From Hyphomicrobiales bacterium (GTDB lineage: Bacteria > Pseudomonadota > Alphaproteobacteria > Rhizobiales > Rhizobiaceae): a stretch of DNA of 64,000 nucleotides. Below, one piece after another: positions 1-64,000 of the stretch. The DNA lies in the NCBI GenBank assembly GCA_900470285.1, contig UCAG01000016.1, positions 1 through 64,000 of the forward strand. Reading direction: 5' to 3'. The notes under the pieces are model-generated. The model saw only the letters and a list, made by a program, of their open reading frames with translations. It was not told the DNA's origin and made no database searches. Position 1 is the first letter of the stretch, and each line of letters begins with the position of its first letter. Position numbers and translations under genes: made by a program.

Positions 1-532
1 ACTGTCAACACACACAAACGCCTTTTATGGAATTTTTATAACAAAAACCGAAAAACATCGCCTCTCCCATCCATTTATCCCCTCACCACACCGCTCCAGC
101 ACTCAAATCCATCCCCAATCACCAAAAAAACACCACCAAATATATCAAATCACCAAACCAAACCCTTGCTTCGACTCGCAAATCCAGAATCAAATTACGG
201 AATCATCACTCTCAAACCCGAATCCATACCCAAAGCAGCATTTCTTATGAGGGTATTGATGCTCATTATATATTGTAGTTTTCGCAGCATAATAATACTG
301 CGATCATAAACACGCCCCATTCCGGTCGTACGCACACATCTGAAATGGAACAGGTTCAGAGCTTCAGTTTAAAAAAGCGAATAATCGTGGAATGATTCCA
401 CATATCTCGTTTGTTTGCCGTCTTCTCATTGACTTGACCGGTATGCACAGGCAAAACTTTGCTCCTCACCTGAGGTAATTCAATATTACGCAGATTTTTC
501 CGCAGCCTGCGGTGCGCAATATATAATAAGGA
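1..532. other. Upstream intergenic region with a G-poor, C-rich tract
   Basis: No gene is visible here. From about 55 to 240 the + strand is rich in C and A and has very few G. Long C-rich, G-poor, unstructured stretches are typical of Rho utilisation sites, so this could be the Rho-dependent end of a + strand gene lying before the window; that is inference. The rest is AT-rich and probably carries the promoter of the M23 peptidase gene. A small hairpin (CCGCA/TGCGG) lies near 500-513. Confidence 0.4.
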
Positions 533-2515
533 ATGGTACTGCGCGGCATGAATCAGCAGATCTTGACCAACTCCAGCGACCCCGGAGATGAGCCGCCGCT
601 CATCACGGACGGGCGTCGCGGACCACCAGATCGGCGTGAAGTTTCTGCACGATGGCTGGCCGGCACTTTTCTGACCGGCATTACAGCCTCATTACTTATT
701 GGTGTTGCACTCTTTGCCGCGCTGGACGGACGTCAGCAATTGGCGACGCCTCCCGAGCTCGTTACAAAAGAAGAAATGCCGGCTAAGACGGATGCTAAGG
801 ATAGCACCAAAGGCAACCGCGTTATTGCAACTGTCACCAAACAAAAAAGCCGCGACCGCCGCCGCATGGAAGTTTCAACCATGCAGAAAGTCGGTGAGCG
901 CGAAGTTATCCGTACCAAACCATTTGAATATGTCCGTATGGCTTTGGCTGCCGATCATCCGGTAAGCCGACAATATCCGGCATTTGATGCTATGGCTGTT
1001 TTCTCTGACGGCGCTAAACAACAGGTGCAGGCTGCGAATACCGGACAAATTTACGGCGCAAAGGTTGAAAGTGAAATCAGTCTGCGTACGATCGATTTTC
1101 CGATCAGTGCCGGAAATTATGATTCAGCATCAGATCTTACCAGTGACGAAGTAGAAAAAGTCGTTCGCAATACCGGTCAGTTACTGACTGACGGCGATGT
1201 GCAAATCGCATCTCTTCATTATGTTGACCCGCTGCGCTTTGGTAACAGCGGTGTTTCCCCTTATACCCTGACACAACCGCTTGGCGTGCGTATTACGCAG
1301 GAAAATGTCAGCGTCAGCAATCGTCTTCTTGATGGTGAAACCAATACCGGCTTCTCCGAAGATATTATTCCTTTCCGTTCTGATTCAAAAATCATCGATG
1401 CTCTGAATAAGAGTGGTTATGAGGGTGAAGATGCGGATAATATTGCTGAAGCCCTAAGCAAGCTGATGAATTCGCCGCGCCTGAAAGCCGGTAGCGTATT
1501 GCGTGTAGGCGTGACCTCTTCTGAAGAAGAAGATCATATTGTCCGTGTTACGCTCTATAACGGAACAACCCATATTGTTACGGTCGCTCTCGATGATCAA
1601 AACCAATATGTTCCGTCTGATGAGCCGGAAATGACCCCTCTTCTCCAAACTGCATTTGATGATAATGCACCGCCGCCGACGATCCGTGGTGAGATGCCAT
1701 CTGTTTATGATGCCGTTTATAAAGCAGCTCTTGCCTATGGCATGACCAATGATATGGCGCGGCAACTGATAAAAATGCTGGCGAATGACGTCGATCTGCA
1801 ATCCAAGATCGCCCGCTCCGATGCAATTGAAGCATTCTTCTCCCTGCCGGAAGATTCCGAAAGTGCGAATGAAGAGTCTCAGTTGCTCTATGTCAGCGCC
1901 AATATGGGCGGTACAACCAAGAAATTCTACCGCTACCAGTCGCCGGAAGGCGGCGTGGAATTTTATGATGAGAATGGCCGCAGTGCCCAGCAATTCCTGA
2001 TCCGTAAACCCGTTCCCAATGGTGTCTTCGGTTCACCATTCGGCGGACGCCGTCATCCTATTCTCGGCTATGTCCGTATGCATACGGGTGTTGACTGGCG
2101 CGCTCCGCGCGGCTCCCCGATTCTTGCTGCCGGTAATGGTATTGTTGAAAAAGCTGGCTGGGCCAATGGTTATGGTAATCAGACCATTATCCGTCACGGT
2201 AACGGCTATCAGACCAGTTACAACCACCAGAATGCCATTGCTTCCGGTATTACGCCCGGCACGCGCGTTCGTCAGGGACAGCTGATCGGTTATGTCGGTT
2301 CAACCGGTCTTTCGACCGGCCCGCATTTGCACTACGAAGTTATTGTGAATGGTGCAAAAGTGGATCCGATGCGTATCCGTATGCCGCAAAGTCAATCTCT
2401 GGGCGGAAAGCAGCTGGAAGTCTTTATGCGTGAACGCAACCGTATCGATCAGCTGCTGGATGGCAAGGGAGACGCTCCTGCCAAGGTTGCCAATACATCT
2501 CAGGCAAAAAGCTGA
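533..2515 (+). CDS. M23 family metallopeptidase (peptidoglycan endopeptidase), membrane anchored
   Basis: A 660-residue protein with one N-terminal membrane segment (about residues 42-64), a long variable middle part, and a C-terminal M23/LytM domain (about residues 510-620). The zinc-binding motifs are intact: HTGVD and GPHLHYE. Proteins of this type cut peptide cross-links of peptidoglycan, or activate amidases when degenerate; the intact metal ligands favour an active enzyme in the periplasm. The start is uncertain. ATG 533 directly touches an AAGGA sequence, which is too close for a normal ribosome binding site, and ATG 548 is 15 bases from it. A strong hairpin follows the stop codon, so the gene appears to be a single transcription unit, convergent with the L,D-transpeptidase. 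Confidence 0.9.
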   Translation: MVLRGMNQQILTNSSDPGDEPPLITDGRRGPPDRREVSARWLAGTFLTGITASLLIGVALFAALDGRQQLATPPELVTKEEMPAKTDAKDSTKGNRVIATVTKQKSRDRRRMEVSTMQKVGEREVIRTKPFEYVRMALAADHPVSRQYPAFDAMAVFSDGAKQQVQAANTGQIYGAKVESEISLRTIDFPISAGNYDSASDLTSDEVEKVVRNTGQLLTDGDVQIASLHYVDPLRFGNSGVSPYTLTQPLGVRITQENVSVSNRLLDGETNTGFSEDIIPFRSDSKIIDALNKSGYEGEDADNIAEALSKLMNSPRLKAGSVLRVGVTSSEEEDHIVRVTLYNGTTHIVTVALDDQNQYVPSDEPEMTPLLQTAFDDNAPPPTIRGEMPSVYDAVYKAALAYGMTNDMARQLIKMLANDVDLQSKIARSDAIEAFFSLPEDSESANEESQLLYVSANMGGTTKKFYRYQSPEGGVEFYDENGRSAQQFLIRKPVPNGVFGSPFGGRRHPILGYVRMHTGVDWRAPRGSPILAAGNGIVEKAGWANGYGNQTIIRHGNGYQTSYNHQNAIASGITPGTRVRQGQLIGYVGSTGLSTGPHLHYEVIVNGAKVDPMRIRMPQSQSLGGKQLEVFMRERNRIDQLLDGKGDAPAKVANTSQAKS

Positions 2516-2530
2516 TAAACTATAAAATAA

Positions 2531-2557
2531 AAAGCGGCCTTTCAGGCCGCTTTTTTG
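2531..2557. terminator. Bidirectional intrinsic terminator
   Basis: A 10-bp perfect stem (AAAGCGGCCT/AGGCCGCTTT) with a 3-base loop has T-rich DNA on the + side and A-rich DNA on the other. It lies between the convergent M23 and L,D-transpeptidase genes and can serve both. Confidence 0.9.
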
Positions 2558-2561
2558 TTTC

Positions 2562-3998
2562 TTATTCCGTAAACTCCACGGTTACTCCGGGTTTTACAAG
2601 CTTGACCAGTTCTTCCGCATCCCAATTGGCAAGGCGGATACAACCGTGACTGGCTGTTTTACCAATACGGGATGGATCAGGTGTACCGTGAATACCATAA
2701 GTCGGCTTTGACAGCGCAATCCACACAGTGCCCACCGGCCCGTTAGGTCCCGGCGGCACAATCAGCACCTTGTCATTATTGCCCTGTTTGAAATTAATCT
2801 TCGGATTATAGGTATAGTTCGGATTGGTCGCGATACGCTCAACCGTCACAATACCGGACGGAGAAGGATTATCCGCCGAACCGATTGTCGACGGATAGGC
2901 CACTACCAGTTTGCCGTTTGCATCATAGCCGCGCACTTGTTTGCGTGCCTTATCCGCAATAATTTTAGCAATAGGCGCGCGCTTCTGTTTGCCCAGGTTA
3001 GGCACACTGATCACTTCGCCGGGTTGACGGAAACTGATCCCCGGATTGATTTCCTGAAGATAATTTTCATCAATGTGGAATTTTTCGGCCAGCATTTCAC
3101 GCGGCGAGACATAAGCCATTTCAGGCAGCTTGGCCTTTTCACTGTAATCATTGGGTACAGAAGCCAGATAAAAGCGACCGACATCCTCATTGGTAATCGT
3201 ATATTCTGTAAAAGCAGGACCGCCTGTGGCTTCCAGCTGGGCATTGACCTGTGTTTCATCTGCAGGATTGATGCTCAGACCCGTTACTTCCAGATAAGAT
3301 GCCGCCGCCTTGTCAACATTGCTGCCCGCTTTGCCATCGATCACGCCCGGTGATGTACCGGCACGATCCAGCATAATCTGATAAGCAGCAAATTTAGCTT
3401 TTGCGCCCTGACCTTTCGGCATCACAACTGAAGGTGTCTGCGAGCCCGACATACCGGAAGACGTGTTCGGATATTGTCCGTAAGGATCTTCAATCGCAGG
3501 TTTGAAATCATTATCATCCGGTGACGGTGCAGCACCGACATCCGGCAAAGCAGAACGGTCAACTGCTGCATTATTCACACCCGTATTGCCTCGTGGTGCT
3601 GCCGGAAAATAATCCGTACCGGCATCATCCGGCACATTTGCAAAGCCGTCATAAGGCACGCCGCCACCAACCGGTCCATTCAATGTCCAGTTATCATTAG
3701 AATCCGGCTGCTGCGGAGGCTGTTGCGGATAGCCACCCGGCTGCTCCTGAATACGCAAAATCTTGCCGCTATTATCCATGGTCACCTGACGCCCTGAGGC
3801 ATCAATATAAACCCGCACTTTATTATCCTGATAAATAACTTCACCCGGATCATAAAGCTGCGCCATCAACACGGGACGCTCTTCTCCGGAAACGGAGCCA
3901 CCAATGTCAAAAGGGGACGCATAAGCGGTCGCCGCTGTCAGACCTGTCACGGACAGTCCGAGATAAGTCTTCCGTAGAATTCCCCGCATTTTATGCAT
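2562..3998 (-). CDS. L,D-transpeptidase (YkuD/ErfK family)
   Basis: A 478-residue exported protein. An N-terminal signal peptide (MHKMRGILRKTYLGLS, ending near AYA) is followed by a proline/glycine-rich low-complexity region, a possible peptidoglycan-binding-like segment, and a C-terminal YkuD domain with the catalytic motif SHGCIRLANWD. The cysteine nucleophile forms 3-3 cross-links in peptidoglycan or attaches envelope proteins to it. I chose ATG 3998 because it is preceded by AAAGGG at good spacing; a longer TTG start at 4019 has no such site. With the neighbouring M23 peptidase it forms a small wall-remodelling pair, but the two genes are convergent, so not co-transcribed. Confidence 0.92.
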   Translation of the reverse strand: MHKMRGILRKTYLGLSVTGLTAATAYASPFDIGGSVSGEERPVLMAQLYDPGEVIYQDNKVRVYIDASGRQVTMDNSGKILRIQEQPGGYPQQPPQQPDSNDNWTLNGPVGGGVPYDGFANVPDDAGTDYFPAAPRGNTGVNNAAVDRSALPDVGAAPSPDDNDFKPAIEDPYGQYPNTSSGMSGSQTPSVVMPKGQGAKAKFAAYQIMLDRAGTSPGVIDGKAGSNVDKAAASYLEVTGLSINPADETQVNAQLEATGGPAFTEYTITNEDVGRFYLASVPNDYSEKAKLPEMAYVSPREMLAEKFHIDENYLQEINPGISFRQPGEVISVPNLGKQKRAPIAKIIADKARKQVRGYDANGKLVVAYPSTIGSADNPSPSGIVTVERIATNPNYTYNPKINFKQGNNDKVLIVPPGPNGPVGTVWIALSKPTYGIHGTPDPSRIGKTASHGCIRLANWDAEELVKLVKPGVTVEFTE

Positions 3999-4147
3999 AC
4001 CACACCCTTTAAAGCGCAAATCTTGTCTCTTCAGCCAGTTGCCTGTCCTGAAATGCTCTAATCGCAGATCAGGCCATTTTTATGGTTAATAACTTAACTG
4101 CATATGAAGAAGATAATCCGCAACAGATATTTTTTATAGTTATGAAA

Positions 4148-4176
4148 AAGCGGCACCGCATTCAGCAGTGCCGCTT
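4148..4176 (-). terminator. Intrinsic terminator of clpB
   Basis: AAGCGGCAC and GTGCCGCTT form a 9-bp stem. On the minus strand it is followed by a TTTTTC run. It lies about 40 bases after the clpB stop codon. Confidence 0.85.
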
Positions 4177-4218
4177 ACCATCTCTTGACTCAATCAGGAT
4201 TTATTACCTGTCAGAAGT

Positions 4219-6804
4219 TCAGTGTTTTGGTTTGGGCTGAAAGACCAGACGGTCTGATCCTGCCGAAATATCCACCACCGAACCATCAAAGATTTCACCA
4301 CCGAGAATTTTCTCAGCAAGCGGATCCTGTACCTGTTTCTGGATCACCCGTTTCAGCGGGCGGGCACCATAAGCAGGATCATAGCCCTTATCGGCCAGCC
4401 AGTTACGGGCATCATCCTCAACATCCAGCGTGATCTTGCGGTCACTCAGCAGATTCTGCAATCTTGCCAGCTGAATATCGACAATCGCACCCATTTCAGA
4501 GCGGTGCAGGCGATGAAACAGAATAATCTCATCCACACGGTTGAGGAATTCCGGACGGAAAGATGCACGAACAACGCCCATGACTTCTTCACGAACACTG
4601 TCCACATCCTGATCCTCATTCAGTGCAACAAGATATTCCGCACCGAGATTGGAAGTCATAATGATCAGCGTATTGCGGAAATCCACCGTACGTCCCTGAC
4701 CATCGGTCAGACGACCATCATCCAGCACCTGCAACAACACGTTGAAGACATCCGGATGCGCTTTTTCAATCTCGTCGAACAGGATCACCTGATACGGACG
4801 ACGACGCACCGCTTCGGTGAGCACACCACCTTCTTCATAACCGACATAGCCCGGAGGCGCTCCGATCAAACGGGATACAGAGTGCTTTTCCATGAATTCG
4901 GACATATCAATCCGCACCATAGCTGTGTCATCCGAGAACAGGAAACTGGCCAAAGCTTTAGTCAGCTCTGTTTTACCCACACCTGTCGGGCCTAAGAAGA
5001 TGAATGAGCCGATCGGGCGGTTCGGGTCCTGCAGACCGGCACGGGCACGACGCACCGCACGCGAGACCGCCTGCACTGCTTCCCCCTGACCGATCACGCG
5101 CTTGCCGAGCTCGTCTTCCATCCGCAGTAATTTTTCCCGTTCGCCTTCCAGCATCCGGTCAACCGGAATACCTGTCCAGCGGGAAATGATCTGCGCGATG
5201 TGATCCGGCGACACAGTTTCTTCCAGCATGGTGCCGGTATTTTCCTGCGCTTCCGCATCACTAAGCTGCTTTTCCAGCTGCGGGATCGTACCATAGGCCA
5301 GTTCACCGGCTTTCTGGAACTCACCATTACGCTGGGCAGCCGCCAAAGCATTACGCGCATCTTCAAGCTGCTTCTTCAGATCTGCGGCATGGCCGAGTTT
5401 CTGCTTTTCTGCCTGCCATTTGGCAGTCAGTTCAGCGGATTCCTCTTCCAGATCGGTCAGCTCTTTTTCAAGACGCAGCAAACGATCTTTCGATGCCGTA
5501 TCGGTTTCCAGCTTGAGCGCTTCACGCTCAATCTTCAGCTGCATGACACGGCGATCCATCTCATCCAGCTCTTCCGGTTTGGAATCCACCTGCATACGCA
5601 GACGCGCAGCCGCTTCATCCACGAGGTCAATCGCTTTGTCCGGCAGAAAACGGTCAGTAATATAACGGTTCGACAAAGTTGCCGCCGAGACCAGAGCAGA
5701 ATCCGAGATACGCACTTTGTGGTGCTGCTCGTATTTTTCCTTCAGACCGCGCAGGATCGAGATCGTATCTTCAATCGTTGGTTCATTGACAAATACCGGC
5801 TGGAAACGACGGGCAAGCGCCGCATCTTTTTCAACATATTTGCGGTATTCTTCCAGTGTCGTTGCACCAACACAATGCAGCTCACCGCGTGCCAGCGCAG
5901 GCTTCAGCAGATTGGATGCATCCATCGCACCGTCCGATTTACCGGCACCGACCAGAGTATGCATTTCGTCGATGAACAGGATGATTTCACCGGCAGCCGC
6001 TTCAACTTCCGTCAGCACAGCTTTCAGGCGTTCTTCAAATTCACCGCGATATTTCGCACCGGCAATCAGCGCACCCATATCCAGTGCCATCAAACGCTTG
6101 TCTTTCAGCGATTCCGGCACATCACCATTGACGATACGCAGTGCTAAGCCTTCGGCAATCGCGGTTTTACCCACACCCGGTTCACCAATCAGCACCGGAT
6201 TATTCTTGGTACGACGCGACAGAACCTGAATGGTACGGCGGATTTCATCATCACGGCCGATCACCGGATCAAGCTTGCCGGAACGCGCATCCTCGGTCAG
6301 ATCACGGGCATATTTTTTCAGCGCTTCGAAATTGGCTTCGGCAGAAGCACTATCGGCAGTCCGGCCTTTACGCATCTGATTAATCACCTCGTTCAAAGCT
6401 TTGGCTGTGACACCGGCATGTGTCAGAATTTCATAGGTTTTCGCACTTTTTTCCAGCGTGAAAGCGGTGAGCAGACGCTCAACCGTGACATAGCTGTCAC
6501 CGGCTTTAGTGGCCAGTTCTTCCGCAGTGGTCAAAATTTTTGCAAGCGCAGGCGAGAGATAAAGCTGTCCGCTACCGCCGGTCACTTTCGGCAGTGCAGC
6601 CAAGGCACTCTGTAATCCGAGCTTAAGATCAGCAAGGCGACCGCCTGCCCGTTCGATCAGGCCGGAAGCCAGACCTTCCTCATCATCCACCAGGACTTTC
6701 AGCAGATGTTCAGGGGCAAATTGCTGGTTATCAGAATTTAATGCAAAGCTTTGCGCTGACTGGAGAAAACCCTGTACGCGCTCGCTGTATTTTTCAATAT
6801 TCAT
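4219..6804 (-). CDS. clpB: ATP-dependent chaperone ClpB
   Basis: An 861-residue AAA+ disaggregase of normal family length. In order: Clp N domain (about 1-145), first nucleotide-binding domain with Walker A GEPGVGKT (about 205), the coiled-coil M domain (about 400-530) and second nucleotide-binding domain with GPTGVGKT (about 600). ClpB hexamers work with DnaK to dissolve protein aggregates in the cytosol after heat stress. The start is ATG 6804 ([11 protein letters not shown]), preceded by AAGGAGA; a 12-residue upstream extension in the same frame is unlikely. A heat-shock type promoter is visible about 190 bases upstream, and rpoH itself lies later in the window. Confidence 0.98.
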
Positions 6805-6990
6805 AGTGTCTCCTTTTCGCCCGCCAGCCCTCCAAGGCACCGGCAGATCATGGGTGACGGCTCCCCCTTAAAGGCAGGAACCATTATTCAGCAGACTTCA
6901 GATAAACGGGACAAAATACTTCCGACAAAATCAGAACCAGTTTCACTGGAAATGCGTGGAATAAATTGCTCCGGCATCCTGTCACAAGGG

Positions 6991-7019
6991 ATATGGGGCG
7001 ACACCCCTCTCCCTGCAAG
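6991..7019 (-). promoter_or_regulatory. Candidate RpoH (sigma-32) promoter of clpB
   Basis: On the minus strand CTTGCA and CCATAT are separated by exactly 17 bases. This resembles the alphaproteobacterial RpoH consensus (CTTGAA, N17, CCATnT), with one mismatch in the -35 box. It points at clpB, a classical RpoH target, with a predicted leader of about 180 bases. The assignment is inference from pattern and context. Confidence 0.6.
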
Positions 7020-7066
7020 GGCTGAAAGCATGAAGGTGAAAAATTATTATCACAGCAGGAGTTAGA

Positions 7067-7170
7067 GCATTTCCGGCAAAATGTGCGAAGCACCCTTGCA
7101 AGAAAATCAGTTCACCGGACTGACTTCTGATCCTGCCTCAATGCGCGGATCATGCGTAAAAGCAGAAAAC
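7067..7170. repeat. Intergenic repeat, family D, copy 1
   Basis: A block starting AGAGCATTTCCGGCAAAA and containing an AAATCAGTTC...GACTGA inverted pair closely resembles the block at 26986-27085 after secA. It lies in the 507-base gap between clpB and the DUF4167 gene (6805-7311), in which I see no gene. Confidence 0.7.
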
Positions 7171-7260
7171 AGAGCAGCTTTACGATTTCGTGTTAACTGA
7201 AATCACGCTAAACCCTTTCTCTGCAAATAAATGGCGGCAACCGCACCTTGCGGGTATAAA

Positions 7261-7287
7261 AAAACCGGCAGATTTCCCTGCCGGTTT
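7261..7287 (-). terminator. Intrinsic terminator of the DUF4167 gene
   Basis: AAACCGGCAG and CTGCCGGTTT form a stem with a short loop. On the minus strand it is followed by TTTTTTTATA, just after the end of the DUF4167 gene. Confidence 0.85.
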
Positions 7288-7311
7288 CTAATTCTCTCTT
7301 ATGCAAACAGA

Positions 7312-8238
7312 TTATTCTGTTTCAGCAAAAGCTGTATCCTGATCCTGATTTTCACCATCAGCCTTCGCTGCACGGCTTGTCGTGCGGCGCGGGCGCAGAA
7401 CACGGCGGGTGCGCGGTGCCGGCGCTTCATCAGCACCGGTTGCCTCAGTTACAGCATCCTGCTTCGCTTCAACTGCCGGTGCATCATCACCGTCCTGCAT
7501 AACAGGCGCTGCAGTGCGCGGGCGGCGGCGGGTAACAGGTGCTTCCGCAACTTCAGTCACAACCGGTTCAGTAAAATTTGACGTGACAACCGGCTGCTCA
7601 GCAGACTGATCAAAAGGCACCTGTGCGGCTGCAACCGGCGCTTCCTGTCCCTGATCTGCACCATATTCCGGACGCTGATGACGGCGCGGGCGCTGCATAC
7701 GACCCTGACGGTCATTGTTGCGGTCGTTACGATCATTGCGATCATTACGGTCGCCGCGATCCTGACGATTATTCTGCTGGCGGTTATTACGGTTGGAAGA
7801 ACGGGAATTTTCTTCGCCATACATGACTTCAGCAGGCGTGCCTTCGATCACAGGCTGCGGGCCGCTGCCATCATAAACTTCCTGATGCGATATGGACTGG
7901 CCGGAATGACCCTGCTCCATACCTTCTTCATCATCAAAGTCATCATCAAAAGCTTCATCACGCTGCACCGGCGCAGGATTTTGTGCCTGTGCCGCCAGAA
8001 TAATGCGATTGTAATGTTCAGCGTGCTGCAAATAATTTTCTGCAATCACCCGGTCGCCGGTCGCCTGCGCATCACGGGCCAAAGTCATATATTTTTCGGC
8101 GATATGCTGCGCATTACCCCTGATTTTTACATCAGGTCCGTTACTTTCGTAATTACGGGAAAGAGGATTAGGGCCCTTACGGTTATTATTCCCCCGTCCA
8201 CGCATGCGCCTGTTCTGCTGTCCTGGCCTCATACTCAT
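7312..8238 (-). CDS. DUF4167 domain protein, likely RNA/nucleic-acid associated
   Basis: A 308-residue protein. The N-terminal 80 residues (MSMRPGQQNRRMRGRGNNN through ENYLQHAEHYNRI) match the DUF4167 family common in Hyphomicrobiales. The rest is low-complexity: an acidic patch, an Asn/Asp/Arg-rich run (about 150-190, repeated NDRND units) and an Arg-rich tail with RRRPRT-like motifs. The strongly basic, disordered make-up suggests nucleic-acid binding, but no function is established that I know of. Two ATG codons (8238 and 8232) are possible starts behind a purine-rich GAAAAGAG. It is a monocistronic gene with its own terminator. Confidence 0.85.
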   Translation of the reverse strand: MSMRPGQQNRRMRGRGNNNRKGPNPLSRNYESNGPDVKIRGNAQHIAEKYMTLARDAQATGDRVIAENYLQHAEHYNRIILAAQAQNPAPVQRDEAFDDDFDDEEGMEQGHSGQSISHQEVYDGSGPQPVIEGTPAEVMYGEENSRSSNRNNRQQNNRQDRGDRNDRNDRNDRNNDRQGRMQRPRRHQRPEYGADQGQEAPVAAAQVPFDQSAEQPVVTSNFTEPVVTEVAEAPVTRRRPRTAAPVMQDGDDAPAVEAKQDAVTEATGADEAPAPRTRRVLRPRRTTSRAAKADGENQDQDTAFAETE

Positions 8239-8693
8239 CTCTTTTCAGATTAGGGGCGAAGAAATCATTTCAGCTGAAAGGGCTGAGAGATTTCATAACT
8301 ACAATAACAGAAAGCGCGCCCCGCACTTTCAGCGTATAATTTTAATTTAAGTTTTGTGCTGCCGTGTCAGCAACTCCACAAAGGAGGTCGGTTGAAAAAC
8401 CACCGGACAGCTGCTGATCAAAATGTCTGAATCACTCATAATTTCGCGTCGCATGACACGGTTTTATAAAGATACAAATCAAACATATAATTTCAGGCTG
8501 ACAACCCTGTCCGACATACCAGTGCATAATTTTTTAAATCGCTGCCGGTTTAAAAATGAAATTACGCATTAGTCCGAATTGTTACTGTATCTTTCATCCA
8601 TCTTACAGGACATGCGATGCAGTAGCGGTGACAGGAAACTAGACGTGTTTGCCGTAAATTCCAAGTCTTTTTTGGGCATATCAAACATTAAAG
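8239..8693. other. Intergenic region with a possible 12-codon mini-ORF
   Basis: No ordinary gene is visible in this 455-base gap. Near-perfect ribosome binding site AAAGGAGG (about 8380-8387) precedes TTG at 8392, which opens a 12-codon frame ending at TGA 8428-8430 on the + strand. Several AT-rich stretches could be promoters of the DUF4167 gene (minus strand). I see no terminator hairpin for prmC. Confidence 0.3.
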
Positions 8694-9569
8694 TCAACGT
8701 TGAAATGACAAAGCCCGTTTATGACCGGTCAGATCTTCGGCTACTTTTGTCAGGCGGAATGAATATTGTGCAAAAATTGCCTCCGTATCATCCGCCTGTC
8801 CTGCCCCGATTTCCACAGCAATCATACCATTATTATGTAGGTAGGCGCCACAGTGCTTTGCAAGAGCGCGATAAAAATTTAATCCGTCATCTCCCCCGTC
8901 CAGCGCAAGGCGCGGATCGTAATCTTTGACTTCCCTGTCCAGTTCCAGCACTGTTTTTGCCGGAATATAGGGCGGATTCGAGACAATCAGGTCATATTTG
9001 CCGCGAACAGCACCAAACCAGTCACTTTTCAGAACAGCCAGACGTGATGAAACACCCGCCTGTTTTCCATTGATCCGTGCTGCCTGCAGGGCGCCTTCAG
9101 CAATATCAACTGCAACACCGCGCGCAGTCTTTATTTCATGCAACAGGGTAATCGCAATTGCCCCTGTACCGGTGCCCATATCCAGAAGATCAGCATAACC
9201 TTTTTCTGAACTTCTCTGTTCGAGAAAAGGCAAGACCAGTCCGATCAGTGCTTCCGTATCAGGGCGCGGCTCAAGCGTATTGGCATTTAATTTAAAGCTA
9301 AGACCGTAAAATTCGCGCTCACCGATGATTCGGTGTACCGGCTCACCTGCGAGCCTGCGCTGCATTGCACCCAGCAATTGCTCTGCCACATCCGGCGCAA
9401 CTACTGTATCCGAACGGATCACAAAATCGGTCAGCGTCGCAGCGGTAAAATGCTGCACCAGCAGGCGCGCATCCAGCTCGGCACCGTCAATTTCTGCCTG
9501 TCGCAACTCAAGCCGCACATGAGCTAAAAGCTGACCAAGCGTGTTATTTGTATTTTCCGGTTTAGTCAT
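8694..9569 (-). CDS. prmC: Peptide chain release factor N5-glutamine methyltransferase PrmC
   Basis: A 291-residue SAM-dependent methyltransferase. It shows the Rossmann motif LDMGTGTGAI and the NPPY catalytic motif (SNPPYIP) that binds the glutamine amide. PrmC methylates the Gln of the GGQ motif in release factors RF1/RF2. It follows prfA, its substrate gene, on the same strand by 8 bases, the usual bacterial arrangement, suggesting translational coupling. I prefer ATG 9569 (MTKPEN) to a TTG 12 bases earlier that would sit against the prfA stop codon. Confidence 0.96.
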   Translation of the reverse strand: MTKPENTNNTLGQLLAHVRLELRQAEIDGAELDARLLVQHFTAATLTDFVIRSDTVVAPDVAEQLLGAMQRRLAGEPVHRIIGEREFYGLSFKLNANTLEPRPDTEALIGLVLPFLEQRSSEKGYADLLDMGTGTGAIAITLLHEIKTARGVAVDIAEGALQAARINGKQAGVSSRLAVLKSDWFGAVRGKYDLIVSNPPYIPAKTVLELDREVKDYDPRLALDGGDDGLNFYRALAKHCGAYLHNNGMIAVEIGAGQADDTEAIFAQYSFRLTKVAEDLTGHKRALSFQR

Positions 9570-9577
9570 AACGCCGA

Positions 9578-10654
9578 TCAATTATCACCCAATTCCGCCA
9601 GCAATGCGGTCTGGTGATCAGAAATCAATGCATCCACCAGCTCATCAAGCTCGCCCATCATTACGCGGTCAAGCTTATAGAGTGTGAGATTAATCCGGTG
9701 ATCTGTTACGCGACCTTGCGGGAAATTATAGGTACGAATGCGTTCTGAACGGTCGCCGGAGCCAACCTGACTGCGCCGCGCTTCCGAACGCTCACTCTCT
9801 GCACGCTGGCGCTCCATGTCATAAAGACGGGCGCGCAAAATCTGCATTGCACGTGCACGGTTCTGGTGCTGTGACTTCTCTGCCTGCACCACCATAATCC
9901 CGGTGGGAATATGGGTGATACGCACGGCCGAGTCTGTCGTATTGACGTGCTGACCACCGGCACCGGACGCACGCATCGTATCAATGCGAATATCTTCGTT
10001 GCGGATTTCAATATCAATATCTTCCGCTTCCGGCAGCACAGCCACCGTTGCCGCCGATGTATGAATACGTCCACTGCCTTCTGTTTCCGGTACACGCTGC
10101 ACGCGATGCACACCGGATTCAAATTTCATCTTGGAAAACACGCCTCTGCCGGAAATTGTCGCGATAATTTCCTTGAAGCCGCCCGCATCACCTTCGCTCG
10201 CCGAAACCACTTCCACACGCCAGCCTTTATCCGCAGCATAGCGCTCATACATGCGGAAGAGATCACCGCCAAACAAGGCCGCCTCGGAGCCGCCGGTACC
10301 GGCTCGAATTTCCAGAATAGCGTTTTTCTCATCCGCCGCATCTTTCGGCAGCAGCAAAATCTGGACTTCAGCTTCCAGCGTTTCGACTTTTTCTTCCGTA
10401 TCCGGAATTTCCATTTCAGCCAAAGAGCGCATTTCTGCATCGCCTGATGCATCATCGCGCATGGAAGTCAGATCGCTCAACTCCTGACGCGCAGCCTGCA
10501 ATTCACGAATTTTCAGCGCGACATCTTGCAGTTCAGAATATTCCGAGGCCAGTTTGACATAGGTTTCCGGCGAAGGATTATTCGCCATTTGCGCTTCAAG
10601 CATGACAAAATGCTTTAACAACTGATCCATTCTGTCTTGCGGAAGCGCGACCAT
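9578..10654 (-). CDS. prfA: Peptide chain release factor 1
   Basis: A 358-residue RF1 of usual length. The N-terminal PCRF domain is followed by the class-I release-factor domain with [15 protein letters not shown], the GGQ motif that triggers peptide release at the ribosome. It recognises UAG and UAA. It starts at ATG 10654 ([13 protein letters not shown]). It is the first gene of the prfA-prmC pair, downstream of ptsP on the same strand across a 140-base gap that contains a hairpin. Confidence 0.97.
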
Positions 10655-10725
10655 GCGATAATCCTGATAATATAATTATATGTCTGAAATTCAGCTTTCA
10701 GCTTGATAAGGGCACCCATAAAGCA

Positions 10726-10759
10726 TTTCGCAATCAAACGGAAATGCCTGATTGCGAAA
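10726..10759. repeat. Inverted repeat between ptsP and prfA
   Basis: TTTCGCAATCA and TGATTGCGAAA are perfect 11-base arms around a 12-base spacer. It could fold at the 3' end of the ptsP transcript, but no good T-run follows on the minus strand. Confidence 0.6.
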
Positions 10760-10794
10760 TTTTCTGCACAAATGACAGCGCTTTATATTGGCTT

Positions 10795-13065
10795 TTACAG
10801 AGGAATGCCCTGTTCGGCTGCAAAGCGTACAAGATGCTCACGGATTGATCCGTTGGCATCAGGTCTCTGCACGAGATCACTCAGAACCGCATTCAGCTGC
10901 GCTGCATCAAGCGACAACAGCATATTTTTCACTGGCCCGATTGCCGCCGCAGACATGGAGATCGAGCGGAAGCCCAACCCCACCAGCATCATAGCTGTCA
11001 ATGGCTTACCCGCCATTTCACCGCAGAGTGTCACCGGTTTATCGTGACGCTTGCCCGCCTCGGCGATCTGCTGCAATACCCGCAAAAATGCCGGAGACAA
11101 CTGGTCAAAACGATCCGCAATCTGCGCATTGCCACGGTCAACCGCCATAATGAACTGGAACAGATCATTCGATCCTACCGAGGCGAAATCCACTTCGCGC
11201 ATCAGTTCGTCCAGCTGCCACAGCAGTGACGGCACCTCGATCATCGCCCCGACTTTCAGGTTGCTCGGCGGCTGATAATCGAAACGGGTCAGGTAATTGA
11301 CTTCCCGCTCGATAATTTCGCGGGTCGCTTTCACCTCTGCCACTTCTGTCACCATCGGCAACATAATGCGCAATTCACGACCACCCGCAGCTTTCAGCAG
11401 CGCGCGCAACTGCGTACGCATCAGACCTGGCCGGTCCAGAGCAAGGCGGATCGCCCGCCAGCCCATCGCCGGATTTTCTTCATGCGCGTTGGAGCGGAAA
11501 TACGGCAGCACTTTATCACCGCCAATATCCAGTGTGCGGAAAGTCACCGGCTTGTCGCCGGCCGCTTCCAGCACTGCGCGATAGAGCTTTTCCTGCTGGC
11601 CGGAACGCGGAAAAGTAGAAGCCACCATGAATTGCAGTTCTGTGCGGAACAGGCCGACACCATCCGCACCGGATTCCTTCAGCTGCGGCAGATCAACAAT
11701 CAGACCGCCATTCATCAGCAATACAACCGGCTGACCATCTTTGGTAATCGTCGGCTTATCGCGCAACTCACGATAAAGCGCCTGTCTCTTAGCGCGGAAA
11801 CGGACTTTCTCCGCATAGGCCGCTTCAACATCAGACTGCGGCCGCAGATGAACACGACCATCCTCGCCGTCAATAATGATCGCATCATTATTTTCAGCCA
11901 ATGCAACCACACCTTTGGCCTGCCCGACTACCGGAATACCCATAGCACGTGCGACGATCACAACATGGCTTGTCGTTGCGCCGTCTTCCAGTACCAGACC
12001 GCGCACACGCTCCCGCGGATAATCCAGCAATTCCGCAGCCCCCATGGAACGGGCAACAATGATCGAATCCTTCGCCATCATTTCCGCAGCGGTTTTCGGG
12101 TCATAGCCCATCAGCTGCCGCATCAGACGATTGGCAAGGTCATCAAAATCACTGAGACGCTCACGCATATAAGGATCGCTCAGATGCATCATCCGTGCGC
12201 GCGTATCGCTCTGTACTTTTTCAACCGCTGCTTCTGCGGTCAGGCCATTGCGGATAGCTTCCTCAAGACGGCGCATCCAGCCACGGTCATGGGCAAACAT
12301 CCGGTAAGCTTCAAGCACATCACGATGCTCACCCTCGACCGCCACATCGCGGCGCGACAACATATCGTCAATCGAGAGACGTAGAGACCCCATCGCCTCA
12401 TCAAGACGCGTGATCTCATGCTCAATATCTTCATTAAAAAGATTAGTTACGACAATGCGCGGCTCATGCAGCAGCACATGTCCGAGACCAACACCGTCAT
12501 TATAAGCATGGCCATTGAAACTGACAGAACGCCCGTTGGTCAGTTCTACACCGGGACGCGCAAGACGGGTGAGATTACCTGCGGCAACCATTTCCGCCAG
12601 CACCATGGCAGTTGTTTCCAAAGCTTCCAGCTCATCTTCGCGATAAGCCCGTTTGGTGCGGTTCTGAACCACAAGTACACCCATCGTCCGGCCTGCGCGC
12701 AATACCGGCACACCGAGGAAGGAGTTATAAATTTCTTCACCGGTTTCAGGCAGATAAGTGAAAGCCGGATGGCTCTGCGCATCAGTCAGATTGAGCGGGC
12801 GCGCGGTTGCGGCAATCGTACCGACAAGCCCTTGCCCCAGACGCAACTGCGCCAGATGCACGGCCTGCGGGTTCAGACCTTCGGTTGCATAGAGCTCTAG
12901 AATTTCATCAGATCGGAGCACATAGAATGAACAGACCTCCGCCACCATATTTTGCGCGATTTCGCGCACAATACGGTCAAGGCGTTCCTGCGGTTCGAGC
13001 GCTTCCGCCATTAAAGCGCGAAGACGCTTGAGCAAAATCCGGGGTCCGGCTGTCAGCTCACGCAT
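10795..13065 (-). CDS. ptsP: Phosphoenolpyruvate--protein phosphotransferase PtsP (enzyme I-Ntr)
   Basis: A 756-residue enzyme I of the nitrogen PTS. An N-terminal GAF domain (about 20-165) is followed by the PTS enzyme I N domain, the phosphohistidine swivel domain with the active His in GATTSHVVIVARAMG, and the PEP-binding TIM barrel (LMNGGL, GVGLFRTELQF, LPMVTEV, GSNDLFQF, LCGEMAG). It takes phosphate from PEP and passes it to NPr and EIIA-Ntr, a regulatory rather than sugar-transport chain. The GAF domain senses small nitrogen metabolites such as glutamine in known members. It starts at ATG 13065. lysC, its usual Brucella neighbour, lies upstream on the same strand, but a 740-base gap with a terminator separates them. 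Confidence 0.97.
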   Translation of the reverse strand: MRELTAGPRILLKRLRALMAEALEPQERLDRIVREIAQNMVAEVCSFYVLRSDEILELYATEGLNPQAVHLAQLRLGQGLVGTIAATARPLNLTDAQSHPAFTYLPETGEEIYNSFLGVPVLRAGRTMGVLVVQNRTKRAYREDELEALETTAMVLAEMVAAGNLTRLARPGVELTNGRSVSFNGHAYNDGVGLGHVLLHEPRIVVTNLFNEDIEHEITRLDEAMGSLRLSIDDMLSRRDVAVEGEHRDVLEAYRMFAHDRGWMRRLEEAIRNGLTAEAAVEKVQSDTRARMMHLSDPYMRERLSDFDDLANRLMRQLMGYDPKTAAEMMAKDSIIVARSMGAAELLDYPRERVRGLVLEDGATTSHVVIVARAMGIPVVGQAKGVVALAENNDAIIIDGEDGRVHLRPQSDVEAAYAEKVRFRAKRQALYRELRDKPTITKDGQPVVLLMNGGLIVDLPQLKESGADGVGLFRTELQFMVASTFPRSGQQEKLYRAVLEAAGDKPVTFRTLDIGGDKVLPYFRSNAHEENPAMGWRAIRLALDRPGLMRTQLRALLKAAGGRELRIMLPMVTEVAEVKATREIIEREVNYLTRFDYQPPSNLKVGAMIEVPSLLWQLDELMREVDFASVGSNDLFQFIMAVDRGNAQIADRFDQLSPAFLRVLQQIAEAGKRHDKPVTLCGEMAGKPLTAMMLVGLGFRSISMSAAAIGPVKNMLLSLDAAQLNAVLSDLVQRPDANGSIREHLVRFAAEQGIPL

Positions 13066-13440
13066 AGGGTCTCAATGCTCCTCCATATGCCTCATGCCAA
13101 TCTCAAACCACAATACACAGCGTATGTGGTTACTCGTCGGCTTTTACCGCTTTTCCGATCGACCGGTCAGGCATTGTTTCATCCTGATACTACAAGACCA
13201 GTCCGATCACGAATCACACCGCTGTGTGCATAGCTCAGTTTGGTTTGCTTGTGAGCATTTTTCTCACAGTCGTCCAGAGTACAATTATCAAATCTTATTA
13301 TACACTGTGCTCTTATTGCGGTTTACGTGTCTAAAATGGGGCGTAAACCGATTAAAGCATCTCCATCAACAAAAATGATTTTATTTATCCCGCTGCCCGC
13401 ACATGACCAAAGCCGGATCGTCCTGCTCTTATTTCCGCTC

Positions 13441-13469
13441 TTTAGCTATGCAGTAGCTGCATAGCTAAA
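13441..13469. repeat. Perfect 13-bp hairpin with 3-base loop
   Basis: TTTAGCTATGCAG and CTGCATAGCTAAA are exact reverse complements around TAG. No T-run follows on either strand, so it is not a standard terminator. It could be a protein-binding palindrome or a repeat remnant. Confidence 0.7.
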
Positions 13470-13503
13470 CCCTGTATTTCCGTTTACCCCTGAAAAGATA
13501 ATA

Positions 13504-13710
13504 GCATGTCGCGGAAAAGTGGATACCGGTTTTCCGATAGTGACATGCGTAAAAACAAGGAGATAGAACGAACGCCATGAATGTGATTAAACGCGACACG
13601 CTCTAGAGCATGTCGCAGCTAAATGGACTCATTTAGCGTCCGCGAGCATGCGACAATTAAATGAAGATAGAGCGAGCGCAGTGGATACAATTAAACGCGA
13701 CACGCTCTGG
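13504..13710. repeat. RIME-like element followed by palindromic repeat family C
   Basis: A RIME-type core (CGGAAAAGTGG...CCGGTTTTCCG, 13504-13560) is followed by a partial and then a full copy of a second repeat starting GAGCATGTCGCAGCTAAATG and ending CGCGACACGCTCT (about 13614-13709). The second repeat recurs at 33507-33552 and about 54988-55091. Confidence 0.75.
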
Positions 13711-13757
13711 CATAATGTTGCCGCTCGGCAGAAATGAATAGAATGCAGACAGAAAAA

Positions 13758-13783
13758 AAGGCAGTGCCGCGAAGCACTGCCTT
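13758..13783 (-). terminator. Intrinsic terminator of lysC
   Basis: AAGGCAGTGC and GCACTGCCTT form a 10-bp stem with a CGCGAA loop. On the minus strand a run of seven T follows. Confidence 0.9.
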
Positions 13784-13807
13784 CCTGAAACTTTTTGAGT
13801 TCAGTCT

Positions 13808-15061
13808 TCAGTGCTTATCCAGCCCGTAAACAGAATGAAGGGTTCGTACCGCAAGTTCTGTATAAGCGCTGTCAATCAGGATCGAGATTTTAATCTCGGA
13901 GGTCGTGATCGCACGAATATTGATGCCTTTTTCAGCCAGCGCCTTAAATGCAGTCGCTGCAACACCTGCATGAGAGCGCATACCGGTGCCGATCACCGAA
14001 ATTTTTGCCAGACCGGTTTCCGACTGGATGGAGTCACAGCCGATTTCGGCCTTTACCTTATCCAGCGCATGCACAGCCTTATCCATATCGCCGGAAGGTA
14101 CGGTGAAGGTCATGTCGGTTTTCGAACCATCTTCGGAAACATTCTGAACAATCATATCAACATTGATATGTTCTTCAGCCAGCGGGACAAAAATCGCCGC
14201 CGAAACACCCGGGCGGTCGGCCACGCGGCGCAATGAGATCTGAGCTTCATCTCGGGCGAAAGCAATACCAGTTACAACCTGTTGTTCCACGATTTCATCC
14301 TCATCGCAAATCAGTGTTCCGGGAGGGTTGAGCGGATCACCCATGCCCGGCGCATGCGGATCTTCAAAACTTGAACGTACAAATGTACGCACTTTATGCA
14401 CCATGGCCAGTTCTACGGAGCGAACCTGCAGCACTTTAGCGCCAAGGGATGCCATTTCCAGCATCTCTTCAAAAGAAATCTTGGCCATACGGCGGGCTTT
14501 GGGTTCTACGCGCGGATCGGTCGTATAAACACCATCCACATCCGTATAAATATCACAGCGATCAGCCTTAACCGCCGCCGCAACGGCAACAGCCGAAGTA
14601 TCGGAGCCGCCACGGCCAAGTGTCGAAATACGATTATCCGGGCTGATGCCCTGGAAACCGGCAATCACCGCAACCTGACCTTCACCAAAGCGCTTAATCA
14701 GAAATGAACCGTCAATATCGGTAATACGCGCCGCACCATGCGTCATGTCAGTCTTGATCGGGATCTGCCAGCCCTGCCATGAACGGGCATTAACCCCCAT
14801 GGATTGCAGCACAATCGCCAGAAGACCGGCCGTGACCTGCTCGCCCGATGCAACAATCGCATCATATTCACGGGCATCATGCATCGGCGATGCTTCACGC
14901 GTCCAGGCAACCAGCTCATTGGTTTTACCGGCCATAGCCGAAACCACAACTGCCACTTCATTGCCGGAATCGACTTCACGTTTAACGTGACGCGCCACAT
15001 TCCGGATCCGTTCAAGATCGGCCACAGAAGTACCGCCGAATTTCATCACAATGCGCGCCAT
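13808..15061 (-). CDS. lysC: Aspartate kinase
   Basis: A 417-residue monofunctional aspartokinase. The N-terminal kinase domain opens with MARIVMKFGGTSVAD, and GRGGSDTSAVAVAAAVKAD binds substrate; two C-terminal ACT domains (about 265-417) allow feedback control by lysine and/or threonine. It makes aspartyl phosphate, the first step to lysine, threonine, methionine and diaminopimelate. The start is ATG 15061; the upstream in-frame extension lacks the conserved beginning. It is divergent from ubiG across about 190 bases. Confidence 0.97.
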   Translation of the reverse strand: MARIVMKFGGTSVADLERIRNVARHVKREVDSGNEVAVVVSAMAGKTNELVAWTREASPMHDAREYDAIVASGEQVTAGLLAIVLQSMGVNARSWQGWQIPIKTDMTHGAARITDIDGSFLIKRFGEGQVAVIAGFQGISPDNRISTLGRGGSDTSAVAVAAAVKADRCDIYTDVDGVYTTDPRVEPKARRMAKISFEEMLEMASLGAKVLQVRSVELAMVHKVRTFVRSSFEDPHAPGMGDPLNPPGTLICDEDEIVEQQVVTGIAFARDEAQISLRRVADRPGVSAAIFVPLAEEHINVDMIVQNVSEDGSKTDMTFTVPSGDMDKAVHALDKVKAEIGCDSIQSETGLAKISVIGTGMRSHAGVAATAFKALAEKGINIRAITTSEIKISILIDSAYTELAVRTLHSVYGLDKH

Positions 15062-15247
15062 TATGTCGACATATCCTAAATGAAAATGAGAACCAACGGA
15101 ACCTGCCATCGTACTGAGAGGTACTCCTGACAGGTAAGTGATGCTGACATACCGAAATTATGACCACTTCGCAAGCGCAACAGGCGAAAAGATACTTGAC
15201 TTTCATCAATGAACAGACAAGTCCATTGGTAGAAAATGGAGAAAGCT

Positions 15248-16039
15248 ATGTCCGACACGTCCAGACAGACAGATACTGGCTCACAACAGCCACAGGAAGC
15301 CGTATCCGGCCGTACCACGATTGATCCCGCTGAAGTTGCGCATTTTTCGCGCATTGCCAGCGAATGGTGGAACCCGCAGGGCAAATTCCGCCCGCTCCAT
15401 AAATTCAACCCGACCCGTCTGGAATATCTGAAAGAACAGATCTGCAAGCATTTCAACCGTGATCCGCTGGCGGCCAGACCGCTGGAAGGCCTGCGCATTC
15501 TGGATATTGGTTGCGGCGGCGGTCTGCTGTGCGAGCCGATGGCACGTCTTGGCGCTACAGTTATCGGTGCGGATGCCTCAACCACCAATATTGAAGTCGC
15601 CAAAATCCATGCCGCAGAAATGGGCATTGAAATCGATTATCGCGCCACCACAGCAGAAGATCTGGCCGATGCCGGTGAACAATTCGATGTCGTGCTGAAT
15701 ATGGAAGTGGTTGAGCATGTTTCCGACGTCGATCTGTTCATGTCGGCCACGGCGAAAATGGTCAAGCCGCAGGGACTGATGTTTGTTGCCACCATCAACC
15801 GCACACTGAAAGCATGGGGTCTGGCGATTATCGGCGCGGAATATGTGCTGCGCTGGCTGCCAAAAGGCACCCATCAATATGAAAAACTGGTGCGTCCTGA
15901 CGAACTGGAAAAACCATTGCAGGCTGCCGGTCTGACCGTGCTGGAAAAAACCGGCGTGAGCTATAATCCGCTCAATGATACATGGAACCGCTCACGCGAT
16001 CTCGACGTGAATTATATGATTCTGGCGCAGCGTCGCTAA
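15248..16039 (+). CDS. ubiG: Bifunctional 2-polyprenyl-6-hydroxyphenol methylase / 3-demethylubiquinol O-methyltransferase UbiG
   Basis: A 263-residue SAM methyltransferase. The SAM motif [19 protein letters not shown] and the UbiG hallmarks [22 protein letters not shown] are present. It carries out both O-methylation steps of ubiquinone synthesis. I chose ATG 15248 because GGAGAAAG stands just before it; ATG 15236 in the same frame would place that site inside the gene. It is divergent from lysC and convergent with the DUF1178 gene. Confidence 0.96.
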
Positions 16040-16054
16040 ATTATACCTGGAAAA

Positions 16055-16080
16055 AACTGATCCGTATAAACGGATCAGTT
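16055..16080 (-). terminator. Terminator overlapping the DUF1178 stop codon
   Basis: AACTGATCCGT and ACGGATCAGTT form an 11-bp stem with an ATAA loop, followed by TTTTTT on the minus strand. The TGA stop of the DUF1178 gene lies inside the stem. Confidence 0.85.
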
Positions 16081-16500
16081 ATAATCCTCAGGAAGTACCG
16101 GTAACGGCAGAATTTCTACACCATCCTCAACGAGTGATGTGATCTCTTCCTTCGTTGCCTCACCGTAAATACCGCGCTCTTCGGTTTCACCATGGTGAAT
16201 TTTACGCGCTTCCTCGGCAAAACGGTCGCCGACATAATCGGCATTCTCTTTCACCTTACGGCTGATTTCACGCATCTCATCCAGCAATTTACGCTGGGCT
16301 TCACCCATTGTCGCAGCAATTTTCTCTTTGGTGCGACCAGTGGTGACGGACGGTGCCATCAGCGCCTTACTCACATTAGGTGAGTGACAAACAGGGCATT
16401 GCACCAGACCGCGTGCGGTCTGGCTGTCGAAATCCTCATTATTACGAAACCAGCCCTCAAATTCATGGGACTGGTCACAGTGCAGAGAAAACCGCATCAT
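16075..16500 (-). CDS. DUF1178 family protein
   Basis: A 141-residue protein of the DUF1178 family. The N-terminal part has FSLHCDQSHEFEGWF and a CPVCHSPNVSKALMAPSV stretch whose cysteines (C8, C35, C38) could bind zinc, as in FmdB-like ribbons. The C-terminal half is helical. Its function is unknown. The start overlaps the stop codon of the nitrilase gene by 4 bases (ATGA), so the two are translationally coupled; a second ATG follows directly. Confidence 0.88.
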   Translation of the reverse strand: MMRFSLHCDQSHEFEGWFRNNEDFDSQTARGLVQCPVCHSPNVSKALMAPSVTTGRTKEKIAATMGEAQRKLLDEMREISRKVKENADYVGDRFAEEARKIHHGETEERGIYGEATKEEITSLVEDGVEILPLPVLPEDYN

Positions 16501-17348
16501 GCCTTGATCGTTTCACCTTCTGCGATAATGGTCTCAAGTTTGAATTCCCGCGCATTCTTTAAGTTCGGGATTTTATTGCGGGCAGCAGCACTGTCCGCCA
16601 CATCAATATCCGCGTAGATCACTGCCGGATTGTCATGATCGGCCTCTGCCAGAACCTTACCCCATGGTGAAACAATAATAGTGTGACCATAGGTCTGACG
16701 ATTGCCGTTATGCAGGCCGCCCTGCGCAGCAGAAATCAGGAAGGCACCATTTTCAATGGCACGCGCCCGCTGCAAGATATGCCAATGTGCCTCACCGGTC
16801 TGTTGGGTAAAAGCAGCAGGCGCGGAGATCACATTAGCACCGGCATTGGCCTGCGCCTGAAACAGCTGCGGGAAGCGGATATCGTAGCAGATTGCCAATC
16901 CGAGTTTCATAAATGGCAGTTCTGCGATCACTGCGCGGTCCCCGGCCGAAATCGTATCGGATTCACGCCAGCTCTCACCATTATCCAGATCCACATCAAA
17001 CATATGGATCTTGTCATAAGTGGTGATTTTCGAACCATCAGGCGCAAACACAAAAGCGCGGTTAGCGATCAGTCCGCTTTCAAGTTTAATCGGTGTGGAA
17101 CCGATATGGAGATAAATGCCGTGCCGCTTTGCCAGAACCGAAGCCTCACGCACTACAGGATCATCCTGCTCCGCATAAAGGCTGGCACGGTAAAGCGCAC
17201 GGTCATTCTGAATAATGCCGGTGTTTTCAGGCGTCTGCACATATTGCGCACCTTGGGCGGCAGCCTCTCCGACCATACGACTGAGGGCTTCAATATTGGC
17301 GGACATATCGCCGTCTGAGCGCATCTGCACTGCTGCAACTTTAACCAT
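16497..17348 (-). CDS. Carbon-nitrogen hydrolase (Nit1-like, possible deaminated glutathione amidase)
   Basis: A 283-residue nitrilase-superfamily amidase with a complete Glu-Lys-Cys triad: TPENTG, DKIHMFDVD and LAICYDIRFPQLF. The family hydrolyses amides, and the closest characterised group (Nit1/NitR) removes the amide of deaminated glutathione as metabolite repair. The glutaredoxin gene 31 bases upstream on the same strand fits a link to glutathione, but the substrate is inference. It ends in a 4-base overlap with the DUF1178 gene, so grxC, this gene and DUF1178 probably form an operon. Confidence 0.9.
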   Translation of the reverse strand: MVKVAAVQMRSDGDMSANIEALSRMVGEAAAQGAQYVQTPENTGIIQNDRALYRASLYAEQDDPVVREASVLAKRHGIYLHIGSTPIKLESGLIANRAFVFAPDGSKITTYDKIHMFDVDLDNGESWRESDTISAGDRAVIAELPFMKLGLAICYDIRFPQLFQAQANAGANVISAPAAFTQQTGEAHWHILQRARAIENGAFLISAAQGGLHNGNRQTYGHTIIVSPWGKVLAEADHDNPAVIYADIDVADSAAARNKIPNLKNAREFKLETIIAEGETIKA

Positions 17349-17379
17349 CTACATTATTCTCCCCTTTATGTCTTATAGA

Positions 17380-17643
17380 TCAGTCTGCTTTACCGGTTTC
17401 CAGCAGAGTAACCAGCTTGCCTGCACGATCCAGCGCATGAAGATCGTCACAACCGCCGACATGTACATCACCGATAAAAATCTGCGGAAATGTTGTACCG
17501 CCGGAACGGGTCATCATTTCTTCGCGATATTTCGGATCAACACTCGCATTAAATTCCGTATAGCCAGGCGCGCGTTCATTCAGCAATTGTTTTGCGCGTG
17601 CGCAGTAACCACAGCCGTCACGGGTATAAATTTCAACATTCAT
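17380..17643 (-). CDS. grxC: Glutaredoxin 3
   Basis: An 87-residue dithiol glutaredoxin. The active site is CGYC (RDGCGYCARAKQLL), and the glutathione-binding TFPQIFIGDVHVGGCDDL is present. It reduces disulfides and glutathione mixed disulfides in the cytosol. The start is ATG 17643 (MNVEIYTRDG), preceded by GGAG; the 17-residue in-frame extension is not part of the family. First gene of the probable grxC-nitrilase-DUF1178 operon; a RIME-like repeat separates it from comF. Confidence 0.97.
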   Translation of the reverse strand: MNVEIYTRDGCGYCARAKQLLNERAPGYTEFNASVDPKYREEMMTRSGGTTFPQIFIGDVHVGGCDDLHALDRAGKLVTLLETGKAD

Positions 17644-17729
17644 TTCAAGAGTCTCCAGAGTTTCAGCTCTATATAACCATGCCTGCACAATCATCCAAGC
17701 ATTTGCTGCCAGTTTGTTGTCATGCAGAA

Positions 17730-17838
17730 CTTGTCACGGTTAATCGTATTCACTACGCTCGCTCTGTCTTCTTATTTTTACGCATGCCGTTTCCGGAAAA
17801 CCGGTTCCCGCTTTTCCGCGACATGCTTTTAAGAGCAT
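17730..17838. repeat. RIME-like intergenic element
   Basis: It contains the RIME core in reverse orientation (CCGGAAAACCGGTTCCCGC and GCGACATGC), next to a GGTTAATCGTATTCACTACG flank seen in related repeats. It fills the gap between comF and grxC and ends just before the comF stop codon, so it would be read at the 3' end of the comF transcript. Confidence 0.75.
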
Positions 17839-17840
17839 AA

Positions 17841-18641
17841 TTATCTCATCCCGTCAGGCAGCACGCGTCCGAAAGTCAACACATCCACCTCTGCCACTCC
17901 TGCTTTCAGCAAAGCACGGCAGGCCGCCTTGACTGTCGCACCGGTGGTATAAACATCATCAACCAGCAGCACAGTATGTCCCTGCACCCTGCTTCGCCCT
18001 GCCTCCGGCACATGAAAAGCTCCTGCCACATTACGCAATCGCTCAGATTGACTAAGCTCTGCCTGCTGACGTGTATCCTTAATGCGCTGCAATGCAGACG
18101 GATCATAGGTCTTACCGCTGAGATTCGCCAAAACCCGCGCCAGTTCTGCAGCCTGATTATAACGACGCTTCCACAAACGTTTGCGATGCAGCGGCACCGG
18201 AATAATCACATCACATCCCTCAAGCAATTCCTGCCCTGCCCTCTGCATCCAGCGTGCCATCCACGGCGCCAGATCAAGCCGGTCATAATATTTCAGCGAA
18301 ATACCGGCATGACGGGCTGCCCCCTCGTGACAGGCAACAGAGCGCAAGTGCCGGAAAGGCGGCGGGTCGGCAATCGCCTCGGCAGAGAGAAAATGTGCGC
18401 CAAAATCATGAGTAAAGGGCATGCCCATCACCGGACACAACGGCGCTTCCAGAAAACGCATCTCACTCCAGCAAGCTCCGCATAAAGTGCCTGCCTGTGA
18501 AACAGCGCTGTCACACCCCTCACAAAGTGCCGGAAAAATCCTGTCCGGCAGAGCTTTCAAACCAGCGCCTGCATAATCCCAAAAGCGTGTCCACCTCCCC
18601 CGTCTCACAACAGTTTCATGAGAAAGCGGTAATTCCCCCAT
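17841..18641 (-). CDS. comF: ComF family protein (phosphoribosyltransferase-like)
   Basis: A 266-residue protein with an N-terminal double zinc-ribbon (LCEGCDSAVSQAGTLCGACWSEM, then LCPVMGMP) and a C-terminal phosphoribosyltransferase domain carrying the PRPP motif VLLVDDVYTTGATVKAA. In naturally competent bacteria ComF helps carry incoming single-stranded DNA; outside those its role is unclear. It starts at ATG 18641 and is divergent from the methyltransferase gene, with a RIME element between them. Confidence 0.92.
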   Translation of the reverse strand: MGELPLSHETVVRRGRWTRFWDYAGAGLKALPDRIFPALCEGCDSAVSQAGTLCGACWSEMRFLEAPLCPVMGMPFTHDFGAHFLSAEAIADPPPFRHLRSVACHEGAARHAGISLKYYDRLDLAPWMARWMQRAGQELLEGCDVIIPVPLHRKRLWKRRYNQAAELARVLANLSGKTYDPSALQRIKDTRQQAELSQSERLRNVAGAFHVPEAGRSRVQGHTVLLVDDVYTTGATVKAACRALLKAGVAEVDVLTFGRVLPDGMR

Positions 18642-18713
18642 TGCATTCGCCCCCGATTGAACGCATTTACATCACCATGCCAGATGCAATACTCCAGTCC
18701 AGAGAAATCTCTG

Positions 18714-18778
18714 GAGCGCATCCCGAAAAGTGGGAACCGGTTTTCGGAAAAGATGCGCGTAAAAACTAAGAGATAGAG
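18714..18778. repeat. RIME element (canonical core)
   Basis: The core CATCCCGAAAAGTGGGAACC, then CGGTTTTCGG and AGATGCGCGTAAAAACTAAG, is the Rhizobiales RIME1 type. It can fold into a long hairpin and lies between the divergent comF and methyltransferase genes. Confidence 0.85.
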
Positions 18779-18850
18779 CATTTCCCACTTTTCAAGATAA
18801 ATTGGAAATGCGCTGCCCAGTGAACGGTGCCTGATATCGGGATACGAAAA

Positions 18851-19726
18851 ATGCCAGCAACAGAAACCACACCAAACACCATTTTTGACAGCGCATTGCT
18901 GCAACAACGCCTGAAACGGGCGATGCAGCGCAATGTAAGTGGTGCGGATTTTTTGCTGGAACGCACGGTGCAGGATTTGGAAGACCGCCTTTCAACCGTT
19001 GAGCGTCAGTTTTCCCGCGCCGTTATTGTCAATCCTTATACACCGTCTGCTGCTTTATCGTTGCAACAGTCCGGTAAGGCAGAAATGATTGAAAGCATTG
19101 ACTATCAGTCAAAAGACAGCACGGAATATCTGCCACTTGAGCCACACAGCGCAGATCTGATTATCTCACTGCTGTCATTGCAATTTACCAATGACACGCC
19201 GGGACTGATGATGCAGATCAAACAAGCGCTGAAGCCTGACGGATTGTTTCTCGGTTGCATGGCGGGGGCAGGCACACTCGGGGAGCTTCGTGAATCACTA
19301 TTGCAGGCGGAATCTGAATTGACCGGCGGCGTCAGCCCGCGTGTCGCACCTTTTGCCGATGTACGTGATGGCGGTGCCCTGTTGCAGCGTGCCGGTTTTG
19401 CACTGCCGGTAACGGATATTGAGACTGTCACAGTGCGCTATGACAATATGTTTGCGCTGATGGCCGATATCCGCGCCATGGGCATGGCCAATATTCTCAC
19501 CGGCCGTTCGCGCAAACCGGTTAGCCGTCGTCTGTTCATGCGGGCTGCGGAGATTTATGCCGAGCGTTTCAGCGATCCCGACGGACGCATCCGTGCGACG
19601 TTCTCATTCATCTGGATGTCCGGTTGGGCACCCCATGCCTCACAACAACAGCCGTTGAAACCGGGTTCGGCCAAGGCTTCACTGGCTGAAGCCCTGCTCG
19701 CTACGGAAAAAGAGCCTAAAAAATAA
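18851..19726 (+). CDS. SAM-dependent methyltransferase (NDUFAF5/BioC-like)
   Basis: A 291-residue protein resembling the methyltransferase family that includes mitochondrial NDUFAF5, which modifies a complex I subunit. Opening MPATETTPNTIFDSALLQQR and FLLERTVQDLEDRL are typical of it. The glycine-rich SAM loop is poorly conserved (AVIVNPYTPSAA in its place), so activity is uncertain. The post-I acidic motif and LFLGCMAGAGTLGELR are present. The start is ATG 18851; a GTG at 18827 is also open. The substrate is not deducible. Confidence 0.82.
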   Translation: MPATETTPNTIFDSALLQQRLKRAMQRNVSGADFLLERTVQDLEDRLSTVERQFSRAVIVNPYTPSAALSLQQSGKAEMIESIDYQSKDSTEYLPLEPHSADLIISLLSLQFTNDTPGLMMQIKQALKPDGLFLGCMAGAGTLGELRESLLQAESELTGGVSPRVAPFADVRDGGALLQRAGFALPVTDIETVTVRYDNMFALMADIRAMGMANILTGRSRKPVSRRLFMRAAEIYAERFSDPDGRIRATFSFIWMSGWAPHASQQQPLKPGSAKASLAEALLATEKEPKK

Positions 19727-19735
19727 CAAGAAAGA

Positions 19736-20092
19736 TCAGCAGTCGCCCTGCTGGGAACCGTCACGGGCAATCACGCAAACTGCTTCCGGTGAGGATTGCA
19801 GCAGGCTTTTGCGCTCAATATAGGCTTTGTCAGCATTGCCGCGCTGGATAGAACCGGTGGACATCATATCCACACCGGCAGGAAACAGCGATTGCGCGGT
19901 TTGCTTATTAGCTTTCTGGCTCAGTACCGGCACGATGACCAGCGTCAATGCGAGAATTGCAGATCCGAACAGCAAAATGCAGCGGACAAATCCACTCTGG
20001 GCAACAGGCATAAAACCTGATTTTGTCTCTTCATCATCTTTAAAAAAGTCTGTCAGAAATTCTGACTGATACTGACTGCGATTGCTGTTCAT
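19736..20092 (-). CDS. Small single-span membrane protein, unknown function
   Basis: A 118-residue protein with one membrane segment (about 40-62, CILLFGSAILALTLVIVPVL). The N-terminal cytosolic part is polar and acidic (FLTDFFKDDEETKSG); the C-terminal part has two cysteines (C107-like in AVCVIA and the last residue). I chose ATG 20092 because GGAG stands 7 bases before it; the longer frame up to 20152 lacks a site. It is convergent with the methyltransferase gene. I do not recognise a named family; similar small proteins occur at this place in Brucellaceae, from memory. Confidence 0.7.
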   Translation of the reverse strand: MNSNRSQYQSEFLTDFFKDDEETKSGFMPVAQSGFVRCILLFGSAILALTLVIVPVLSQKANKQTAQSLFPAGVDMMSTGSIQRGNADKAYIERKSLLQSSPEAVCVIARDGSQQGDC

Positions 20093-20214
20093 CGTCATAC
20101 TCCGGCGCGATGATCCCACCATGCGGCATGTCAGTGAATCATCCCTTAACAAAATCGTAAAAACTTATCTTACGATTAAAAATAGCCGGCAATTATCAAG
20201 GATGTGCGGGAAGA

Positions 20215-20625
20215 TTACAGGAGATCCATCAGGAAAGGGATCAACGGTTCATCGGCAGGCGGCATCGGATAGGAGCGCAGGTCTTTAGGTTTGACCCATT
20301 TCAGCGCCTGTCCTTCCATCGAACGGGCGATACCCTCATAACGCCGGCAGATATAAAGCGGCATCAGCAGATGAAATTTATCATATGTATAACTGGCAAA
20401 AGTCAGCGGTGCGAGGCAGGCATGTTTGGTGGTGATACCCAACTCTTCCTGCAATTCACGGATCAGCGCATCTTCCGGCGTCTCACCGCTCTCAACCTTA
20501 CCGCCCGGAAACTCCCAAAGGCCGGCCAGATTTTTGCCCTCAGGGCGTTGTGCCAGCAAAATACGGCCATCCGTATCAATCAGCGCACAGGCTGCCACCA
20601 GCACAATCTTTTTGCCCTCAGTCAT
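20215..20625 (-). CDS. mutT: (Deoxy)nucleoside triphosphate pyrophosphohydrolase MutT
   Basis: A 136-residue Nudix hydrolase with a complete Nudix box: GGKVESGETPEDALIREL followed by QEELGI. It fits MutT, which hydrolyses 8-oxo-dGTP so that it is not built into DNA; other Nudix substrates cannot be excluded. ATG 20625 lies 10 bases after the GNAT gene, and the argJ-GNAT-mutT order is a likely operon. No T-rich terminator is evident after it. Confidence 0.92.
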   Translation of the reverse strand: MTEGKKIVLVAACALIDTDGRILLAQRPEGKNLAGLWEFPGGKVESGETPEDALIRELQEELGITTKHACLAPLTFASYTYDKFHLLMPLYICRRYEGIARSMEGQALKWVKPKDLRSYPMPPADEPLIPFLMDLL

Positions 20626-20635
20626 CAAATACTAC

Positions 20636-21400
20636 CTATCTGCAATAATAAATATAATCATAGACAGTGGTGAAGCCTAAACCCTGATACAAAGCACGTG
20701 CTGCTGCATTCGCGCTTTCCACCTGCAACCAGAAACAATGATCGCCGCGGGATAAGGCCTGCGCCATCTCATTCAGAACCAGTGCTTTTGCAAAACCACG
20801 CCGCCTGAACGCCTCACCAATACACAAATCCAGCAGACCGGTATAGCCGTTCTCACTCACACAGAGCAAAGTTGCTGCAGGCTCGGTACCGGCAAAACCG
20901 GCGATGACATATTTCTGCGGTTTGATTGAACGCAGAACTTCCGCCAGTCCTTCCACTTGCGGCTCAGGGCGATCGTGAAACGCACCGGATATCCGGCTAT
21001 AGCCGATCTCCTGCCCGTCACGAAACTGCACAAGCCGCAGCGGCAAGCGCGGCTGCGGCGTTTTCAACGCTGCGTTATCACGCAGATCACAGGCCATAAC
21101 CGATGATCCGCCCGTGGCCGTATAGCCGCGCGCAGTCAGATAACCTGCCAACGAAGGTGGTGCCAGCGGCGTCAGCCGGAAAACCGGCTGTTTGCCCTGC
21201 GCGGTAAACAGCGCTTCACAGGCCTCGACCCGCTGCACCAGATCCGTATCATCGGACGGATTAAGCAGATTGACGGAGTTACCGCGTTTCGACGGATAAT
21301 AAGGGGTTAGTTGAACAGCCCAATCCCCCAAATGCGTGACCTGTGCCGCAGGCCATGCATGGAAACCAAGCTCTTCAAACTGACGAATTTCAGATATCAC
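20636..21400 (-). CDS. GNAT family N-acetyltransferase
   Basis: A 254-residue protein. The C-terminal half is a GNAT domain with the acetyl-CoA loop [14 protein letters not shown] and the closing [17 protein letters not shown]. The N-terminal half is a diverged second domain. It starts with GTG 21400 that overlaps the argJ stop codon by 4 bases (GTGA), so it is coupled to argJ. The substrate is unknown; an arginine-pathway link is only suggested by position. Confidence 0.88.
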
Positions 21401-22638
21401 GACCGGTAATCACCGTTAATGGCCACATATTCCTTGGTCAGATCGCAAGTCCAGACCGTGGCTGTGCCCTCGCCCATACCAAGCTCAACCGTGATGAGAA
21501 TATCCTCACCCTTCATATAGGCAGAAGCCGCAGCTTCCGAATAATCAGGATCGCGTTCACCATCGACCGCCACACGAATATTACCAAAGCTGATGGCCAG
21601 ACGATCACGGTCAGCCGGTTCACCCGCCTTACCAACAGCCATCACCACGCGCCCCCAATTGGCATCTTCACCGGCAGCTGCTGTCTTCACCAGTGGTGAA
21701 TTGGCAATCGACAGACCAATGCGTTTAGCAGAGACATCAGACACCGCACCTTTCACAGTGATTTCCAGCATTTTGCGCGCACCTTCACCGTCGCGCACAA
21801 CCTGCAAAGCCAGATTTTTCAAAAGCTTACGCAAAGCACGGTCAAATTCTGCCAGACGATCATCATCGGATGATGTTACAGCAACCGCACCGCGTTCCGC
21901 GGCTGTACCGGTTGCAAACAGCATCAGCGTGTCAGAAGTAGAAGTATCGCTGTCCACGGTCACCGCATTGAAGCTGGAATCCACCGCTTTGGACAACAAT
22001 CCCTGCAAGACGTCAGAGGCAATCGGCGCATCCGTCACCACAAAAGACAACATGGTCGCCATATCCGGTGCAATCATTCCTGCACCTTTGGCAATACCGT
22101 TAATTGTCACCGGCACACCGCCAAGCAACACAGTTTCCGTTGCCACTTTCGGATAGGTATCCGTGGTCATGATCGCTTTGGCAGCTTCCAGCCAGCCATT
22201 ATTATCGGCGCGCGCATTCATATCGCCGAACAGATGCGCAAATTTACCGGCATCCAGCGGCTCACCGATCACACCGGTTGAAGCGAGAAAGATTTCATGC
22301 GCTTCACAGCCCAGCGCTTCACAAGCGGCCTTGGCTGTGGCTGTCGTTGTTTCACGACCTTTTTTACCGGTAAAAGCATTGGCATTGCCGGAATTTACAA
22401 TCACAGCTTTGGCAGTACCGTGTTTCAGGCTCTCGCGACAAAAATCCACCGGCGCAGACGGGCATTTGGAGCAGGTGAAAACACCGGCAACAGAAGCAGG
22501 TTTATCAAAAACCATCATCAGCACGTCTGTTCGGTTTTTATATTTAATCCCCGCTTCGGCTGTTGCCATTCGCACGCCGGTAATCACCGGCATGGCAGGA
22601 TAATGTTTTGGTGCAAGCGGAGAAACAGAAGAAGACAT
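21397..22638 (-). CDS. argJ: Bifunctional glutamate N-acetyltransferase / amino-acid acetyltransferase ArgJ
   Basis: A 413-residue ArgJ of normal length. The self-cleavage site [16 protein letters not shown] is intact; the proenzyme splits before the Thr of ATML into alpha and beta chains. It transfers acetyl from N-acetylornithine to glutamate, recycling it in the arginine pathway, and may also use acetyl-CoA. It starts at ATG 22638 and heads an operon with the GNAT gene and mutT. Confidence 0.97.
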
Positions 22639-22840
22639 GCGTGCCTCAAGAATAAGAGCATTACCGGCAAAACCTGAAAATAGCTTTGCGTCAGGGTCAT
22701 GCGGCTAAATACCAATGAATTTTAACCGGAAACAAAACAGCTCGTATCTTATGTGCCATTCAGATGCTGTCAGCACATCAAATCACCCGCCATTTTACCT
22801 CAGGTTGAGGCCAATAAATGACGGATAGGCATAAAATGCA

Positions 22841-22872
22841 ATCACCTGCCCGAAATAATCAGGGCAGGTGAT
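22841..22872 (-). terminator. Terminator of the parvulin gene
   Basis: ATCACCTGCCC and GGGCAGGTGAT form an 11-bp stem with a 10-base loop. On the minus strand TGCATTTTATG follows. The T-run is short, so termination may be moderate. Confidence 0.7.
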
Positions 22873-22937
22873 CATTTTTATCAAAATTTGCTTTCAACTT
22901 GCCAGATTGGTAATCGCATCAAAGCAAAATGTAAATT

Positions 22938-23864
22938 TTATTGAGCGGTTTTTGCGGCTGCATCCTGGGCGTCAGCCGCTTCTTTCATCGCTTTGGCAAC
23001 AGCTTCGTCTTCATAGGTGATTTTCGAACCGTCACGCAGCTTCTTGACCATTTCGATATATTTTTCACGAATGACGATCGAACGAACCTGATCCTTCACT
23101 TCATCAAATGCAGGTGGCTGCTGCTGGCGCTTATCTTCCAGCTTGATGATGTGATAGCCGAACTGCGACTTCACAGGCTCTTTGGTGTAACTGCCGACTT
23201 CCAGTGCAAAGGCAGCTTTTTCAAACTCAGGCACCATCATGCCTTCGCCGAAATAGCCCAGATCACCACCCTGTGCGGCAGAACCGTCGGTTGAGCTTTC
23301 TTTTGCCAGATCTTCAAACTTGGCGCCGCCTTCAAGCTTCTTGATGATCGCTTTGGCTTCGTCTTCAGTTTTTACGAGAATATGGCGCGCACGGACTTCG
23401 TTCTTCGCAGGCATTGCCGCGATTTCCTTGTCATAACGGGCGCGCACATCTGCATCGCTGATCTTGTCTACGATTGCAGTCTGGAAATATTCATTATGCA
23501 GCGCGCGGTCTTTCAGAAACTCGATGCGCTGTTTGAAATCAGCACTGTCGTCAAGTTTTTCAGTTTTCGCAGCAGCAGCCAGTACCTTAATATCAACGAG
23601 TGCCGCCAATGCAGCGAGACGACGCTGATCGTCCGGCAGACGGGAGAACTGCGGATCCAGATCGCTCGAAGCCTGATCAACTTCGCCCTGTGTCAGCTTA
23701 ACGCCGTTAACAGTGGCAAGCACTTTGTTCGGATCGGCTTTTTCAGCCGGTTTTGCTGCAGTTTCGGTTTTTGCAGCGGCATCCTGTGCATAGGCAGAGC
23801 CTGTAGCAGTGGTCAAAAGCAGACCGGCTGCCAGTTGAATCAGGACTTTACGGGTACGGGTCAT
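22938..23864 (-). CDS. Periplasmic peptidyl-prolyl cis-trans isomerase (parvulin/SurA-like)
   Basis: A 308-residue exported foldase. The signal peptide (MTRTRKVLIQLAAGLLLTTA, cleavage near AYA-QD) is followed by a SurA-type N-terminal chaperone segment (about 45-135) and a parvulin rotamase domain (VRARHILVKTEDEA, DLAKESSTDGSA, GGDLGYFGEGMMVPEFEKAA, SQFGYHIIKLED). It helps fold outer-membrane and periplasmic proteins. AAGGAGAA before ATG 23864 is a strong ribosome binding site. It is divergent from secA, so export motor and export-side foldase share a promoter region. Confidence 0.95.
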   Translation of the reverse strand: MTRTRKVLIQLAAGLLLTTATGSAYAQDAAAKTETAAKPAEKADPNKVLATVNGVKLTQGEVDQASSDLDPQFSRLPDDQRRLAALAALVDIKVLAAAAKTEKLDDSADFKQRIEFLKDRALHNEYFQTAIVDKISDADVRARYDKEIAAMPAKNEVRARHILVKTEDEAKAIIKKLEGGAKFEDLAKESSTDGSAAQGGDLGYFGEGMMVPEFEKAAFALEVGSYTKEPVKSQFGYHIIKLEDKRQQQPPAFDEVKDQVRSIVIREKYIEMVKKLRDGSKITYEDEAVAKAMKEAADAQDAAAKTAQ

Positions 23865-24258
23865 CAGTGATTTCTCCTTCGGGGACGAAGTACCGTCCCA
23901 AGAATAAGGCAGAATTTTGCTGCTTCGCTCTCATATCGGGTAAAGCAGAATAGTTTTTAGGCGATATGGCAATTTTCTGCACAATATATATATTTTAGCA
24001 GTAATAGTCCCTTTTGTTATGCGCATATAATCGCATTGCTCAGGATTATGACTGTTGTCAAATCATTGACATCGCCGCACTCCCCTCTTATCTGTCCATC
24101 GGCTTTGCGTCCAGAGAGCTGCCAGAGAGAAATTGCGCGAAATGTCTTTTCGACAGCGTGTTTTCTTGCCATAAGTCTCGCATAAACAAATAAAGCCGAT
24201 GACAGAGCGCCGCTCAGGCGGCGACACACTTGGCTGAAGATTTAAGAAAGGACCAGCG
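23865..24258. other. Divergent promoter region of the parvulin gene and secA
   Basis: No gene is visible in these 394 bases. A possible secA promoter is TTGACA (24066-24071), N17, TATCTG (24089-24094), which would give a leader of about 160 bases. The match of the -10 box is imperfect. Confidence 0.4.
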
Positions 24259-26979
24259 ATGGTCAGCTTTGGCGGTCTCGCCCGTATGATTTTCGGCTCA
24301 TCCAATGAGCGTCGCATCAAAGGCCTTCGTCCTCGCGCAACAGAAATTACCGCGCTTGAGAAACAATATGAAGGCTTAAGCGATGCTGAGCTTCAGGCTA
24401 AGACCGATGAATTCCGTGCCCAGCTTAGCAGCGGTAAAACACTGGATGACATTCTGCCTCATGCTTTCGCCACTGTGCGTGAAGCGGCAAAACGTACACT
24501 TGGTATGCGCCCGTTTGATGTACAGCTGATCGGCGGCATGGTGCTGCATGACCGCTCCATCGCGGAAATGCGCACCGGTGAAGGTAAAACCCTGATGGCA
24601 ACCCTGCCGGTTTACCTCAATGCGCTTGAAGGCAAAGGCGTGCATGTCGTGACAGTCAACGACTATCTCGCCACCCGCGATGCGCAGACCATGGGCGTGC
24701 TTTACAACTTCCTTGGTCTGACTGTCGGTGTGATTGCCCATGGCCTTGACGACGATCAGCGCCGTGAAGCCTATGCCTGCGATATTACCTACGCAACTAA
24801 TAACGAACTCGGCTTCGATTATCTGCGTGACAATATGAAATATGAACGCGCCCAGATGGTGCAGCGCGAACATAACTACGCCATCGTCGACGAAGTTGAT
24901 TCGATCCTGATCGACGAAGCCCGTACACCACTGATTATTTCAGGCCCGCTGGAAGACCGCTCGGACTTCTATTCGCTGATCGACACTTTCATTCCGCAAC
25001 TTGAAGCGGAAGATTACGAAGTTGACGAAAAGCAGAAAACCGCGATCTTCACTGAAGTCGGCACAGAAAAGATCGAAAGACTGCTCGAAGCTGCAGGCCA
25101 TCTGAAAGGTGAAAGCCTTTACGACATCGAGAATGTGGCGGTTGTTCACCACCTCAACAACGCATTGCGCGCGCATAAGCTGTTCCAGCTCGACAAAGAC
25201 TATATCGTCCGCAATGATGAACTGGTTATCATCGACGAATTTACCGGCCGTATGATGCCGGGTCGCCGTTATTCCGAAGGCCTGCATCAGGCGCTGGAAG
25301 CCAAAGAAAAAGTAACGATCCAGCCGGAAAACCAGACACTGGCTTCGATCACCTTCCAGAATTATTTCCGTATGTATAAAAAACTGGCCGGCATGACCGG
25401 TACAGCAGCAACGGAAGCGGAAGAATTCGGCAATATTTACGGCCTTGATGTTGCAATCATCCCGACCAATCTGCCGGTTGCCCGTATTGATGCCGATGAT
25501 GAAGTTTACCGCACAGTTGATGAAAAATACAAAGCGATCATCCGCGATATTCGTGAATCACACGAAAAGGGCCAGCCGGTTCTGGTGGGTACAACTTCCA
25601 TCGAAAAATCCGAACTTCTGGCTGAGCGTCTCAAAAAAGACGGCGTGACAAATATTCAGGTTCTGAATGCCCGTTATCACGAGCAGGAAGCCTATATTGT
25701 TGCACAGGCCGGTGTTCCGGGCGCAATTACCATTGCGACCAATATGGCTGGTCGCGGTACCGATATTCAGCTCGGCGGCAATCTGGAAATGCGCACCAAG
25801 GTGGAGCTGGCAGATGTGCCTGCCGGTCCTGAGCGCGATGCCAAAATTCAGGAAATCAAAGCGGATATCGCCCGGAAGAAAGAACAGGCACTGGCTGCCG
25901 GTGGTCTTTATGTTCTGGCGACAGAGCGTCACGAAAGCCGTCGTATCGATAACCAGCTGCGTGGCCGTTCCGGTCGTCAGGGTGATCCGGGCAAGTCGAA
26001 ATTCTTCCTGTCCCTGCAGGATGATCTGATGCGCATTTTCGGCTCTGATCGTATGGACAGCATGCTGCAGAAGCTCGGCCTCAAAGAAGACGAAGCCATT
26101 GTGCATCCGTGGATCAACAAAGCGCTGGAAAAGGCTCAGAAAAAGGTCGAAGCCCGCAACTTTGAAATCCGTAAAAACCTGCTCAAATATGATGATGTGA
26201 TGAATGATCAGCGTAAGGTGATCTTCGAACAGCGTCTGGAAATGATGGATGCAGAAGATCTGACCGAAACGGTCGATGAAATGCGCCATGAAGTGATCGA
26301 GGATATGGTGCGTGCCCATATTCCTGAAAACGCCTATGCTGAACAGTGGAAAGTTCCGGAGCTCAAAGAAGAGGTCATCAAAGTCCTCAATCTTGACCTG
26401 CCGATCGACGTCTGGGCTGCCGAAGAAGGCATTGCCGAAGAGCAGATCGAAGAGCGCATCAAGGAAGCTGCTGACAAAGCCGCTGCTGACCGTGCAGAGC
26501 GTTTCGGCCCGCAGATCATGGCCTATGTGCAGAAGTCTGTTATTCTGCAATCGCTCGACAATCTGTGGCGTGAACATCTGGTCAATCTCGATCACCTGCG
26601 CTCTGTTGTGGGTTTCCGCGGCTATGCCCAGCGTGACCCGCTGAACGAATATAAGACCGAAGGCTTTGAACTGTTTCAGGCCATGCTGTCGAACCTGCGC
26701 GAAGTTGTGATATCACAGCTGATGCGTGTGGAAATCATGCGTGAAGAACCGCAACCGGAACTGCCGGAAATGCACGGTCACCATATTGACGGCACCACCG
26801 GTGAAGATGATTTCGGCGAAGGTTCTGAAGGCCCGCGTCTGGCAGACAGCGACCGTTTTGTTGATCCAGCAGACCGTGATCCGGCTGATCCTTCGACATG
26901 GGGTCGTGTTTCCCGTAACGAAGCCTGCCCTTGCGGCTCCGGCAAGAAATTCAAACATTGCCACGGCGCTTTTGTTTAA
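24259..26979 (+). CDS. secA: Preprotein translocase subunit SecA
   Basis: A 906-residue motor ATPase. The Walker A motif is MRTGEGKT (about residue 105), the DEAD-type box is [16 protein letters not shown], and the helicase-like second domain has [23 protein letters not shown] and [13 protein letters not shown]. The C-terminal zinc motif [14 protein letters not shown], which binds SecB and lipids, is intact. SecA drives unfolded proteins through SecYEG. It starts at ATG 24259 behind GAAAGGA, and a repeat and terminator follow the stop codon. Confidence 0.99.
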
Positions 26980-26985
26980 ACGATA

Positions 26986-27085
26986 AAGCATTTTCGGCAA
27001 AAACGTGAAGCGCCTTCGCGGGGAAATCAGTTCGCTGGACTGATTTCTTTTCCCGCTGGGATGCGAAGGATAATGCGTAAGAACT
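26986..27085. repeat. Intergenic repeat, family D, copy 2
   Basis: GCATTTTCGGCAAAAACGTG then GGAAATCAGTTCGCTGGACTGATTT resembles the block at 7067-7170. The AAATCAGTTC/GGACTGATTT pair can form a hairpin. It directly follows the secA stop codon. Confidence 0.7.
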
Positions 27086-27100
27086 ATAAACTGATAAAGC

Positions 27101-27132
27101 ACACCGCCTGTCTTCGCAGGCGGTGTTTTATT
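27101..27132 (+). terminator. Intrinsic terminator of secA
   Basis: ACACCGCCTG and CAGGCGGTGT form a 10-bp stem with a TCTTCG loop, followed by TTTATTTT. Confidence 0.9.
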
Positions 27133-27209
27133 TTGCGCTCTATAGGGGCAGATTTATAAACTTATCTGTGCCAGAACAGTGATAATCAGATCAGTATTAA
27201 GAGTAGAAC

Positions 27210-28625
27210 TTGCCTGCAAAATTTCAGATCACATCACTGGCTGAAAGATTCCTGCCTGCAAAACGGGCAGAACAATTGCGCCCTTTTTTGCAGCGGGCAG
27301 ACGGTTTGTTCTCCGGTGAGGATGAACAGGCTCAGGCCAAACGCTCATCCCTGATTGCATTTGCAATTCGTATTGCCGGTGCGGCTCTGGCACTGCTCAG
27401 TCAGGTTGTGCTTGCCCGTCTGATGGGCAGTTTTGAATTCGGTATTTATGTCCTTGTCTGGACAGTTACACTTATTCTCGGTGACCTCGCCTGTTTCGGA
27501 TTCCACACCACGATTATCCGCTATGTTCCGCAATATCTGCAAAAAAATCAGACAGATGATGCATGCGGTATTTTGCGCACCGGTCCCGTTTTCGCACTGA
27601 TCAGTGCAAGCATCATTACCCTGATTTCGATTGTCTTGCTCAATAGTCTGAGCGCGCAATTTGCGCCCTATTACTGGCCTGCTTTCATCATCGGCATTCT
27701 TTGTATTCCGGCTATTGCGCTTGGCAATATTTATGACGGCACAGCACGCTCACAGGGCTGGATTCTGGCAGCACTCAGCCCCGGCTATATTCTCCGCCCG
27801 CTGATGATGCTACTGATCTTCATCTTGCTGCTTCTGGCAGGATGGCAGCCGCAGGCCACCACAGCACTTATCGCAGCCTTTTCCGGTACTGCACTGACCG
27901 TTATCAGCCAGCAAGTATTTTTGCGCAAACGCATTGCAACGGTTCTGCCTAATGGTGCAAGATCCTATCATTTACGGGAATGGATACGGGTATCCCTGCC
28001 GATATTCCTCATTGAAGGCTTCTTCTTCCTGCTCATCAATATTGATGTGCTGATGGTTGGCCGCATGATGGAACCGGATAGTGTTGCACTGTATTTTGCA
28101 GTCACCAAAGTGCTGGCACTGGCACATTTCGTCTATTTTGCCGTCAAATCCAGTGTGGCGCAGCGCTATTCCCAGCTACTACATGGCGGTGACAGACAGG
28201 CCTTCAACGATTTCGCCCGTAACTCCGCCCGCTGGACATTCTGGCCGTCTCTAGTACTCGGCATTCTGCTGCTGGCCGCTGGCTGGCCTTTATTGGCATT
28301 GTTCGGTCACGAATTTACCAAAGGCTATCCCCTGCTGTTCATTCTGATTTTCGGGGTGATTGCGCGTGCCAGTGTCGGTCCTTGTGAAAGCCTGCTCTCC
28401 ATGTCCGGCAATCAGAATATCTGCGCCCTGCTCTATGCATTGGCACTGATCGTCAATATCGCGCTGAACATTACCCTGATCCCGCTTCTGGGCTTGAGCG
28501 GCGCAGCCATTGCCACGGTCTGCGCAATGGCCACAGAAGCAGCCACCCTCTCCTTCGTGGTTTATAAACGTCTGGGGATCACAATGTTTGTGTTTTCCCC
28601 TTCAGCCCGCCATGCCGGAGATTAA
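27210..28625 (+). CDS. Polysaccharide/lipopolysaccharide flippase (Wzx/MurJ-MATE-like)
   Basis: A 471-residue membrane protein with about 12-14 predicted membrane segments, starting near residue 47 (LIAFAIRIAGAALALLSQVV) and containing the family motif VLARLMGSFEFGIYVLVWT. Such proteins flip lipid-linked glycans across the inner membrane. The reading frame begins with TTG 27210, preceded by AAGAG at 7 bases; no ATG lies before the first membrane segment, so TTG is the likely start. The next gene begins 3 bases after its stop codon, so the two form an operon. The glycan is unknown. Confidence 0.85.
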   Translation: MPAKFQITSLAERFLPAKRAEQLRPFLQRADGLFSGEDEQAQAKRSSLIAFAIRIAGAALALLSQVVLARLMGSFEFGIYVLVWTVTLILGDLACFGFHTTIIRYVPQYLQKNQTDDACGILRTGPVFALISASIITLISIVLLNSLSAQFAPYYWPAFIIGILCIPAIALGNIYDGTARSQGWILAALSPGYILRPLMMLLIFILLLLAGWQPQATTALIAAFSGTALTVISQQVFLRKRIATVLPNGARSYHLREWIRVSLPIFLIEGFFFLLINIDVLMVGRMMEPDSVALYFAVTKVLALAHFVYFAVKSSVAQRYSQLLHGGDRQAFNDFARNSARWTFWPSLVLGILLLAAGWPLLALFGHEFTKGYPLLFILIFGVIARASVGPCESLLSMSGNQNICALLYALALIVNIALNITLIPLLGLSGAAIATVCAMATEAATLSFVVYKRLGITMFVFSPSARHAGD

Positions 28626-28628
28626 AAC

Positions 28629-29750
28629 ATGATGCAAATCTTGCAGAAAGCTGAAGCTCTTGAGCAACTGAAAAATTTGCAGACCCCGCCTGCTGCAGAA
28701 TCTAATATATTCAATCATCCGGATTTTTTGCGCCCGGCATTTACGCATTTCGCATCCGACGATTGCGCAATACTCCTTACCGATGATCCTGAAACCGCAT
28801 TTCTGATGCCCTTTCAGGTTGCCCGCGCCGGCCTTGGTTTTAAAAAATCTCTTTGCGGCTGGAGCAATATCTATGCCACGCAAGGCACACCATTAATCGC
28901 TGCACGCGCCCTGACACACACTCTGGAAGCAGTGCTGGCTGTATTGCAGCAACCGGAGCGCGGATTGCCGGATACGCTCATTCTGCCGGATATCAATCTC
29001 AATGCCACCTTTGCAACTGCGCTCAAAGATCTGGCACAGCGCCAAAATCTGCCACTGCATATCATGCGGCAGGAAGATCGTCCGGTTTTGTGTAATGGCA
29101 GTGATGCGGAAACCTATCTGACCAATGCAATCGGCAAAAATCATCGCCGTGAATATCGCCGCCTGTGGCGCAGACTGTCCGAAACAGGCAGTCTGGAGTA
29201 CCGCATTATTACAGGCAAAACGGCGATCAAAGATGCATTCAATGACTTTCTTTCACTGGAAGCCGCAGGCTGGAAAGGTACACGCGGCACGGCTTTTCTG
29301 AGCAAACAGGCTGATGCGGATTTTGCCCGTGAAACTGTCCGCGCCTTGGCCGAGCGTGATCTGGTACGCATTCACACCCTGACACTTGATGACAAGCTCA
29401 TTGCCAGCCTTGTGGTCTTTGTGCAGGGGGATCAGGCATGGACGTGGAAAACCGCCTATGACGAAGCTCTGCGCGCCTACTCCCCCGGTGTGCTGCTGAT
29501 GATTGAAGTACTGAAAAACCATCTGGAAAATCCGGCATTGCGCATCACCGATTCCTGCGCCATTCCCGATCATCCGGTTATGTCGCGCCTGTTTCACGAA
29601 CGTGAAAATTTTGGCACAATTATTCTTGGCCTGAATACCCAAAGCCAGCAGAGCGTTAATAAAATAGCCCGCCAGCTCAACCGCTATGACCGCCTGCGCT
29701 CAGCATTACGCCACATCAAATCCCGCCTGCAAAAACGGCTGAAACGCTAA
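28629..29750 (+). CDS. FemAB/CelD-like GNAT acetyltransferase (BioF2-like domain)
   Basis: A 373-residue protein of the Acetyltransf_6 (CelD/BioF2-like) type: residues about 165-330 hold KNHRREYRRLWRRL, FLSLEAAGWKGTRGTAFL and the closing WTWKTAYDEALRAYSPGVLL. The family is linked to exopolysaccharide or cellulose production and to transfer of acyl or aminoacyl groups to envelope glycans. It starts 3 bases after the flippase gene, so a joint role in envelope glycan modification is likely but inferred. It runs tail-to-tail into the EamA gene with only 3 bases between. Confidence 0.82.
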   Translation: MMQILQKAEALEQLKNLQTPPAAESNIFNHPDFLRPAFTHFASDDCAILLTDDPETAFLMPFQVARAGLGFKKSLCGWSNIYATQGTPLIAARALTHTLEAVLAVLQQPERGLPDTLILPDINLNATFATALKDLAQRQNLPLHIMRQEDRPVLCNGSDAETYLTNAIGKNHRREYRRLWRRLSETGSLEYRIITGKTAIKDAFNDFLSLEAAGWKGTRGTAFLSKQADADFARETVRALAERDLVRIHTLTLDDKLIASLVVFVQGDQAWTWKTAYDEALRAYSPGVLLMIEVLKNHLENPALRITDSCAIPDHPVMSRLFHERENFGTIILGLNTQSQQSVNKIARQLNRYDRLRSALRHIKSRLQKRLKR

Positions 29751-29753
29751 GCG

Positions 29754-30611
29754 TCAGACTTTACGTGCCTGTACACGCTGCCCGAGCCAGACGCTGAACA
29801 GCACAATCGCCATACCGGTGATTTGTAACAAGTTCAGTTGCTGGTTCAGCAATACCCAGCCGAGGATCACAGCTGTCAGCGGGCTTAAAAAACCAAGTGA
29901 TGCGGCAACCGACGATTCCAGCCGCGCCAATCCCCGGAACCACAGAAGATAGGTGATAGCGCCACCGATCAGGCCGAGATAAATCAACCCCAGCCAGTTT
30001 ATCAGTGTCAGTACCGGCAAAGCCGGTTCCAGCGACAAGGCCACCGGTACCAGCAACAAACCACCAGCCGTCAGCTGCCATGCGGTAAAGGTGAGCGGAG
30101 AGACCGGCGGCTGCCAGTAGCGGCTCAGAACAGTACCCGCAGCCATCGAAAATGCACCGGCCAGCGCCGCAATGATCCCTGTCTGATCCAGAGCACCGTC
30201 TGGCTTCAGCACCAGCAATGCCACACCGACAATCCCCGCCAGAGCAGCAGCAACCGCAACAATGCGCAATCTCGTCCCCAGCACCATTCGCGCCAGAAAC
30301 ACGACAATCAGTGGCTGCACAGCCCCCACTGTGGCTGCAACACCACCGGGCAAGCGATAGGCCGCGACAAATAACATTGCCCAGAAGAATGAAAAATTCA
30401 GCGCACCAAGGATAAACACACGCAGCCACCAGATACCCTGCGGCAATTGCCGGACGAGCAACAAGAGCAGGAGCCCTGCAGGCAGAGCACGCAGCATCGC
30501 GACTGTCATCGGATAACCGGCAGGCAGCATTTGCGTGGTGACAATATAGGTACTGCCCCAGATCGCCGGTGCCAATGCTGTCAGCAGCAAATCCGTGCGT
30601 GTCGATGTCAT
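29754..30611 (-). CDS. EamA/DMT family transporter
   Basis: A 285-residue inner-membrane protein with about 10 membrane segments in two EamA repeats (APAIWGSTYIVTTQMLPAG in the first; LTAWQLT-like FTAWQLTAGGLL in the second). The drug/metabolite transporter family exports amino acids, metabolites or drugs; the substrate is unknown. It starts at ATG 30611 with CGGAGA before it. The divergent LysR gene is its likely regulator. A high-Cys alternative frame covers it but is a shadow. Confidence 0.9.
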   Translation of the reverse strand: MTSTRTDLLLTALAPAIWGSTYIVTTQMLPAGYPMTVAMLRALPAGLLLLLLVRQLPQGIWWLRVFILGALNFSFFWAMLFVAAYRLPGGVAATVGAVQPLIVVFLARMVLGTRLRIVAVAAALAGIVGVALLVLKPDGALDQTGIIAALAGAFSMAAGTVLSRYWQPPVSPLTFTAWQLTAGGLLLVPVALSLEPALPVLTLINWLGLIYLGLIGGAITYLLWFRGLARLESSVAASLGFLSPLTAVILGWVLLNQQLNLLQITGMAIVLFSVWLGQRVQARKV

Positions 30612-30741
30612 ATATAGTCTCCGTAAGTTCTCATATGCCGGTACAGTGCACCATAATTACAATTCTCAGAGATGATAATTTCTTGTTTTGCGAATATATT
30701 ACCAACGAAAAGTTTTTAATCATTTCATAGTCAGGCAGGAT

Positions 30742-31629
30742 ATGGATCAGTTCAGCGCATTACGCCTCTTCCGCAAAACAGTTGAGCTGGGCAGTTTTGC
30801 CGAAACTGCACGCGCAAGCGGGCTGACTGCGGCAGCGGTCGGAAAAAGCATCGGTGAACTTGAAGCCCATCTGAAAGTCCGGCTGTTCAATCGCACCACG
30901 CGACGCATGAGCCTGACAGAAGCCGGCACGCTCTATTATGAGCAGATTGCCCCGATCATCGAACAGCTTGAAGAGGCCGACCGCTCGCTGACACCGCATA
31001 ATAATCAACCTTCCGGACTGTTGCGCGTGACTGCACCGTTGACCATGACGATTGTCAGCCTGTCCCGGTTTATACCGGAATTTTTAGAACGCTATCCAGA
31101 TATCACACTGGAACTCAACCTCGATGACCGCCAGATTGATATTGTCAGGGAAGGTTATGATATCGCCGTCAAAGGCAGCGACAGTCTGAAAAATTCAAGT
31201 CTCATAAGCCGGCGGCTATCCACATTGCATCATGTGATTTGCGCAGCGCCTTCCTATTTCGAAAAGCACGGTAAGCCTAAAGAACCGGCGGATCTGCGTC
31301 GCCACAACTGTATCCGCTACAGCCTGTCCGGACATGTTCATGAATGGGAGTTCCGTAGAGGAGAGCGGACAGAGCGCATACCGGTGACCGGACGCTATAT
31401 TGTTTCATCCAGCTTTGCGGTACGCGATGCTTTATGCGCCGGTTTCGGCCTCAGCCTGATCCCGCTCAGCTATGTGCAAAATGACCTTGCGGAAGGCAGG
31501 CTGGTTACAGCACTGGACGACTGGCAGCAGATGAAAACCGGTATTTACGCCTTTTATCCGTCCCGCCGGTATCTGGCACCCAAGGTGCGGGTCTTTCTGG
31601 ATTTCTTAAGCGAAAAGCTCGGAAATTGA
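30742..31629 (+). CDS. LysR family transcriptional regulator
   Basis: A 295-residue regulator. The N-terminal winged helix-turn-helix (MDQFSALRLFRKTVELGSFA through FNRTTRRMSLTEAG) and the C-terminal substrate-binding domain (about 90-290) match the LysR family, in the DmlR/PecT-like group. ATG 30742 follows AGGCAGGAT; the longer frame from 30688 has no binding site. It is divergent from the EamA transporter across 130 bases, the common layout in which the regulator controls the neighbour and itself. Confidence 0.92.
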   Translation: MDQFSALRLFRKTVELGSFAETARASGLTAAAVGKSIGELEAHLKVRLFNRTTRRMSLTEAGTLYYEQIAPIIEQLEEADRSLTPHNNQPSGLLRVTAPLTMTIVSLSRFIPEFLERYPDITLELNLDDRQIDIVREGYDIAVKGSDSLKNSSLISRRLSTLHHVICAAPSYFEKHGKPKEPADLRRHNCIRYSLSGHVHEWEFRRGERTERIPVTGRYIVSSSFAVRDALCAGFGLSLIPLSYVQNDLAEGRLVTALDDWQQMKTGIYAFYPSRRYLAPKVRVFLDFLSEKLGN

Positions 31630-31636
31630 GAGAAAA

Positions 31637-32416
31637 TTAGTCACGGGTAACCGGAATGCGTCCCCAGCGTTTCTTTGTGAAACAGTTGATATAAAGCCCC
31701 CACAGACCGGTTTTACTGCGGACAAACAACCGTTTCACTTCACGCTTCAGCCTTTGTATTTTGGCCGGCGGGCAATATTGCGAAGACCGCTCAGGGCTCA
31801 ATGTGCTCTCCAGCCCCGCCTGCATGCAAATTGCAGGGCTGACCTGATAAACAGTCATTTGCGGGAAAAAACCACAGGATGGCGTAAAGAGAAGATGATC
31901 GATCGGTGAGGCCGCATCATTCATACGGCACAGTAATCTTCGCGCGCAATCGCGGGAAATAATATAACCGGCGGCAAGAATATGCTGGCTGCGCAATTGT
32001 GCTACCGTGTAGTGACCGGCAATTGTCACAACCGGCTTGTCAGTCAAAACTTTTTTGCCCTGAGTTTCAATTTTAATCAGCTCGGCATTGTCCGGAATCC
32101 AAGCTGTAGATTCGAAAAATTGCTTCGTATCTTTAGACAGGGTCACATCATCTTCAAAAATCGCAGCGAAACGATCTTCCCCCTGCGCAATAAGCTCCAG
32201 ACACTTCCGGTGGCTCAGAAAACAACCGATTTCCGTTCTTGTCAGAGGCTCTTTCCAGGCCGGTATACGAATGATCGACGCTAATTCCTGATCGCTGAGA
32301 TTTTTGCCGTCCACAGCTGCGACACGTTCAAAAGGAACAGACGCTTTGGCAAATTGCTCCTGCATGCGCATTAAGCGTTCGGGGCAACGATCCAGATTAA
32401 TCAAATAGGCTTTCAC
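31637..32416 (-). CDS. Glycosyltransferase family 25 (LPS/LOS biosynthesis)
   Basis: A 259-residue GT25 enzyme. Hallmarks are the start VKAYLINLDRCPERL, EIGCFLSHRKCLELI and the metal-binding FAAIFEDDV. Family members add sugars, often galactose, to lipooligosaccharide or lipopolysaccharide core. I chose GTG 32416 because AAGGCGG precedes it and the conserved family start begins there; the frame stays open to 32512. The C-terminus is basic, which could hold it at the membrane. Confidence 0.87.
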   Translation of the reverse strand: MKAYLINLDRCPERLMRMQEQFAKASVPFERVAAVDGKNLSDQELASIIRIPAWKEPLTRTEIGCFLSHRKCLELIAQGEDRFAAIFEDDVTLSKDTKQFFESTAWIPDNAELIKIETQGKKVLTDKPVVTIAGHYTVAQLRSQHILAAGYIISRDCARRLLCRMNDAASPIDHLLFTPSCGFFPQMTVYQVSPAICMQAGLESTLSPERSSQYCPPAKIQRLKREVKRLFVRSKTGLWGLYINCFTKKRWGRIPVTRD

Positions 32417-32554
32417 AGCAATTTCCGCCTTAAAGAAGATGCTCTTTCGGTAGAATATGTCCGCATATCTTTCAAGAGATATTATGTATATTCTACTCAA
32501 GTTTAAAGGCAAAAAAATGAAAGCACGTTGCGGCTAAACTTTGTCTGGAAAAAG

Positions 32555-32639
32555 TGGTGCGGGTGGTCGGAATCGAACCGACACTCCTTTCGGAACCGGA
32601 TTTTGAGTCCGGCGCGTCTACCAGTTCCACCACACCCGC
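32555..32639 (-). tRNA. tRNA-Leu (anticodon CAA)
   Basis: On the minus strand an 85-base cloverleaf with encoded CCA is seen: acceptor stem GCGGGTG/CACCCGC with discriminator A, anticodon stem CCGGA/TCCGG around CTCAAAA (anticodon CAA), a long variable arm as expected for leucine (TTCCGAAAGGAG), and T arm GTCGG-TTCGATT-CCGAC. A T-run follows the 3' end on the minus strand. A short + strand frame across it (VRVVGIEPTLLSEPDFESG) is the well-known antisense artefact. Confidence 0.97.
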
Positions 32640-32685
32640 ACATTCGCAGGCACTTCATAATCAAAGCGCTGCACTGGTGCGCCGA

Positions 32686-32713
32686 AATATAGTGAGAACC
32701 ACCTTCCCGTCAA
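32686..32713 (-). promoter_or_regulatory. Candidate promoter of tRNA-Leu
   Basis: On the minus strand TTGACG, N16, TATATT lies about 47 bases before the mature 5' end, close to the alphaproteobacterial sigma-70 consensus. Confidence 0.6.
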
Positions 32714-32914
32714 CTGCAAAACCTGTTTGTTTCAAGATTATTTCAACAAATTTCACCTACACAGAAAATCCAGCCTTTTCTCACGGGCTGTAAAACCATT
32801 CATAACGGTTTTCAGTACACATTGCCCTGCAAAGTTTTTCGTTTTACACACAACATCAAAATTTCGCATGGCTTTTGCCTGTACAAACATTGCTGAGAAC
32901 CGACAGAGGCCATC

Positions 32915-33505
32915 ATGCTGCGCAAACTCTACGACTGGACCATTTCCCTTGCTGCGCGCAAATCCGCAGCTGCATGGCTGGCAGTTATCGCTTTTCTTGA
33001 AAGCTCGGTCTTTCTGATTCCCGCTGATGTCCTATTCGTACCGATGGGCATCGCCCGCCCTAAAAAAGTCTGGCATTATGCACTGATTGCCACTGTCATG
33101 TCTGTGCTCGGCGGGATTCTTGGCTGGTATATCGGCCACTACGCCTATGAAACAGTCGCAAAACCGGTCCTGCATTTTTACGGCAAGCTCGATACATTTG
33201 AAGCCATGCGTGGCAGCACCAGCGCCGATATGATTCTGCTGTTGCTCATCACTTCCGGCTTGTCACATCTGCCACCGATGAAAGTTGTAACCATTCTCTC
33301 CGGTGCAGCAGGCGTTAATATCTGGCTGTTTATCCTGTCAGCGATTATTACCCGCGGCGCACGTTTTCTGCTGCTGGCATGGCTGTTGCAGCGCTTTGGT
33401 GAACCGATCCGTAACTTTATTGAAAAGCGTCTCGGATTGATCGCAGCCACCGTTGCTGTCATCTTGATTCTGCTATTTATAGCCGTCAAATATCTTCACG
33501 CCTAA
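32915..33505 (+). CDS. yqaA: YqaA family inner-membrane protein (DedA-like)
   Basis: A 196-residue membrane protein with 4-5 segments. Motifs FLESSVFLIPADVLFVPMGI and SHLPPMKVVTILSGAAGV are of the YqaA/SNARE-associated (VTT domain) type. DedA-like proteins act in lipid carrier or phospholipid turnover at the inner membrane; the exact role of YqaA is not known. It starts at ATG 32915 with AGAGG before it, and dsbB follows on the same strand across a repeat. Confidence 0.88.
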   Translation: MLRKLYDWTISLAARKSAAAWLAVIAFLESSVFLIPADVLFVPMGIARPKKVWHYALIATVMSVLGGILGWYIGHYAYETVAKPVLHFYGKLDTFEAMRGSTSADMILLLLITSGLSHLPPMKVVTILSGAAGVNIWLFILSAIITRGARFLLLAWLLQRFGEPIRNFIEKRLGLIAATVAVILILLFIAVKYLHA

Positions 33506-33506
33506 A

Positions 33507-33552
33507 GCATGTCGCAGCTCAATGGTTTCATTAAATGCGACACGCTCCAGAA
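33507..33552. repeat. Palindromic repeat, family C, short copy
   Basis: AGCATGTCGCAGCTCAATGG then TTCATTAAATGCGACACGCTC forms a hairpin and matches the ends of the longer copy at 13614-13709. It starts right after the yqaA stop codon. Confidence 0.75.
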
Positions 33553-33632
33553 AAGCATCAGACAGCCATGTTTATGCCATAAGGCCATGGCTGAGCTGGG
33601 TTTAAACTGATTTTTGCAACAAGGATTTTCCT

Positions 33633-34160
33633 GTGTCTTCAACCGGTACTGCTCAGACAACCCGTTCGCAACATACGCTTATTTCAGCCTTTCTTGCGGT
33701 GAGCATGGCCGGTGTCGTGGGCTCTGCCCTCGCGTTTCAATATATTGGCGGTTATCTGCCGTGCAAATTATGTCTTGAAGAACGCATCCCTTATTATATC
33801 GGCGTACCGCTGATGCTTCTCAGCGCGTTACTGACGGCACTTGGAAAGTCAGAAAAACTGACACGTCTTTTCCTGCTGATCGCCGGATTACTGATGACCT
33901 ATGGCCTGATTCTTTCTGTCTATCATTCGGGCGTGGAATGGAAATTCTGGGCAGGTCCTGCCGATTGCGCAACCGGTGCCGTATCCATCACCACCAGCGC
34001 AGGCAATCTGCTTGGTGATCTGAATGCGGTCAAACCGGCCGCCTGCGATGTTGCAGCCGGACGTTTCCTCGGTATTTCCTTTGCAGGCTGGAACGGCGTT
34101 GCTTCGCTGATTCTCGCCATCATTGCTTTTTACGGCGCATCACTCAAAACCCGCAAATAA
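33633..34160 (+). CDS. dsbB: Disulfide bond formation protein DsbB
   Basis: A 175-residue inner-membrane oxidoreductase with four membrane segments. The quinone-linked CXXC (PCKLCLEER) lies in the first periplasmic loop, and the second pair of cysteines in the other loop (PADCATG and PAACDVA). It reoxidises DsbA and passes electrons to ubiquinone. It starts with GTG 33633, with AAGGA at 7 bases. No dsbA gene is in the window. It is convergent with the HNH gene. Confidence 0.92.
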   Translation: MSSTGTAQTTRSQHTLISAFLAVSMAGVVGSALAFQYIGGYLPCKLCLEERIPYYIGVPLMLLSALLTALGKSEKLTRLFLLIAGLLMTYGLILSVYHSGVEWKFWAGPADCATGAVSITTSAGNLLGDLNAVKPAACDVAAGRFLGISFAGWNGVASLILAIIAFYGASLKTRK

Positions 34161-34172
34161 GACAATAAAAAA

Positions 34173-34204
34173 GAACCGGAGCTGTATCTTTACGGCTCCA
34201 GTTC
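34173..34204 (-). terminator. Terminator overlapping the HNH gene end
   Basis: GAACCGGAGC and GCTCCAGTTC pair (one mismatch). On the minus strand TTTTTTATTG follows, and the stop codon of the HNH gene is in the stem. Confidence 0.8.
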
Positions 34205-34747
34205 CACATCCCAGTACAAATAATCCATCCAGCTTTCATGCAAATGGTTCGGCGGAAACCGCCTGCCATTTTTATGCAAATCAAAAACACTCGGCATATA
34301 GGGTTTTTGGCGCGGCCACATTTGTGCTTTTGCCGGCATCATACCGCCTTTGCGCAAATTACAGGGAGAGCAGGCAGCGACCACATTTTCCCAGGTTGTT
34401 TCGCCGCCGCTGCATCGTGGGATGACATGGTCAAATGTCAGCTCATGATGTGCGCCGCAATACTGGCACTCAAAACGATCCCGCAGAAACAGATTAAACC
34501 GTGTAAACGCCGGATAAGTCGGCGGAGCAACATAGGTTTTAAGACTGATAACACTTGGCAACCGCATGGAAAAAGTCGGAGAGCTGACCTCCGCATCATA
34601 TTCCGCAACAATATTTACACGCTCAAGAAAAACCGCTTTGATCGCATCCTGCCACGACCAGAGTGATAAAGGATAATAGCTGAGCGGACGAAAATCCGCG
34701 TTCAGAACCAATGCCGGCAATTTGCCGGCAAATGCGGCAATGTTCAA
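34190..34747 (-). CDS. HNH endonuclease family protein
   Basis: A 185-residue protein with a C-terminal HNH domain: CQYCGAHHELTFDHVIPRCS, then ENVVAACSPCNLRKGG, giving two CXXC zinc pairs and the DH catalytic core. The N-terminal part (ALVLNADFRPLSYYPLSLWS) is typical of a widely conserved chromosomal HNH family of unknown role, not of a restriction system. The start is TTG 34747, decided by a perfect AAAGGAGG 6 bases upstream; the ORF from 34777 would bury this site. Confidence 0.9.
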   Translation of the reverse strand: MNIAAFAGKLPALVLNADFRPLSYYPLSLWSWQDAIKAVFLERVNIVAEYDAEVSSPTFSMRLPSVISLKTYVAPPTYPAFTRFNLFLRDRFECQYCGAHHELTFDHVIPRCSGGETTWENVVAACSPCNLRKGGMMPAKAQMWPRQKPYMPSVFDLHKNGRRFPPNHLHESWMDYLYWDVELEP

Positions 34748-35268
34748 GAAACACCTCCTTTGTGCATCTTGCAACACTGCGGTTCATGCGATTGCAAAAC
34801 GCGGCTTCAAAGAGACAGAGTAAACGCGCGGCTTACCCTGATTGCATTCCAATACCGTCTCTGCCAGCTATATTTTTAAGGCGCTTCACTCTTCAATGTA
34901 CCTGACAGAATGATACGAGAAAAAAGAATGCTTTTACCGGTCATAATATGTAAGCAGGACATGTCAGTATTGTGAAGCCAGACTGTTTATCAGTCAATTT
35001 CTATTCATGCTTCCGATTGATAATCCTGCAATAAAAACAGCCATCCGCTTTCAGAATTCCATCTTTTGATGAGGAATTCTTACCAAACTGCACAAACAGC
35101 GTTTGATTATGCGTAATATCAGCTTTTAATATTGTAGACAATTATGTAAACATAATTTGACAGCTTTGACAAAACAAAGCAGTAACAATGCTTGTCCATT
35201 GCGTCTCGTTCAGATTAAGCTGCGCAGGACAGGCCGGTTAACACCAAAATCAGACAGGGAGCCGAGTG
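34748..35268. other. Intergenic region upstream of glcB
   Basis: No gene is visible in these 521 bases between the divergent HNH and glcB genes. An inverted repeat with AGAATTCC (35053-35060) and GGAATTCT (35073-35080), extended inward by ATC/GAT, could be an operator or hairpin. Two TTGACA sequences (35157 and 35166) lie near glcB, neither with a convincing -10 box. Confidence 0.4.
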
Positions 35269-37452
35269 ATGAGTGGTCGTATTGAACATGCGGGTTTGCA
35301 GGTAGATCAGGAACTGAGCAATTTCCTGACAAAGGAAGTTTTGCCGGAAACCGGCATTGCGGCAGATGCCTTCTGGAGCGGACTTGCCGGCATGGTCAAA
35401 GAGCTTGCGCCTCGTAACAAAGCCCTGCTTGCAAAGCGTGATGATATTCAGGCTAAACTCGACACATGGTATAAAGCCAACCGCAATTACACGATGGCAG
35501 ATTATCAGGCCTATTTGCGCGAAATCGGCTATCTCCTGCCGGAGGGGGAAGATTTTCAGGTCACCACTGCCAATGTAGACAGTGAAATTACCAGCCTTGC
35601 AGGCCCGCAGCTTGTTGTACCTGTCATGAACGCCCGCTATGCACTCAATGCTGCCAATGCACGCTGGGGTTCGCTCTATGATGCACTTTACGGCACAGAT
35701 GCTATCAGCGAAGACAATGGCGCTGAAAAAGGCAAAGCCTACAATCCTGTGCGCGGTGCAAAAGTTATTGCATGGGCAAAAGCATTCCTTGATGAAGCCG
35801 CCCCGCTGAGCGATGGCCGCTGGGATGAAGTTACCGGTTTCTCTGTCACCAATGGCCAGCTTATTCTTGCACTAGGCAATGGCAAAACGACATCTCTGAA
35901 AACTGGTCAAGCTTTTGCAGGCTATCAGGGCGATGCATCTGCCCCTTCCCTCGTGCTTCTGAAGAACAACGGACTGCATATCGAAATCCGTTGTGATGCT
36001 GCTCATGTCATCGGCAAGACCGATCCGGCACATATCGCTGATATCACACTGGAATCTGCACTCAGCACTATTCAGGACTGTGAAGATTCCGTTGCAGCAG
36101 TTGATGCTGCCGATAAGGTTCTGGCTTACCGCAATATTCTCGGCCTGTTTAAAGGCACTTTGTCGGAGAACTTTGACAAGGGTGGCAAAACCATCACCCG
36201 CAAACTCAATGCTGACCGCAACTATACCGCAGCGGATAGCTCTGCCCTCACCTTACCTGGCCGCTCAATTCTGCTGATCCGCAATGTCGGCCACCTGATG
36301 ACCAATCCGGCTATTCTGGACAGCGAAGGCAATGAGATTCCGGAAGGTATTCTCGATGCAGCTTTCACCGCTGTTATCGCCCTGCATGATATCGGCACAC
36401 AGGACGGCAAGCTCAAAGGCACACACCTCAACTCCCGCACAGGTTCGGTCTATATTGTGAAACCGAAAATGCACGGTCCGGAAGAAGTGGCCTTTGCCGC
36501 AGAAATCTTCGCCCGTGCCGAACAACTGGCAGGCCTCAAACCAAATACGCTGAAAATGGGTATTATGGATGAAGAACGCCGCATGACGGTGAACCTCAAA
36601 GAAGCCATTCGTGCCGCCAAAGAACGTGTATTCTTTATCAATACCGGCTTCCTTGATCGTACCGGCGATGAAATCCACACCTCTATGGAAGCAGGCCCTG
36701 TTATCCGCAAAGGTGAAATGAAGCAGGCCGCATGGATTGCTGCCTATGAAAACTGGAACGTGGATACCGGCCTTGCCTGTGGCCTGACCGGCCATGCACA
36801 GATCGGTAAGGGCATGTGGGCCATGCCGGATTTGATGGCAGCGATGCTCGAACAGAAAATCGCCCATCCGAAAGCCGGTGCCAATACCGCATGGGTTCCT
36901 TCACCAACAGCTGCAACACTTCATGCTACGCACTACCACAAGATTGATGTGGCAGCGGTTCAGAACCAGCTCAAGTCGCGCACAAAAGCCAAGCTTGAAG
37001 ATATTCTGACGGTTCCTGTCGCCCGTGACACCAATTGGGCGCCTGCAGACGTACAGGCAGAAATCGATAATAACGCGCAGGGTATTCTGGGTTATGTGGT
37101 GCGCTGGATTGATCAGGGCGTTGGCTGCTCCAAAGTGCCGGACATCAACAATGTCGGCCTGATGGAAGATCGCGCAACCCTGCGTATCTCCGCGCAGCAT
37201 ATCGCTAACTGGCTGCATCATGGCATTGTCAGCGAAGCGCAGGTGATGGAAACCATGAAGCGTATGGCCACTGTTGTGGATGCCCAGAATGCGGATGATG
37301 CAGCCTATTTACCGATGGCAAAAGACTTCAATGCATCTATTGCATTTCAGGCTGCCTGTGAGCTGGTATTTAAAGGTCGTGAACAGCCAAACGGTTATAC
37401 CGAACCGGTACTCCATGCCCGCCGCTTGCAATTTAAATCTGCACAGAAATAA
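35269..37452 (+). CDS. glcB: Malate synthase G
   Basis: A 727-residue monomeric malate synthase G of family length. It makes malate from glyoxylate and acetyl-CoA, the second step of the glyoxylate shunt. Motifs include [73 protein letters not shown] and [18 protein letters not shown] 35269 follows AGGGAG; a GTG stands one codon earlier. No isocitrate lyase gene is in the window. A strong hairpin follows. Confidence 0.97.
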
Positions 37453-37479
37453 ATTCTTGACGCTTTTAATAAGCGGCAT

Positions 37480-37516
37480 AAAAGTGGCGGACAAGATTTT
37501 CTTGTCCGCCACTTTT
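37480..37516 (+). terminator. Terminator-like 17-bp hairpin after glcB
   Basis: AAAAGTGGCGGACAAGA and TCTTGTCCGCCACTTTT are perfect arms around TTT. The T-tract is inside the stem end (ACTTTTCATA). It separates glcB from the acetyltransferase gene. Confidence 0.8.
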
Positions 37517-37532
37517 CATATGAAAGCAGATC

Positions 37533-38024
37533 ATGCTGACCATACAGCACGCCGACACGACCCATCTGCCTGCAATCCTTGATATTTATAATGATGCGAT
37601 TGCCAATACGACGGCCGTTTTCATTAGCCAAAAGGTCAATTTGCAAAACCGTGCGGAATGGCTGGCATCGCGCCAAAGCGCGGGTTTTCCGGTACTGGTG
37701 CTGACAGAGGGGGACGAATTGCTCGGCTATGCCAGCTACGGCGCCTTCCGCGCTTTCGAATGTTATAAACACACGGCAGAGCTATCAATCTATATCGCCG
37801 GCCATGCACGCGGCAAAGGTGCCGGCGACAAGCTGATGCGCGCCTTGCTGGAACATGCAGCCGGCAATAATATCCATGTCCTTCTTGGCGCTATTGAAGC
37901 GCAGAATACTGCTTCTCTTCGTCTGCATGAAAAACACGGCTTCACCCAAACAGGTCTGCTCCCGCAGGTCGGCCGCAAATTTGACCGCTGGCTTGATCTG
38001 GTGCTGATGCAACACATTCTCTGA
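37533..38024 (+). CDS. GNAT N-acetyltransferase, phosphinothricin acetyltransferase/MnaT-like
   Basis: A 163-residue GNAT protein of the PAT/YncA group. It has IRHATxxDLPAI-like IQHADTTHLPAILDIYND, the motif SIYIAGHARGKGAGDKLM for acetyl-CoA and GAIEAQNTASLRLHEKHGF. Members acetylate methionine sulfone/sulfoximine and phosphinothricin, and some other amino acids. The role here is a general detoxification guess. It starts at ATG 37533, 17 bases after the glcB terminator. Confidence 0.88.
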   Translation: MLTIQHADTTHLPAILDIYNDAIANTTAVFISQKVNLQNRAEWLASRQSAGFPVLVLTEGDELLGYASYGAFRAFECYKHTAELSIYIAGHARGKGAGDKLMRALLEHAAGNNIHVLLGAIEAQNTASLRLHEKHGFTQTGLLPQVGRKFDRWLDLVLMQHIL

Positions 38025-38066
38025 ACGAAGTCTCAGTCTGTGCAAGCGCTGCAAAAGGAACTTGAT

Positions 38067-38108
38067 TTTAGAATCATTCTAAATTAATTAATTTAGAGTA
38101 ATTCTAAA
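38067..38108 (+). promoter_or_regulatory. Tandem Irr-type iron control elements before mbfA
   Basis: Two palindromes lie 25 bases apart centre to centre: TTTAGAATCATTCTAAA (38067-38083, perfect) and TTTAGAGTAATTCTAAA (38092-38108, one mismatch between arms). They match the iron control element recognised by Irr in Rhizobiales. The second one ends 11 bases before the mbfA start, so binding should block transcription or its start. Irr is known to repress mbfA at low iron in Bradyrhizobium and Agrobacterium; here it is inferred. Confidence 0.85.
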
Positions 38109-38119
38109 AAGGAACACCT

Positions 38120-39103
38120 ATGTTCTCTTCCCTCTTCGCCTCATCACGCCGGTCTTTTGACAGTCTCTCAGAGCAGGAAATATTGGCGCTTGCCATATCC
38201 TCTGAGGAAGATGATGCTCGCATCTATCTCAGCTATGCAGACGGATTGCGTGAGGCTTACCCGCAATCGGCGAAAATTTTTGAGGCAATGGCTGAGGAAG
38301 AGCACAATCATCGTTCCCGTCTGATTGAGCTGCATCAACAGCGTTTTGGTAACAACATTCCGCTTATCCGCCGTGAGCATGTGCGCGGATATTATGAGCG
38401 CAAGCCCGACTGGCTGGTGCGTCCGCTCGGCATCGATAAAGTGCGCAATATGGCCGCGCAAATGGAAGAACAGGCTGCACGTTTCTACGAGCAGGCCGCC
38501 ATGCGTGTGTCCGATGCGGCAACACGTAAATTGCTGGGTGATCTGGCGCTGGAAGAAAAGCATCATGAACAGCGCGCCCATCATCTGGAAGAGAGGCTGA
38601 CGCCGGATGATGTGCAGGATGAAGAACGTGCCGGTGAACGCAAACAACTGATCCTGACTTATATCCAACCCGGCCTTGCAGGTCTGATGGATGGTTCGGT
38701 TTCAACGCTGGCGCCGATTTTCGCTGCCGCGTTCGCCACGCAGGATACATGGCAGACTTTTCTTGTTGGCTTGTCGGCTTCCGTAGGTGCCGGTATCTCC
38801 ATGGGCTTCACAGAAGCTGCTCATGATGACGGCAAGCTCTCAGGCCGTGGCTCACCGGTCAAGCGTGGTCTTGCCAGCGGTATTATGACCACGCTTGGTG
38901 GTCTTGGTCATGCCCTGCCTTACCTGATCTCCGATTTCTGGACAGCGACCGGCATTGCCGTCATCATCGTGTTCATCGAACTCTGGGCGATTGCCTATAT
39001 TCAGAACCGCTTTATGGAAACGCCGTTCATGCGTGCAGCCTTTCAGGTCGTCCTCGGCGGTGCACTGGTGCTCGCAGCCGGCATTCTGATCGGTAATGCA
39101 TAA
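38120..39103 (+). CDS. mbfA: Membrane-bound ferritin MbfA (iron exporter)
   Basis: A 327-residue two-part protein. The N-terminal ferritin-like domain (about 15-165) has the di-iron EXXH motifs (MAEEEHNHRSRL, ALEEKHHEQRAHHL) and further Glu ligands (QMEEQAARFYEQAAM). The C-terminal VIT1-like domain (about 185-327) has several membrane segments (GLMDGSVSTLAPIFAAAFAT). MbfA exports iron and protects from iron and peroxide stress. ATG 38120 follows AAGGA. Tandem Irr-type operators lie directly upstream, in line with known regulation. Confidence 0.96.
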   Translation: MFSSLFASSRRSFDSLSEQEILALAISSEEDDARIYLSYADGLREAYPQSAKIFEAMAEEEHNHRSRLIELHQQRFGNNIPLIRREHVRGYYERKPDWLVRPLGIDKVRNMAAQMEEQAARFYEQAAMRVSDAATRKLLGDLALEEKHHEQRAHHLEERLTPDDVQDEERAGERKQLILTYIQPGLAGLMDGSVSTLAPIFAAAFATQDTWQTFLVGLSASVGAGISMGFTEAAHDDGKLSGRGSPVKRGLASGIMTTLGGLGHALPYLISDFWTATGIAVIIVFIELWAIAYIQNRFMETPFMRAAFQVVLGGALVLAAGILIGNA

Positions 39104-39113
39104 AGAGGAGAAT

Positions 39114-39162
39114 TAGAGCGCCGTGTGCCGGACTTGGCACACAAAGGTCGCTCTAACGCTTT
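39114..39162. repeat. Palindromic repeat, family E, copy 1
   Basis: TTAGAGCGCCGTGTGCCGGA then TTGGCACACAAAGGTCGCTCTAA contains GTGTGCC/GGCACAC and outer AGAGCG/CGCTCT arms. Related copies are at 51114-51165 and, reversed, at 54945-54987. Confidence 0.7.
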
Positions 39163-39208
39163 AAAATGAAAGCATAAGTTTACCTTAAACTGATCCAAGT
39201 TTCAGGAA

Positions 39209-40039
39209 TTATGCTCTACCTGCTACAACAGCAAGTGTTGCGGCAGGCTTAACTACAGACTGTTCGTCCATAAACGGCTCAATGCAGATATGATTGGGCT
39301 TGTTAATAGTCACAAAACTGTTGCGCGGCACTGCCATCCAGTTTTCCGCAACACCGTCCAGCGGCTCAGACACAACACATATTCCCGTAGAGGATGCCAT
39401 CTTGGCGGTGTAAAGCGTTGGTGCATAAGTATCGCTAGCATAGCGCACTGCAAACAGTGAATGACCATCTGAAAATGCTGCTGTCAGCCGGATAAAAGGC
39501 GGTACTTTCACGGCTTCAGCAGTATCATAAATCACTTCGACCGTGCGTGTCAGAGCACGTAGCGGATCATTATCCAACCCGAAATGCAGCATCAGCAGGA
39601 AGAAAAGTTCTGAATCAGTCGAGCCTGATTTGTGGCTGTAAAGCGCATCCGGCAGCAAACTTTCCAGCGGGCGGCGCAGACGGTCAAAACTGCCGATCTG
39701 ACCATTATGCATAAAACTCCAGCGCTGAAACACGAACGGATGGCAATTTGCACGACTGGTTTCACCACCGGTGGAGGCACGTACATGCGCCAGAAACAGA
39801 CGTGAATTAATCTGGCGCGCAAGACTGCGCAAATTCTGATCAGACCATGCTGGCAGAAGATCGCGATATAATCCCGGCTCCTCGCGTGTGCCATACCACG
39901 CCACACCGAAACCATCGCCATTGGTCGCAGTTTTCGCTTCAGTCGCATGATGGCTTTGCGCGATCAACGAATGACAAGGCGCGGTGATAATATCCTCAAG
40001 ATACAGATCAGATCCGAAATATGCAGCCCAGCGGCACAT
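39209..40039 (-). CDS. Class II glutamine amidotransferase (YafJ/EgtC-like)
   Basis: A 276-residue N-terminal-nucleophile amidotransferase. Catalytic Cys2 follows the initiator Met (MCRWAAYFG); NGDGFGVAWYG, LAHVRASTGG, NCHPFVFQRWSFMHNGQIG and STDSELFF line the glutamine site. Family members hydrolyse glutamine or gamma-glutamyl compounds, as EgtC does in ergothioneine synthesis. No ergothioneine genes are nearby, so the true substrate is unknown. It starts at ATG 40039. Confidence 0.9.
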   Translation of the reverse strand: MCRWAAYFGSDLYLEDIITAPCHSLIAQSHHATEAKTATNGDGFGVAWYGTREEPGLYRDLLPAWSDQNLRSLARQINSRLFLAHVRASTGGETSRANCHPFVFQRWSFMHNGQIGSFDRLRRPLESLLPDALYSHKSGSTDSELFFLLMLHFGLDNDPLRALTRTVEVIYDTAEAVKVPPFIRLTAAFSDGHSLFAVRYASDTYAPTLYTAKMASSTGICVVSEPLDGVAENWMAVPRNSFVTINKPNHICIEPFMDEQSVVKPAATLAVVAGRA

Positions 40040-40135
40040 GAAAACACACTCTGACTAGTGAGCGAAAGACCGGAACCCGCCGTTATTTATAGCCGGTTAC
40101 AACAGTGATCTTCCGCCACTATAGTTAACAATTCA

Positions 40136-40354
40136 CTATTCAGCCGCGCGCTTATGCGTTTTGGCATAAAGCTTCGCGACAATAGTGCTGGCTGTTTTGT
40201 CGAATAAAAATGGCAAAATTGCATGGATCAGAGCTGCAAAAGCAGCTGCAAAAAGCGTGAATGAAAATTTGCCCGCAAAAGCCATATGCTCAAAATAGGT
40301 TTCGTTGACAGATGCCGGATGTTCCGTAAACAGACGTGAAATTTTGGTTTGCAT
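40136..40354 (-). CDS. DUF6356-like small membrane protein
   Basis: A 72-residue protein with the pattern LFTEHPASVNETYFEHMAFAG followed by a hydrophobic stretch FSFTLFAAAFAALIHAILPFLF and a polar tail. It resembles a family of small alphaproteobacterial membrane proteins (DUF6356, from memory). I chose ATG 40354 because GGGGAAA precedes it; the frame is open to 40372. Its function is unknown. It is divergent from the Lrp-type regulator. Confidence 0.78.
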   Translation of the reverse strand: MQTKISRLFTEHPASVNETYFEHMAFAGKFSFTLFAAAFAALIHAILPFLFDKTASTIVAKLYAKTHKRAAE

Positions 40355-40482
40355 GAGTTTCCCCGTTATCAATTTTCAAATCAGCAAGATAGGTTTCTGA
40401 TTTAAAATACTAACACCGTCAAACGCACATTTTATCTCAAAAAATCCTTGATAATATAAATTTTTGGGACAATTATCCCTAT

Positions 40483-40959
40483 ATGTCACATAATATAGAC
40501 GAAACAGACCGCCGCATCCTTCAAGAATTACAGAAAGATGCCACTCTATCGGTAGACGCGCTTTCCGCCCGTATCCACCTGTCGCGCAATGCATGCTGGC
40601 GGCGGCTGAAACGGTTGGAAGATGACGGCATTCTCAAAGGCCGTGTTGCAATCGTTGATGCCGACAAGCTCGGCCTTGGCCTCACCGTTTTCATGCTGAT
40701 CAGAACCAGCAATCATGATCCGAAATGGCTGGAGCAATTTCGCGCGGCAGTCACATCGCTGACAGAGGTTGTCGGCGTTTATCGCATGAGCGGGGATCTT
40801 GATTATATTATCCGCGCCCGCATTGAAGATATGAAAGCCTATGACCGGCTCTATCAGAAACTCATCACCCGTGTACCGCTGTCGGATGTCTCTGCTTCCT
40901 TTGTGATGGAAGAAATTAAGGACAGCACGGAAATCCCGCTTTTCGGTTACACACCATAA
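40483..40959 (+). CDS. Lrp/AsnC family transcriptional regulator
   Basis: A 158-residue feast/famine regulator. The N-terminal helix-turn-helix (IDETDRRILQELQKDATLSV through NACWRRLKRLEDDGIL) is followed by the RAM ligand-binding domain (about 70-145, VVGVYRMSGDLDYIIRARIED). Such proteins sense amino acids and form octamers. It starts at ATG 40483 with no clear binding site. A small GGGA/TCCC palindrome lies about 15 bases upstream. The target genes are not evident; a divergent DUF6356 gene is the nearest. Confidence 0.92.
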   Translation: MSHNIDETDRRILQELQKDATLSVDALSARIHLSRNACWRRLKRLEDDGILKGRVAIVDADKLGLGLTVFMLIRTSNHDPKWLEQFRAAVTSLTEVVGVYRMSGDLDYIIRARIEDMKAYDRLYQKLITRVPLSDVSASFVMEEIKDSTEIPLFGYTP

Positions 40960-40971
40960 GAAAAGAGCGCT

Positions 40972-41075
40972 AAAGCGTATCCCGAAAAGTGCGAAGCGGT
41001 TTTTGGATAAGATACGCGTAAAACAAAGAGTTAGAGCGGTTCTACCGATGCAATATTAACCGGAACCGCTCTAAT
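40972..41075. repeat. RIME element plus adjoining AGAGCGGTT palindrome
   Basis: CGTATCCCGAAAAGTGCGAAG then CGGTTTTTGGATAAGATACG is the RIME core; AGAGCGGTTCTACC and GGAACCGCTCT pair in the second half. It lies between the Lrp gene and dut. Confidence 0.85.
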
Positions 41076-41166
41076 TATTTTTGAAATCAGCATACGGCTC
41101 TTTCAAAAAGACCCTCAATATGTTTAGTGCTCATTTTAAATCATATATTGCTGAAAAGGGTTTATC

Positions 41167-41649
41167 ATGTCTGCCAATTCCCCTTCATCATCCAGCCGCC
41201 CGAAGCTCGGAATTGTCCGTCTTGAACATGCTGCAGGCCTTGATCTGCCAGCTTATGAAACAGCAGGCTCTGCTGGCGTTGATCTGCGTGCCGCCGTACC
41301 GGAAGACCGCCAGATCGTACTACTGCCGGGTCGCCGTACACTTGTGCCGACCGGCCTGATTTTTGAACTGGAAGAAGGTTATGAAGCGCAAATCCGCCCG
41401 CGCTCCGGTCTGGCTTTCAAACATGGCATCACCTGCCTGAACACTCCGGGCACCATCGACAGCGATTACCGCGGCGAAGTCAAAGTCCTGCTGATCAATC
41501 TCGGTGATGATGATTTCCGCATCGAACGCGGCATGCGTATTGCACAGGCGGTGATTTCACCTGTTGTGCAGGTTGAAATTGAAGAACGGTCAGAAGTCGG
41601 TGAAACCGAGCGCGGTGCCGGTGGTTTTGGCTCAACCGGCCATAAATAA
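41167..41649 (+). CDS. dut: Deoxyuridine 5'-triphosphate nucleotidohydrolase
   Basis: A 160-residue trimeric dUTPase with all five motifs: [39 protein letters not shown] and [10 protein letters not shown]. It hydrolyses dUTP to dUMP, keeping uracil out of DNA and feeding thymidylate synthesis. It starts at ATG 41167 with AAAAGGG before it. A strong terminator follows, shared with the convergent tonB gene. Confidence 0.97.
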
Positions 41650-41671
41650 GAGTGCTGTAAAGCTGAAATTG

Positions 41672-41706
41672 AAAAGCCCCGCATGAAACTCATGCGGGGC
41701 TTTTTT
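41672..41706. terminator. Bidirectional terminator between dut and tonB
   Basis: AAAAGCCCCGCATGA and TCATGCGGGGCTTTT form a 15-bp stem around AAC, followed by TTTTTT overlap on the + side and A/T-rich DNA on the other. Confidence 0.92.
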
Positions 41707-41717
41707 ATGCTGTTATA

Positions 41718-42647
41718 TCAGTTGAATTTGAATGGCACCTGAAACGGAATCCGTGCAGCTGCCATTGCCGGTGGCGGCGCCGGAACCGGTGAAGCCGCTT
41801 TCACGGCTGTCAAAGCAGCCTGATCCACTTGCGGATTTCCTGATGTTCCTGAGACACGGGCAGACAAAACATTGCCCCCTGCATCAATCACAAAAGCAAT
41901 CTGCACAACACCTTTATCTCCGCGTCCAAGCTTGCGCTGTGCTGTGCGCTTCTTACGCTCAAGATGTGCCTGCACTTTCGACTGCCATTTTGCCGAACTG
42001 ACGCCGGCAGATGCCGAACTCTGGCGATTTGCATTGGCCGCAACACGGGATGAATTCTGTGCATTAATCTGCGGAGCAGAAGCTGCCTGTGTCTGCTCAG
42101 CTTTCTGAGTTTTCTTGGCTTTTTCCTTAGGCTTCGGCTTTTCTTTAGGCTTTTCCTTCTTTGGTTCTTTCTTCTCGACCTTCGGTTTTTCAACAACCTT
42201 CGGCAGAACCACTTCAGGCTTCGGCGCTTCAATGATTTCCGGAACCTCTTCCTCTACCGGCTCAGCTTCGGCCACTTCCTGAGGCTCTTCAACAGGTTCT
42301 TCAGGCTTTACTTCTTCAACCTGCTCCACCGGCTTTTCCGGTTCGATTTCAGCTTCATCAGGATTTTGAGAGGCCTCGGCAGACGGTGCAATGGAATCTT
42401 CTTCCACTTCCGGTGCCTGAGGAACCGGATCAAGCTCCATCATAATCGCTGCAGGCGGTTCACCATCCGGCACCATCTCCGGTATCGATGCATGTAGAGC
42501 ATAAGCACCGGCTGCATGCGCCATTAGCACAGCAGCACCAGCACCCAGCCAGCGCACCATGTCTTTCCAGAGACCGGATGACGGTTCAACAGCAGAACCG
42601 TTTTTCATACCCCGAACCGGCGGGTGATCGATCGGTAATTCCTTCAC
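41718..42647 (-). CDS. tonB: TonB family protein (energy transducer)
   Basis: A 309-residue TonB. One N-terminal membrane anchor (about 31-52, LGAGAAVLMAHAAGAYALHA), a long Pro/Glu/Lys-rich spacer (about 75-190, with repeated EEP/KPKEK units) and a C-terminal TonB domain (about 220-309, SKVQAHLERKKRTAQRKLGRG...VVQIAFVIDAGGNVLSARVSG). It carries the energy of the proton gradient to outer-membrane iron and vitamin receptors. It begins with GTG 42647, 3 bases after exbD, behind GGAGAG within exbD. Order exbB-exbD-tonB is one operon. Confidence 0.94.
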   Translation of the reverse strand: MKELPIDHPPVRGMKNGSAVEPSSGLWKDMVRWLGAGAAVLMAHAAGAYALHASIPEMVPDGEPPAAIMMELDPVPQAPEVEEDSIAPSAEASQNPDEAEIEPEKPVEQVEEVKPEEPVEEPQEVAEAEPVEEEVPEIIEAPKPEVVLPKVVEKPKVEKKEPKKEKPKEKPKPKEKAKKTQKAEQTQAASAPQINAQNSSRVAANANRQSSASAGVSSAKWQSKVQAHLERKKRTAQRKLGRGDKGVVQIAFVIDAGGNVLSARVSGTSGNPQVDQAALTAVKAASPVPAPPPAMAAARIPFQVPFKFN

Positions 42648-42650
42648 GTC

Positions 42651-43169
42651 TCACTCTCCTGCATTTTGGCCCGAAGTTTGGCTCGAGTTTTGAGCTTCAG
42701 GCTGACTTGCCGGTGCTCCCGCCGCAGGTGCACCGGTTGCATCACCCGCACCAAGCGTCTCCAGACCGACCAGCGCGATTTTGAGATAACCCGCCTCACG
42801 CAGCAGGTTCATAACATTCATCAGCTCGCCATAGCCGACAGTCTTGTCTGCACGGAGGAAAATACGCGTATCTTTATTACCTGCCGCCAGACGATCCAGT
42901 GTCGGCGCCAGCAAATCACGATTAACTGCATCATTGCCAAGGCTGAGGCTCAGATCTTCCTTCAGCGTCAGATAAACCGGCTTGTCAGGGCGTGGCTGCG
43001 GCGTAGCACTGGCCGCCGGCAGATCAACATTAATATCAACAGTTGCCAGAGGCGCTGCCACCATGAAGATAATCAGAAGCACCAGCATCACGTCGATAAA
43101 CGGCGTTACGTTGATTTCATGGCTTTCCTGCAGTTCATCACCGGCATCTTCACGCAAACGGCTGCCCAT
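42651..43169 (-). CDS. exbD: Biopolymer transport protein ExbD
   Basis: A 172-residue ExbD. One membrane segment (EINVTPFIDVMLVLLIIFMV) carries the essential Asp of the proton channel (FIDVML). The periplasmic part includes LDRLAAGNKDTRIFLRADKT and GYGELMNVMNLLREAGY. The last 35 residues are an Ala/Gln-rich tail not found in E. coli ExbD. It starts at ATG 43169, 5 bases after exbB, and is followed by tonB. Confidence 0.95.
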   Translation of the reverse strand: MGSRLREDAGDELQESHEINVTPFIDVMLVLLIIFMVAAPLATVDINVDLPAASATPQPRPDKPVYLTLKEDLSLSLGNDAVNRDLLAPTLDRLAAGNKDTRIFLRADKTVGYGELMNVMNLLREAGYLKIALVGLETLGAGDATGAPAAGAPASQPEAQNSSQTSGQNAGE

Positions 43170-43174
43170 ATTCT

Positions 43175-44428
43175 TTACTCCGCTGCTTTCGTGACCGGAA
43201 CAGTCTGAGCCGCATTCTGACGGGTTGCCTGTTTCTGCACAATGTCACGAGCTGCGCGCATATCCAGATCGCGGCTGACAAGACGCTCAACACCGGCGCT
43301 CACATCGGCCAGCAGATGGCGGTAGGCAGTCACCGAACGGGCAAACATATTATAAATAATCACTGCCGGAATAGCGGCGACAAGACCGATAGCTGTTGCC
43401 AGAAGCGCCTCAGCAATACCCGGCGCTACAACGGCCAGATTGGTGGTCTGCGCTTCGGAAATACCGATAAAGGAATTCATAATCCCCCATACAGTACCGA
43501 ACAGACCGACAAATGGCGCAACAGAACCAATCGTCGCGAGAATACCGGTGCCTTTGGCAAGGCGGCGTCCTGCACCGGCTTCAATGCGGCTGAGGCGGGA
43601 AGCAACGCGTTCTTTCAGTCCTTCCCCGCCAACATAAGCGGCAGCAGATGCAGATTGTGTCACTTCTTCCTGTGCAGCGCGGACAAGATGAGCACCAGGG
43701 CCACGGGTTTTATCCAGTGCCTGCACCGCAGAAGTCAGATTTTCCGCATGAGATACTTCTTTCAAGGCGCGGCGGGCACGGCTGCGGGCACCGGTAATTT
43801 CCAGTGTCTTGGCAAGCCAGACTGTCCATGTGGCCAATGATGCAATCGCCAGACCAATCATAACAGCTTTAACAACCCAGTCAGCAGCCATGAACATGCC
43901 CCAAGGGGACAAATCATGCGGAATCTGCAAGCCGTTATCAGCGGTGCGAACCGGCGTGGCAGCCTGAGACTGACCGGCTTCCGGTGCAATACTGACCGGC
44001 TGGCCGGCAGGTTCTGTTTGCGCAGGCGTTACTGCAGACGGCGCGGACTGGGAGGATTGAGCTGCCGAATTGACCGGAGCAGGATTTGTTGCTGCCGGAG
44101 CAGCAGTGCCAGTGGCCGGCTGCGTGGCAGCAGGCTCATTGACAGGAGAAGATGTGGCCGGAGCTGATGTCGGTGTCTGTGCCGCTGGCGCTACAGGCGC
44201 TGCAGCAGGAGCGGATGGGGCTGCCTGAGGCGCAGATTGTGTTTCCGGAGAGGTTTGCGGGGCAGTTTGCTGTGACTGGACTTCCTGTGCCATAACCGGC
44301 GCTGAAAGTGTCAGCACATTACCACCCGCCAGAAATGCGGAGAGAATAAAAGCTGACAATCCTGTCTTGAATGATATTGCTGCCTTGGACACTGTCTTAA
44401 CCACCGCGACGACCTCACTGCATTTCAT
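43175..44428 (-). CDS. exbB: TonB system transport protein ExbB (long form)
   Basis: A 417-residue protein with a signal-like segment (about 15-45, ending near VMAQE), a Pro/Ala/Gln-rich extension (about 50-160), and then the MotA/TolQ/ExbB channel domain with three membrane segments (APFVGLFGTVWGIMNSFIGI, AVVAPGIAEALLATAIGLVAAIPAVIIYNMFAR). ExbB and ExbD form the proton channel powering TonB. The start is uncertain: ATG 44428 lacks a clear binding site, while GTG 44404 has GAGG ahead. The extension is long compared with E. coli ExbB, but is common in Rhizobiales, as far as I recall. Confidence 0.92.
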   Translation of the reverse strand: MKCSEVVAVVKTVSKAAISFKTGLSAFILSAFLAGGNVLTLSAPVMAQEVQSQQTAPQTSPETQSAPQAAPSAPAAAPVAPAAQTPTSAPATSSPVNEPAATQPATGTAAPAATNPAPVNSAAQSSQSAPSAVTPAQTEPAGQPVSIAPEAGQSQAATPVRTADNGLQIPHDLSPWGMFMAADWVVKAVMIGLAIASLATWTVWLAKTLEITGARSRARRALKEVSHAENLTSAVQALDKTRGPGAHLVRAAQEEVTQSASAAAYVGGEGLKERVASRLSRIEAGAGRRLAKGTGILATIGSVAPFVGLFGTVWGIMNSFIGISEAQTTNLAVVAPGIAEALLATAIGLVAAIPAVIIYNMFARSVTAYRHLLADVSAGVERLVSRDLDMRAARDIVQKQATRQNAAQTVPVTKAAE

Positions 44429-44548
44429 TATCAGGGACAGCCGGCCTGTATTATTTCCAGCCTGTACAGGATCAACCTGCTCCACATATGTGCGGATGTG
44501 CTGCATCAACCAGCAACTGCCTTTTTCGGGTTATGCAATACAACCATC

Positions 44549-44573
44549 AAACATGACTTCGCAAGTCATGTTT
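44549..44573. promoter_or_regulatory. Candidate RirA (iron-responsive) operator before exbB
   Basis: AAACATGACTT-CGC-AAGTCATGTTT is a perfect 11-base inverted repeat. Its core fits TGA-N9-TCA (44554-44568), the iron-responsive operator pattern of RirA in rhizobia. It lies about 120 bases before exbB, fitting iron control of a TonB system. It lacks a T-run, so a terminator is less likely. Confidence 0.6.
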
Positions 44574-44819
44574 TAAAAAAACCCGTCATTCTGCTGTTAT
44601 TTGACCGGAAAGCGGAAGTTATTCACCAAAACAAACGGATGTTTTACGAATTTTATCGCTGCCGCAAGAAATTCTCACACCCTCAATGCAATTCCGGCAG
44701 CTCCGGTGAGTCGCAGCTTCAGGTTACGCAGGCACTATAACGACAAAACCATAATATGACAATTTGAAACAAGTTTGAACTCAAACCGGACAATCGGGGG
44801 AATATTAAGATCCTGACAA

Positions 44820-44844
44820 GGAACAATCATAAACCTGACGCATT
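44820..44844 (+). promoter_or_regulatory. Possible EcfG-type promoter before the 52-residue gene
   Basis: GGAAC, N16, CATT: one base from GGAAC-N16-CGTT, like the nepR promoter candidate. It lies 69 bases before ATG 44913. Confidence 0.4.
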
Positions 44845-44912
44845 AAAGCCGCATAATGCAGTGCATACCGTTATTGACTGACACCAATATCATCATGCTC
44901 CGGAGACAGTAG

Positions 44913-45071
44913 ATGTTGCACAAAGACATGCAAACCATTGAAACTGCCGCCCGTACCGCAATTGCGGGATCTTATGAACCGGAACAACAGGAAAACGCGG
45001 TCTTACGTACCGGTTTTTATGTGACAGCCGGTTGTATTCTGATTGCAGCTCTCATTCTCATGATTGCCTGA
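44913..45071 (+). CDS. Small membrane protein, 52 residues
   Basis: A short open frame with a polar, acidic N-terminal half (MLHKDMQTIETAARTAIAGS, then YEPEQQENAV) and one C-terminal membrane segment (TAGCILIAALILMIA). GGAG lies about 8 bases before the ATG. It is too short for usual gene-finding cut-offs. It stands at the head of a run of small membrane proteins in the GSR region and has a possible EcfG-type promoter. I do not recognise a family. Support is the binding site, the membrane segment and the context. Confidence 0.6.
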   Translation: MLHKDMQTIETAARTAIAGSYEPEQQENAVLRTGFYVTAGCILIAALILMIA

Positions 45072-45394
45072 CACTTCTGTACCTTCTCTCAGATTTCCAA
45101 CACAGGTTATGCTCAGCATATGCCTGCAATCTGACTTGCTGAGTATCACGCAGATGCCCGCTTCTCGCGCACGCATCCGCCTGTCTGTTTCTGCATGAGC
45201 TGAATTTGGAAACTGCGGCAATTAACCTTGGCAGCCGAATGTCTTCCGCACCGGCAACTGCTCTCTGGCGATGAATGCACGGAACCATTACGTTAAAGCC
45301 ACGTTATATTTCTGAACCCAGACAACATTACAGAGCAGTTTCAAAGAAAATGAAATTGCTTTGTAATTTGAAATTTCAGCTTCCGGAGGCATCC
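45072..45394. other. Intergenic region with an EcfG promoter
   Basis: No gene is visible in these 323 bases. The clear signal is the EcfG-type promoter at 45281-45305. Confidence 0.5.
45281..45305 (+). promoter_or_regulatory. EcfG-type promoter of the DUF883 gene pair
   Basis: GGAAC (45281-45285), 16 bases, CGTT (45302-45305): an exact match to the general stress response promoter of alphaproteobacteria. It lies 90 bases before the DUF883 gene start. Confidence 0.75.
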
Positions 45395-45724
45395 ATGGCT
45401 CGTGACACCAAAAACGTAAATAACATTCAGGACGACAGCACAGCAGAATTGCAAGCACAGATTGCCCAGCTTAAAGAGGATATTGCATCTATCGCCGCGA
45501 CCCTGACAGAAATGGGCTCACGAAAAATCAATCAGGCCAGACAAGATGCATCCGATGCCTATCAGGATATTTATGAACAGGGCGAAGATGCTCTGAGCTC
45601 CCTTAAAGACAGTGCCTGCTCCCTTGAGCAACAGGTCACCGATTATGTTCAGGAACGTCCGGTCACATCGATCGCTCTGGCTGCCGCGTTCGGTTATCTT
45701 TTCGCAGCGCTGACACGGCGCTGA
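45395..45724 (+). CDS. DUF883 (YqjD/ElaB-like) membrane protein
   Basis: A 109-residue protein. Residues about 15-80 are a charged coiled coil (TAELQAQIAQLKEDIASIAA and INQARQDASDAYQDIYEQGE), and the C-terminus is the DUF883 anchor ERPVTSIALAAAFGYLFAAL. E. coli YqjD and ElaB are stationary-phase, RpoS-controlled, inner-membrane proteins that bind ribosomes. ATG 45395 follows GGAGG; the longer frame from 45275 lacks a binding site. An exact EcfG promoter upstream parallels the RpoS control in E. coli. It is followed after 1 base by the YqjE-like gene. Confidence 0.9.
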   Translation: MARDTKNVNNIQDDSTAELQAQIAQLKEDIASIAATLTEMGSRKINQARQDASDAYQDIYEQGEDALSSLKDSACSLEQQVTDYVQERPVTSIALAAAFGYLFAALTRR

Positions 45725-45725
45725 T

Positions 45726-46184
45726 ATGCTGAAATTGTTCACACCGGTCATTTCAGCCATTATCGGCAGCGAAGTGCAGGCCGCAACGCAGCGTGCCAAA
45801 CGCAGTGCCATTCTCTATGCGATTATGGCTGTGGCGTTGCTCACAGGTGCGTTCTTTCTGCTGCTCGCAGTCTTTTTCATTCTCATGATGAAATATGGCC
45901 TGATTTTCGCAGCTCTGATTATCACAACCGGCTGTGTGGTACTGGCGATCATTGCCTTTATCGTCAACCGCGTAATGGATAAGGCTGAGAAACGCCGCCT
46001 TGAAGAAAGACGGGCTGCCATTGACACCAATGCAGCGCTCACAGCAGCAGCGGTTGCCGCCGTACCGACTTTACTCAGGAAACCGCTTTTAACTTTAGCA
46101 GTACCGCTTGCAGGGCTGATTGCAGTGACATTGCTGTCGCGGGACAAAAAATCCGGCAATAAAAAGCAGGATCAGGGCGGATAA
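45726..46184 (+). CDS. YqjE-like (phage holin superfamily) membrane protein
   Basis: A 152-residue protein with two long membrane segments (about 30-52 and 58-82: AIMAVALLTGAFFLLLAVFF and LIFAALIITTGCVVLAIIAF) and a third near the end (LLTLAVPLAGLIAVTLLS), then a basic tail. This fits the YqjE/actinobacterial holin-X family that accompanies YqjD. It starts one base after the DUF883 stop codon, so translation is coupled. The function is unknown; a stress-envelope role is inferred from the shared EcfG promoter. Confidence 0.85.
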   Translation: MLKLFTPVISAIIGSEVQAATQRAKRSAILYAIMAVALLTGAFFLLLAVFFILMMKYGLIFAALIITTGCVVLAIIAFIVNRVMDKAEKRRLEERRAAIDTNAALTAAAVAAVPTLLRKPLLTLAVPLAGLIAVTLLSRDKKSGNKKQDQGG

Positions 46185-46271
46185 GTTCCGCCCCTCCCTC
46201 CGCAGTGTTAGAGCCTCAGTGTTCGAGTCAAGGAGTTCAGTCCGCAAAGCCAACCCCTAAGGAGACCATTG

Positions 46272-46508
46272 ATGACCAGTTCGACAAAAGCACAGCTTAA
46301 TGAGATCCTCGCAGATATGTCCCTCACCAATCTGGACAAATCTGCTGCTATTCTGAAACTTCAGGAAGATGCGCGCGATCTTCAGCGCGCCGCAACAGAA
46401 GGCGGCATGGATCCCGATGACGGGCTGAACAAGGATCTGCGGGAAATTGAGCTTGCACTGGAAACTCTGGGTGTCAGTTCAGATGAGACCGGCGCAGCAA
46501 CGCTTTAG
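46272..46508 (+). CDS. Small hypothetical protein, 78 residues
   Basis: A short, acidic, helical protein (MTSSTKAQLNEILADMSLTN, then LDKSAAILKLQEDARDLQRA). It has no membrane segment or cysteine. ATG 46272 has GGAG at about 7 bases; TTG 46269 is an alternative. It lies 87 bases after the YqjE-like gene on the same strand and may be in the same transcript. I recognise no family. Confidence 0.65.
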   Translation: MTSSTKAQLNEILADMSLTNLDKSAAILKLQEDARDLQRAATEGGMDPDDGLNKDLREIELALETLGVSSDETGAATL

Positions 46509-46520
46509 AGCCTTTCCGCC

Positions 46521-46626
46521 AGAGCATTTCACAGTCAAGTTGGATCAACTTGATGCCCGTGATAATGCGACCAAATAAAGAATCTAGAGCGAGCGCTATG
46601 ATCCAATCTGGACGTAAACCGCTCCA
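46521..46626. repeat. Palindromic repeat, family F, copy 1
   Basis: It starts AGAGCATTTCACAGT, has the palindrome CAAGTTGGATCAACTTG (46536-46552), and ends CTGGACGTAAACCGCTC. The same element lies inverted at 56601-56739, where the palindrome is present twice. Confidence 0.85.
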
Positions 46627-46719
46627 GAGCATGTCGCGGATACGCTTTTGCTCCGGTTATAAACAACACTGCACAAAGCGATTTGTGCGGTGTTTTCATG
46701 AGCCCGCCAATCTGACCAG

Positions 46720-47625
46720 TCAGTTCTCACTCTGCGGCACCAATACGCGCAGTGCCGCCGGATGAATACGGATATCCAGTTCGGCCGGTAATGGCAGCAA
46801 TTCTCCGTCAACAGACATATACTGATGCGCTTTATGATTAAGGATTTTCAGCTGAACTGAGCGGGCCTGATCTTCCTCTATCGCCAGATTGCTGCGCCAT
46901 TGTCCGCGCGCAATATCCCAGAACAGCTTAAGCATGCCGCTGACAGGCAACGGCTTCGCCAGATAAAAACCGAGATGCCCTGTCTTCACATCCGGTGCGA
47001 CGGGCAGAACGCTGTCTCCGTAAGGATTGTTCGATACGGCAAGGGCAGAATACACTCCTTTAACGGAACGCCCGTCAATATCTGCAACCGCTCTCACACG
47101 CGGCACATGGGTAATCAGCTGCCCCATAGCGCGGAAATTCGCCCAGATTTTCCCTAAACGCGAGGCATAGCTGTATTTTTCACGATATCTGACCAGCATC
47201 GGATGGAGACCTATCGCCACCTGATGCACAAAGGACTGGCCGTTACAGGTGCCGATATCAACATTTTCGGCACCGGCCTTTGCCAATGCGTGAGTGGCCT
47301 CAGTAACATTTTGCGGAATATTCAGTGAGCGGGCAAAGAGGTTCATCGTACCGGCTGGCAGCACACCCAAGATTTTATCATTCTGCCAGGCCAGTGCAGC
47401 TGCGGCAGAAATCGTGCCGTCGCCGCCACCGGCCAGAAGCACATCATAATCATGATTTTGTGCGGACTTTTCCAAAGCGGCAAGAATATCATCACCATCT
47501 GTCAGCACACAGGACAGTTCATGCCCCTCAGCAGCAAAAGCAGCACATGCGTCATCAATAAACGCATCAATATTCATCGTCCGTAAAGTACCGCTTTGAC
47601 TGTTAAGAACAGCAATAATCTTCAA
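46720..47625 (-). CDS. Diacylglycerol kinase family protein
   Basis: A 301-residue lipid kinase-like protein with a DAGK catalytic domain: NSQSG near the start, the nucleotide-binding AGGGDGTISAAAA (about residue 64-75), LPAGTMNLFARSL and the C-terminal YMSVDGELL. It resembles YegS/BmrU-type lipid kinases. The lipid substrate is unknown. The reading frame starts with TTG 47625, which has GGAGA at 6 bases; the conserved KIIAVLNSQSG requires it. Confidence 0.9.
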   Translation of the reverse strand: MKIIAVLNSQSGTLRTMNIDAFIDDACAAFAAEGHELSCVLTDGDDILAALEKSAQNHDYDVLLAGGGDGTISAAAALAWQNDKILGVLPAGTMNLFARSLNIPQNVTEATHALAKAGAENVDIGTCNGQSFVHQVAIGLHPMLVRYREKYSYASRLGKIWANFRAMGQLITHVPRVRAVADIDGRSVKGVYSALAVSNNPYGDSVLPVAPDVKTGHLGFYLAKPLPVSGMLKLFWDIARGQWRSNLAIEEDQARSVQLKILNHKAHQYMSVDGELLPLPAELDIRIHPAALRVLVPQSEN

Positions 47626-47687
47626 ATAAATCTCCGCTCCGATTACAGATAATCAGCCGGTCACATTCTGACGATAATCAAATACGT

Positions 47688-48236
47688 TTAGAAAGAACGC
47701 ATCGTCACTTGTGACGACGTATCATCGGGGCCGTAATCGGAATTGCCTTTGACATCGAGCAACTCCTGCAACCGGACACGCGCACGGCTGACACGGCTCT
47801 TGATTGTACCGACAGCACATTCACAGATTTCCGCAGCTTCCTCATAGGAAAAACCGGAGGCTCCGATCAGAATAATCGCTTCACGCTGATCGTCCGGCAA
47901 TTCGTTCAGAGCCTTGCGAAAATCCTGCAAATCCAGCGATCCGTATTGTGAAGGGTGAACGGCCAGCCGCTCCGTATAAAGTCCGTCCGTATCCTGTATC
48001 TCACGGCCGCGCTTACGCATCTGGCTGTAAAATTCATTACGCAAAATCGTAAACAGCCAGGCTTTGATATTGGTGCCCATTTCGAAACTGTCGCGTTTGC
48101 CCCACGCTTTCATGATCGTATCCTGCACCAGATCATCAGCTTTATCCTGCTGACCTGATAAAGATACCGCGAAAGCCCGCAAGCCCGGCAAGGCCGCAAG
48201 CATCAGCCGCTTGAATTCGTCTCTCTCCTCCGCCAT
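47688..48236 (-). CDS. ecfG: General stress response sigma factor EcfG
   Basis: A 182-residue ECF15-type sigma factor. Region 2 (ADDLVQDTIMKAWGKRDSFE, NIKAWLFTILRNEFYSQMRK) and region 4 (LPDDQREAIILIGASGFSYE, VGTIKSRVSRARVRLQELL) are complete. It recognises GGAAC-N16/17-CGTT promoters of the stress regulon. NepR binds it, and PhyR frees it. ATG 48236 follows AAGGA at 9 bases; a TTG at 48245 overlaps the nepR stop codon. It is downstream of nepR in one operon, opposite phyR. Confidence 0.95.
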   Translation of the reverse strand: MAEERDEFKRLMLAALPGLRAFAVSLSGQQDKADDLVQDTIMKAWGKRDSFEMGTNIKAWLFTILRNEFYSQMRKRGREIQDTDGLYTERLAVHPSQYGSLDLQDFRKALNELPDDQREAIILIGASGFSYEEAAEICECAVGTIKSRVSRARVRLQELLDVKGNSDYGPDDTSSQVTMRSF

Positions 48237-48241
48237 TCCTG

Positions 48242-48499
48242 TCAATTCCTTGAATGAGAAGCAGATTTACGTTCAGCCTGATCCAGTTTCTCCAAAAGAT
48301 CAAGAAAACGGTCAGGAATAGTTTCATCCTGAATACTGGAATAAAGAGCACGCAATTTGGAACCGATCTCGGAATTGGGTCCCAGTTCATCGCCTTTATT
48401 CAAACTGCCTGCCTGCGAGCTGCCTTGCGCGGAATAATCGCGCGAAAATGAGGTCATAGCGTTGTCTTGATCCTGAAGCGGTTTCTTAGTGTTAGTCAT
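48242..48499 (-). CDS. nepR: Anti-sigma factor NepR
   Basis: An 85-residue protein. The C-terminal NepR domain IGSKLRALYSSIQDETIPDR then FLDLLEKLDQAE forms the two helices that clamp EcfG; the N-terminal part is disordered. It keeps EcfG inactive until phosphorylated PhyR takes it away. I chose ATG 48499 (MTNTKKPLQDQ); the frame is open to 48586, and ATG 48457 is also possible. It overlaps closely with ecfG and has an EcfG-like promoter upstream. Confidence 0.92.
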   Translation of the reverse strand: MTNTKKPLQDQDNAMTSFSRDYSAQGSSQAGSLNKGDELGPNSEIGSKLRALYSSIQDETIPDRFLDLLEKLDQAERKSASHSRN

Positions 48500-48628
48500 C
48501 TCAGTCGTATTCCGGTTAATGCCACCAGGGCTCAGCTGCGGCCCCCGATGCGGGTTTGATGCGGCCTTGGTGCGACCCTGTTTCAAGCACTAAAACCCTG
48601 CCCGATTGAGACGCTGTATCCAAGTCAT

Positions 48629-48653
48629 AATGCGGGCGTGAATAATTAGTTCC
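48629..48653 (-). promoter_or_regulatory. Candidate EcfG-type promoter of nepR-ecfG
   Basis: On the minus strand GGAAC (48653-48649), 16 bases, CATT (48632-48629). It has one mismatch to GGAAC-N16-CGTT. It would give autoregulation of the sigma factor operon, known in other alphaproteobacteria. Confidence 0.55.
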
Positions 48654-48661
48654 CAAACACA

Positions 48662-48686
48662 GGAACAATTTTTATAGTCAGCCGTT
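48662..48686 (+). promoter_or_regulatory. EcfG-type promoter of phyR
   Basis: GGAAC (48662-48666), 16 bases, CGTT (48683-48686), 52 bases before the phyR start. It is an exact match and lies back to back with the nepR-ecfG promoter. Confidence 0.8.
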
Positions 48687-48737
48687 AGAACCATAAACAG
48701 GCTGTAATCATGTCAGCCCATATAAATGGAGCATTCA

Positions 48738-49535
48738 ATGTCATTGTCCACGCGTATTGCACCACATTTGCCATATCTGCGCCGTTTCTCACGCGCCGTG
48801 ACCGGCTCTCAATCAGCAGGAGATGCATATGTTGCGGCAATTCTCGAAACTCTGATCGATGATATTTCTGTATTTCCCGAGGCCTCATCCGATAAGATAG
48901 CGCTCTATCGTCTTTATTCCAGTATTTTCGACCGCACTTCTGTTGAAATTCCGGAAACCGACTCCCAGCATGCATGGGAAAAACAGGCAGCGAATAATCT
49001 GGCAATGCTGACACCGCGTTCGCGTCAGGCTTTTCTTCTGGTTTCAGTTGAAGGCTTTAACGAAAAAGAAGCCGCAGAGATCATGCAGGAAGACGAGGCC
49101 GGTTTTTCAGCCTTGCTGACAGAGGCCTCGGAGCAGATTTCCCGTCACGTTGCCACCCGCATTCTGATTATCGAGGACGAACCGCTGATTGCCATGGATA
49201 TTGAGCAAATGGTGGAGACTCTGGGACATGAAGTTGTGGGCATTGCGCGCACACATCAGGAAGCCCTGACACTTTATAAGGCAGAGAAACCGTCAATGGT
49301 TTTGGCTGATATTCAGCTTGCAGACGGCAGTTCAGGTATCGATGCCGTCAATGATATTCTCAAAAGTGATACAATTCCGGTCATCTTTATCACTGCATTT
49401 CCCGAGCGTCTTCTCACAGGAGAACGTTCGGAACCGACCTTCCTTGTCACCAAACCGTTCAATCCGGATATGGTGAAGGCACTTATCAGTCAGGCTCTGT
49501 TCTTCGAAGAGGGTTCGCTGGCAAGAGCATCATAA
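48738..49535 (+). CDS. phyR: Anti-anti-sigma response regulator PhyR
   Basis: A 265-residue protein with an N-terminal sigma-like domain (about 1-135, LPYLRRFSRAVTGSQSAGDA and LTPRSRQAFLLVSVEGFNEK) and a C-terminal receiver domain (about 141-260). The phosphoacceptor is Asp191 (MVLADIQLADG); the acidic pair lies in IIEDEP and the conserved Lys in VTKPFNPD. On phosphorylation it opens and binds NepR, releasing EcfG. ATG 48738 follows TGGAGC at 6 bases. It is divergent from nepR-ecfG with an exact EcfG promoter upstream, so the circuit feeds back on itself. Confidence 0.97.
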   Translation: MSLSTRIAPHLPYLRRFSRAVTGSQSAGDAYVAAILETLIDDISVFPEASSDKIALYRLYSSIFDRTSVEIPETDSQHAWEKQAANNLAMLTPRSRQAFLLVSVEGFNEKEAAEIMQEDEAGFSALLTEASEQISRHVATRILIIEDEPLIAMDIEQMVETLGHEVVGIARTHQEALTLYKAEKPSMVLADIQLADGSSGIDAVNDILKSDTIPVIFITAFPERLLTGERSEPTFLVTKPFNPDMVKALISQALFFEEGSLARAS

Positions 49536-49576
49536 TCAGCAGAATAACGGGGAAACGGAACTGAAAGGCTTTAGCC

Positions 49577-49601
49577 GGAACCAAAACCCGCAACAGACGT
49601 T
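49577..49601 (+). promoter_or_regulatory. EcfG-type promoter of the DUF1328 gene
   Basis: GGAAC (49577-49581), 16 bases, CGTT (49598-49601), 83 bases before the small gene's start. Exact match. Confidence 0.75.
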
Positions 49602-49683
49602 ATTTTAACATGCAATGACCTTCAAAAATCTGGTCATTCCATAAGGCGGGCAATTCCTTGTCTGCCTGCAAGAGGAGGTTGAC

Positions 49684-49848
49684 ATGTTATATTATGCTGT
49701 TGTTTTTCTGATTATTGCCATTATTGCCGGTGCATTGGGCTTTGGTGGTATTGCCGGTGCATCAACAGGCATAGCGCAAATTCTGTTCTTTATTTTCCTC
49801 GGTTTACTGCTGCTGTCACTGATCGCCAGCATTATAAGGAAAGCATAA
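49684..49848 (+). CDS. DUF1328 small membrane protein (YtjA-like)
   Basis: A 54-residue protein with two membrane segments ([20 protein letters not shown] and [20 protein letters not shown]), joined by a GGIAGASTG turn; it matches the DUF1328 family. AGGAGG lies 5-6 bases before ATG 49684. Its E. coli relative YtjA is of unknown function. It is too short for usual cut-offs. With its EcfG promoter it is a likely stress-regulon member and may be co-transcribed with the kinase 127 bases downstream. Confidence 0.88.
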
Positions 49849-49974
49849 ATGCTGCAAAGCAATCCGATCCGAAAACATCTGAACGGGACGCCGGCGACGC
49901 GTCCCGAACCTGTCTTGTGCGGAGCAGTTCTGTACCGCAGTTTATGCCGGTTTTAAGTACAGAAAGCACAAACT

Positions 49975-51057
49975 ATGGCTCCTACTTCGCCCGTTTCAGG
50001 ATATAGCAGCGCCGCTCAGATCCGGTTGCGTTCTATGTTGCGAGCCATAAGAAACAGTAATGTTTCGGTTTTCTATCAGACCACGGATATGAATTATACC
50101 TGGGTGGAAAATCTGCCGGAGTTCTGGCTTTTGCCATGGCGCACGGGCATCAGCGAAAATGACCTGATGCCCAAAGACATAGCAGCCAGACTGACAACAG
50201 CCAAAGACCAGCTGCTTGCAACCGGTGATGCCCAACGTCTGGAAATTTCTTTTCCCGACAAGAAAAATCCCCGCTGGTACGAGTTCTTCATCGATTCAGA
50301 TAAGGATGAAAGCGGAGAAACTATCGGCATTGTCACCACTGCCGTTGAAATAAGCGAACTGAAACACCGCGAACAGGTTCTCAAAATATTGTTGCGCGAA
50401 GTCAGCCACCGCTCAAAAAATCTGCTGGCCATCATTCAGAGTATCGCCATGCAGACAGCACGGTTCTCCGGCTCGGTGGATCAGTTCTTGCAAAAATTCC
50501 GCGGCCGTCTCTATTCCCTTTCCAATTCGCAGGATCTGGTAACGGATTCCAACTGGCATGGTGCAGCCTTTCGGGAATTGCTGCATTCACAGCTGGAAAA
50601 ATACATCCACCCCAAAGACCCGCGCCTGACAATTACCGGTAAAGATGTTTATCTTTTCCCCGGAGCAGCGCTGCATGTCGGCCTTGCTTTCCACGAATTG
50701 ATTGTCAATTCCGCTTCTTATGGGGCATTGGCCTGCGAAAACGGTAATCTGACAATTTCAGCAGAGCTGGAGCCTGACGGTGAAGGCGAGATGGATCTGA
50801 TTATTCACTGGAAGGAAACAAGTCCTGCAACGGAAGACAATGTGTCAGGCCGTCCGCCGGATATATTATCTGCAGAAAACCATATCCGTGATGAAGCATC
50901 AGACCTTAAAATAAAATCCTATGAAACATCCCGCTTCGGCAGCGCAGTTTTACTGCGGATCGTTCCTCAGGCTGTCAGCGGTACTGCCTGCTACAGAATT
51001 GAAGACAAGAGCGTAGAATATTATCTGCGCATTCCCCACCGGAATTTTGATTTTTAA
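49975..51057 (+). CDS. PAS domain HWE/HisKA2-type histidine kinase (candidate GSR kinase)
   Basis: A 360-residue cytosolic kinase with no membrane segment. A PAS domain (about 20-130) is followed by the dimerisation/phosphorylation helix with His145 (REVSHRSKNLLAIIQSIA) and an HATPase part with FHELIVNSASYGALACENG (N box) and RFGSAVLLRIVP. This HWE/HisKA2 type phosphorylates PhyR in other species. It is next to phyR, so it is the natural candidate, though its C-terminal ATP motifs are diverged (RFGS for the usual GFGS). ATG 49975 has only a weak binding site. Confidence 0.9.
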   Translation: MAPTSPVSGYSSAAQIRLRSMLRAIRNSNVSVFYQTTDMNYTWVENLPEFWLLPWRTGISENDLMPKDIAARLTTAKDQLLATGDAQRLEISFPDKKNPRWYEFFIDSDKDESGETIGIVTTAVEISELKHREQVLKILLREVSHRSKNLLAIIQSIAMQTARFSGSVDQFLQKFRGRLYSLSNSQDLVTDSNWHGAAFRELLHSQLEKYIHPKDPRLTITGKDVYLFPGAALHVGLAFHELIVNSASYGALACENGNLTISAELEPDGEGEMDLIIHWKETSPATEDNVSGRPPDILSAENHIRDEASDLKIKSYETSRFGSAVLLRIVPQAVSGTACYRIEDKSVEYYLRIPHRNFDF

Positions 51058-51113
51058 GCTCGCCGGAAATACCCCGTAGCTGAGCGATTGCGTAGTATTA
51101 AATCTGCTGCATC

Positions 51114-51170
51114 AGAGCGCCGGGCGCTCCGTTGGGCGCATAAAGCTCGCTCTAACACTTTAAAAACAGA
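51114..51170. repeat. Palindromic repeat, family E, copy 2
   Basis: AGAGCGCCGGGCGCTCCGTT then GGGCGCATAAAGCTCGCTCTAA shares the outline of the copy at 39114-39162, including the AACRCTTTAAAA tail. Confidence 0.7.
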
Positions 51171-51192
51171 GCATGATTTTCTTAGAATGAGA

Positions 51193-51320
51193 TAAAAAAT
51201 AGCGCGCTCCGGAACAGGAGCTCCGTGAGCGCGCGGACCGGGGATTAGGGGGCGTACCCGCGGTCGGTGAAAGGCCGAACTGTGAGGGGGCGGAAGGTCA
51301 GCCTTTCACAAAGTTCATAA
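51193..51320 (-). ncRNA. Candidate small RNA with three hairpins, C-rich loops and a terminator
   Basis: On the minus strand, in order: hairpin 1, GTGAAAGGC/GCCTTTCAC (51309-51267) with a loop holding CCGCCCCCTCAC; hairpin 2, GACCG and GGG with CCC and CGGTC (51265-51236) with a loop holding CGCCCCCTAAT; hairpin 3, GCGCGCTC/GAGCGCGC (51234-51202) with inner CGGA/TCCG and loop GCTCCTGT, then TATTTTTTAT. The last is a good terminator. C-rich loops resemble anti-Shine-Dalgarno sRNAs of Rhizobiales such as the alpha-r14 type; membership is not shown. No protein frame explains the structure. It lies downstream of the Fur-type gene, same strand. Confidence 0.65.
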
Positions 51321-51390
51321 CGCCTGTCCTGGCAATAAGTTTCACATGAAACTGCATTATTTAAAAATAAATTTTGAAATGCGCAGGAAT

Positions 51391-51801
51391 TTATTTTTTG
51401 AGCTTTCGCCCATAGAGCTCAAAACGATGGTGGATAATTTCATAACCCAGCGAGCGGGCTATTTCTTCCTGTAATTTTTCAATCATTTCCGAATGAAATT
51501 CAATCACATCACCGGTTTCCATATCAATGAGATGGTCGTGATGCTGATTGCCTGCCTGCTCGAAACGCGACGGCCCGCCGTCAAAGGCATGACGGTGAAT
51601 AGCCCCCTGCTCTTCCAGCAGTTTCATGGTCCGGTAGACAGTCGATAATGAAATACTGTTATCCACTTCAACAGCCCGCTTGAAAATTTCCAGCGCATCC
51701 GGATGCCCGTCCGTCTGCGACAGGATATCCAGAATAACCCGTCTGGGGCGTGTAATCCGCACACCCGCATCACGAAGCTGTTTTTCATAATCATTTTTCA
51801 T
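51391..51801 (-). CDS. fur: Fur family metalloregulator (Fur/Mur type)
   Basis: A 136-residue regulator. The N-terminal winged helix ([40 protein letters not shown]) is followed by the metal-binding domain with [20 protein letters not shown]. The C-terminal CXXC zinc pair of E. coli Fur is absent. In Rhizobiales this branch is the manganese-responsive Mur. ATG 51801 (MKNDYEKQL) has GGGGAT upstream; the frame is open to 51828. The iron regulators Irr and RirA, whose sites appear in the window, are not encoded here. Confidence 0.9.
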
Positions 51802-52090
51802 TATTAAAATCCCCATAGAACCTGACATTGTGCCTTAAACACACTGCCAAGCGCAATTGCGGGTGAAACACGCATAACTATGTCTGCACCATCAGCGGAA
51901 CTGAACCGTGACGATTTCAGATGTCACTTTTACAAAACTTGTAACACTCGTCAAACCAGCCGGAATGAAGAATCTCTGATGTGCAACTTATAAATGAATA
52001 CCGGTCAGGCAAAGCCCTGATCCGGCCAGACTGTTGTTGTGCAATAGTTTATCCCGCACTTATATGCCCGGTGAAAAATTTGCAGACAAC

Positions 52091-52125
52091 AAAAAACTCC
52101 GCACCGGTACTGGCCGGATGCGGAG
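52091..52125 (-). terminator. Terminator of the DUF6476-like gene
   Basis: CTCCGCACCGG and CCGGATGCGGAG pair with one bulge. On the minus strand TTTTTTG follows. Confidence 0.85.
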
Positions 52126-52145
52126 CTGCTCTGTCAAAAAGAAAT

Positions 52146-52622
52146 CTATTCGAGATTACCGAGACGCATACGTCCGACAAAACGCGACTGGCGGTAGTCA
52201 TAAATCATGATCTCGGTACCACCATCCGGCAGCAGGGTCTCAAGCGATACAAGATTCCCCGAAAGGCTCTGTGACAGGAGACGTGTCCCCGGAGCCAGTT
52301 CCAGCTGGGATTCAACCATTGGCAGTGACTCGGCAGTTTTGCCTTCGGCATTCTGCACCTGAGCATCTGTTTTCGGAGCCTGACCAGGAATATCCGATTG
52401 AGCTGTTTCAGTTTCTGCTGTATCGGGAGCCTTGTTGATTTTATAGACAACTGCAGCCAGCACCGCCATAAGACCTATCACCATGATGGCGATTGATATA
52501 ATCAGCAGGCGAACCATTTTACGACGCACACGTTCCATAGCCGGATCGAGTTGAGGCTCCTGATATGTCTGAGCAGCATATTGCTGCTGTTCCGGGTGCT
52601 CTTGATAATAGTGGTCCTGCAT
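52146..52622 (-). CDS. DUF6476-like single-span membrane protein
   Basis: A 158-residue protein with a Gln/Tyr-rich cytosolic start (MQDHYYQEHPEQQQYAAQTY), one membrane segment (about 38-60, LLIISIAIMVIGLMAVLAAV), and a C-terminal periplasmic part ending in IYDYRQSRFVGRMRLG. From memory this resembles DUF6476 of alphaproteobacteria. Its function is unknown. It starts at ATG 52622 and is divergent from rluD; the two starts are only about 50 bases apart, so their promoters overlap or lie inside the other's leader. Confidence 0.8.
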   Translation of the reverse strand: MQDHYYQEHPEQQQYAAQTYQEPQLDPAMERVRRKMVRLLIISIAIMVIGLMAVLAAVVYKINKAPDTAETETAQSDIPGQAPKTDAQVQNAEGKTAESLPMVESQLELAPGTRLLSQSLSGNLVSLETLLPDGGTEIMIYDYRQSRFVGRMRLGNLE

Positions 52623-52675
52623 TAAGGTCTCCGATTATTGATATCGCGAGGCGTGATAACGAAGGGAAGAGACGA

Positions 52676-53689
52676 TTGAAAGAGCTAATTGCCGACGCAG
52701 ATGCCGCAGGGAAGCGGCTGGATCAGTGGCTTGCTTCTCAACTCACGCCTGATCTTTCACGAAATCGCATCCAATCACTCATAAGTGCCGGCCATGTACA
52801 GGTAGACAACCGGACTGTGAGTGAGCCTAAGCACAAATTGCGTGAAGGTTCAACGATTGTACTGCACATTCCGGAAGCCGAACCCGCTGAACCACAGCCG
52901 GAAGACATTCCTCTTGATCTCCTTTATGAAGATAATGACATAATTGTGGTCAACAAGCCTGCCGGACTGGTTGTACACCCGGGAAATGGCAACTGGACCG
53001 GAACTTTGGTTAACGCTTTGATACATCATTGCGGTGACAGCCTCTCCGGTATCGGCGGCGTCAAACGTCCTGGTATTGTTCACCGGCTCGATAAAGACAC
53101 ATCCGGCGTGCTGGTTATTGCCAAACATGACAAGGCGCACCAAAATCTGAGTGCACAATTTGCTGATCACGGACGTAACGGCATGCTGGAACGTGCCTAT
53201 ATGGCATTGGTCTGGGGTATGCCTGAGCGCCCGAGCGGCACCATCGATGCCCATCTTGGCCGCTCTCATCGTGACCGCACCAAACAGGCTGTGGTGCGCG
53301 AAGACCGTGAAGACGCGCGCTATGCCATCACTCATTATACAATTGAAGAGCGTTTCGGTGAAAACAGCGATGCAACGGCACTCGCTTCTCTGGTCGAATG
53401 TCGTCTTGAAACCGGACGTACCCATCAGATCCGTGTGCATATGGCACATATCGGCCATCCGCTGATCGGCGACAATGAATATGGCGGCGCCTATAAAACC
53501 AAAGCAAACCGCCTGACCGATGAGCTGAAAGAAACAGTCAATAATTTCCACCGGCAGGCACTGCATGCACGGTTGCTGGCTTTTGAACATCCGATGACCG
53601 GTGAATTTATGGAATTCACGGCTGACATGCCGGAAGATATGCAGATTCTGCTCGAAGCCTTCCGCCATGGCGGTCTTAAAGCGGATTAA
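52676..53689 (+). CDS. rluD: Ribosomal large subunit pseudouridine synthase (RluD/RluA family)
   Basis: A 337-residue pseudouridine synthase. An S4 domain (about 15-70, RLDQWLASQL, RNRIQSLISAGHVQVDN) precedes the RluA catalytic domain with HRLDKDTSGVLVIAK (catalytic Asp) and RTHQIRVHMAHIGHPLIGD. RluD modifies 23S rRNA helix 69. The frame is open from 52565, but that would overlap the divergent gene. I prefer TTG 52676 behind GGGAAGAG; the 37 earlier residues are not typical of the family. Confidence 0.93.
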   Translation: MKELIADADAAGKRLDQWLASQLTPDLSRNRIQSLISAGHVQVDNRTVSEPKHKLREGSTIVLHIPEAEPAEPQPEDIPLDLLYEDNDIIVVNKPAGLVVHPGNGNWTGTLVNALIHHCGDSLSGIGGVKRPGIVHRLDKDTSGVLVIAKHDKAHQNLSAQFADHGRNGMLERAYMALVWGMPERPSGTIDAHLGRSHRDRTKQAVVREDREDARYAITHYTIEERFGENSDATALASLVECRLETGRTHQIRVHMAHIGHPLIGDNEYGGAYKTKANRLTDELKETVNNFHRQALHARLLAFEHPMTGEFMEFTADMPEDMQILLEAFRHGGLKAD

Positions 53690-53717
53690 AACCTGTCCGC
53701 CATATTAAATAATTGTA

Positions 53718-53757
53718 ACAATCGGGAGCGACAGCATGTTTGCTCCCGATTGTTTTT
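53718..53757 (+). terminator. Intrinsic terminator of rluD
   Basis: ACAATCGGGAGC and GCTCCCGATTGT form a 12-bp stem, followed by TTTTTT. The 306-base gap to rpoH (53690-53995) otherwise holds AT-rich DNA with the rpoH promoter. Confidence 0.92.
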
Positions 53758-53995
53758 TCCACACAGACATTCCAGTGCAATAATATTATTTATTTTCAAT
53801 ACCTTAATTAAAACACGCCTTTAAATTATAATTCTGTAGTCATTTTGATAAAATTCTCGTGTTTTGTCACTTTGACCGTGTTTTCGCCTAAATTCTTCCT
53901 ATATACTCACTTTATGCGACGAACTGTCTGAAATGGTTATCATACAGACGCGGGTTCGCCTCAATGGGAACCTGTCACAAAAAGGAGGGTGCTAT

Positions 53996-54871
53996 ATGGC
54001 CCGTGCAACTTTACCGGCTATCACCGCAGGTGATGGTGGTCTGACACGATATCTCGATGAAATCCGCCGTTTTCCGATGCTTCAGCCTCAGGAAGAATAT
54101 ATGCTTGCCAAACGCTATAGCGAGCATGCTGATCCGGAAGCTGCCCATAAACTTGTTACCAGCCATCTGCGTCTCGTGGCCAAGATTGCCATGGGGTATC
54201 GCGGCTACGGCCTGCCGATCGGCGAAGTGATCTCTGAAGGCAATGTCGGCCTGATGCAGGCTGTCAAACGCTTTGAACCGGAACGCGGTTTCCGTCTGGC
54301 GACCTATGCAATGTGGTGGATCAAAGCCTCGATTCAGGAATATGTGTTGCGGTCATGGAGCCTTGTCAAAATGGGCACCACCGCAAACCAGAAGCGTCTG
54401 TTCTTTAACCTGCGTAAGGCTAAGAATAAGATTCAGGCACTGGATGACGGCGATCTGAACCCTGAACAGGTGAAAGAAATCGCTCACCGCCTGAGCGTTT
54501 CTGAGGAAGAAGTCGTATCCATGAACCGCCGTATGAGCGGTGACGCATCACTCAACGCACCGATCCGCGCATCGGAAGGTGAAAGCGGTGAATGGCAGGA
54601 CTGGCTGGTGGATGACAGCGCATCCCAGGAACAGATTCTGATTGATGAAGACGAGCTGAAAAGCCGCCGCACCATGCTTGAAACAGCAATGTCCAAGCTC
54701 AATGATCGCGAACGCCGGATTTTTGAAGCCCGCCGTCTGGCAGAAGAACCGGTCACGCTTGAAGATTTGTCGACCGAATTCGGCATCAGCCGTGAACGGG
54801 TCCGTCAGATTGAGGTCCGCGCTTTTGAAAAAGTACAGGAGGCCGTCATGGCCTCCGCTCAGGCTGCATAA
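53996..54871 (+). CDS. rpoH: RNA polymerase heat-shock sigma factor RpoH (sigma-32)
   Basis: A 291-residue sigma factor. Region 2 (LVTSHLRLVAKIAMGYRGYG, GNVGLMQAVKRFEPERGFRL, YAMWWIKASIQEYVLRSWSL), the RpoH box QKRLFFNLRK and region 4 (LEDLSTEFGISRERVRQIEV) are complete. It directs heat-shock genes such as clpB, whose candidate RpoH promoter is in this window. ATG 53996 follows AGGAGG at 8 bases; the upstream frame from 53933 would bury it. A strong terminator follows. Rhizobiales often carry two rpoH genes; this cannot be judged here. Confidence 0.97.
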   Translation: MARATLPAITAGDGGLTRYLDEIRRFPMLQPQEEYMLAKRYSEHADPEAAHKLVTSHLRLVAKIAMGYRGYGLPIGEVISEGNVGLMQAVKRFEPERGFRLATYAMWWIKASIQEYVLRSWSLVKMGTTANQKRLFFNLRKAKNKIQALDDGDLNPEQVKEIAHRLSVSEEEVVSMNRRMSGDASLNAPIRASEGESGEWQDWLVDDSASQEQILIDEDELKSRRTMLETAMSKLNDRERRIFEARRLAEEPVTLEDLSTEFGISRERVRQIEVRAFEKVQEAVMASAQAA

Positions 54872-54894
54872 CAGTCCGGCAATCAGACATAACA

Positions 54895-54931
54895 AAACCG
54901 CCCTGCGCATGATGCACAGGGCGGTTTTTTT
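54895..54931 (+). terminator. Intrinsic terminator of rpoH
   Basis: AAACCGCCCTG and CAGGGCGGTTT form an 11-bp stem, followed by TTTT. Confidence 0.93.
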
Positions 54932-54944
54932 ATTAGACATAGAC

Positions 54945-55091
54945 TAGAGCAACCTTTTTGTTCCCCCAACAGGGCGCACGGCGCTCTAAAACATGTCGCA
55001 ACTAAATGGGATCATTTAGCGTTCGCGACATGCGGCAATTAAAAGAATCCAGAGCGAACGCCATGGGCGCGATTAAACGCTACACGCTCTG
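54945..55091. repeat. Composite repeat: family E (reversed) joined to family C
   Basis: 54945-54987 (AGAGCAACCTTTTTGTTCCC to GGCGCTCTAA) is family E in reverse; 54988-55091 (CATGTCGCAACTAAATGGGA to CGCTACACGCTCTGG) is a full copy of family C. It ends just before the stop codon of the next gene. Confidence 0.75.
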
Positions 55092-55093
55092 GT

Positions 55094-56572
55094 TTAGTTT
55101 GCCGCCGGTGCTGCACTACCCCAGCTTTTCAGTACTTCATCAAAGACCTTATCACCCGGCACGCCTTTTTCGATACTGATCAGCGCACGACGACCATTGC
55201 GATAGGTGATCGGAATATCAATCCATTGCTGACGACGCATCAGCGACAGGTTCATATCAACAGCTGTACGCGCATCATTCAGCGCCACAAGGAAGAAATT
55301 GTCCGCGATCTTCATCGGAATAGCCGCCAGCGGATTACCTGCTGCCTGTTCGGAATCCTTGAAAGTTACACGCTGCACATTCTCAATCACACCGCCGTCG
55401 AAATCATCCGGCACTGTATAGATCATCTCGATCAGATGACTTGCAGGTATTGACTGATCCGCATTGCGGCGCAGGGTCATGCGCAGATTGATTTTTCTGT
55501 CCGGATAGCTGACATCCGCACGGATTGCCGGTTCATCCGGTACACCTTCACCCGGGGAATCCTGTACCACTGACCAGACAACATTACCCTTGATAGCAGC
55601 CGATGTTTCACCACCGCGCTGTTCTTCATAGAAGAAAGCCGGTTGCCCTACCGGAATAGTCTGCGCCTGTGTATTCGTGTTATTCGCAGGCTGACCATTG
55701 GTTGCCGGTGCAGTACCTGTCACCGGTGCATTGGACGTTCCCTCGCCGACTGTCGGCTTGTCACCGGAAGTTCCTGCATCCACTTCACTGCCATCCGGCA
55801 ACAAACGCTGAGTCAGTTTCTGCTCGCCCTCAGGTTTGGTCTGCGCCGGAGTCGTGTTGTCAGGTGTTGTACCACTATCAGCATTACCGCTGTCATTGTT
55901 AGTTGCAGGCGGTGTTGTGTCCGGCGGTGTCGTTGCTCCGCTGCCTGTTTCATCGCCGGAATCTTCGCCTTCATCCGTACCTTCTCCGCCATCCGTTGAA
56001 CCGGCTGTGAGCGAAGAAACATAATCCTTGATCTGATCCTGATAGGTCCAGCCTGCATAACCGGCACCGCCAAGCAGCAGAACCGCAATCAGTCCGGCAA
56101 TCAAGCCTTTGGAGCGGCGGCTGCGCGGTTCTTCATCATAATCATTATAAGAGGAACGTTCTGCAAAACCGGATGTATCATCACGGTCATTTTGCCAGTC
56201 GTCCTGTGTAGTACCATGCATTGTATTGTCATGCGGATCATCCGGCAAAACAGACGGTTCTGCATTTTGTTCATCAGCAACGCCGGCTTCCTGAACCGCT
56301 TTCAGGAAATCTTCCAGCGGGTCCGTGGCTTGCTCCGGTTGCGCAGCTTCTTCAGCCGCACGTTCAGCCGCACGATAATCGGTCTCAACCTCTTCAATCG
56401 CTGCTTCAAGCATCTGGCGCTGACGCTGGGCAACCGCCTCCGGCGCGTTCGCAGCCGCAAGCTTCTGCTCAATCGTGGAACGGGCCTTCGCATAGACACG
56501 CTGACGGAGCGCCTGATCGGGCTCAGCCTGAGCATCAATTGTCTTTTTCAGTACCGCTGCGAAATCTGCCAT
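55094..56572 (-). CDS. Large single-span membrane protein, unknown function
   Basis: A 492-residue protein. The N-terminal part (1-155) is cytosolic, with a coiled coil (about 20-80, LRQRVYAKARSTIEQKLAAA, QMLEAAIEEVETDYRAAERA) and acidic stretch. One membrane segment (about 156-176, GLIAGLIAVLLLGGAGYAGW) is followed by a long Thr/Asp/Gly/Asn low-complexity linker (about 185-310) and a folded C-terminal domain (about 315-485). I do not recognise a named family, although a gene of this shape lies next to purA in Brucellaceae, from memory. GGAAGAG precedes ATG 56572. It might be a periplasmic sensor, but nothing proves it. Confidence 0.8.
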   Translation of the reverse strand: MADFAAVLKKTIDAQAEPDQALRQRVYAKARSTIEQKLAAANAPEAVAQRQRQMLEAAIEEVETDYRAAERAAEEAAQPEQATDPLEDFLKAVQEAGVADEQNAEPSVLPDDPHDNTMHGTTQDDWQNDRDDTSGFAERSSYNDYDEEPRSRRSKGLIAGLIAVLLLGGAGYAGWTYQDQIKDYVSSLTAGSTDGGEGTDEGEDSGDETGSGATTPPDTTPPATNNDSGNADSGTTPDNTTPAQTKPEGEQKLTQRLLPDGSEVDAGTSGDKPTVGEGTSNAPVTGTAPATNGQPANNTNTQAQTIPVGQPAFFYEEQRGGETSAAIKGNVVWSVVQDSPGEGVPDEPAIRADVSYPDRKINLRMTLRRNADQSIPASHLIEMIYTVPDDFDGGVIENVQRVTFKDSEQAAGNPLAAIPMKIADNFFLVALNDARTAVDMNLSLMRRQQWIDIPITYRNGRRALISIEKGVPGDKVFDEVLKSWGSAAPAAN

Positions 56573-56600
56573 ACTCTTCCAAATCCGTTGCTGACGACTA

Positions 56601-56739
56601 GAGCGGTTTACGTCCAGATTGGATCACGGCGCTCGCTCTAGATTCTTTAGTTTGTCGCATTATCACAGCCGTCAAGTTGATCCAACTTGACTAAATCAAG
56701 AATGTCCAAGTTGATCCAACTTGACTGTGAAATGCTCTA
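56601..56739. repeat. Palindromic repeat, family F, copy 2 (inverted, doubled palindrome)
   Basis: It runs GAGCGGTTTACGTCCAG to GTGAAATGCTC and contains CAAGTTGATCCAACTTG twice (56673-56689 and 56707-56723). It is the inverted counterpart of 46521-46626, about 10 kb away. The rest of the 462-base gap (56573-57034) shows no gene; the purA terminator is at its end. Confidence 0.85.
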
Positions 56740-56980
56740 AATCTGCTGTCTGACACATGCTTTACAATGTCCGGACATCATATTCACGGGAAAATCAGAT
56801 GAAATCCGAATGTTTTATTAAACATAAGTCTTAACGAATGCAAAGTTTACTGTGGAATTCAACACCTTACAGACGAACATAAACGATAAATTATCGTTAA
56901 AAGCAGTTCTGTCTCCCTGAAATTGTCCCTGCCTGCAAGATGGAACACTCTGTCTGTGCAATCAAGGGGCATAAAAAGCA

Positions 56981-57010
56981 AAAAAGGCGGGATCAAAATC
57001 CCGCCTTTTT
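56981..57010 (-). terminator. Intrinsic terminator of purA
   Basis: AAAAAGGCGGGAT and ATCCCGCCTTTTT form a 13-bp stem around CAAA, with T-rich ends on both strands. Confidence 0.92.
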
Positions 57011-57034
57011 CAAATCACTCGATCTCAGAAAATC

Positions 57035-58324
57035 TTAGTCCTGAAACGGATCTGTTACCAGAATTGTATCTTCGCGCTCAGGGCTGGTGGAAAGCATGGA
57101 AACCGGCGTACCGATCAGCTCTTCAATATAACGAACATATTTCACAGCCTGTGCAGGCAGTTCGTTCCACGAACGGGCACCGGCAGTGGTATCTTTCCAG
57201 CCTTCCAGTGTTTCATAGATCGGCTTGACGCGCGCCTGTGCATCCATTGAGGCCGGCAGATAATCAATACGCTTGCCGTCCAGCTCATAGGCCACGCAAA
57301 CTTTGATCTCGTCCAGACCGTCAAGAACGTCCAGCTTGGTCAGTGCAATACCGGTAATACCGGAGGTGCGCACAGTCTGTTTTACCAGAACCGCATCAAA
57401 CCAGCCGCAACGACGGGAACGGCCGGTGTTAACACCAACTTCACGACCAACGGTCGAGAGATGTTCACCGATTGCATCATCCAGCTCACAAGGGAACGGG
57501 CCTTCGCCAACGCGGGTGGTGTAAGCTTTGGTAATACCGAGCACATAACCGATTGCTGTCGGACCAAGACCCGAACCGGCTGCGGCCTGACCGGCAACTG
57601 TGTTGGACGAAGTTACAAACGGGTAAGTACCGTGATCGTTATCAAGCAGCGCACCCTGCGCGCCTTCAAACAGAATACGGGCACCGGCTTTGCGCTTGTC
57701 ATCCAGAATCTTCCAGACCTGATCAACATAAGGCAGGATCTTGTCAGCAACTTCGATCAGCTCATTATGAATAGTATCAACGGAAATTTCAGCCAGTCCC
57801 ATACCGCGACGCAGCGCATTATGGTGGGTCAGCAGGCGTTCGATTTTCGGACGCAGGCTTTCCGGCTCAGCCAGATCGATCACACGGATGGCACGACGGC
57901 CAACCTTATCTTCGTATGCAGGGCCGATACCACGCTTGGTAGTACCGATTTTCAGACCGGCAGAACCGTCTTCACGAATCGCGTCCAGCTCACGGTGCAG
58001 AGACAAGATCAGAGGAGCATTTTCAGCAATGCGCAGAACTTCAGGGGTCACTTCAACGCCCTGTGCACGCAGCTTTTCAACTTCTGTCACGAAATGATGC
58101 GGGTCGACGACAACGCCGTTACCAATAACGGAAAGTTTGCCGCGTACGAGGCCGGAAGGAAGCAGCGCCAGCTTGTAGCTTACACCGTCAATCACCAGAG
58201 TATGACCGGCATTGTGGCCGCCCTGATAGCGCACGATTACATCAGCGCGCTCCGACAACCAGTCAACGATCTTACCTTTACCTTCGTCGCCCCATTGCGA
58301 GCCGACGACGATCACATTAGCCAT
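57035..58324 (-). CDS. purA: Adenylosuccinate synthetase
   Basis: A 429-residue enzyme of normal length. The GTP-binding start [70 protein letters not shown] and GEGPFPCEL are all present. It converts IMP, aspartate and GTP to adenylosuccinate, the first committed step to AMP. It starts at ATG 58324 behind GAGGAG. Confidence 0.98.
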
Positions 58325-58474
58325 GAAGAAAACTCCTCAGTACAGAATGTACAGCTTGTTTGGAATTTGAATCGAGCCTGTGACACATGCCGCTTTAGGC
58401 CCGCTCTTTCTAAAACACGTGCTTATGTAAGCCCGTGTTTTTTACAGAACGTGAGCTTCTATACAGCGTCACAA

Positions 58475-58509
58475 CAAAAAGTGCGACTCCCGATTACCGG
58501 AAATCGCAC
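58475..58509 (-). terminator. Terminator of the GNAT gene before purA
   Basis: GTGCGA and TCGCAC, with inner CCGGTAATCGG, fold on the minus strand, followed by TTTTTG. Confidence 0.75.
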
Positions 58510-58530
58510 CTCATCCTGCAAAAAACTGGC

Positions 58531-59052
58531 TTATTTTACCAGATTACGCATCATAAACCGCGCATCTTCCGAATAGCTGAGCAGTTTTTCCTGCAAATGC
58601 GGCACATCCTGCACGGAGAATCCCTGTTTTTCCCAATAGGGTTGCGACCCGTTCACGGCCACCAGCGACAGTGAGTCGAAACCATGCGCTAAAGCCGTCT
58701 CCACGAGCAGTGCCACCAGCTTGCGTGCGGCACCGAATGCACGTGCCTGCGGCAGCAATGCCACATCATGCATATAGAAACTGTCTGCGCCTTCCGGCAC
58801 CTGATGTAAAAGCGTGTTCAGCGCCGGTGCGGAAAAACGCACCCACGGATGGCTGAAACTATAACCAAGCAGCTGTTTATCGCCCTGCAACACAAACGCA
58901 CCGGCAGCAAACACTTCAAGGCGATCTTTATAAATGGCTGCATCTTCCGGAAAATCCGGATGCACGACACAACTCATATCATAGACTTCCGCCAGATCCG
59001 ACGGCTGCATCAGCCGCCAGTCAGCAGTCAGCGGCGCTTTATTCTCAGACAT
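58531..59052 (-). CDS. GNAT family N-acetyltransferase
   Basis: A 173-residue GNAT protein: RLMQPSDLAEVYDMSCVVHP opens it, YMHDVALLPQARAFGAARKL holds the acetyl-CoA loop (the RXXGXG/A motif is weakly kept as QARAFGAA), and VNGSQPYWEKQGF is the closing motif. The substrate is unknown. ATG 59052 has AAAGG at 9 bases; ATG 59058 is too close to it. It is read toward purA but has its own terminator. Confidence 0.85.
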   Translation of the reverse strand: MSENKAPLTADWRLMQPSDLAEVYDMSCVVHPDFPEDAAIYKDRLEVFAAGAFVLQGDKQLLGYSFSHPWVRFSAPALNTLLHQVPEGADSFYMHDVALLPQARAFGAARKLVALLVETALAHGFDSLSLVAVNGSQPYWEKQGFSVQDVPHLQEKLLSYSEDARFMMRNLVK

Positions 59053-59108
59053 AATCATTGCCTTTATTCATATGACGGAATGTCTCGTCAATTTTCCGTC
59101 AGTTGATA

Positions 59109-59145
59109 AAGCACATCCCGAAAAGCACAAAACGCTTTCCGGGAT
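59109..59145. repeat. Short RIME-derived hairpin near the serA end
   Basis: CATCCCGAAAAGC and GCTTTCCGGGATG pair around a short loop. It is the core of a RIME element and lies between serA and the GNAT gene. Confidence 0.7.
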
Positions 59146-59182
59146 GCCTATTCATTTTAGATAATCAGGCTTAATGCCTTAA

Positions 59183-60784
59183 TCAATCCGCAGCAATATC
59201 AAAGACCAGCGGACGTGCCTGCACAATGGCTTCATTGGCACGCAACACATCAAGAACCGCATCCGGAATACGCTCATCCAGATAGAGAAGCGCAATAGCA
59301 TCGCCGCCCATGCGCTCACGGCCAAGCGAGAAGTTTGCAATATTCACACCGTGATTACCGCAAACCGTACCCAGCCAACCGATCATGCCCGGCGTGTCAT
59401 TATTGGTCGTGTAGAGCATGTGCTGACCAACTTCCGCATCCAGATTAATACCCTTGATCTGGATAAAGCGCGGCTTACCATCGGAGAAGCAGGTACCGGC
59501 AATTGAGCGTGTGCGGGTTGTCGTGCGCACAGTGATCTTGATGTAACCGTCGAACACGCCGGATTTATCGCGCTTCACTTCTGATACGATAATACCGCGT
59601 TCTTTCACCATTACCGGAGCCGATACCATGTTGACATCGGAAACCTGAGGGCGGATCAGACCAGCCAGTGCAGCACTCATCAGTGCACGGGTATTCATAG
59701 CTGCGGTGGAACCGTCAAACAGGATTTCCACTTCCTGAATAGGCTCGTCCGTCACCTGACCGATAAAGGCACCCAGAACTTCAGCCAATTTTACAAACGG
59801 TTTGAGGCGCGGTGCTTCTTCCGCAGTGATCGACGGCATATTGATCGCATTGGTGACAGCGCCCTTGATCAGATAGTCCGCCATCTGCTCGGCAACCTGC
59901 AGCGCCACATTTTCCTGCGCTTCAGAGGTGGAAGCGCCAAGATGCGGCGTGCAAACCACATTCGGCAGATTGAACAATTCGGATTCTGTTGCCGGTTCAA
60001 CTTCAAATACGTCAATACCGGCACCGGCAACTTTGCCCGACCTCAGAGCTGCAACCAGATCGGCTTCAACAATCAGACCGCCACGGGCACAATTGATGAT
60101 ACGCACACCGTCTTTCATCTTGGCGATGTTTTCAGCATTGATGATATTGCGGGTCTTGTCGGTCATCGGTGTATGCAGGCTGATGAAATCAGCGCGGGCA
60201 AGCAGATCGTCAAGTTCGACTTTCTCAACGCCCAGTTCCTCCGCACGGCCTTCCGAAAGAAACGGGTCGAAAGCCACCACATGCATTTTCAGACCAATGG
60301 CGCGGGTCGCAACAATCGAACCGATATTACCGCAACCGATGACACCGAGTGTCTTGCCGGTGATTTCCACACCCATGAAACGGTTCTTCTCCCACTTACC
60401 GGCGCGGGTTGACTGATCCGCTTCCGGTAACTGGCGGGCAACCGCAAACATCAGCGCAATCGCATGTTCCGCAGTGGTGATCGAATTACCAAAAGGCGTA
60501 TTCATCACAATGATACCGCGACGCGAGGCAGCAGGAATATCCACATTGTCCACACCGATACCGGCGCGGCCAACCACTTTAAGGTTTTTTGCTGCTGCGA
60601 TCAGCTTATCAGTAACTTTGGTGGCGGAACGGATCGCCAGACCATCATATTGACCGATAACTTCGAGCAGTTTTTCTTTGTCTTTTCCGAGATCCGGCAA
60701 ATAATCCACTTCAACGCCGCGATCTTTGAAGATCTGTACTGCGGTTGGCGACAATTTATCCGAAACGAGAACGCGAGGTGCCAT
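59183..60784 (-). CDS. serA: D-3-phosphoglycerate dehydrogenase
   Basis: A 533-residue long-type SerA. Substrate-binding domain and NAD domain (GKTLGVIGCGNIGSIVATRA, INCARGGLIVEADL, Catalytic His in TPHLGASTSEAQENVA) are followed by an intervening domain (about 320-450) and a C-terminal ACT domain (about 455-530) for serine feedback. It makes 3-phosphohydroxypyruvate, the first step of serine synthesis. I chose ATG 60784 because GGAGG stands 5 bases before it; the 44-residue frame extension is mostly RIME repeat. serC lies upstream on the same strand. Confidence 0.97.
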   Translation of the reverse strand: MAPRVLVSDKLSPTAVQIFKDRGVEVDYLPDLGKDKEKLLEVIGQYDGLAIRSATKVTDKLIAAAKNLKVVGRAGIGVDNVDIPAASRRGIIVMNTPFGNSITTAEHAIALMFAVARQLPEADQSTRAGKWEKNRFMGVEITGKTLGVIGCGNIGSIVATRAIGLKMHVVAFDPFLSEGRAEELGVEKVELDDLLARADFISLHTPMTDKTRNIINAENIAKMKDGVRIINCARGGLIVEADLVAALRSGKVAGAGIDVFEVEPATESELFNLPNVVCTPHLGASTSEAQENVALQVAEQMADYLIKGAVTNAINMPSITAEEAPRLKPFVKLAEVLGAFIGQVTDEPIQEVEILFDGSTAAMNTRALMSAALAGLIRPQVSDVNMVSAPVMVKERGIIVSEVKRDKSGVFDGYIKITVRTTTRTRSIAGTCFSDGKPRFIQIKGINLDAEVGQHMLYTTNNDTPGMIGWLGTVCGNHGVNIANFSLGRERMGGDAIALLYLDERIPDAVLDVLRANEAIVQARPLVFDIAAD

Positions 60785-60866
60785 AACGGCCTCCGTAATT
60801 GTGTGATAGCAGAAAATAAGGGTGGTGCCGCAACCGTCCCAACACAGTTGCAGCTGGTACTCAGCA

Positions 60867-60961
60867 TGATCCCGAAAAGTGGAAACCGGTTTTCGGATAA
60901 GATCATGCGCAAACAAAAAATTAGAGCGGGATCATTATTCAGCTCAAAGCATCACGCTCTA
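60867..60961. repeat. RIME element between serC and serA
   Basis: AGCATGATCCCGAAAAGTGG then AAACCGGTTTTCGGATAAGATCATGC is a canonical RIME core, followed by an AGAGCGGGATC...GCTCT hairpin. It is read in the serC-serA transcript if the two are co-transcribed. Confidence 0.85.
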
Positions 60962-60996
60962 ACAATTCTCATAGCCTTGCGACCGTATGACTGATC

Positions 60997-62163
60997 TTAG
61001 GAAAGCTGCGCTTTTTGTGTCTGAAATGCCCAGTCGAGCCATGGCAGCAATGCCTGCAAGTCTGATGCCTCTACGGTTGCACCGGTCCAGATACGCAGAC
61101 CCGACGGAGCATCACGATAGGCACCGATATCAAAGGCAACACCTTCTTTTTCCAGTTGCGTCACAATCGCTTTGGCAAAAGCAGCCTGTGCATCAGCCGG
61201 CAAAGCTGCAACCTGTGCATCTTTGATCGACAGGCAAACAGAGGTGTTAGAGCGGGTTTCCGGCACTACGGCCAGATTGGCAAGCCAGTCGCTCTTTTCA
61301 ACAAAGTCATTCAGCACGGCAAAGTTGTTATTCGCACGCGCCATCAAACCCTGAAGGCCGCCGATTGACTGCGCCCATTTCAGCGCATCCAGATAGTCCT
61401 CAACGCAGAGCATCGAAGGCGTATTGATGGTTTCGCCGGTGAAGATACCTTCAATCAGCTTGCCGCCTTTGGTCATGCGGAAGATTTTCGGCAGAGGCCA
61501 TGCAGGCTTATAGCTTTCAAGGCGCTCAACTGCGCGCGGGGAAAGGATCAGCATACCATGTGCGCCCTCACCGCCGAGTACTTTCTGCCATGAGAAAGTA
61601 ACGACATCGAGTTTGCTGTAATCCATATCCTGCGCAAAAGCAGAAGAGGTTGCATCGCAAATAGTCAGACCTTTACGATCTGCCGGAATGAAATCTGCAT
61701 TCGGCACACGAACGCCGGATGTGGTGCCGTTCCATGTGAAAATCACATCGCGGTCAAAATCCACTTGAGCGAAATCAACGATTTCACCATAAGGCGCGTC
61801 AAATGTGCGGACATCATGCAACTGAAGCTGTTTTACAACATCGGTAACCCAACCGGCACCGAAGCTTTCCCACGCGACCATATCAACGCCGCGCTCGCCA
61901 AGCAGAGACCACAAAGCCATTTCAACGGCACCGGTATCCGATGCCGGCACGATGCCGATGCGGTAATCTGCTGGAATTTGTAGAATTTCACGGGTCAGGT
62001 CAATCGCTTCTTTAAGCTTTGTCTTGCCGAGTTTAGCGCGGTGTGACCGTCCGAGCGGTGCATCTGCCAGCGCTTCCAATGTCCAGCCTGGACGTTTAGT
62101 GCAAGGACCTGAAGAAAATTGTGCATTAGCCGGACGGATGTCTGGCTTTGGAAAAGTCGTCAT
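60997..62163 (-). CDS. serC: Phosphoserine aminotransferase
   Basis: A 388-residue PLP enzyme of the alphaproteobacterial SerC type. The start [38 protein letters not shown], and [16 protein letters not shown] with the PLP lysine (WQK) are conserved. It converts 3-phosphohydroxypyruvate and glutamate to phosphoserine. It starts at ATG 62163, about 17 bases after AGGGT. Together with serA it covers the first two steps of serine synthesis; a candidate serC leader RNA lies upstream. Confidence 0.97.
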
Positions 62164-62169
62164 TTTGTA

Positions 62170-62235
62170 TCTACCCTTTCAGATAGCACGCTTCCCGTTG
62201 GGGAGAAGTGGCCCACTGACGAAGCTATATAAAAG
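62170..62235 (-). ncRNA. Candidate serC leader RNA motif
   Basis: On the minus strand, just before serC, GTGGGCCAC and a CTTCTCCC-CAAC-GGGAAG hairpin are followed by GCGTGCTATCTGAAAGGG. A conserved structured leader (the serC motif, Rfam) is known upstream of alphaproteobacterial serC-serA. Position and hairpins fit. I could not align it to the family model, and its ligand is not known to me. Confidence 0.5.
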
Positions 62236-62317
62236 CCGCACGGCTCGCAAGTGGGGCAAAAACGAAACCGTCATAGAATTTATCATCTGCGACAAAATTA
62301 CATCATCGGTTTCAATC

Positions 62318-62346
62318 TTGACAATTAATTAGGCGCCACACTATAT
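62318..62346 (+). promoter_or_regulatory. Strong sigma-70 promoter of the MarR gene
   Basis: TTGACA (62318-62323), N17, CTATAT (62341-62346): near-perfect housekeeping promoter. Transcription would start near 62353, about 2 bases before ATG 62355. Confidence 0.75.
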
Positions 62347-62354
62347 GTAGCCGT

Positions 62355-62867
62355 ATGGATATTTTAGAAATGAAACATCATGCCCTTTTGGGCGCGGAAA
62401 CGCCGGAAAACAGCCATTATCAGAATATGCGCCTGTGCTTTGAACTGCTGAGCGCGGCAAGAATGATTGACCTGAGCTGCGCGCAACGCCTCGCCCCTTA
62501 TCAGCTCTCCGAGAGCCGTTTTGTGGTTCTGTTTTTGCTGCAAAATGAGCCCTTGGGTCTGGCACCGCATCTTTTGGCAGAACGCGCAGGCATCACCCGC
62601 GCTACTCTGACAGGTCTGCTCGATGGTTTGGAGCGTGATGGCTTCATCCTGAGGAATCACAGTCAGACAGATCGCCGCTCAATTCTGATCACCCTGACAG
62701 ACAAGGGTTCTGAAACGGCTGCATCACTGGTGAGCGATCATACACAATGGATTTCTTCACTGATGGCACCGCTGGATAGTCAGGAAAAACAACTTCTCAG
62801 CGCCCTGCTCGCCAAAATCTGGACCACGGCACAGAAAGATATAAACAATGGCAAAAGCACCCGTTAA
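62355..62867 (+). CDS. MarR family transcriptional regulator
   Basis: A 170-residue winged-helix regulator: PYQLSESRFVVLFLLQNEPL, LAERAGITRATLTGLLDGLE (recognition helix) and GFILRNHSQTDRRSILITLT (wing) are typical. MarR proteins control efflux or detoxification and are released by small ligands. The near-consensus promoter puts the transcript start about 2 bases before ATG 62355, and no ribosome binding site is seen, so a leaderless message is likely; ATG 62370 is an alternative. It overlaps the next gene by 20 bases, so that pair is one operon. Confidence 0.9.
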   Translation: MDILEMKHHALLGAETPENSHYQNMRLCFELLSAARMIDLSCAQRLAPYQLSESRFVVLFLLQNEPLGLAPHLLAERAGITRATLTGLLDGLERDGFILRNHSQTDRRSILITLTDKGSETAASLVSDHTQWISSLMAPLDSQEKQLLSALLAKIWTTAQKDINNGKSTR

Positions 62868-63618
62868 ATCTGTGCGGCGCATGAGTGATATCACACCGGA
62901 GCGGCTGGCGGAACTGAACAACGGCACAGCTGAAACCACTGTGCTGACCGAATGCCTTGCCATTGATTTTGCACAGCTGATGCGCACTACCTTTCCCGAT
63001 ATACCGTCCGAGTTACATCAACAACTCGATGGTTCCTCAGCGGGCATCACGGCACGCATGGCGCAGGCCGCAGAACTATTGCACACGTATGGCACTATCA
63101 GACTGAGCGATTTGAATAGCCATTCGTCCGACACGATCCGTGGCTGGGCCTGTTATTTCATCGCTCAGCAACAGCATCTTACCTTACCAGAAAAGCTGGA
63201 ACTGATCCGCCCCCTTGCTGATGATCATCATTTTGGTGTGCGCGAATGGGCTTGGCTGGCCATGCGCGGCGATTTAATTGCGCAACCGGAATTGAGTTTC
63301 AGCCTGTTACAGTCATGGACGAATGATCCGTCCTATAAAATCCGGCGCTATGCCTGTGAGGCTGTCCGCCCGCGTGGTGTATGGTGCGCCCATTTCAACC
63401 TGCTAAAAACTGAACCGGAACTGGCACTCCCTATTCTTGAGGCATTACGCAGCGATCCGGAAATCTATGTGCAGGATTCTGTCGCCAACTGGCTCAATGA
63501 TGCGTCCAAGACCACCCCCGATTGGGTACGCACGCTTTGCGACCGCTGGCTTCAGGAGAGCACATCACCTTCTACCGCCCGCATCTGCAAACGCGCTTTG
63601 CGAACAATCAATAAATAA
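62848..63618 (+). CDS. DNA alkylation repair protein-like (AlkD/HEAT-repeat)
   Basis: A 256-residue helical protein. The repeated patterns GWACYFIAQQQHLTLPEKLE, DDHHFGVREWAWLAMRGDL and DPSYKIRRYACEAVRPRG are HEAT-like units of the AlkD/AlkC (DNA alkylation repair) fold; the last part has PEIYVQDSVANWLNDASKTT. AlkC/AlkD remove N3- or N7-alkylated bases. Catalytic residues need an alignment. It starts at ATG 62848, overlapping marR by 20 bases, so the MarR protein may regulate it. Confidence 0.82.
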   Translation: MAKAPVKSVRRMSDITPERLAELNNGTAETTVLTECLAIDFAQLMRTTFPDIPSELHQQLDGSSAGITARMAQAAELLHTYGTIRLSDLNSHSSDTIRGWACYFIAQQQHLTLPEKLELIRPLADDHHFGVREWAWLAMRGDLIAQPELSFSLLQSWTNDPSYKIRRYACEAVRPRGVWCAHFNLLKTEPELALPILEALRSDPEIYVQDSVANWLNDASKTTPDWVRTLCDRWLQESTSPSTARICKRALRTINK

Positions 63619-63641
63619 TCCTCCCGTGACATGAGACTGAT

Positions 63642-63980
63642 ATGACCCACTATCTTGCAGAATTATACAGCCCTAAAGCCGCATGGATTGCTTTGCCAAA
63701 AGAAGAAAAACAGGCTTTCTTTGCCACCATTGGCGCGGGCATGGGCAGCCTGTCTGAATTCGGCATTGAACCGCTGGCTTTCGGCCAAACCGATCCTTCA
63801 CAGCTGCACCCAGCTCAGCAGCAATTTTTTGCCATCTGGAAATTCAGTGACAAAGCAGCTGTTACGGCATTACTCGAAGCGATTGCAGCTACCGGCTGGC
63901 ATGATTATTTCGACACGATCAATGCCGCAGGCGAAGCGACAGACATGAGCGCGCATCTGACCCAACTGGCCGCTTGTTAA
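63642..63980 (+). CDS. DUF6616-like small protein
   Basis: A 112-residue protein: MTHYLAELYSPKAAWIALPK, EEKQAFFATIGAGMGSL, and QFFAIWKFSDKAAVTALLEA followed by WHDYFDTINAAGE. From memory this pattern is DUF6616, a small family related to ferredoxin-like dimeric alpha-beta barrel proteins. It has no known function. It begins 23 bases after the AlkD-like gene on the same strand, so likely the third gene of the marR operon. Confidence 0.75.
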   Translation: MTHYLAELYSPKAAWIALPKEEKQAFFATIGAGMGSLSEFGIEPLAFGQTDPSQLHPAQQQFFAIWKFSDKAAVTALLEAIAATGWHDYFDTINAAGEATDMSAHLTQLAAC

Positions 63981-64000
63981 GCAAAGCAATACCTGCCTGA

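Follow-up and report, generated by a model that had tools for sequence, protein, structure and literature searches.

Does a run of EcfG-type promoters around phyR join the general stress (GSR) switch of this genome to a group of small membrane proteins, as an earlier note on the same DNA had proposed? In this type of response, HWE kinases that sense stress phosphorylate PhyR, which then binds NepR and thereby releases EcfG; EcfG transcribes from GGAAC-N16/17-CGTT promoters. The DNA analyzed here, a stretch of 64,000 nt (the window), comes from a Pseudochrobactrum saccharolyticum-like genome whose PhyR is 100% identical. The region is the GSR control locus of a Pseudochrobactrum with output genes alongside, well preserved and of a kind already known. 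Very probably, as read from the sequence, a PhyR-NepR-EcfG switch is combined here with six EcfG-type sites that feed the core, small membrane proteins and a GsrN-like sRNA (Table 1).

Table 1. Genes, putative EcfG-type promoters and predicted small RNA of the locus, in window coordinates
Feature	Position	Strand	Support
Putative EcfG-type promoter, CATT variant, before 52-residue gene	44820..44844	+	core 9/9 invariant
52-residue protein (s52), one C-terminal hydrophobic stretch	44913..45071	+	no Pfam or NCBIfam family (no model matches)
Putative EcfG-type promoter GGAAC-N16-CGTT before DUF883-like gene	45281..45305	+	exact; core 9/9 invariant
DUF883-like protein, 109 aa	45395..45724	+	DUF883_C 19.1 bits, cut-off 27 (below)
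YqjE-like (Phage_holin_3_6) membrane protein, adjoins DUF883-like gene	45726..46184	+	25.3 bits, cut-off 28.4 (below)
ecfG, ECF sigma factor	47688..48245	-	PF22029 48.2 bits, cut-off 27; NF009169 353 bits, cut-off 321
nepR, anti-sigma factor	48242..48499	-	PF18557 60.7 bits, cut-off 25.7 (longer frame)
Putative EcfG-type promoter, CATT variant, before nepR-ecfG	48629..48653	-	core 9/9 invariant
Putative EcfG-type promoter GGAAC-N16-CGTT before phyR	48662..48686	+	exact; 8 nt from nepR -35
phyR, anti-anti-sigma response regulator	48738..49535	+	PF22029, PF22233, PF00072 above cut-off; NF006623 383.6 bits, cut-off 240
Putative EcfG-type promoter GGAAC-N16-CGTT before DUF1328 gene	49577..49601	+	exact; core 9/9 invariant
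DUF1328 small membrane protein, 54 aa	49684..49848	+	PF07043 55.1 bits, cut-off 27
HWE histidine kinase with PAS domain, adjoins phyR	49975..51057	+	profile matches
Predicted GsrN/ReC64-like small RNA: two hairpins with C-rich loops and a terminator-like hairpin	51195..51318	-	fold z -5.7 (predicted)
Near-consensus EcfG-type site GAAAC-N16-CGTT before small RNA	51319..51343	-	one base off consensus

The core genes named in the earlier note are present, the PhyR, NepR and EcfG proteins of the window all passing Pfam cut-offs. PhyR carries both the sigma-like and the receiver domain, the latter matching PF00072 as a whole, while the nepR product scores 25.5 bits against the NCBIfam NepR model NF051865 (cut-off 100) and gave the one match in a whole-genome search. 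The five sites that had been described were recovered as well: exact GGAAC-N16-CGTT on the plus strand before the DUF883-like gene, phyR and the DUF1328 gene, and CATT variants before the 52-residue gene and, on the minus strand, nepR. All five point toward their gene, and the distances given for them (52-130) were right to within one base, the last -10 base lying 51 nt (phyR), 68 nt (52-residue gene), 82 nt (DUF1328), 89 nt (DUF883-like) or 129 nt (nepR) from the start codon. No CRTT site belonging to the HWE kinase itself was found in 5/5 Pseudochrobactrum loci.

As mere strings, the sites are weak evidence; position and conservation carry the case. The window holds three strict sites where shuffles average 0.90, a count reached in 5/100 of them, and five CRTT sites against 1.92 expected, reached in 4/100. 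The scan for chance matches that the earlier note had suggested gave a divided answer: since 58 strict and 76 reversed-pattern sites occur in the genome, there is no raw enrichment, but the placement of the two differs. With starts called by a home-made gene caller, and with 30 of the 76 reversed-pattern sites as controls, 15/58 strict sites were intergenic with a called start at most 300 nt downstream, compared with 1/30 controls (Fisher p 0.007; 0.02 after dropping the three window sites). Among the CATT sites outside the window, only 5/69 of those classified (70 given, one not placed) are intergenic before a start, and a CATT match alone thus says little. Elsewhere in the genome the strict motif precedes genes for CsbD, a ferritin-like (Dps-like) protein, an RpoH-like sigma factor, a lipocalin, a Transgly_assoc protein and a second DUF883 protein; the names Dps-like and RpoH-like are our own assumption, Pfam giving Ferritin and Sigma70 regions 2 and 4. 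A motif no commoner than chance genome-wide can therefore still be read through position and conservation.

Conservation was followed at two depths. Across the window and four other Pseudochrobactrum, none of the 9 core bases varies at any of the five sites, whereas of 96 nearby bases 27-75 are invariant: 27/96 at the DUF1328 site, 36/96 at the DUF883-like site, 48/96 at the 52-residue site, 71/96 at the nepR site and 75/96 at the phyR site. Among the phyR loci closest to the window (the best 80 of 571 confirmed), a strict site recurs before DUF1328 in 48/50, phyR in 68/79 and the DUF883-like gene in 41/65, and a CRTT site before nepR in 55/79. At the same genes of these 80 loci, the reversed pattern was found 0 times and each of five permuted patterns 0 or 1 times per gene; within 1.27 Mb, there are 312 strict and 21 reversed sites. 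Related loci share ancestry, and the locus counts are not independent. Invariance of the cores in the genus and recurrence at the same genes in relatives thus uphold the proposed joining of the GSR core to small membrane proteins. The three strict sites are, as judged from their sequence, correctly placed and conserved EcfG-type promoters. The CATT sites at nepR and s52 and the GAAAC site at the sRNA are each one base off consensus and conserved in the genus; for the two CATT sites, it is this conservation, and not the match itself, that suggests a promoter.

We consider it highly improbable that these sites serve an ECF sigma factor other than EcfG. A second one with a PhyR_sigma2-type region 2 does exist in the genome (at G000:C5:50613), followed by a gene that in our reading resembles an anti-sigma factor gene, but the sites lie all around the EcfG switch, and their motif is the one reported for EcfG in R. 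etli (PMC3892343) and Sphingopyxis (PMC7083833).

The outputs nearest the switch would be small membrane proteins. The 52-residue protein has a conserved N-terminal E-x-A-x-R stretch followed by one C-terminal hydrophobic helix, and its relatives occupy the equivalent place in Brucella-group and Devosia-type loci. For the next two genes, the DUF883/YqjE naming of the earlier note finds its support in relatives, with 10/14 matching DUF883_C at E 0.01 (best 5.2e-8) and, for the YqjE-like protein, 12/13 members matching at E 0.01, while the window proteins themselves fall below the cut-offs. The EcfG targets could be limited to phyR, nepR-ecfG and DUF1328, with the 52-residue and DUF883-like sites being chance matches or relics and those genes under another sigma factor. 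Such a restriction would fit the Brucella group, where relatives of the 52-residue gene have an EcfG site in 0/20 loci and another conserved element in 18/20, as well as the mostly misplaced CATT sites elsewhere in the genome. We regard it as quite unlikely given the invariant cores of both sites in the genus, the CGTT sites before Devosia-type relatives of the 52-residue gene in 20 loci, the recurrence before the DUF883-like gene and the strict site before the second DUF883 protein of the same genome. Under the favored reading, in which both genes are EcfG targets, the link to s52 and DUF883 would be lineage-specific, since in Brucella-group loci s52 has no such site and none was found before DUF883.

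The two back-to-back sites differ in their -10 element. Among the best 80 of 571 phyR loci, 76 have a divergent nepR and 65 of these 76 have paired sites: 61 with CATT at nepR and CGTT at phyR, two with CATT and TGTT and two with CGTT on both sides, so that CATT stands at nepR in 63/65. In vitro, the Sphingopyxis study reports, CATT is used but transcribes less than CGTT (PMC7083833). We also surveyed samples not picked by PhyR likeness. On the nepR strand of the class sample, 15/27 loci have a site (12 CGTT, 2 GGTT, 1 TGTT, 0 CATT). The order sample comprised 65 of 70 matching genomes (the own genome, G029 and three below the cut-off excluded; AATT not counted) and had 40 loci with CGTT alone, 7 with CATT alone, 5 with GGTT or TGTT alone, 2 mixed and 11 where no counted form occurred. 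In the own family, represented by the 29 of 92 matching genomes that scored best, there were 12 CGTT, 5 CATT, 4 other and 8 none, and the divergent strand itself has CATT in 7. Because the class, order and family samples mostly differ, CATT at nepR appears to be a trait of the nearest lineages. A strong/weak promoter asymmetry as a general rule was rejected, CATT at nepR not being fixed in the samples unselected for PhyR likeness.

Beyond position 49848, a sixth site and an RNA had gone unnoticed in the earlier note. In the predicted structure of this RNA, a C-rich loop is exposed close to the 5´ end, and the GAAAC-N16-CGTT site before it has the same -35 and -10 in 5/5 other Pseudochrobactrum loci. 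The RNA might be no more than the terminator and 3´ end belonging to the upstream gene at 51828-51391, which lies on the same strand and whose stop is followed 47 nt later by the start of the site; the -35 departs from GGAAC. We consider this unlikely, since 36/64 related loci have a full GGAAC-N16/17-CRTT on the RNA's strand beyond the kinase, the Pseudochrobactrum site persists in all five other loci of the genus, and a 5´-RACE start after an EcfG motif and ecfG1-dependent expression are reported for ReC64 of R. etli, which lies downstream of the kinase tcrY (PMC3892343). On the RNA's strand, a scan for sigma-70-type promoters found none; it gave one terminator-like site, with 0.6 expected by shuffling.

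In place and architecture, a separate RNA would appear to match the GsrN/ReC64-like sRNA of the relatives' locus; the covariance model agrees weakly. A Brucella-group model scored the window RNA at E 0.018 (24.0 bits), with two matches inside kinase genes (L132, L121) nearly as high at 22.6 and 21.8 bits, and it missed L063-L065 and the Rhizobium RNAs; homology is accordingly argued mainly from place, promoter and C-rich loops. The reverse model found L079 at E 0.012 and L073 at 0.75, and the small RNA had a single R2 match in the genome. With strict filters, the Brucella-group model matched 2/151 family genomes at E 0.001, missing the own genome. Since the hairpins failed to line up when MAFFT placed Pseudochrobactrum and Brucella-group RNAs in one alignment, the two groups were aligned apart. 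No pair changed on both sides in the Pseudochrobactrum alignment; covariation was found in the Brucella-group RNAs, one of five measures (further pair types, 55/500 shuffles) not standing out. No Rfam family reached its gathering score, and a weak match to sX13 (15.3 bits, gathering score 50) was not counted as family membership.

Taken together, these features suggest the following scheme. As is established for this response, HWE kinases would phosphorylate PhyR, phosphorylated PhyR would bind NepR, and EcfG would be free for GGAAC-N16/17-CGTT promoters. The back-to-back promoters would supply phyR and nepR-ecfG, amounting to self-amplification, and further EcfG promoters would serve the 52-residue gene, the DUF883-like/YqjE-like pair and the DUF1328 gene. 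The near-consensus site would drive the GsrN-like sRNA, whose C-rich loops are expected to act on G-rich stretches of mRNAs. We infer EcfG-driven transcription from the sites, like the roles of the small proteins and the RNA, from sequence. According to a review, GSR promoters drive both nepR-ecfG and the divergent phyR (PMC8103513), and in S. meliloti mapped starts of rsiA1 and rsiB1 are reported to follow RpoE2 promoters (PMC3616915). More tentatively, phyR in Hyphomicrobiales may sit in a self-contained stress module, here of ~6.5 kb, in which the switch fires itself, a GsrN-like sRNA and tiny membrane proteins including the undescribed s52 family. Its promoters would have been rewired between lineages, s52 being preceded by EcfG sites in Pseudochrobactrum and Devosia-type genomes and by another conserved element in Brucella-group loci. 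The locus thus offers a few likely direct outputs of the GSR, among which the sRNA and the s52 family can be tested concretely.

The DUF883, DUF1328 and CsbD families are controlled in enteric bacteria by RpoS, an unrelated sigma factor, and we take YqjD and ElaB to be DUF883 proteins. YqjD and ElaB are reportedly not made without RpoS (PMC6389858), and YtjA (DUF1328) is listed among the small proteins under sigma-S in Salmonella (PMC5437024). Like-named families thus fall under a general stress sigma factor in both settings, whereas the sigma factor expected here is EcfG, an ECF factor under partner-switching control; this overlap of output families points to a common membrane need in stressed cells. 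GsrN of Caulobacter also lies beside the GSR locus with an EcfG-type site and C-rich loops, as described in PMC5869019, and Rhizobium etli ReC64 likewise sits beyond the kinase (PMC3892343); compared with them by place, site and loops, the window RNA has a GAAAC -35, and its C-rich loops, two in number, are joined by a terminator-like hairpin. Gene set, divergent order, back-to-back GSR promoters and adjoining HWE kinase are all like those of the alphaproteobacterial PhyR-NepR-EcfG (ECF15) locus, from which nothing basic differs, CATT in the nepR -10 being usual in the closest loci only.

A genome scan for chance matches, which the earlier note had proposed for its regulon-cluster reading, gave no raw excess of EcfG-type promoter sites. 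The window holds three strict sites (GGAAC-N16-CGTT) against 0.9 expected, and the genome, a 3.81-Mb draft in 23 contigs, holds 58 versus 76 for the reversed control pattern, so that the string count by itself leaves the sites unremarkable. What sets the strict sites apart is intergenic placement before starts: by a simple gene caller of our own making, 15 of 58 lay between genes and had a start no more than 300 nt away, compared with 1 of the 30 reversed-pattern sites examined out of 76. Outside the window, 5 of 69 classified CATT sites were so placed. The 15 comprise three in the window, nine elsewhere that were scanned against Pfam, and those at L029, L160 and L167. Matches at the nine were CsbD, Ferritin (which we take to be a Dps-like protein), Sigma70 regions 2 and 4 (presumably RpoH-like), Lipocalin_2, Transgly_assoc, Lactamase_B, SH3_3, DUF2232 and DUF883_C. 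L160 and L167, in our reading resembling an ABC transporter ATPase and an ATP synthase subunit, may follow sites that arose by chance.

The three exact sites and two CATT variants that had been described in the window were all found, 51-129 nt upstream of starts and correctly directed. At each of the five, the core nine bases are the same in the window as in four further Pseudochrobactrum loci; of the 96 other bases within 40 nt, the invariant ones number 75 at phyR, 71 at nepR, 48 at the 52-residue protein gene (s52), 36 at the DUF883-like gene and 27 at DUF1328. Across the 80 closest phyR loci, whose counts are not independent because the loci are related, a strict site lies within 300 nt upstream of DUF1328 (48/50), phyR (68/79) and the DUF883-like gene (41/65), and a CRTT site, admitting CATT, upstream of nepR (55/79); the reversed pattern was never found there, and each of five permuted patterns occurred at most once per gene. 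Sites precede other neighbours in these loci less often: the HWE kinase (20/65, none in Pseudochrobactrum), DAGK (6/28) and a 78-residue gene (2/8). In the 1.27 Mb of these 80 loci, 312 strict sites were counted versus 21 reversed. Because of location, footprint and recurrence, the window sites are likely real; the regulon-cluster reading is sound, mostly conventional and now backed by conservation, to which we add a candidate sRNA and the s52 family. Literature on DUF1328 and the general stress response (GSR) included, by title, none on alphaproteobacteria (in a search of main texts, mostly open-access). Among the matches listed for combinations of DUF883, EcfG, DUF1328, PhyR and CsbD, DUF883 and DUF1328 were never mentioned, and among those listed for Pseudochrobactrum and stress response, none concerned the GSR by title.

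Features and their coordinates
Feature	Coordinates	Strand	Remark
s52	44913-45071	+	52-residue protein
78-residue ORF	46272-46508		after the YqjE-like gene
GC-rich hairpin	within 49849-49974		between DUF1328 and HWE kinase; without T-run
HWE kinase	49975-51057	+	
Near-consensus site	51343-51319	minus	GAAAC-N16-CGTT
Candidate sRNA	51318-51195	minus	follows the near-consensus site, as in relatives
serC leader RNA	62218-62166	minus	RF00517; 59.4 bits, gathering score 35
Second ECF sigma factor	G000:C5:50613-50762		contig of the window's genome

PhyR, NepR and EcfG of the window all score over Pfam model cut-offs, and a NepR search of the genome gave a single match. The genome also encodes a second ECF sigma factor, whose region 2 is of the PhyR_sigma2 type and resembles that of PhyR and EcfG; the gene after it is presumably anti-sigma-like. 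In the window the kinase lacks its own EcfG site; transcription that starts at the DUF1328 promoter may read through into it. Pseudochrobactrum saccharolyticum CCUG 33852 and the window share an identical phyR (100%), and PhyR in four further Pseudochrobactrum-like loci is 91-93% identical to the window's. One record titled Bacillus subtilis strain SK6B4 (L064, JAHREI010000006.1) bears a Pseudochrobactrum GSR locus, with PhyR at 91% identity and gene order alike, and is therefore mislabelled or contaminated.

The nepR and phyR sites are arranged back to back, their -35 elements 8 nt apart, and 65 of 76 divergent loci have paired sites. A review places both the nepR-ecfG and the divergent phyR unit under GSR promoters (PMC8103513). 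In S. meliloti, rsiA1 and rsiB1 starts map downstream of RpoE2 promoters (PMC3616915), and in R. etli ecfG1 controls its own expression, the motif being GGAAC-N16-CGTT (PMC3892343). CATT at nepR accompanies CGTT at phyR in 61 of the 65 paired loci. In Sphingopyxis, changing CGTT to CATT lowers in vitro transcription and the converse raises it (PMC7083833, section 12); CATT at nepR might damp self-activation. CATT as a general rule at nepR was dropped: it was not the rule in samples chosen otherwise than by PhyR likeness, and is therefore a local trait.

Among the small membrane proteins, the DUF1328 assignment is secure. The DUF883-like and YqjE-like proteins score under model cut-offs in the window, and their names are supported by relatives, with DUF883_C in 10/14 and Phage_holin_3_6 in 12/13 YqjE-like members at E 0.01. 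For s52, Pfam and NCBIfam gave no convincing match, even with 15 members scanned; Brucella-group and Devosia-type genomes have relatives in the equivalent position, upstream of DUF883 and YqjE. A CRTT site precedes s52 in 26 of 40 listed loci (CATT in five Pseudochrobactrum and one other, CGTT in 20), one of the 40 (L090, lacking a site) not being the true s52 gene. None of 20 Brucella-group-like loci (L066 included) has an EcfG site before s52, and 18 of them, for example L067-L076, carry a strongly conserved TTGCA...CAAATCAG...TGAT element 81-141 nt upstream of its start, which may be a sigma-70-type promoter combined with a regulator site. As the EcfG site occurs in some lineages and is absent from these Brucella-group-like loci, EcfG control of s52 probably changed between lineages, through gain or loss. 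Devosia-type loci (e.g. L081, L099) have, between s52 and the DUF883-like gene, an extra tiny membrane protein gene of about 52 residues, which we take to be DUF3309-like and which is absent from the window. The 78-residue ORF, without a match in Pfam or NCBIfam, has relatives in 8/80 loci, three outside Pseudochrobactrum (L077, L113, L115).

The earlier list of cluster members overlooked a candidate sRNA past the kinase. Of the 64 loci whose sequence reaches far enough, 36 have a minus-strand GGAAC-N16/17-CRTT site there, mostly 214-266 nt from the kinase end, and after it comes a conserved RNA whose hairpin loops are C-rich. The window RNA folds at -58.6 kcal/mol (z -5.7; 0/200 shuffles as good), and the -35 is GAAAC here, as in each of the five other Pseudochrobactrum loci. 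Of the 22 pairs in a covariance model built from 17 Brucella-group loci, 11 showed changes on both sides, a level reached in 0/500 shuffles. Among the model's eight matches in 1.03 Mb, the best three were the L062 RNA, the window RNA and the L061 RNA (E 0.017-0.023), with two matches within kinase genes close behind (E 0.036 and 0.052); the RNAs of L063-L065 were not found. Apart from the members it was built on, a Pseudochrobactrum model picked up the L079 RNA (E 0.012) and, weakly, the L073 RNA (0.75); in the window's genome it found one copy. Given the near-equal kinase-gene matches and the missed L063-L065, membership depends on place, promoter and loops jointly, more than on sequence. A published study predicts GsrN-like RNAs near the GSR locus of R. 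etli, S. meliloti and B. abortus (PMC5869019, section 14). ReC64 of R. etli lies past the kinase tcrY; its start, mapped by 5'-RACE, falls downstream of the motif, and its expression depends on ecfG1 (PMC3892343, section 21). Like ReC64, the window RNA lies past a kinase and after an EcfG-type motif, but with GAAAC as its -35.
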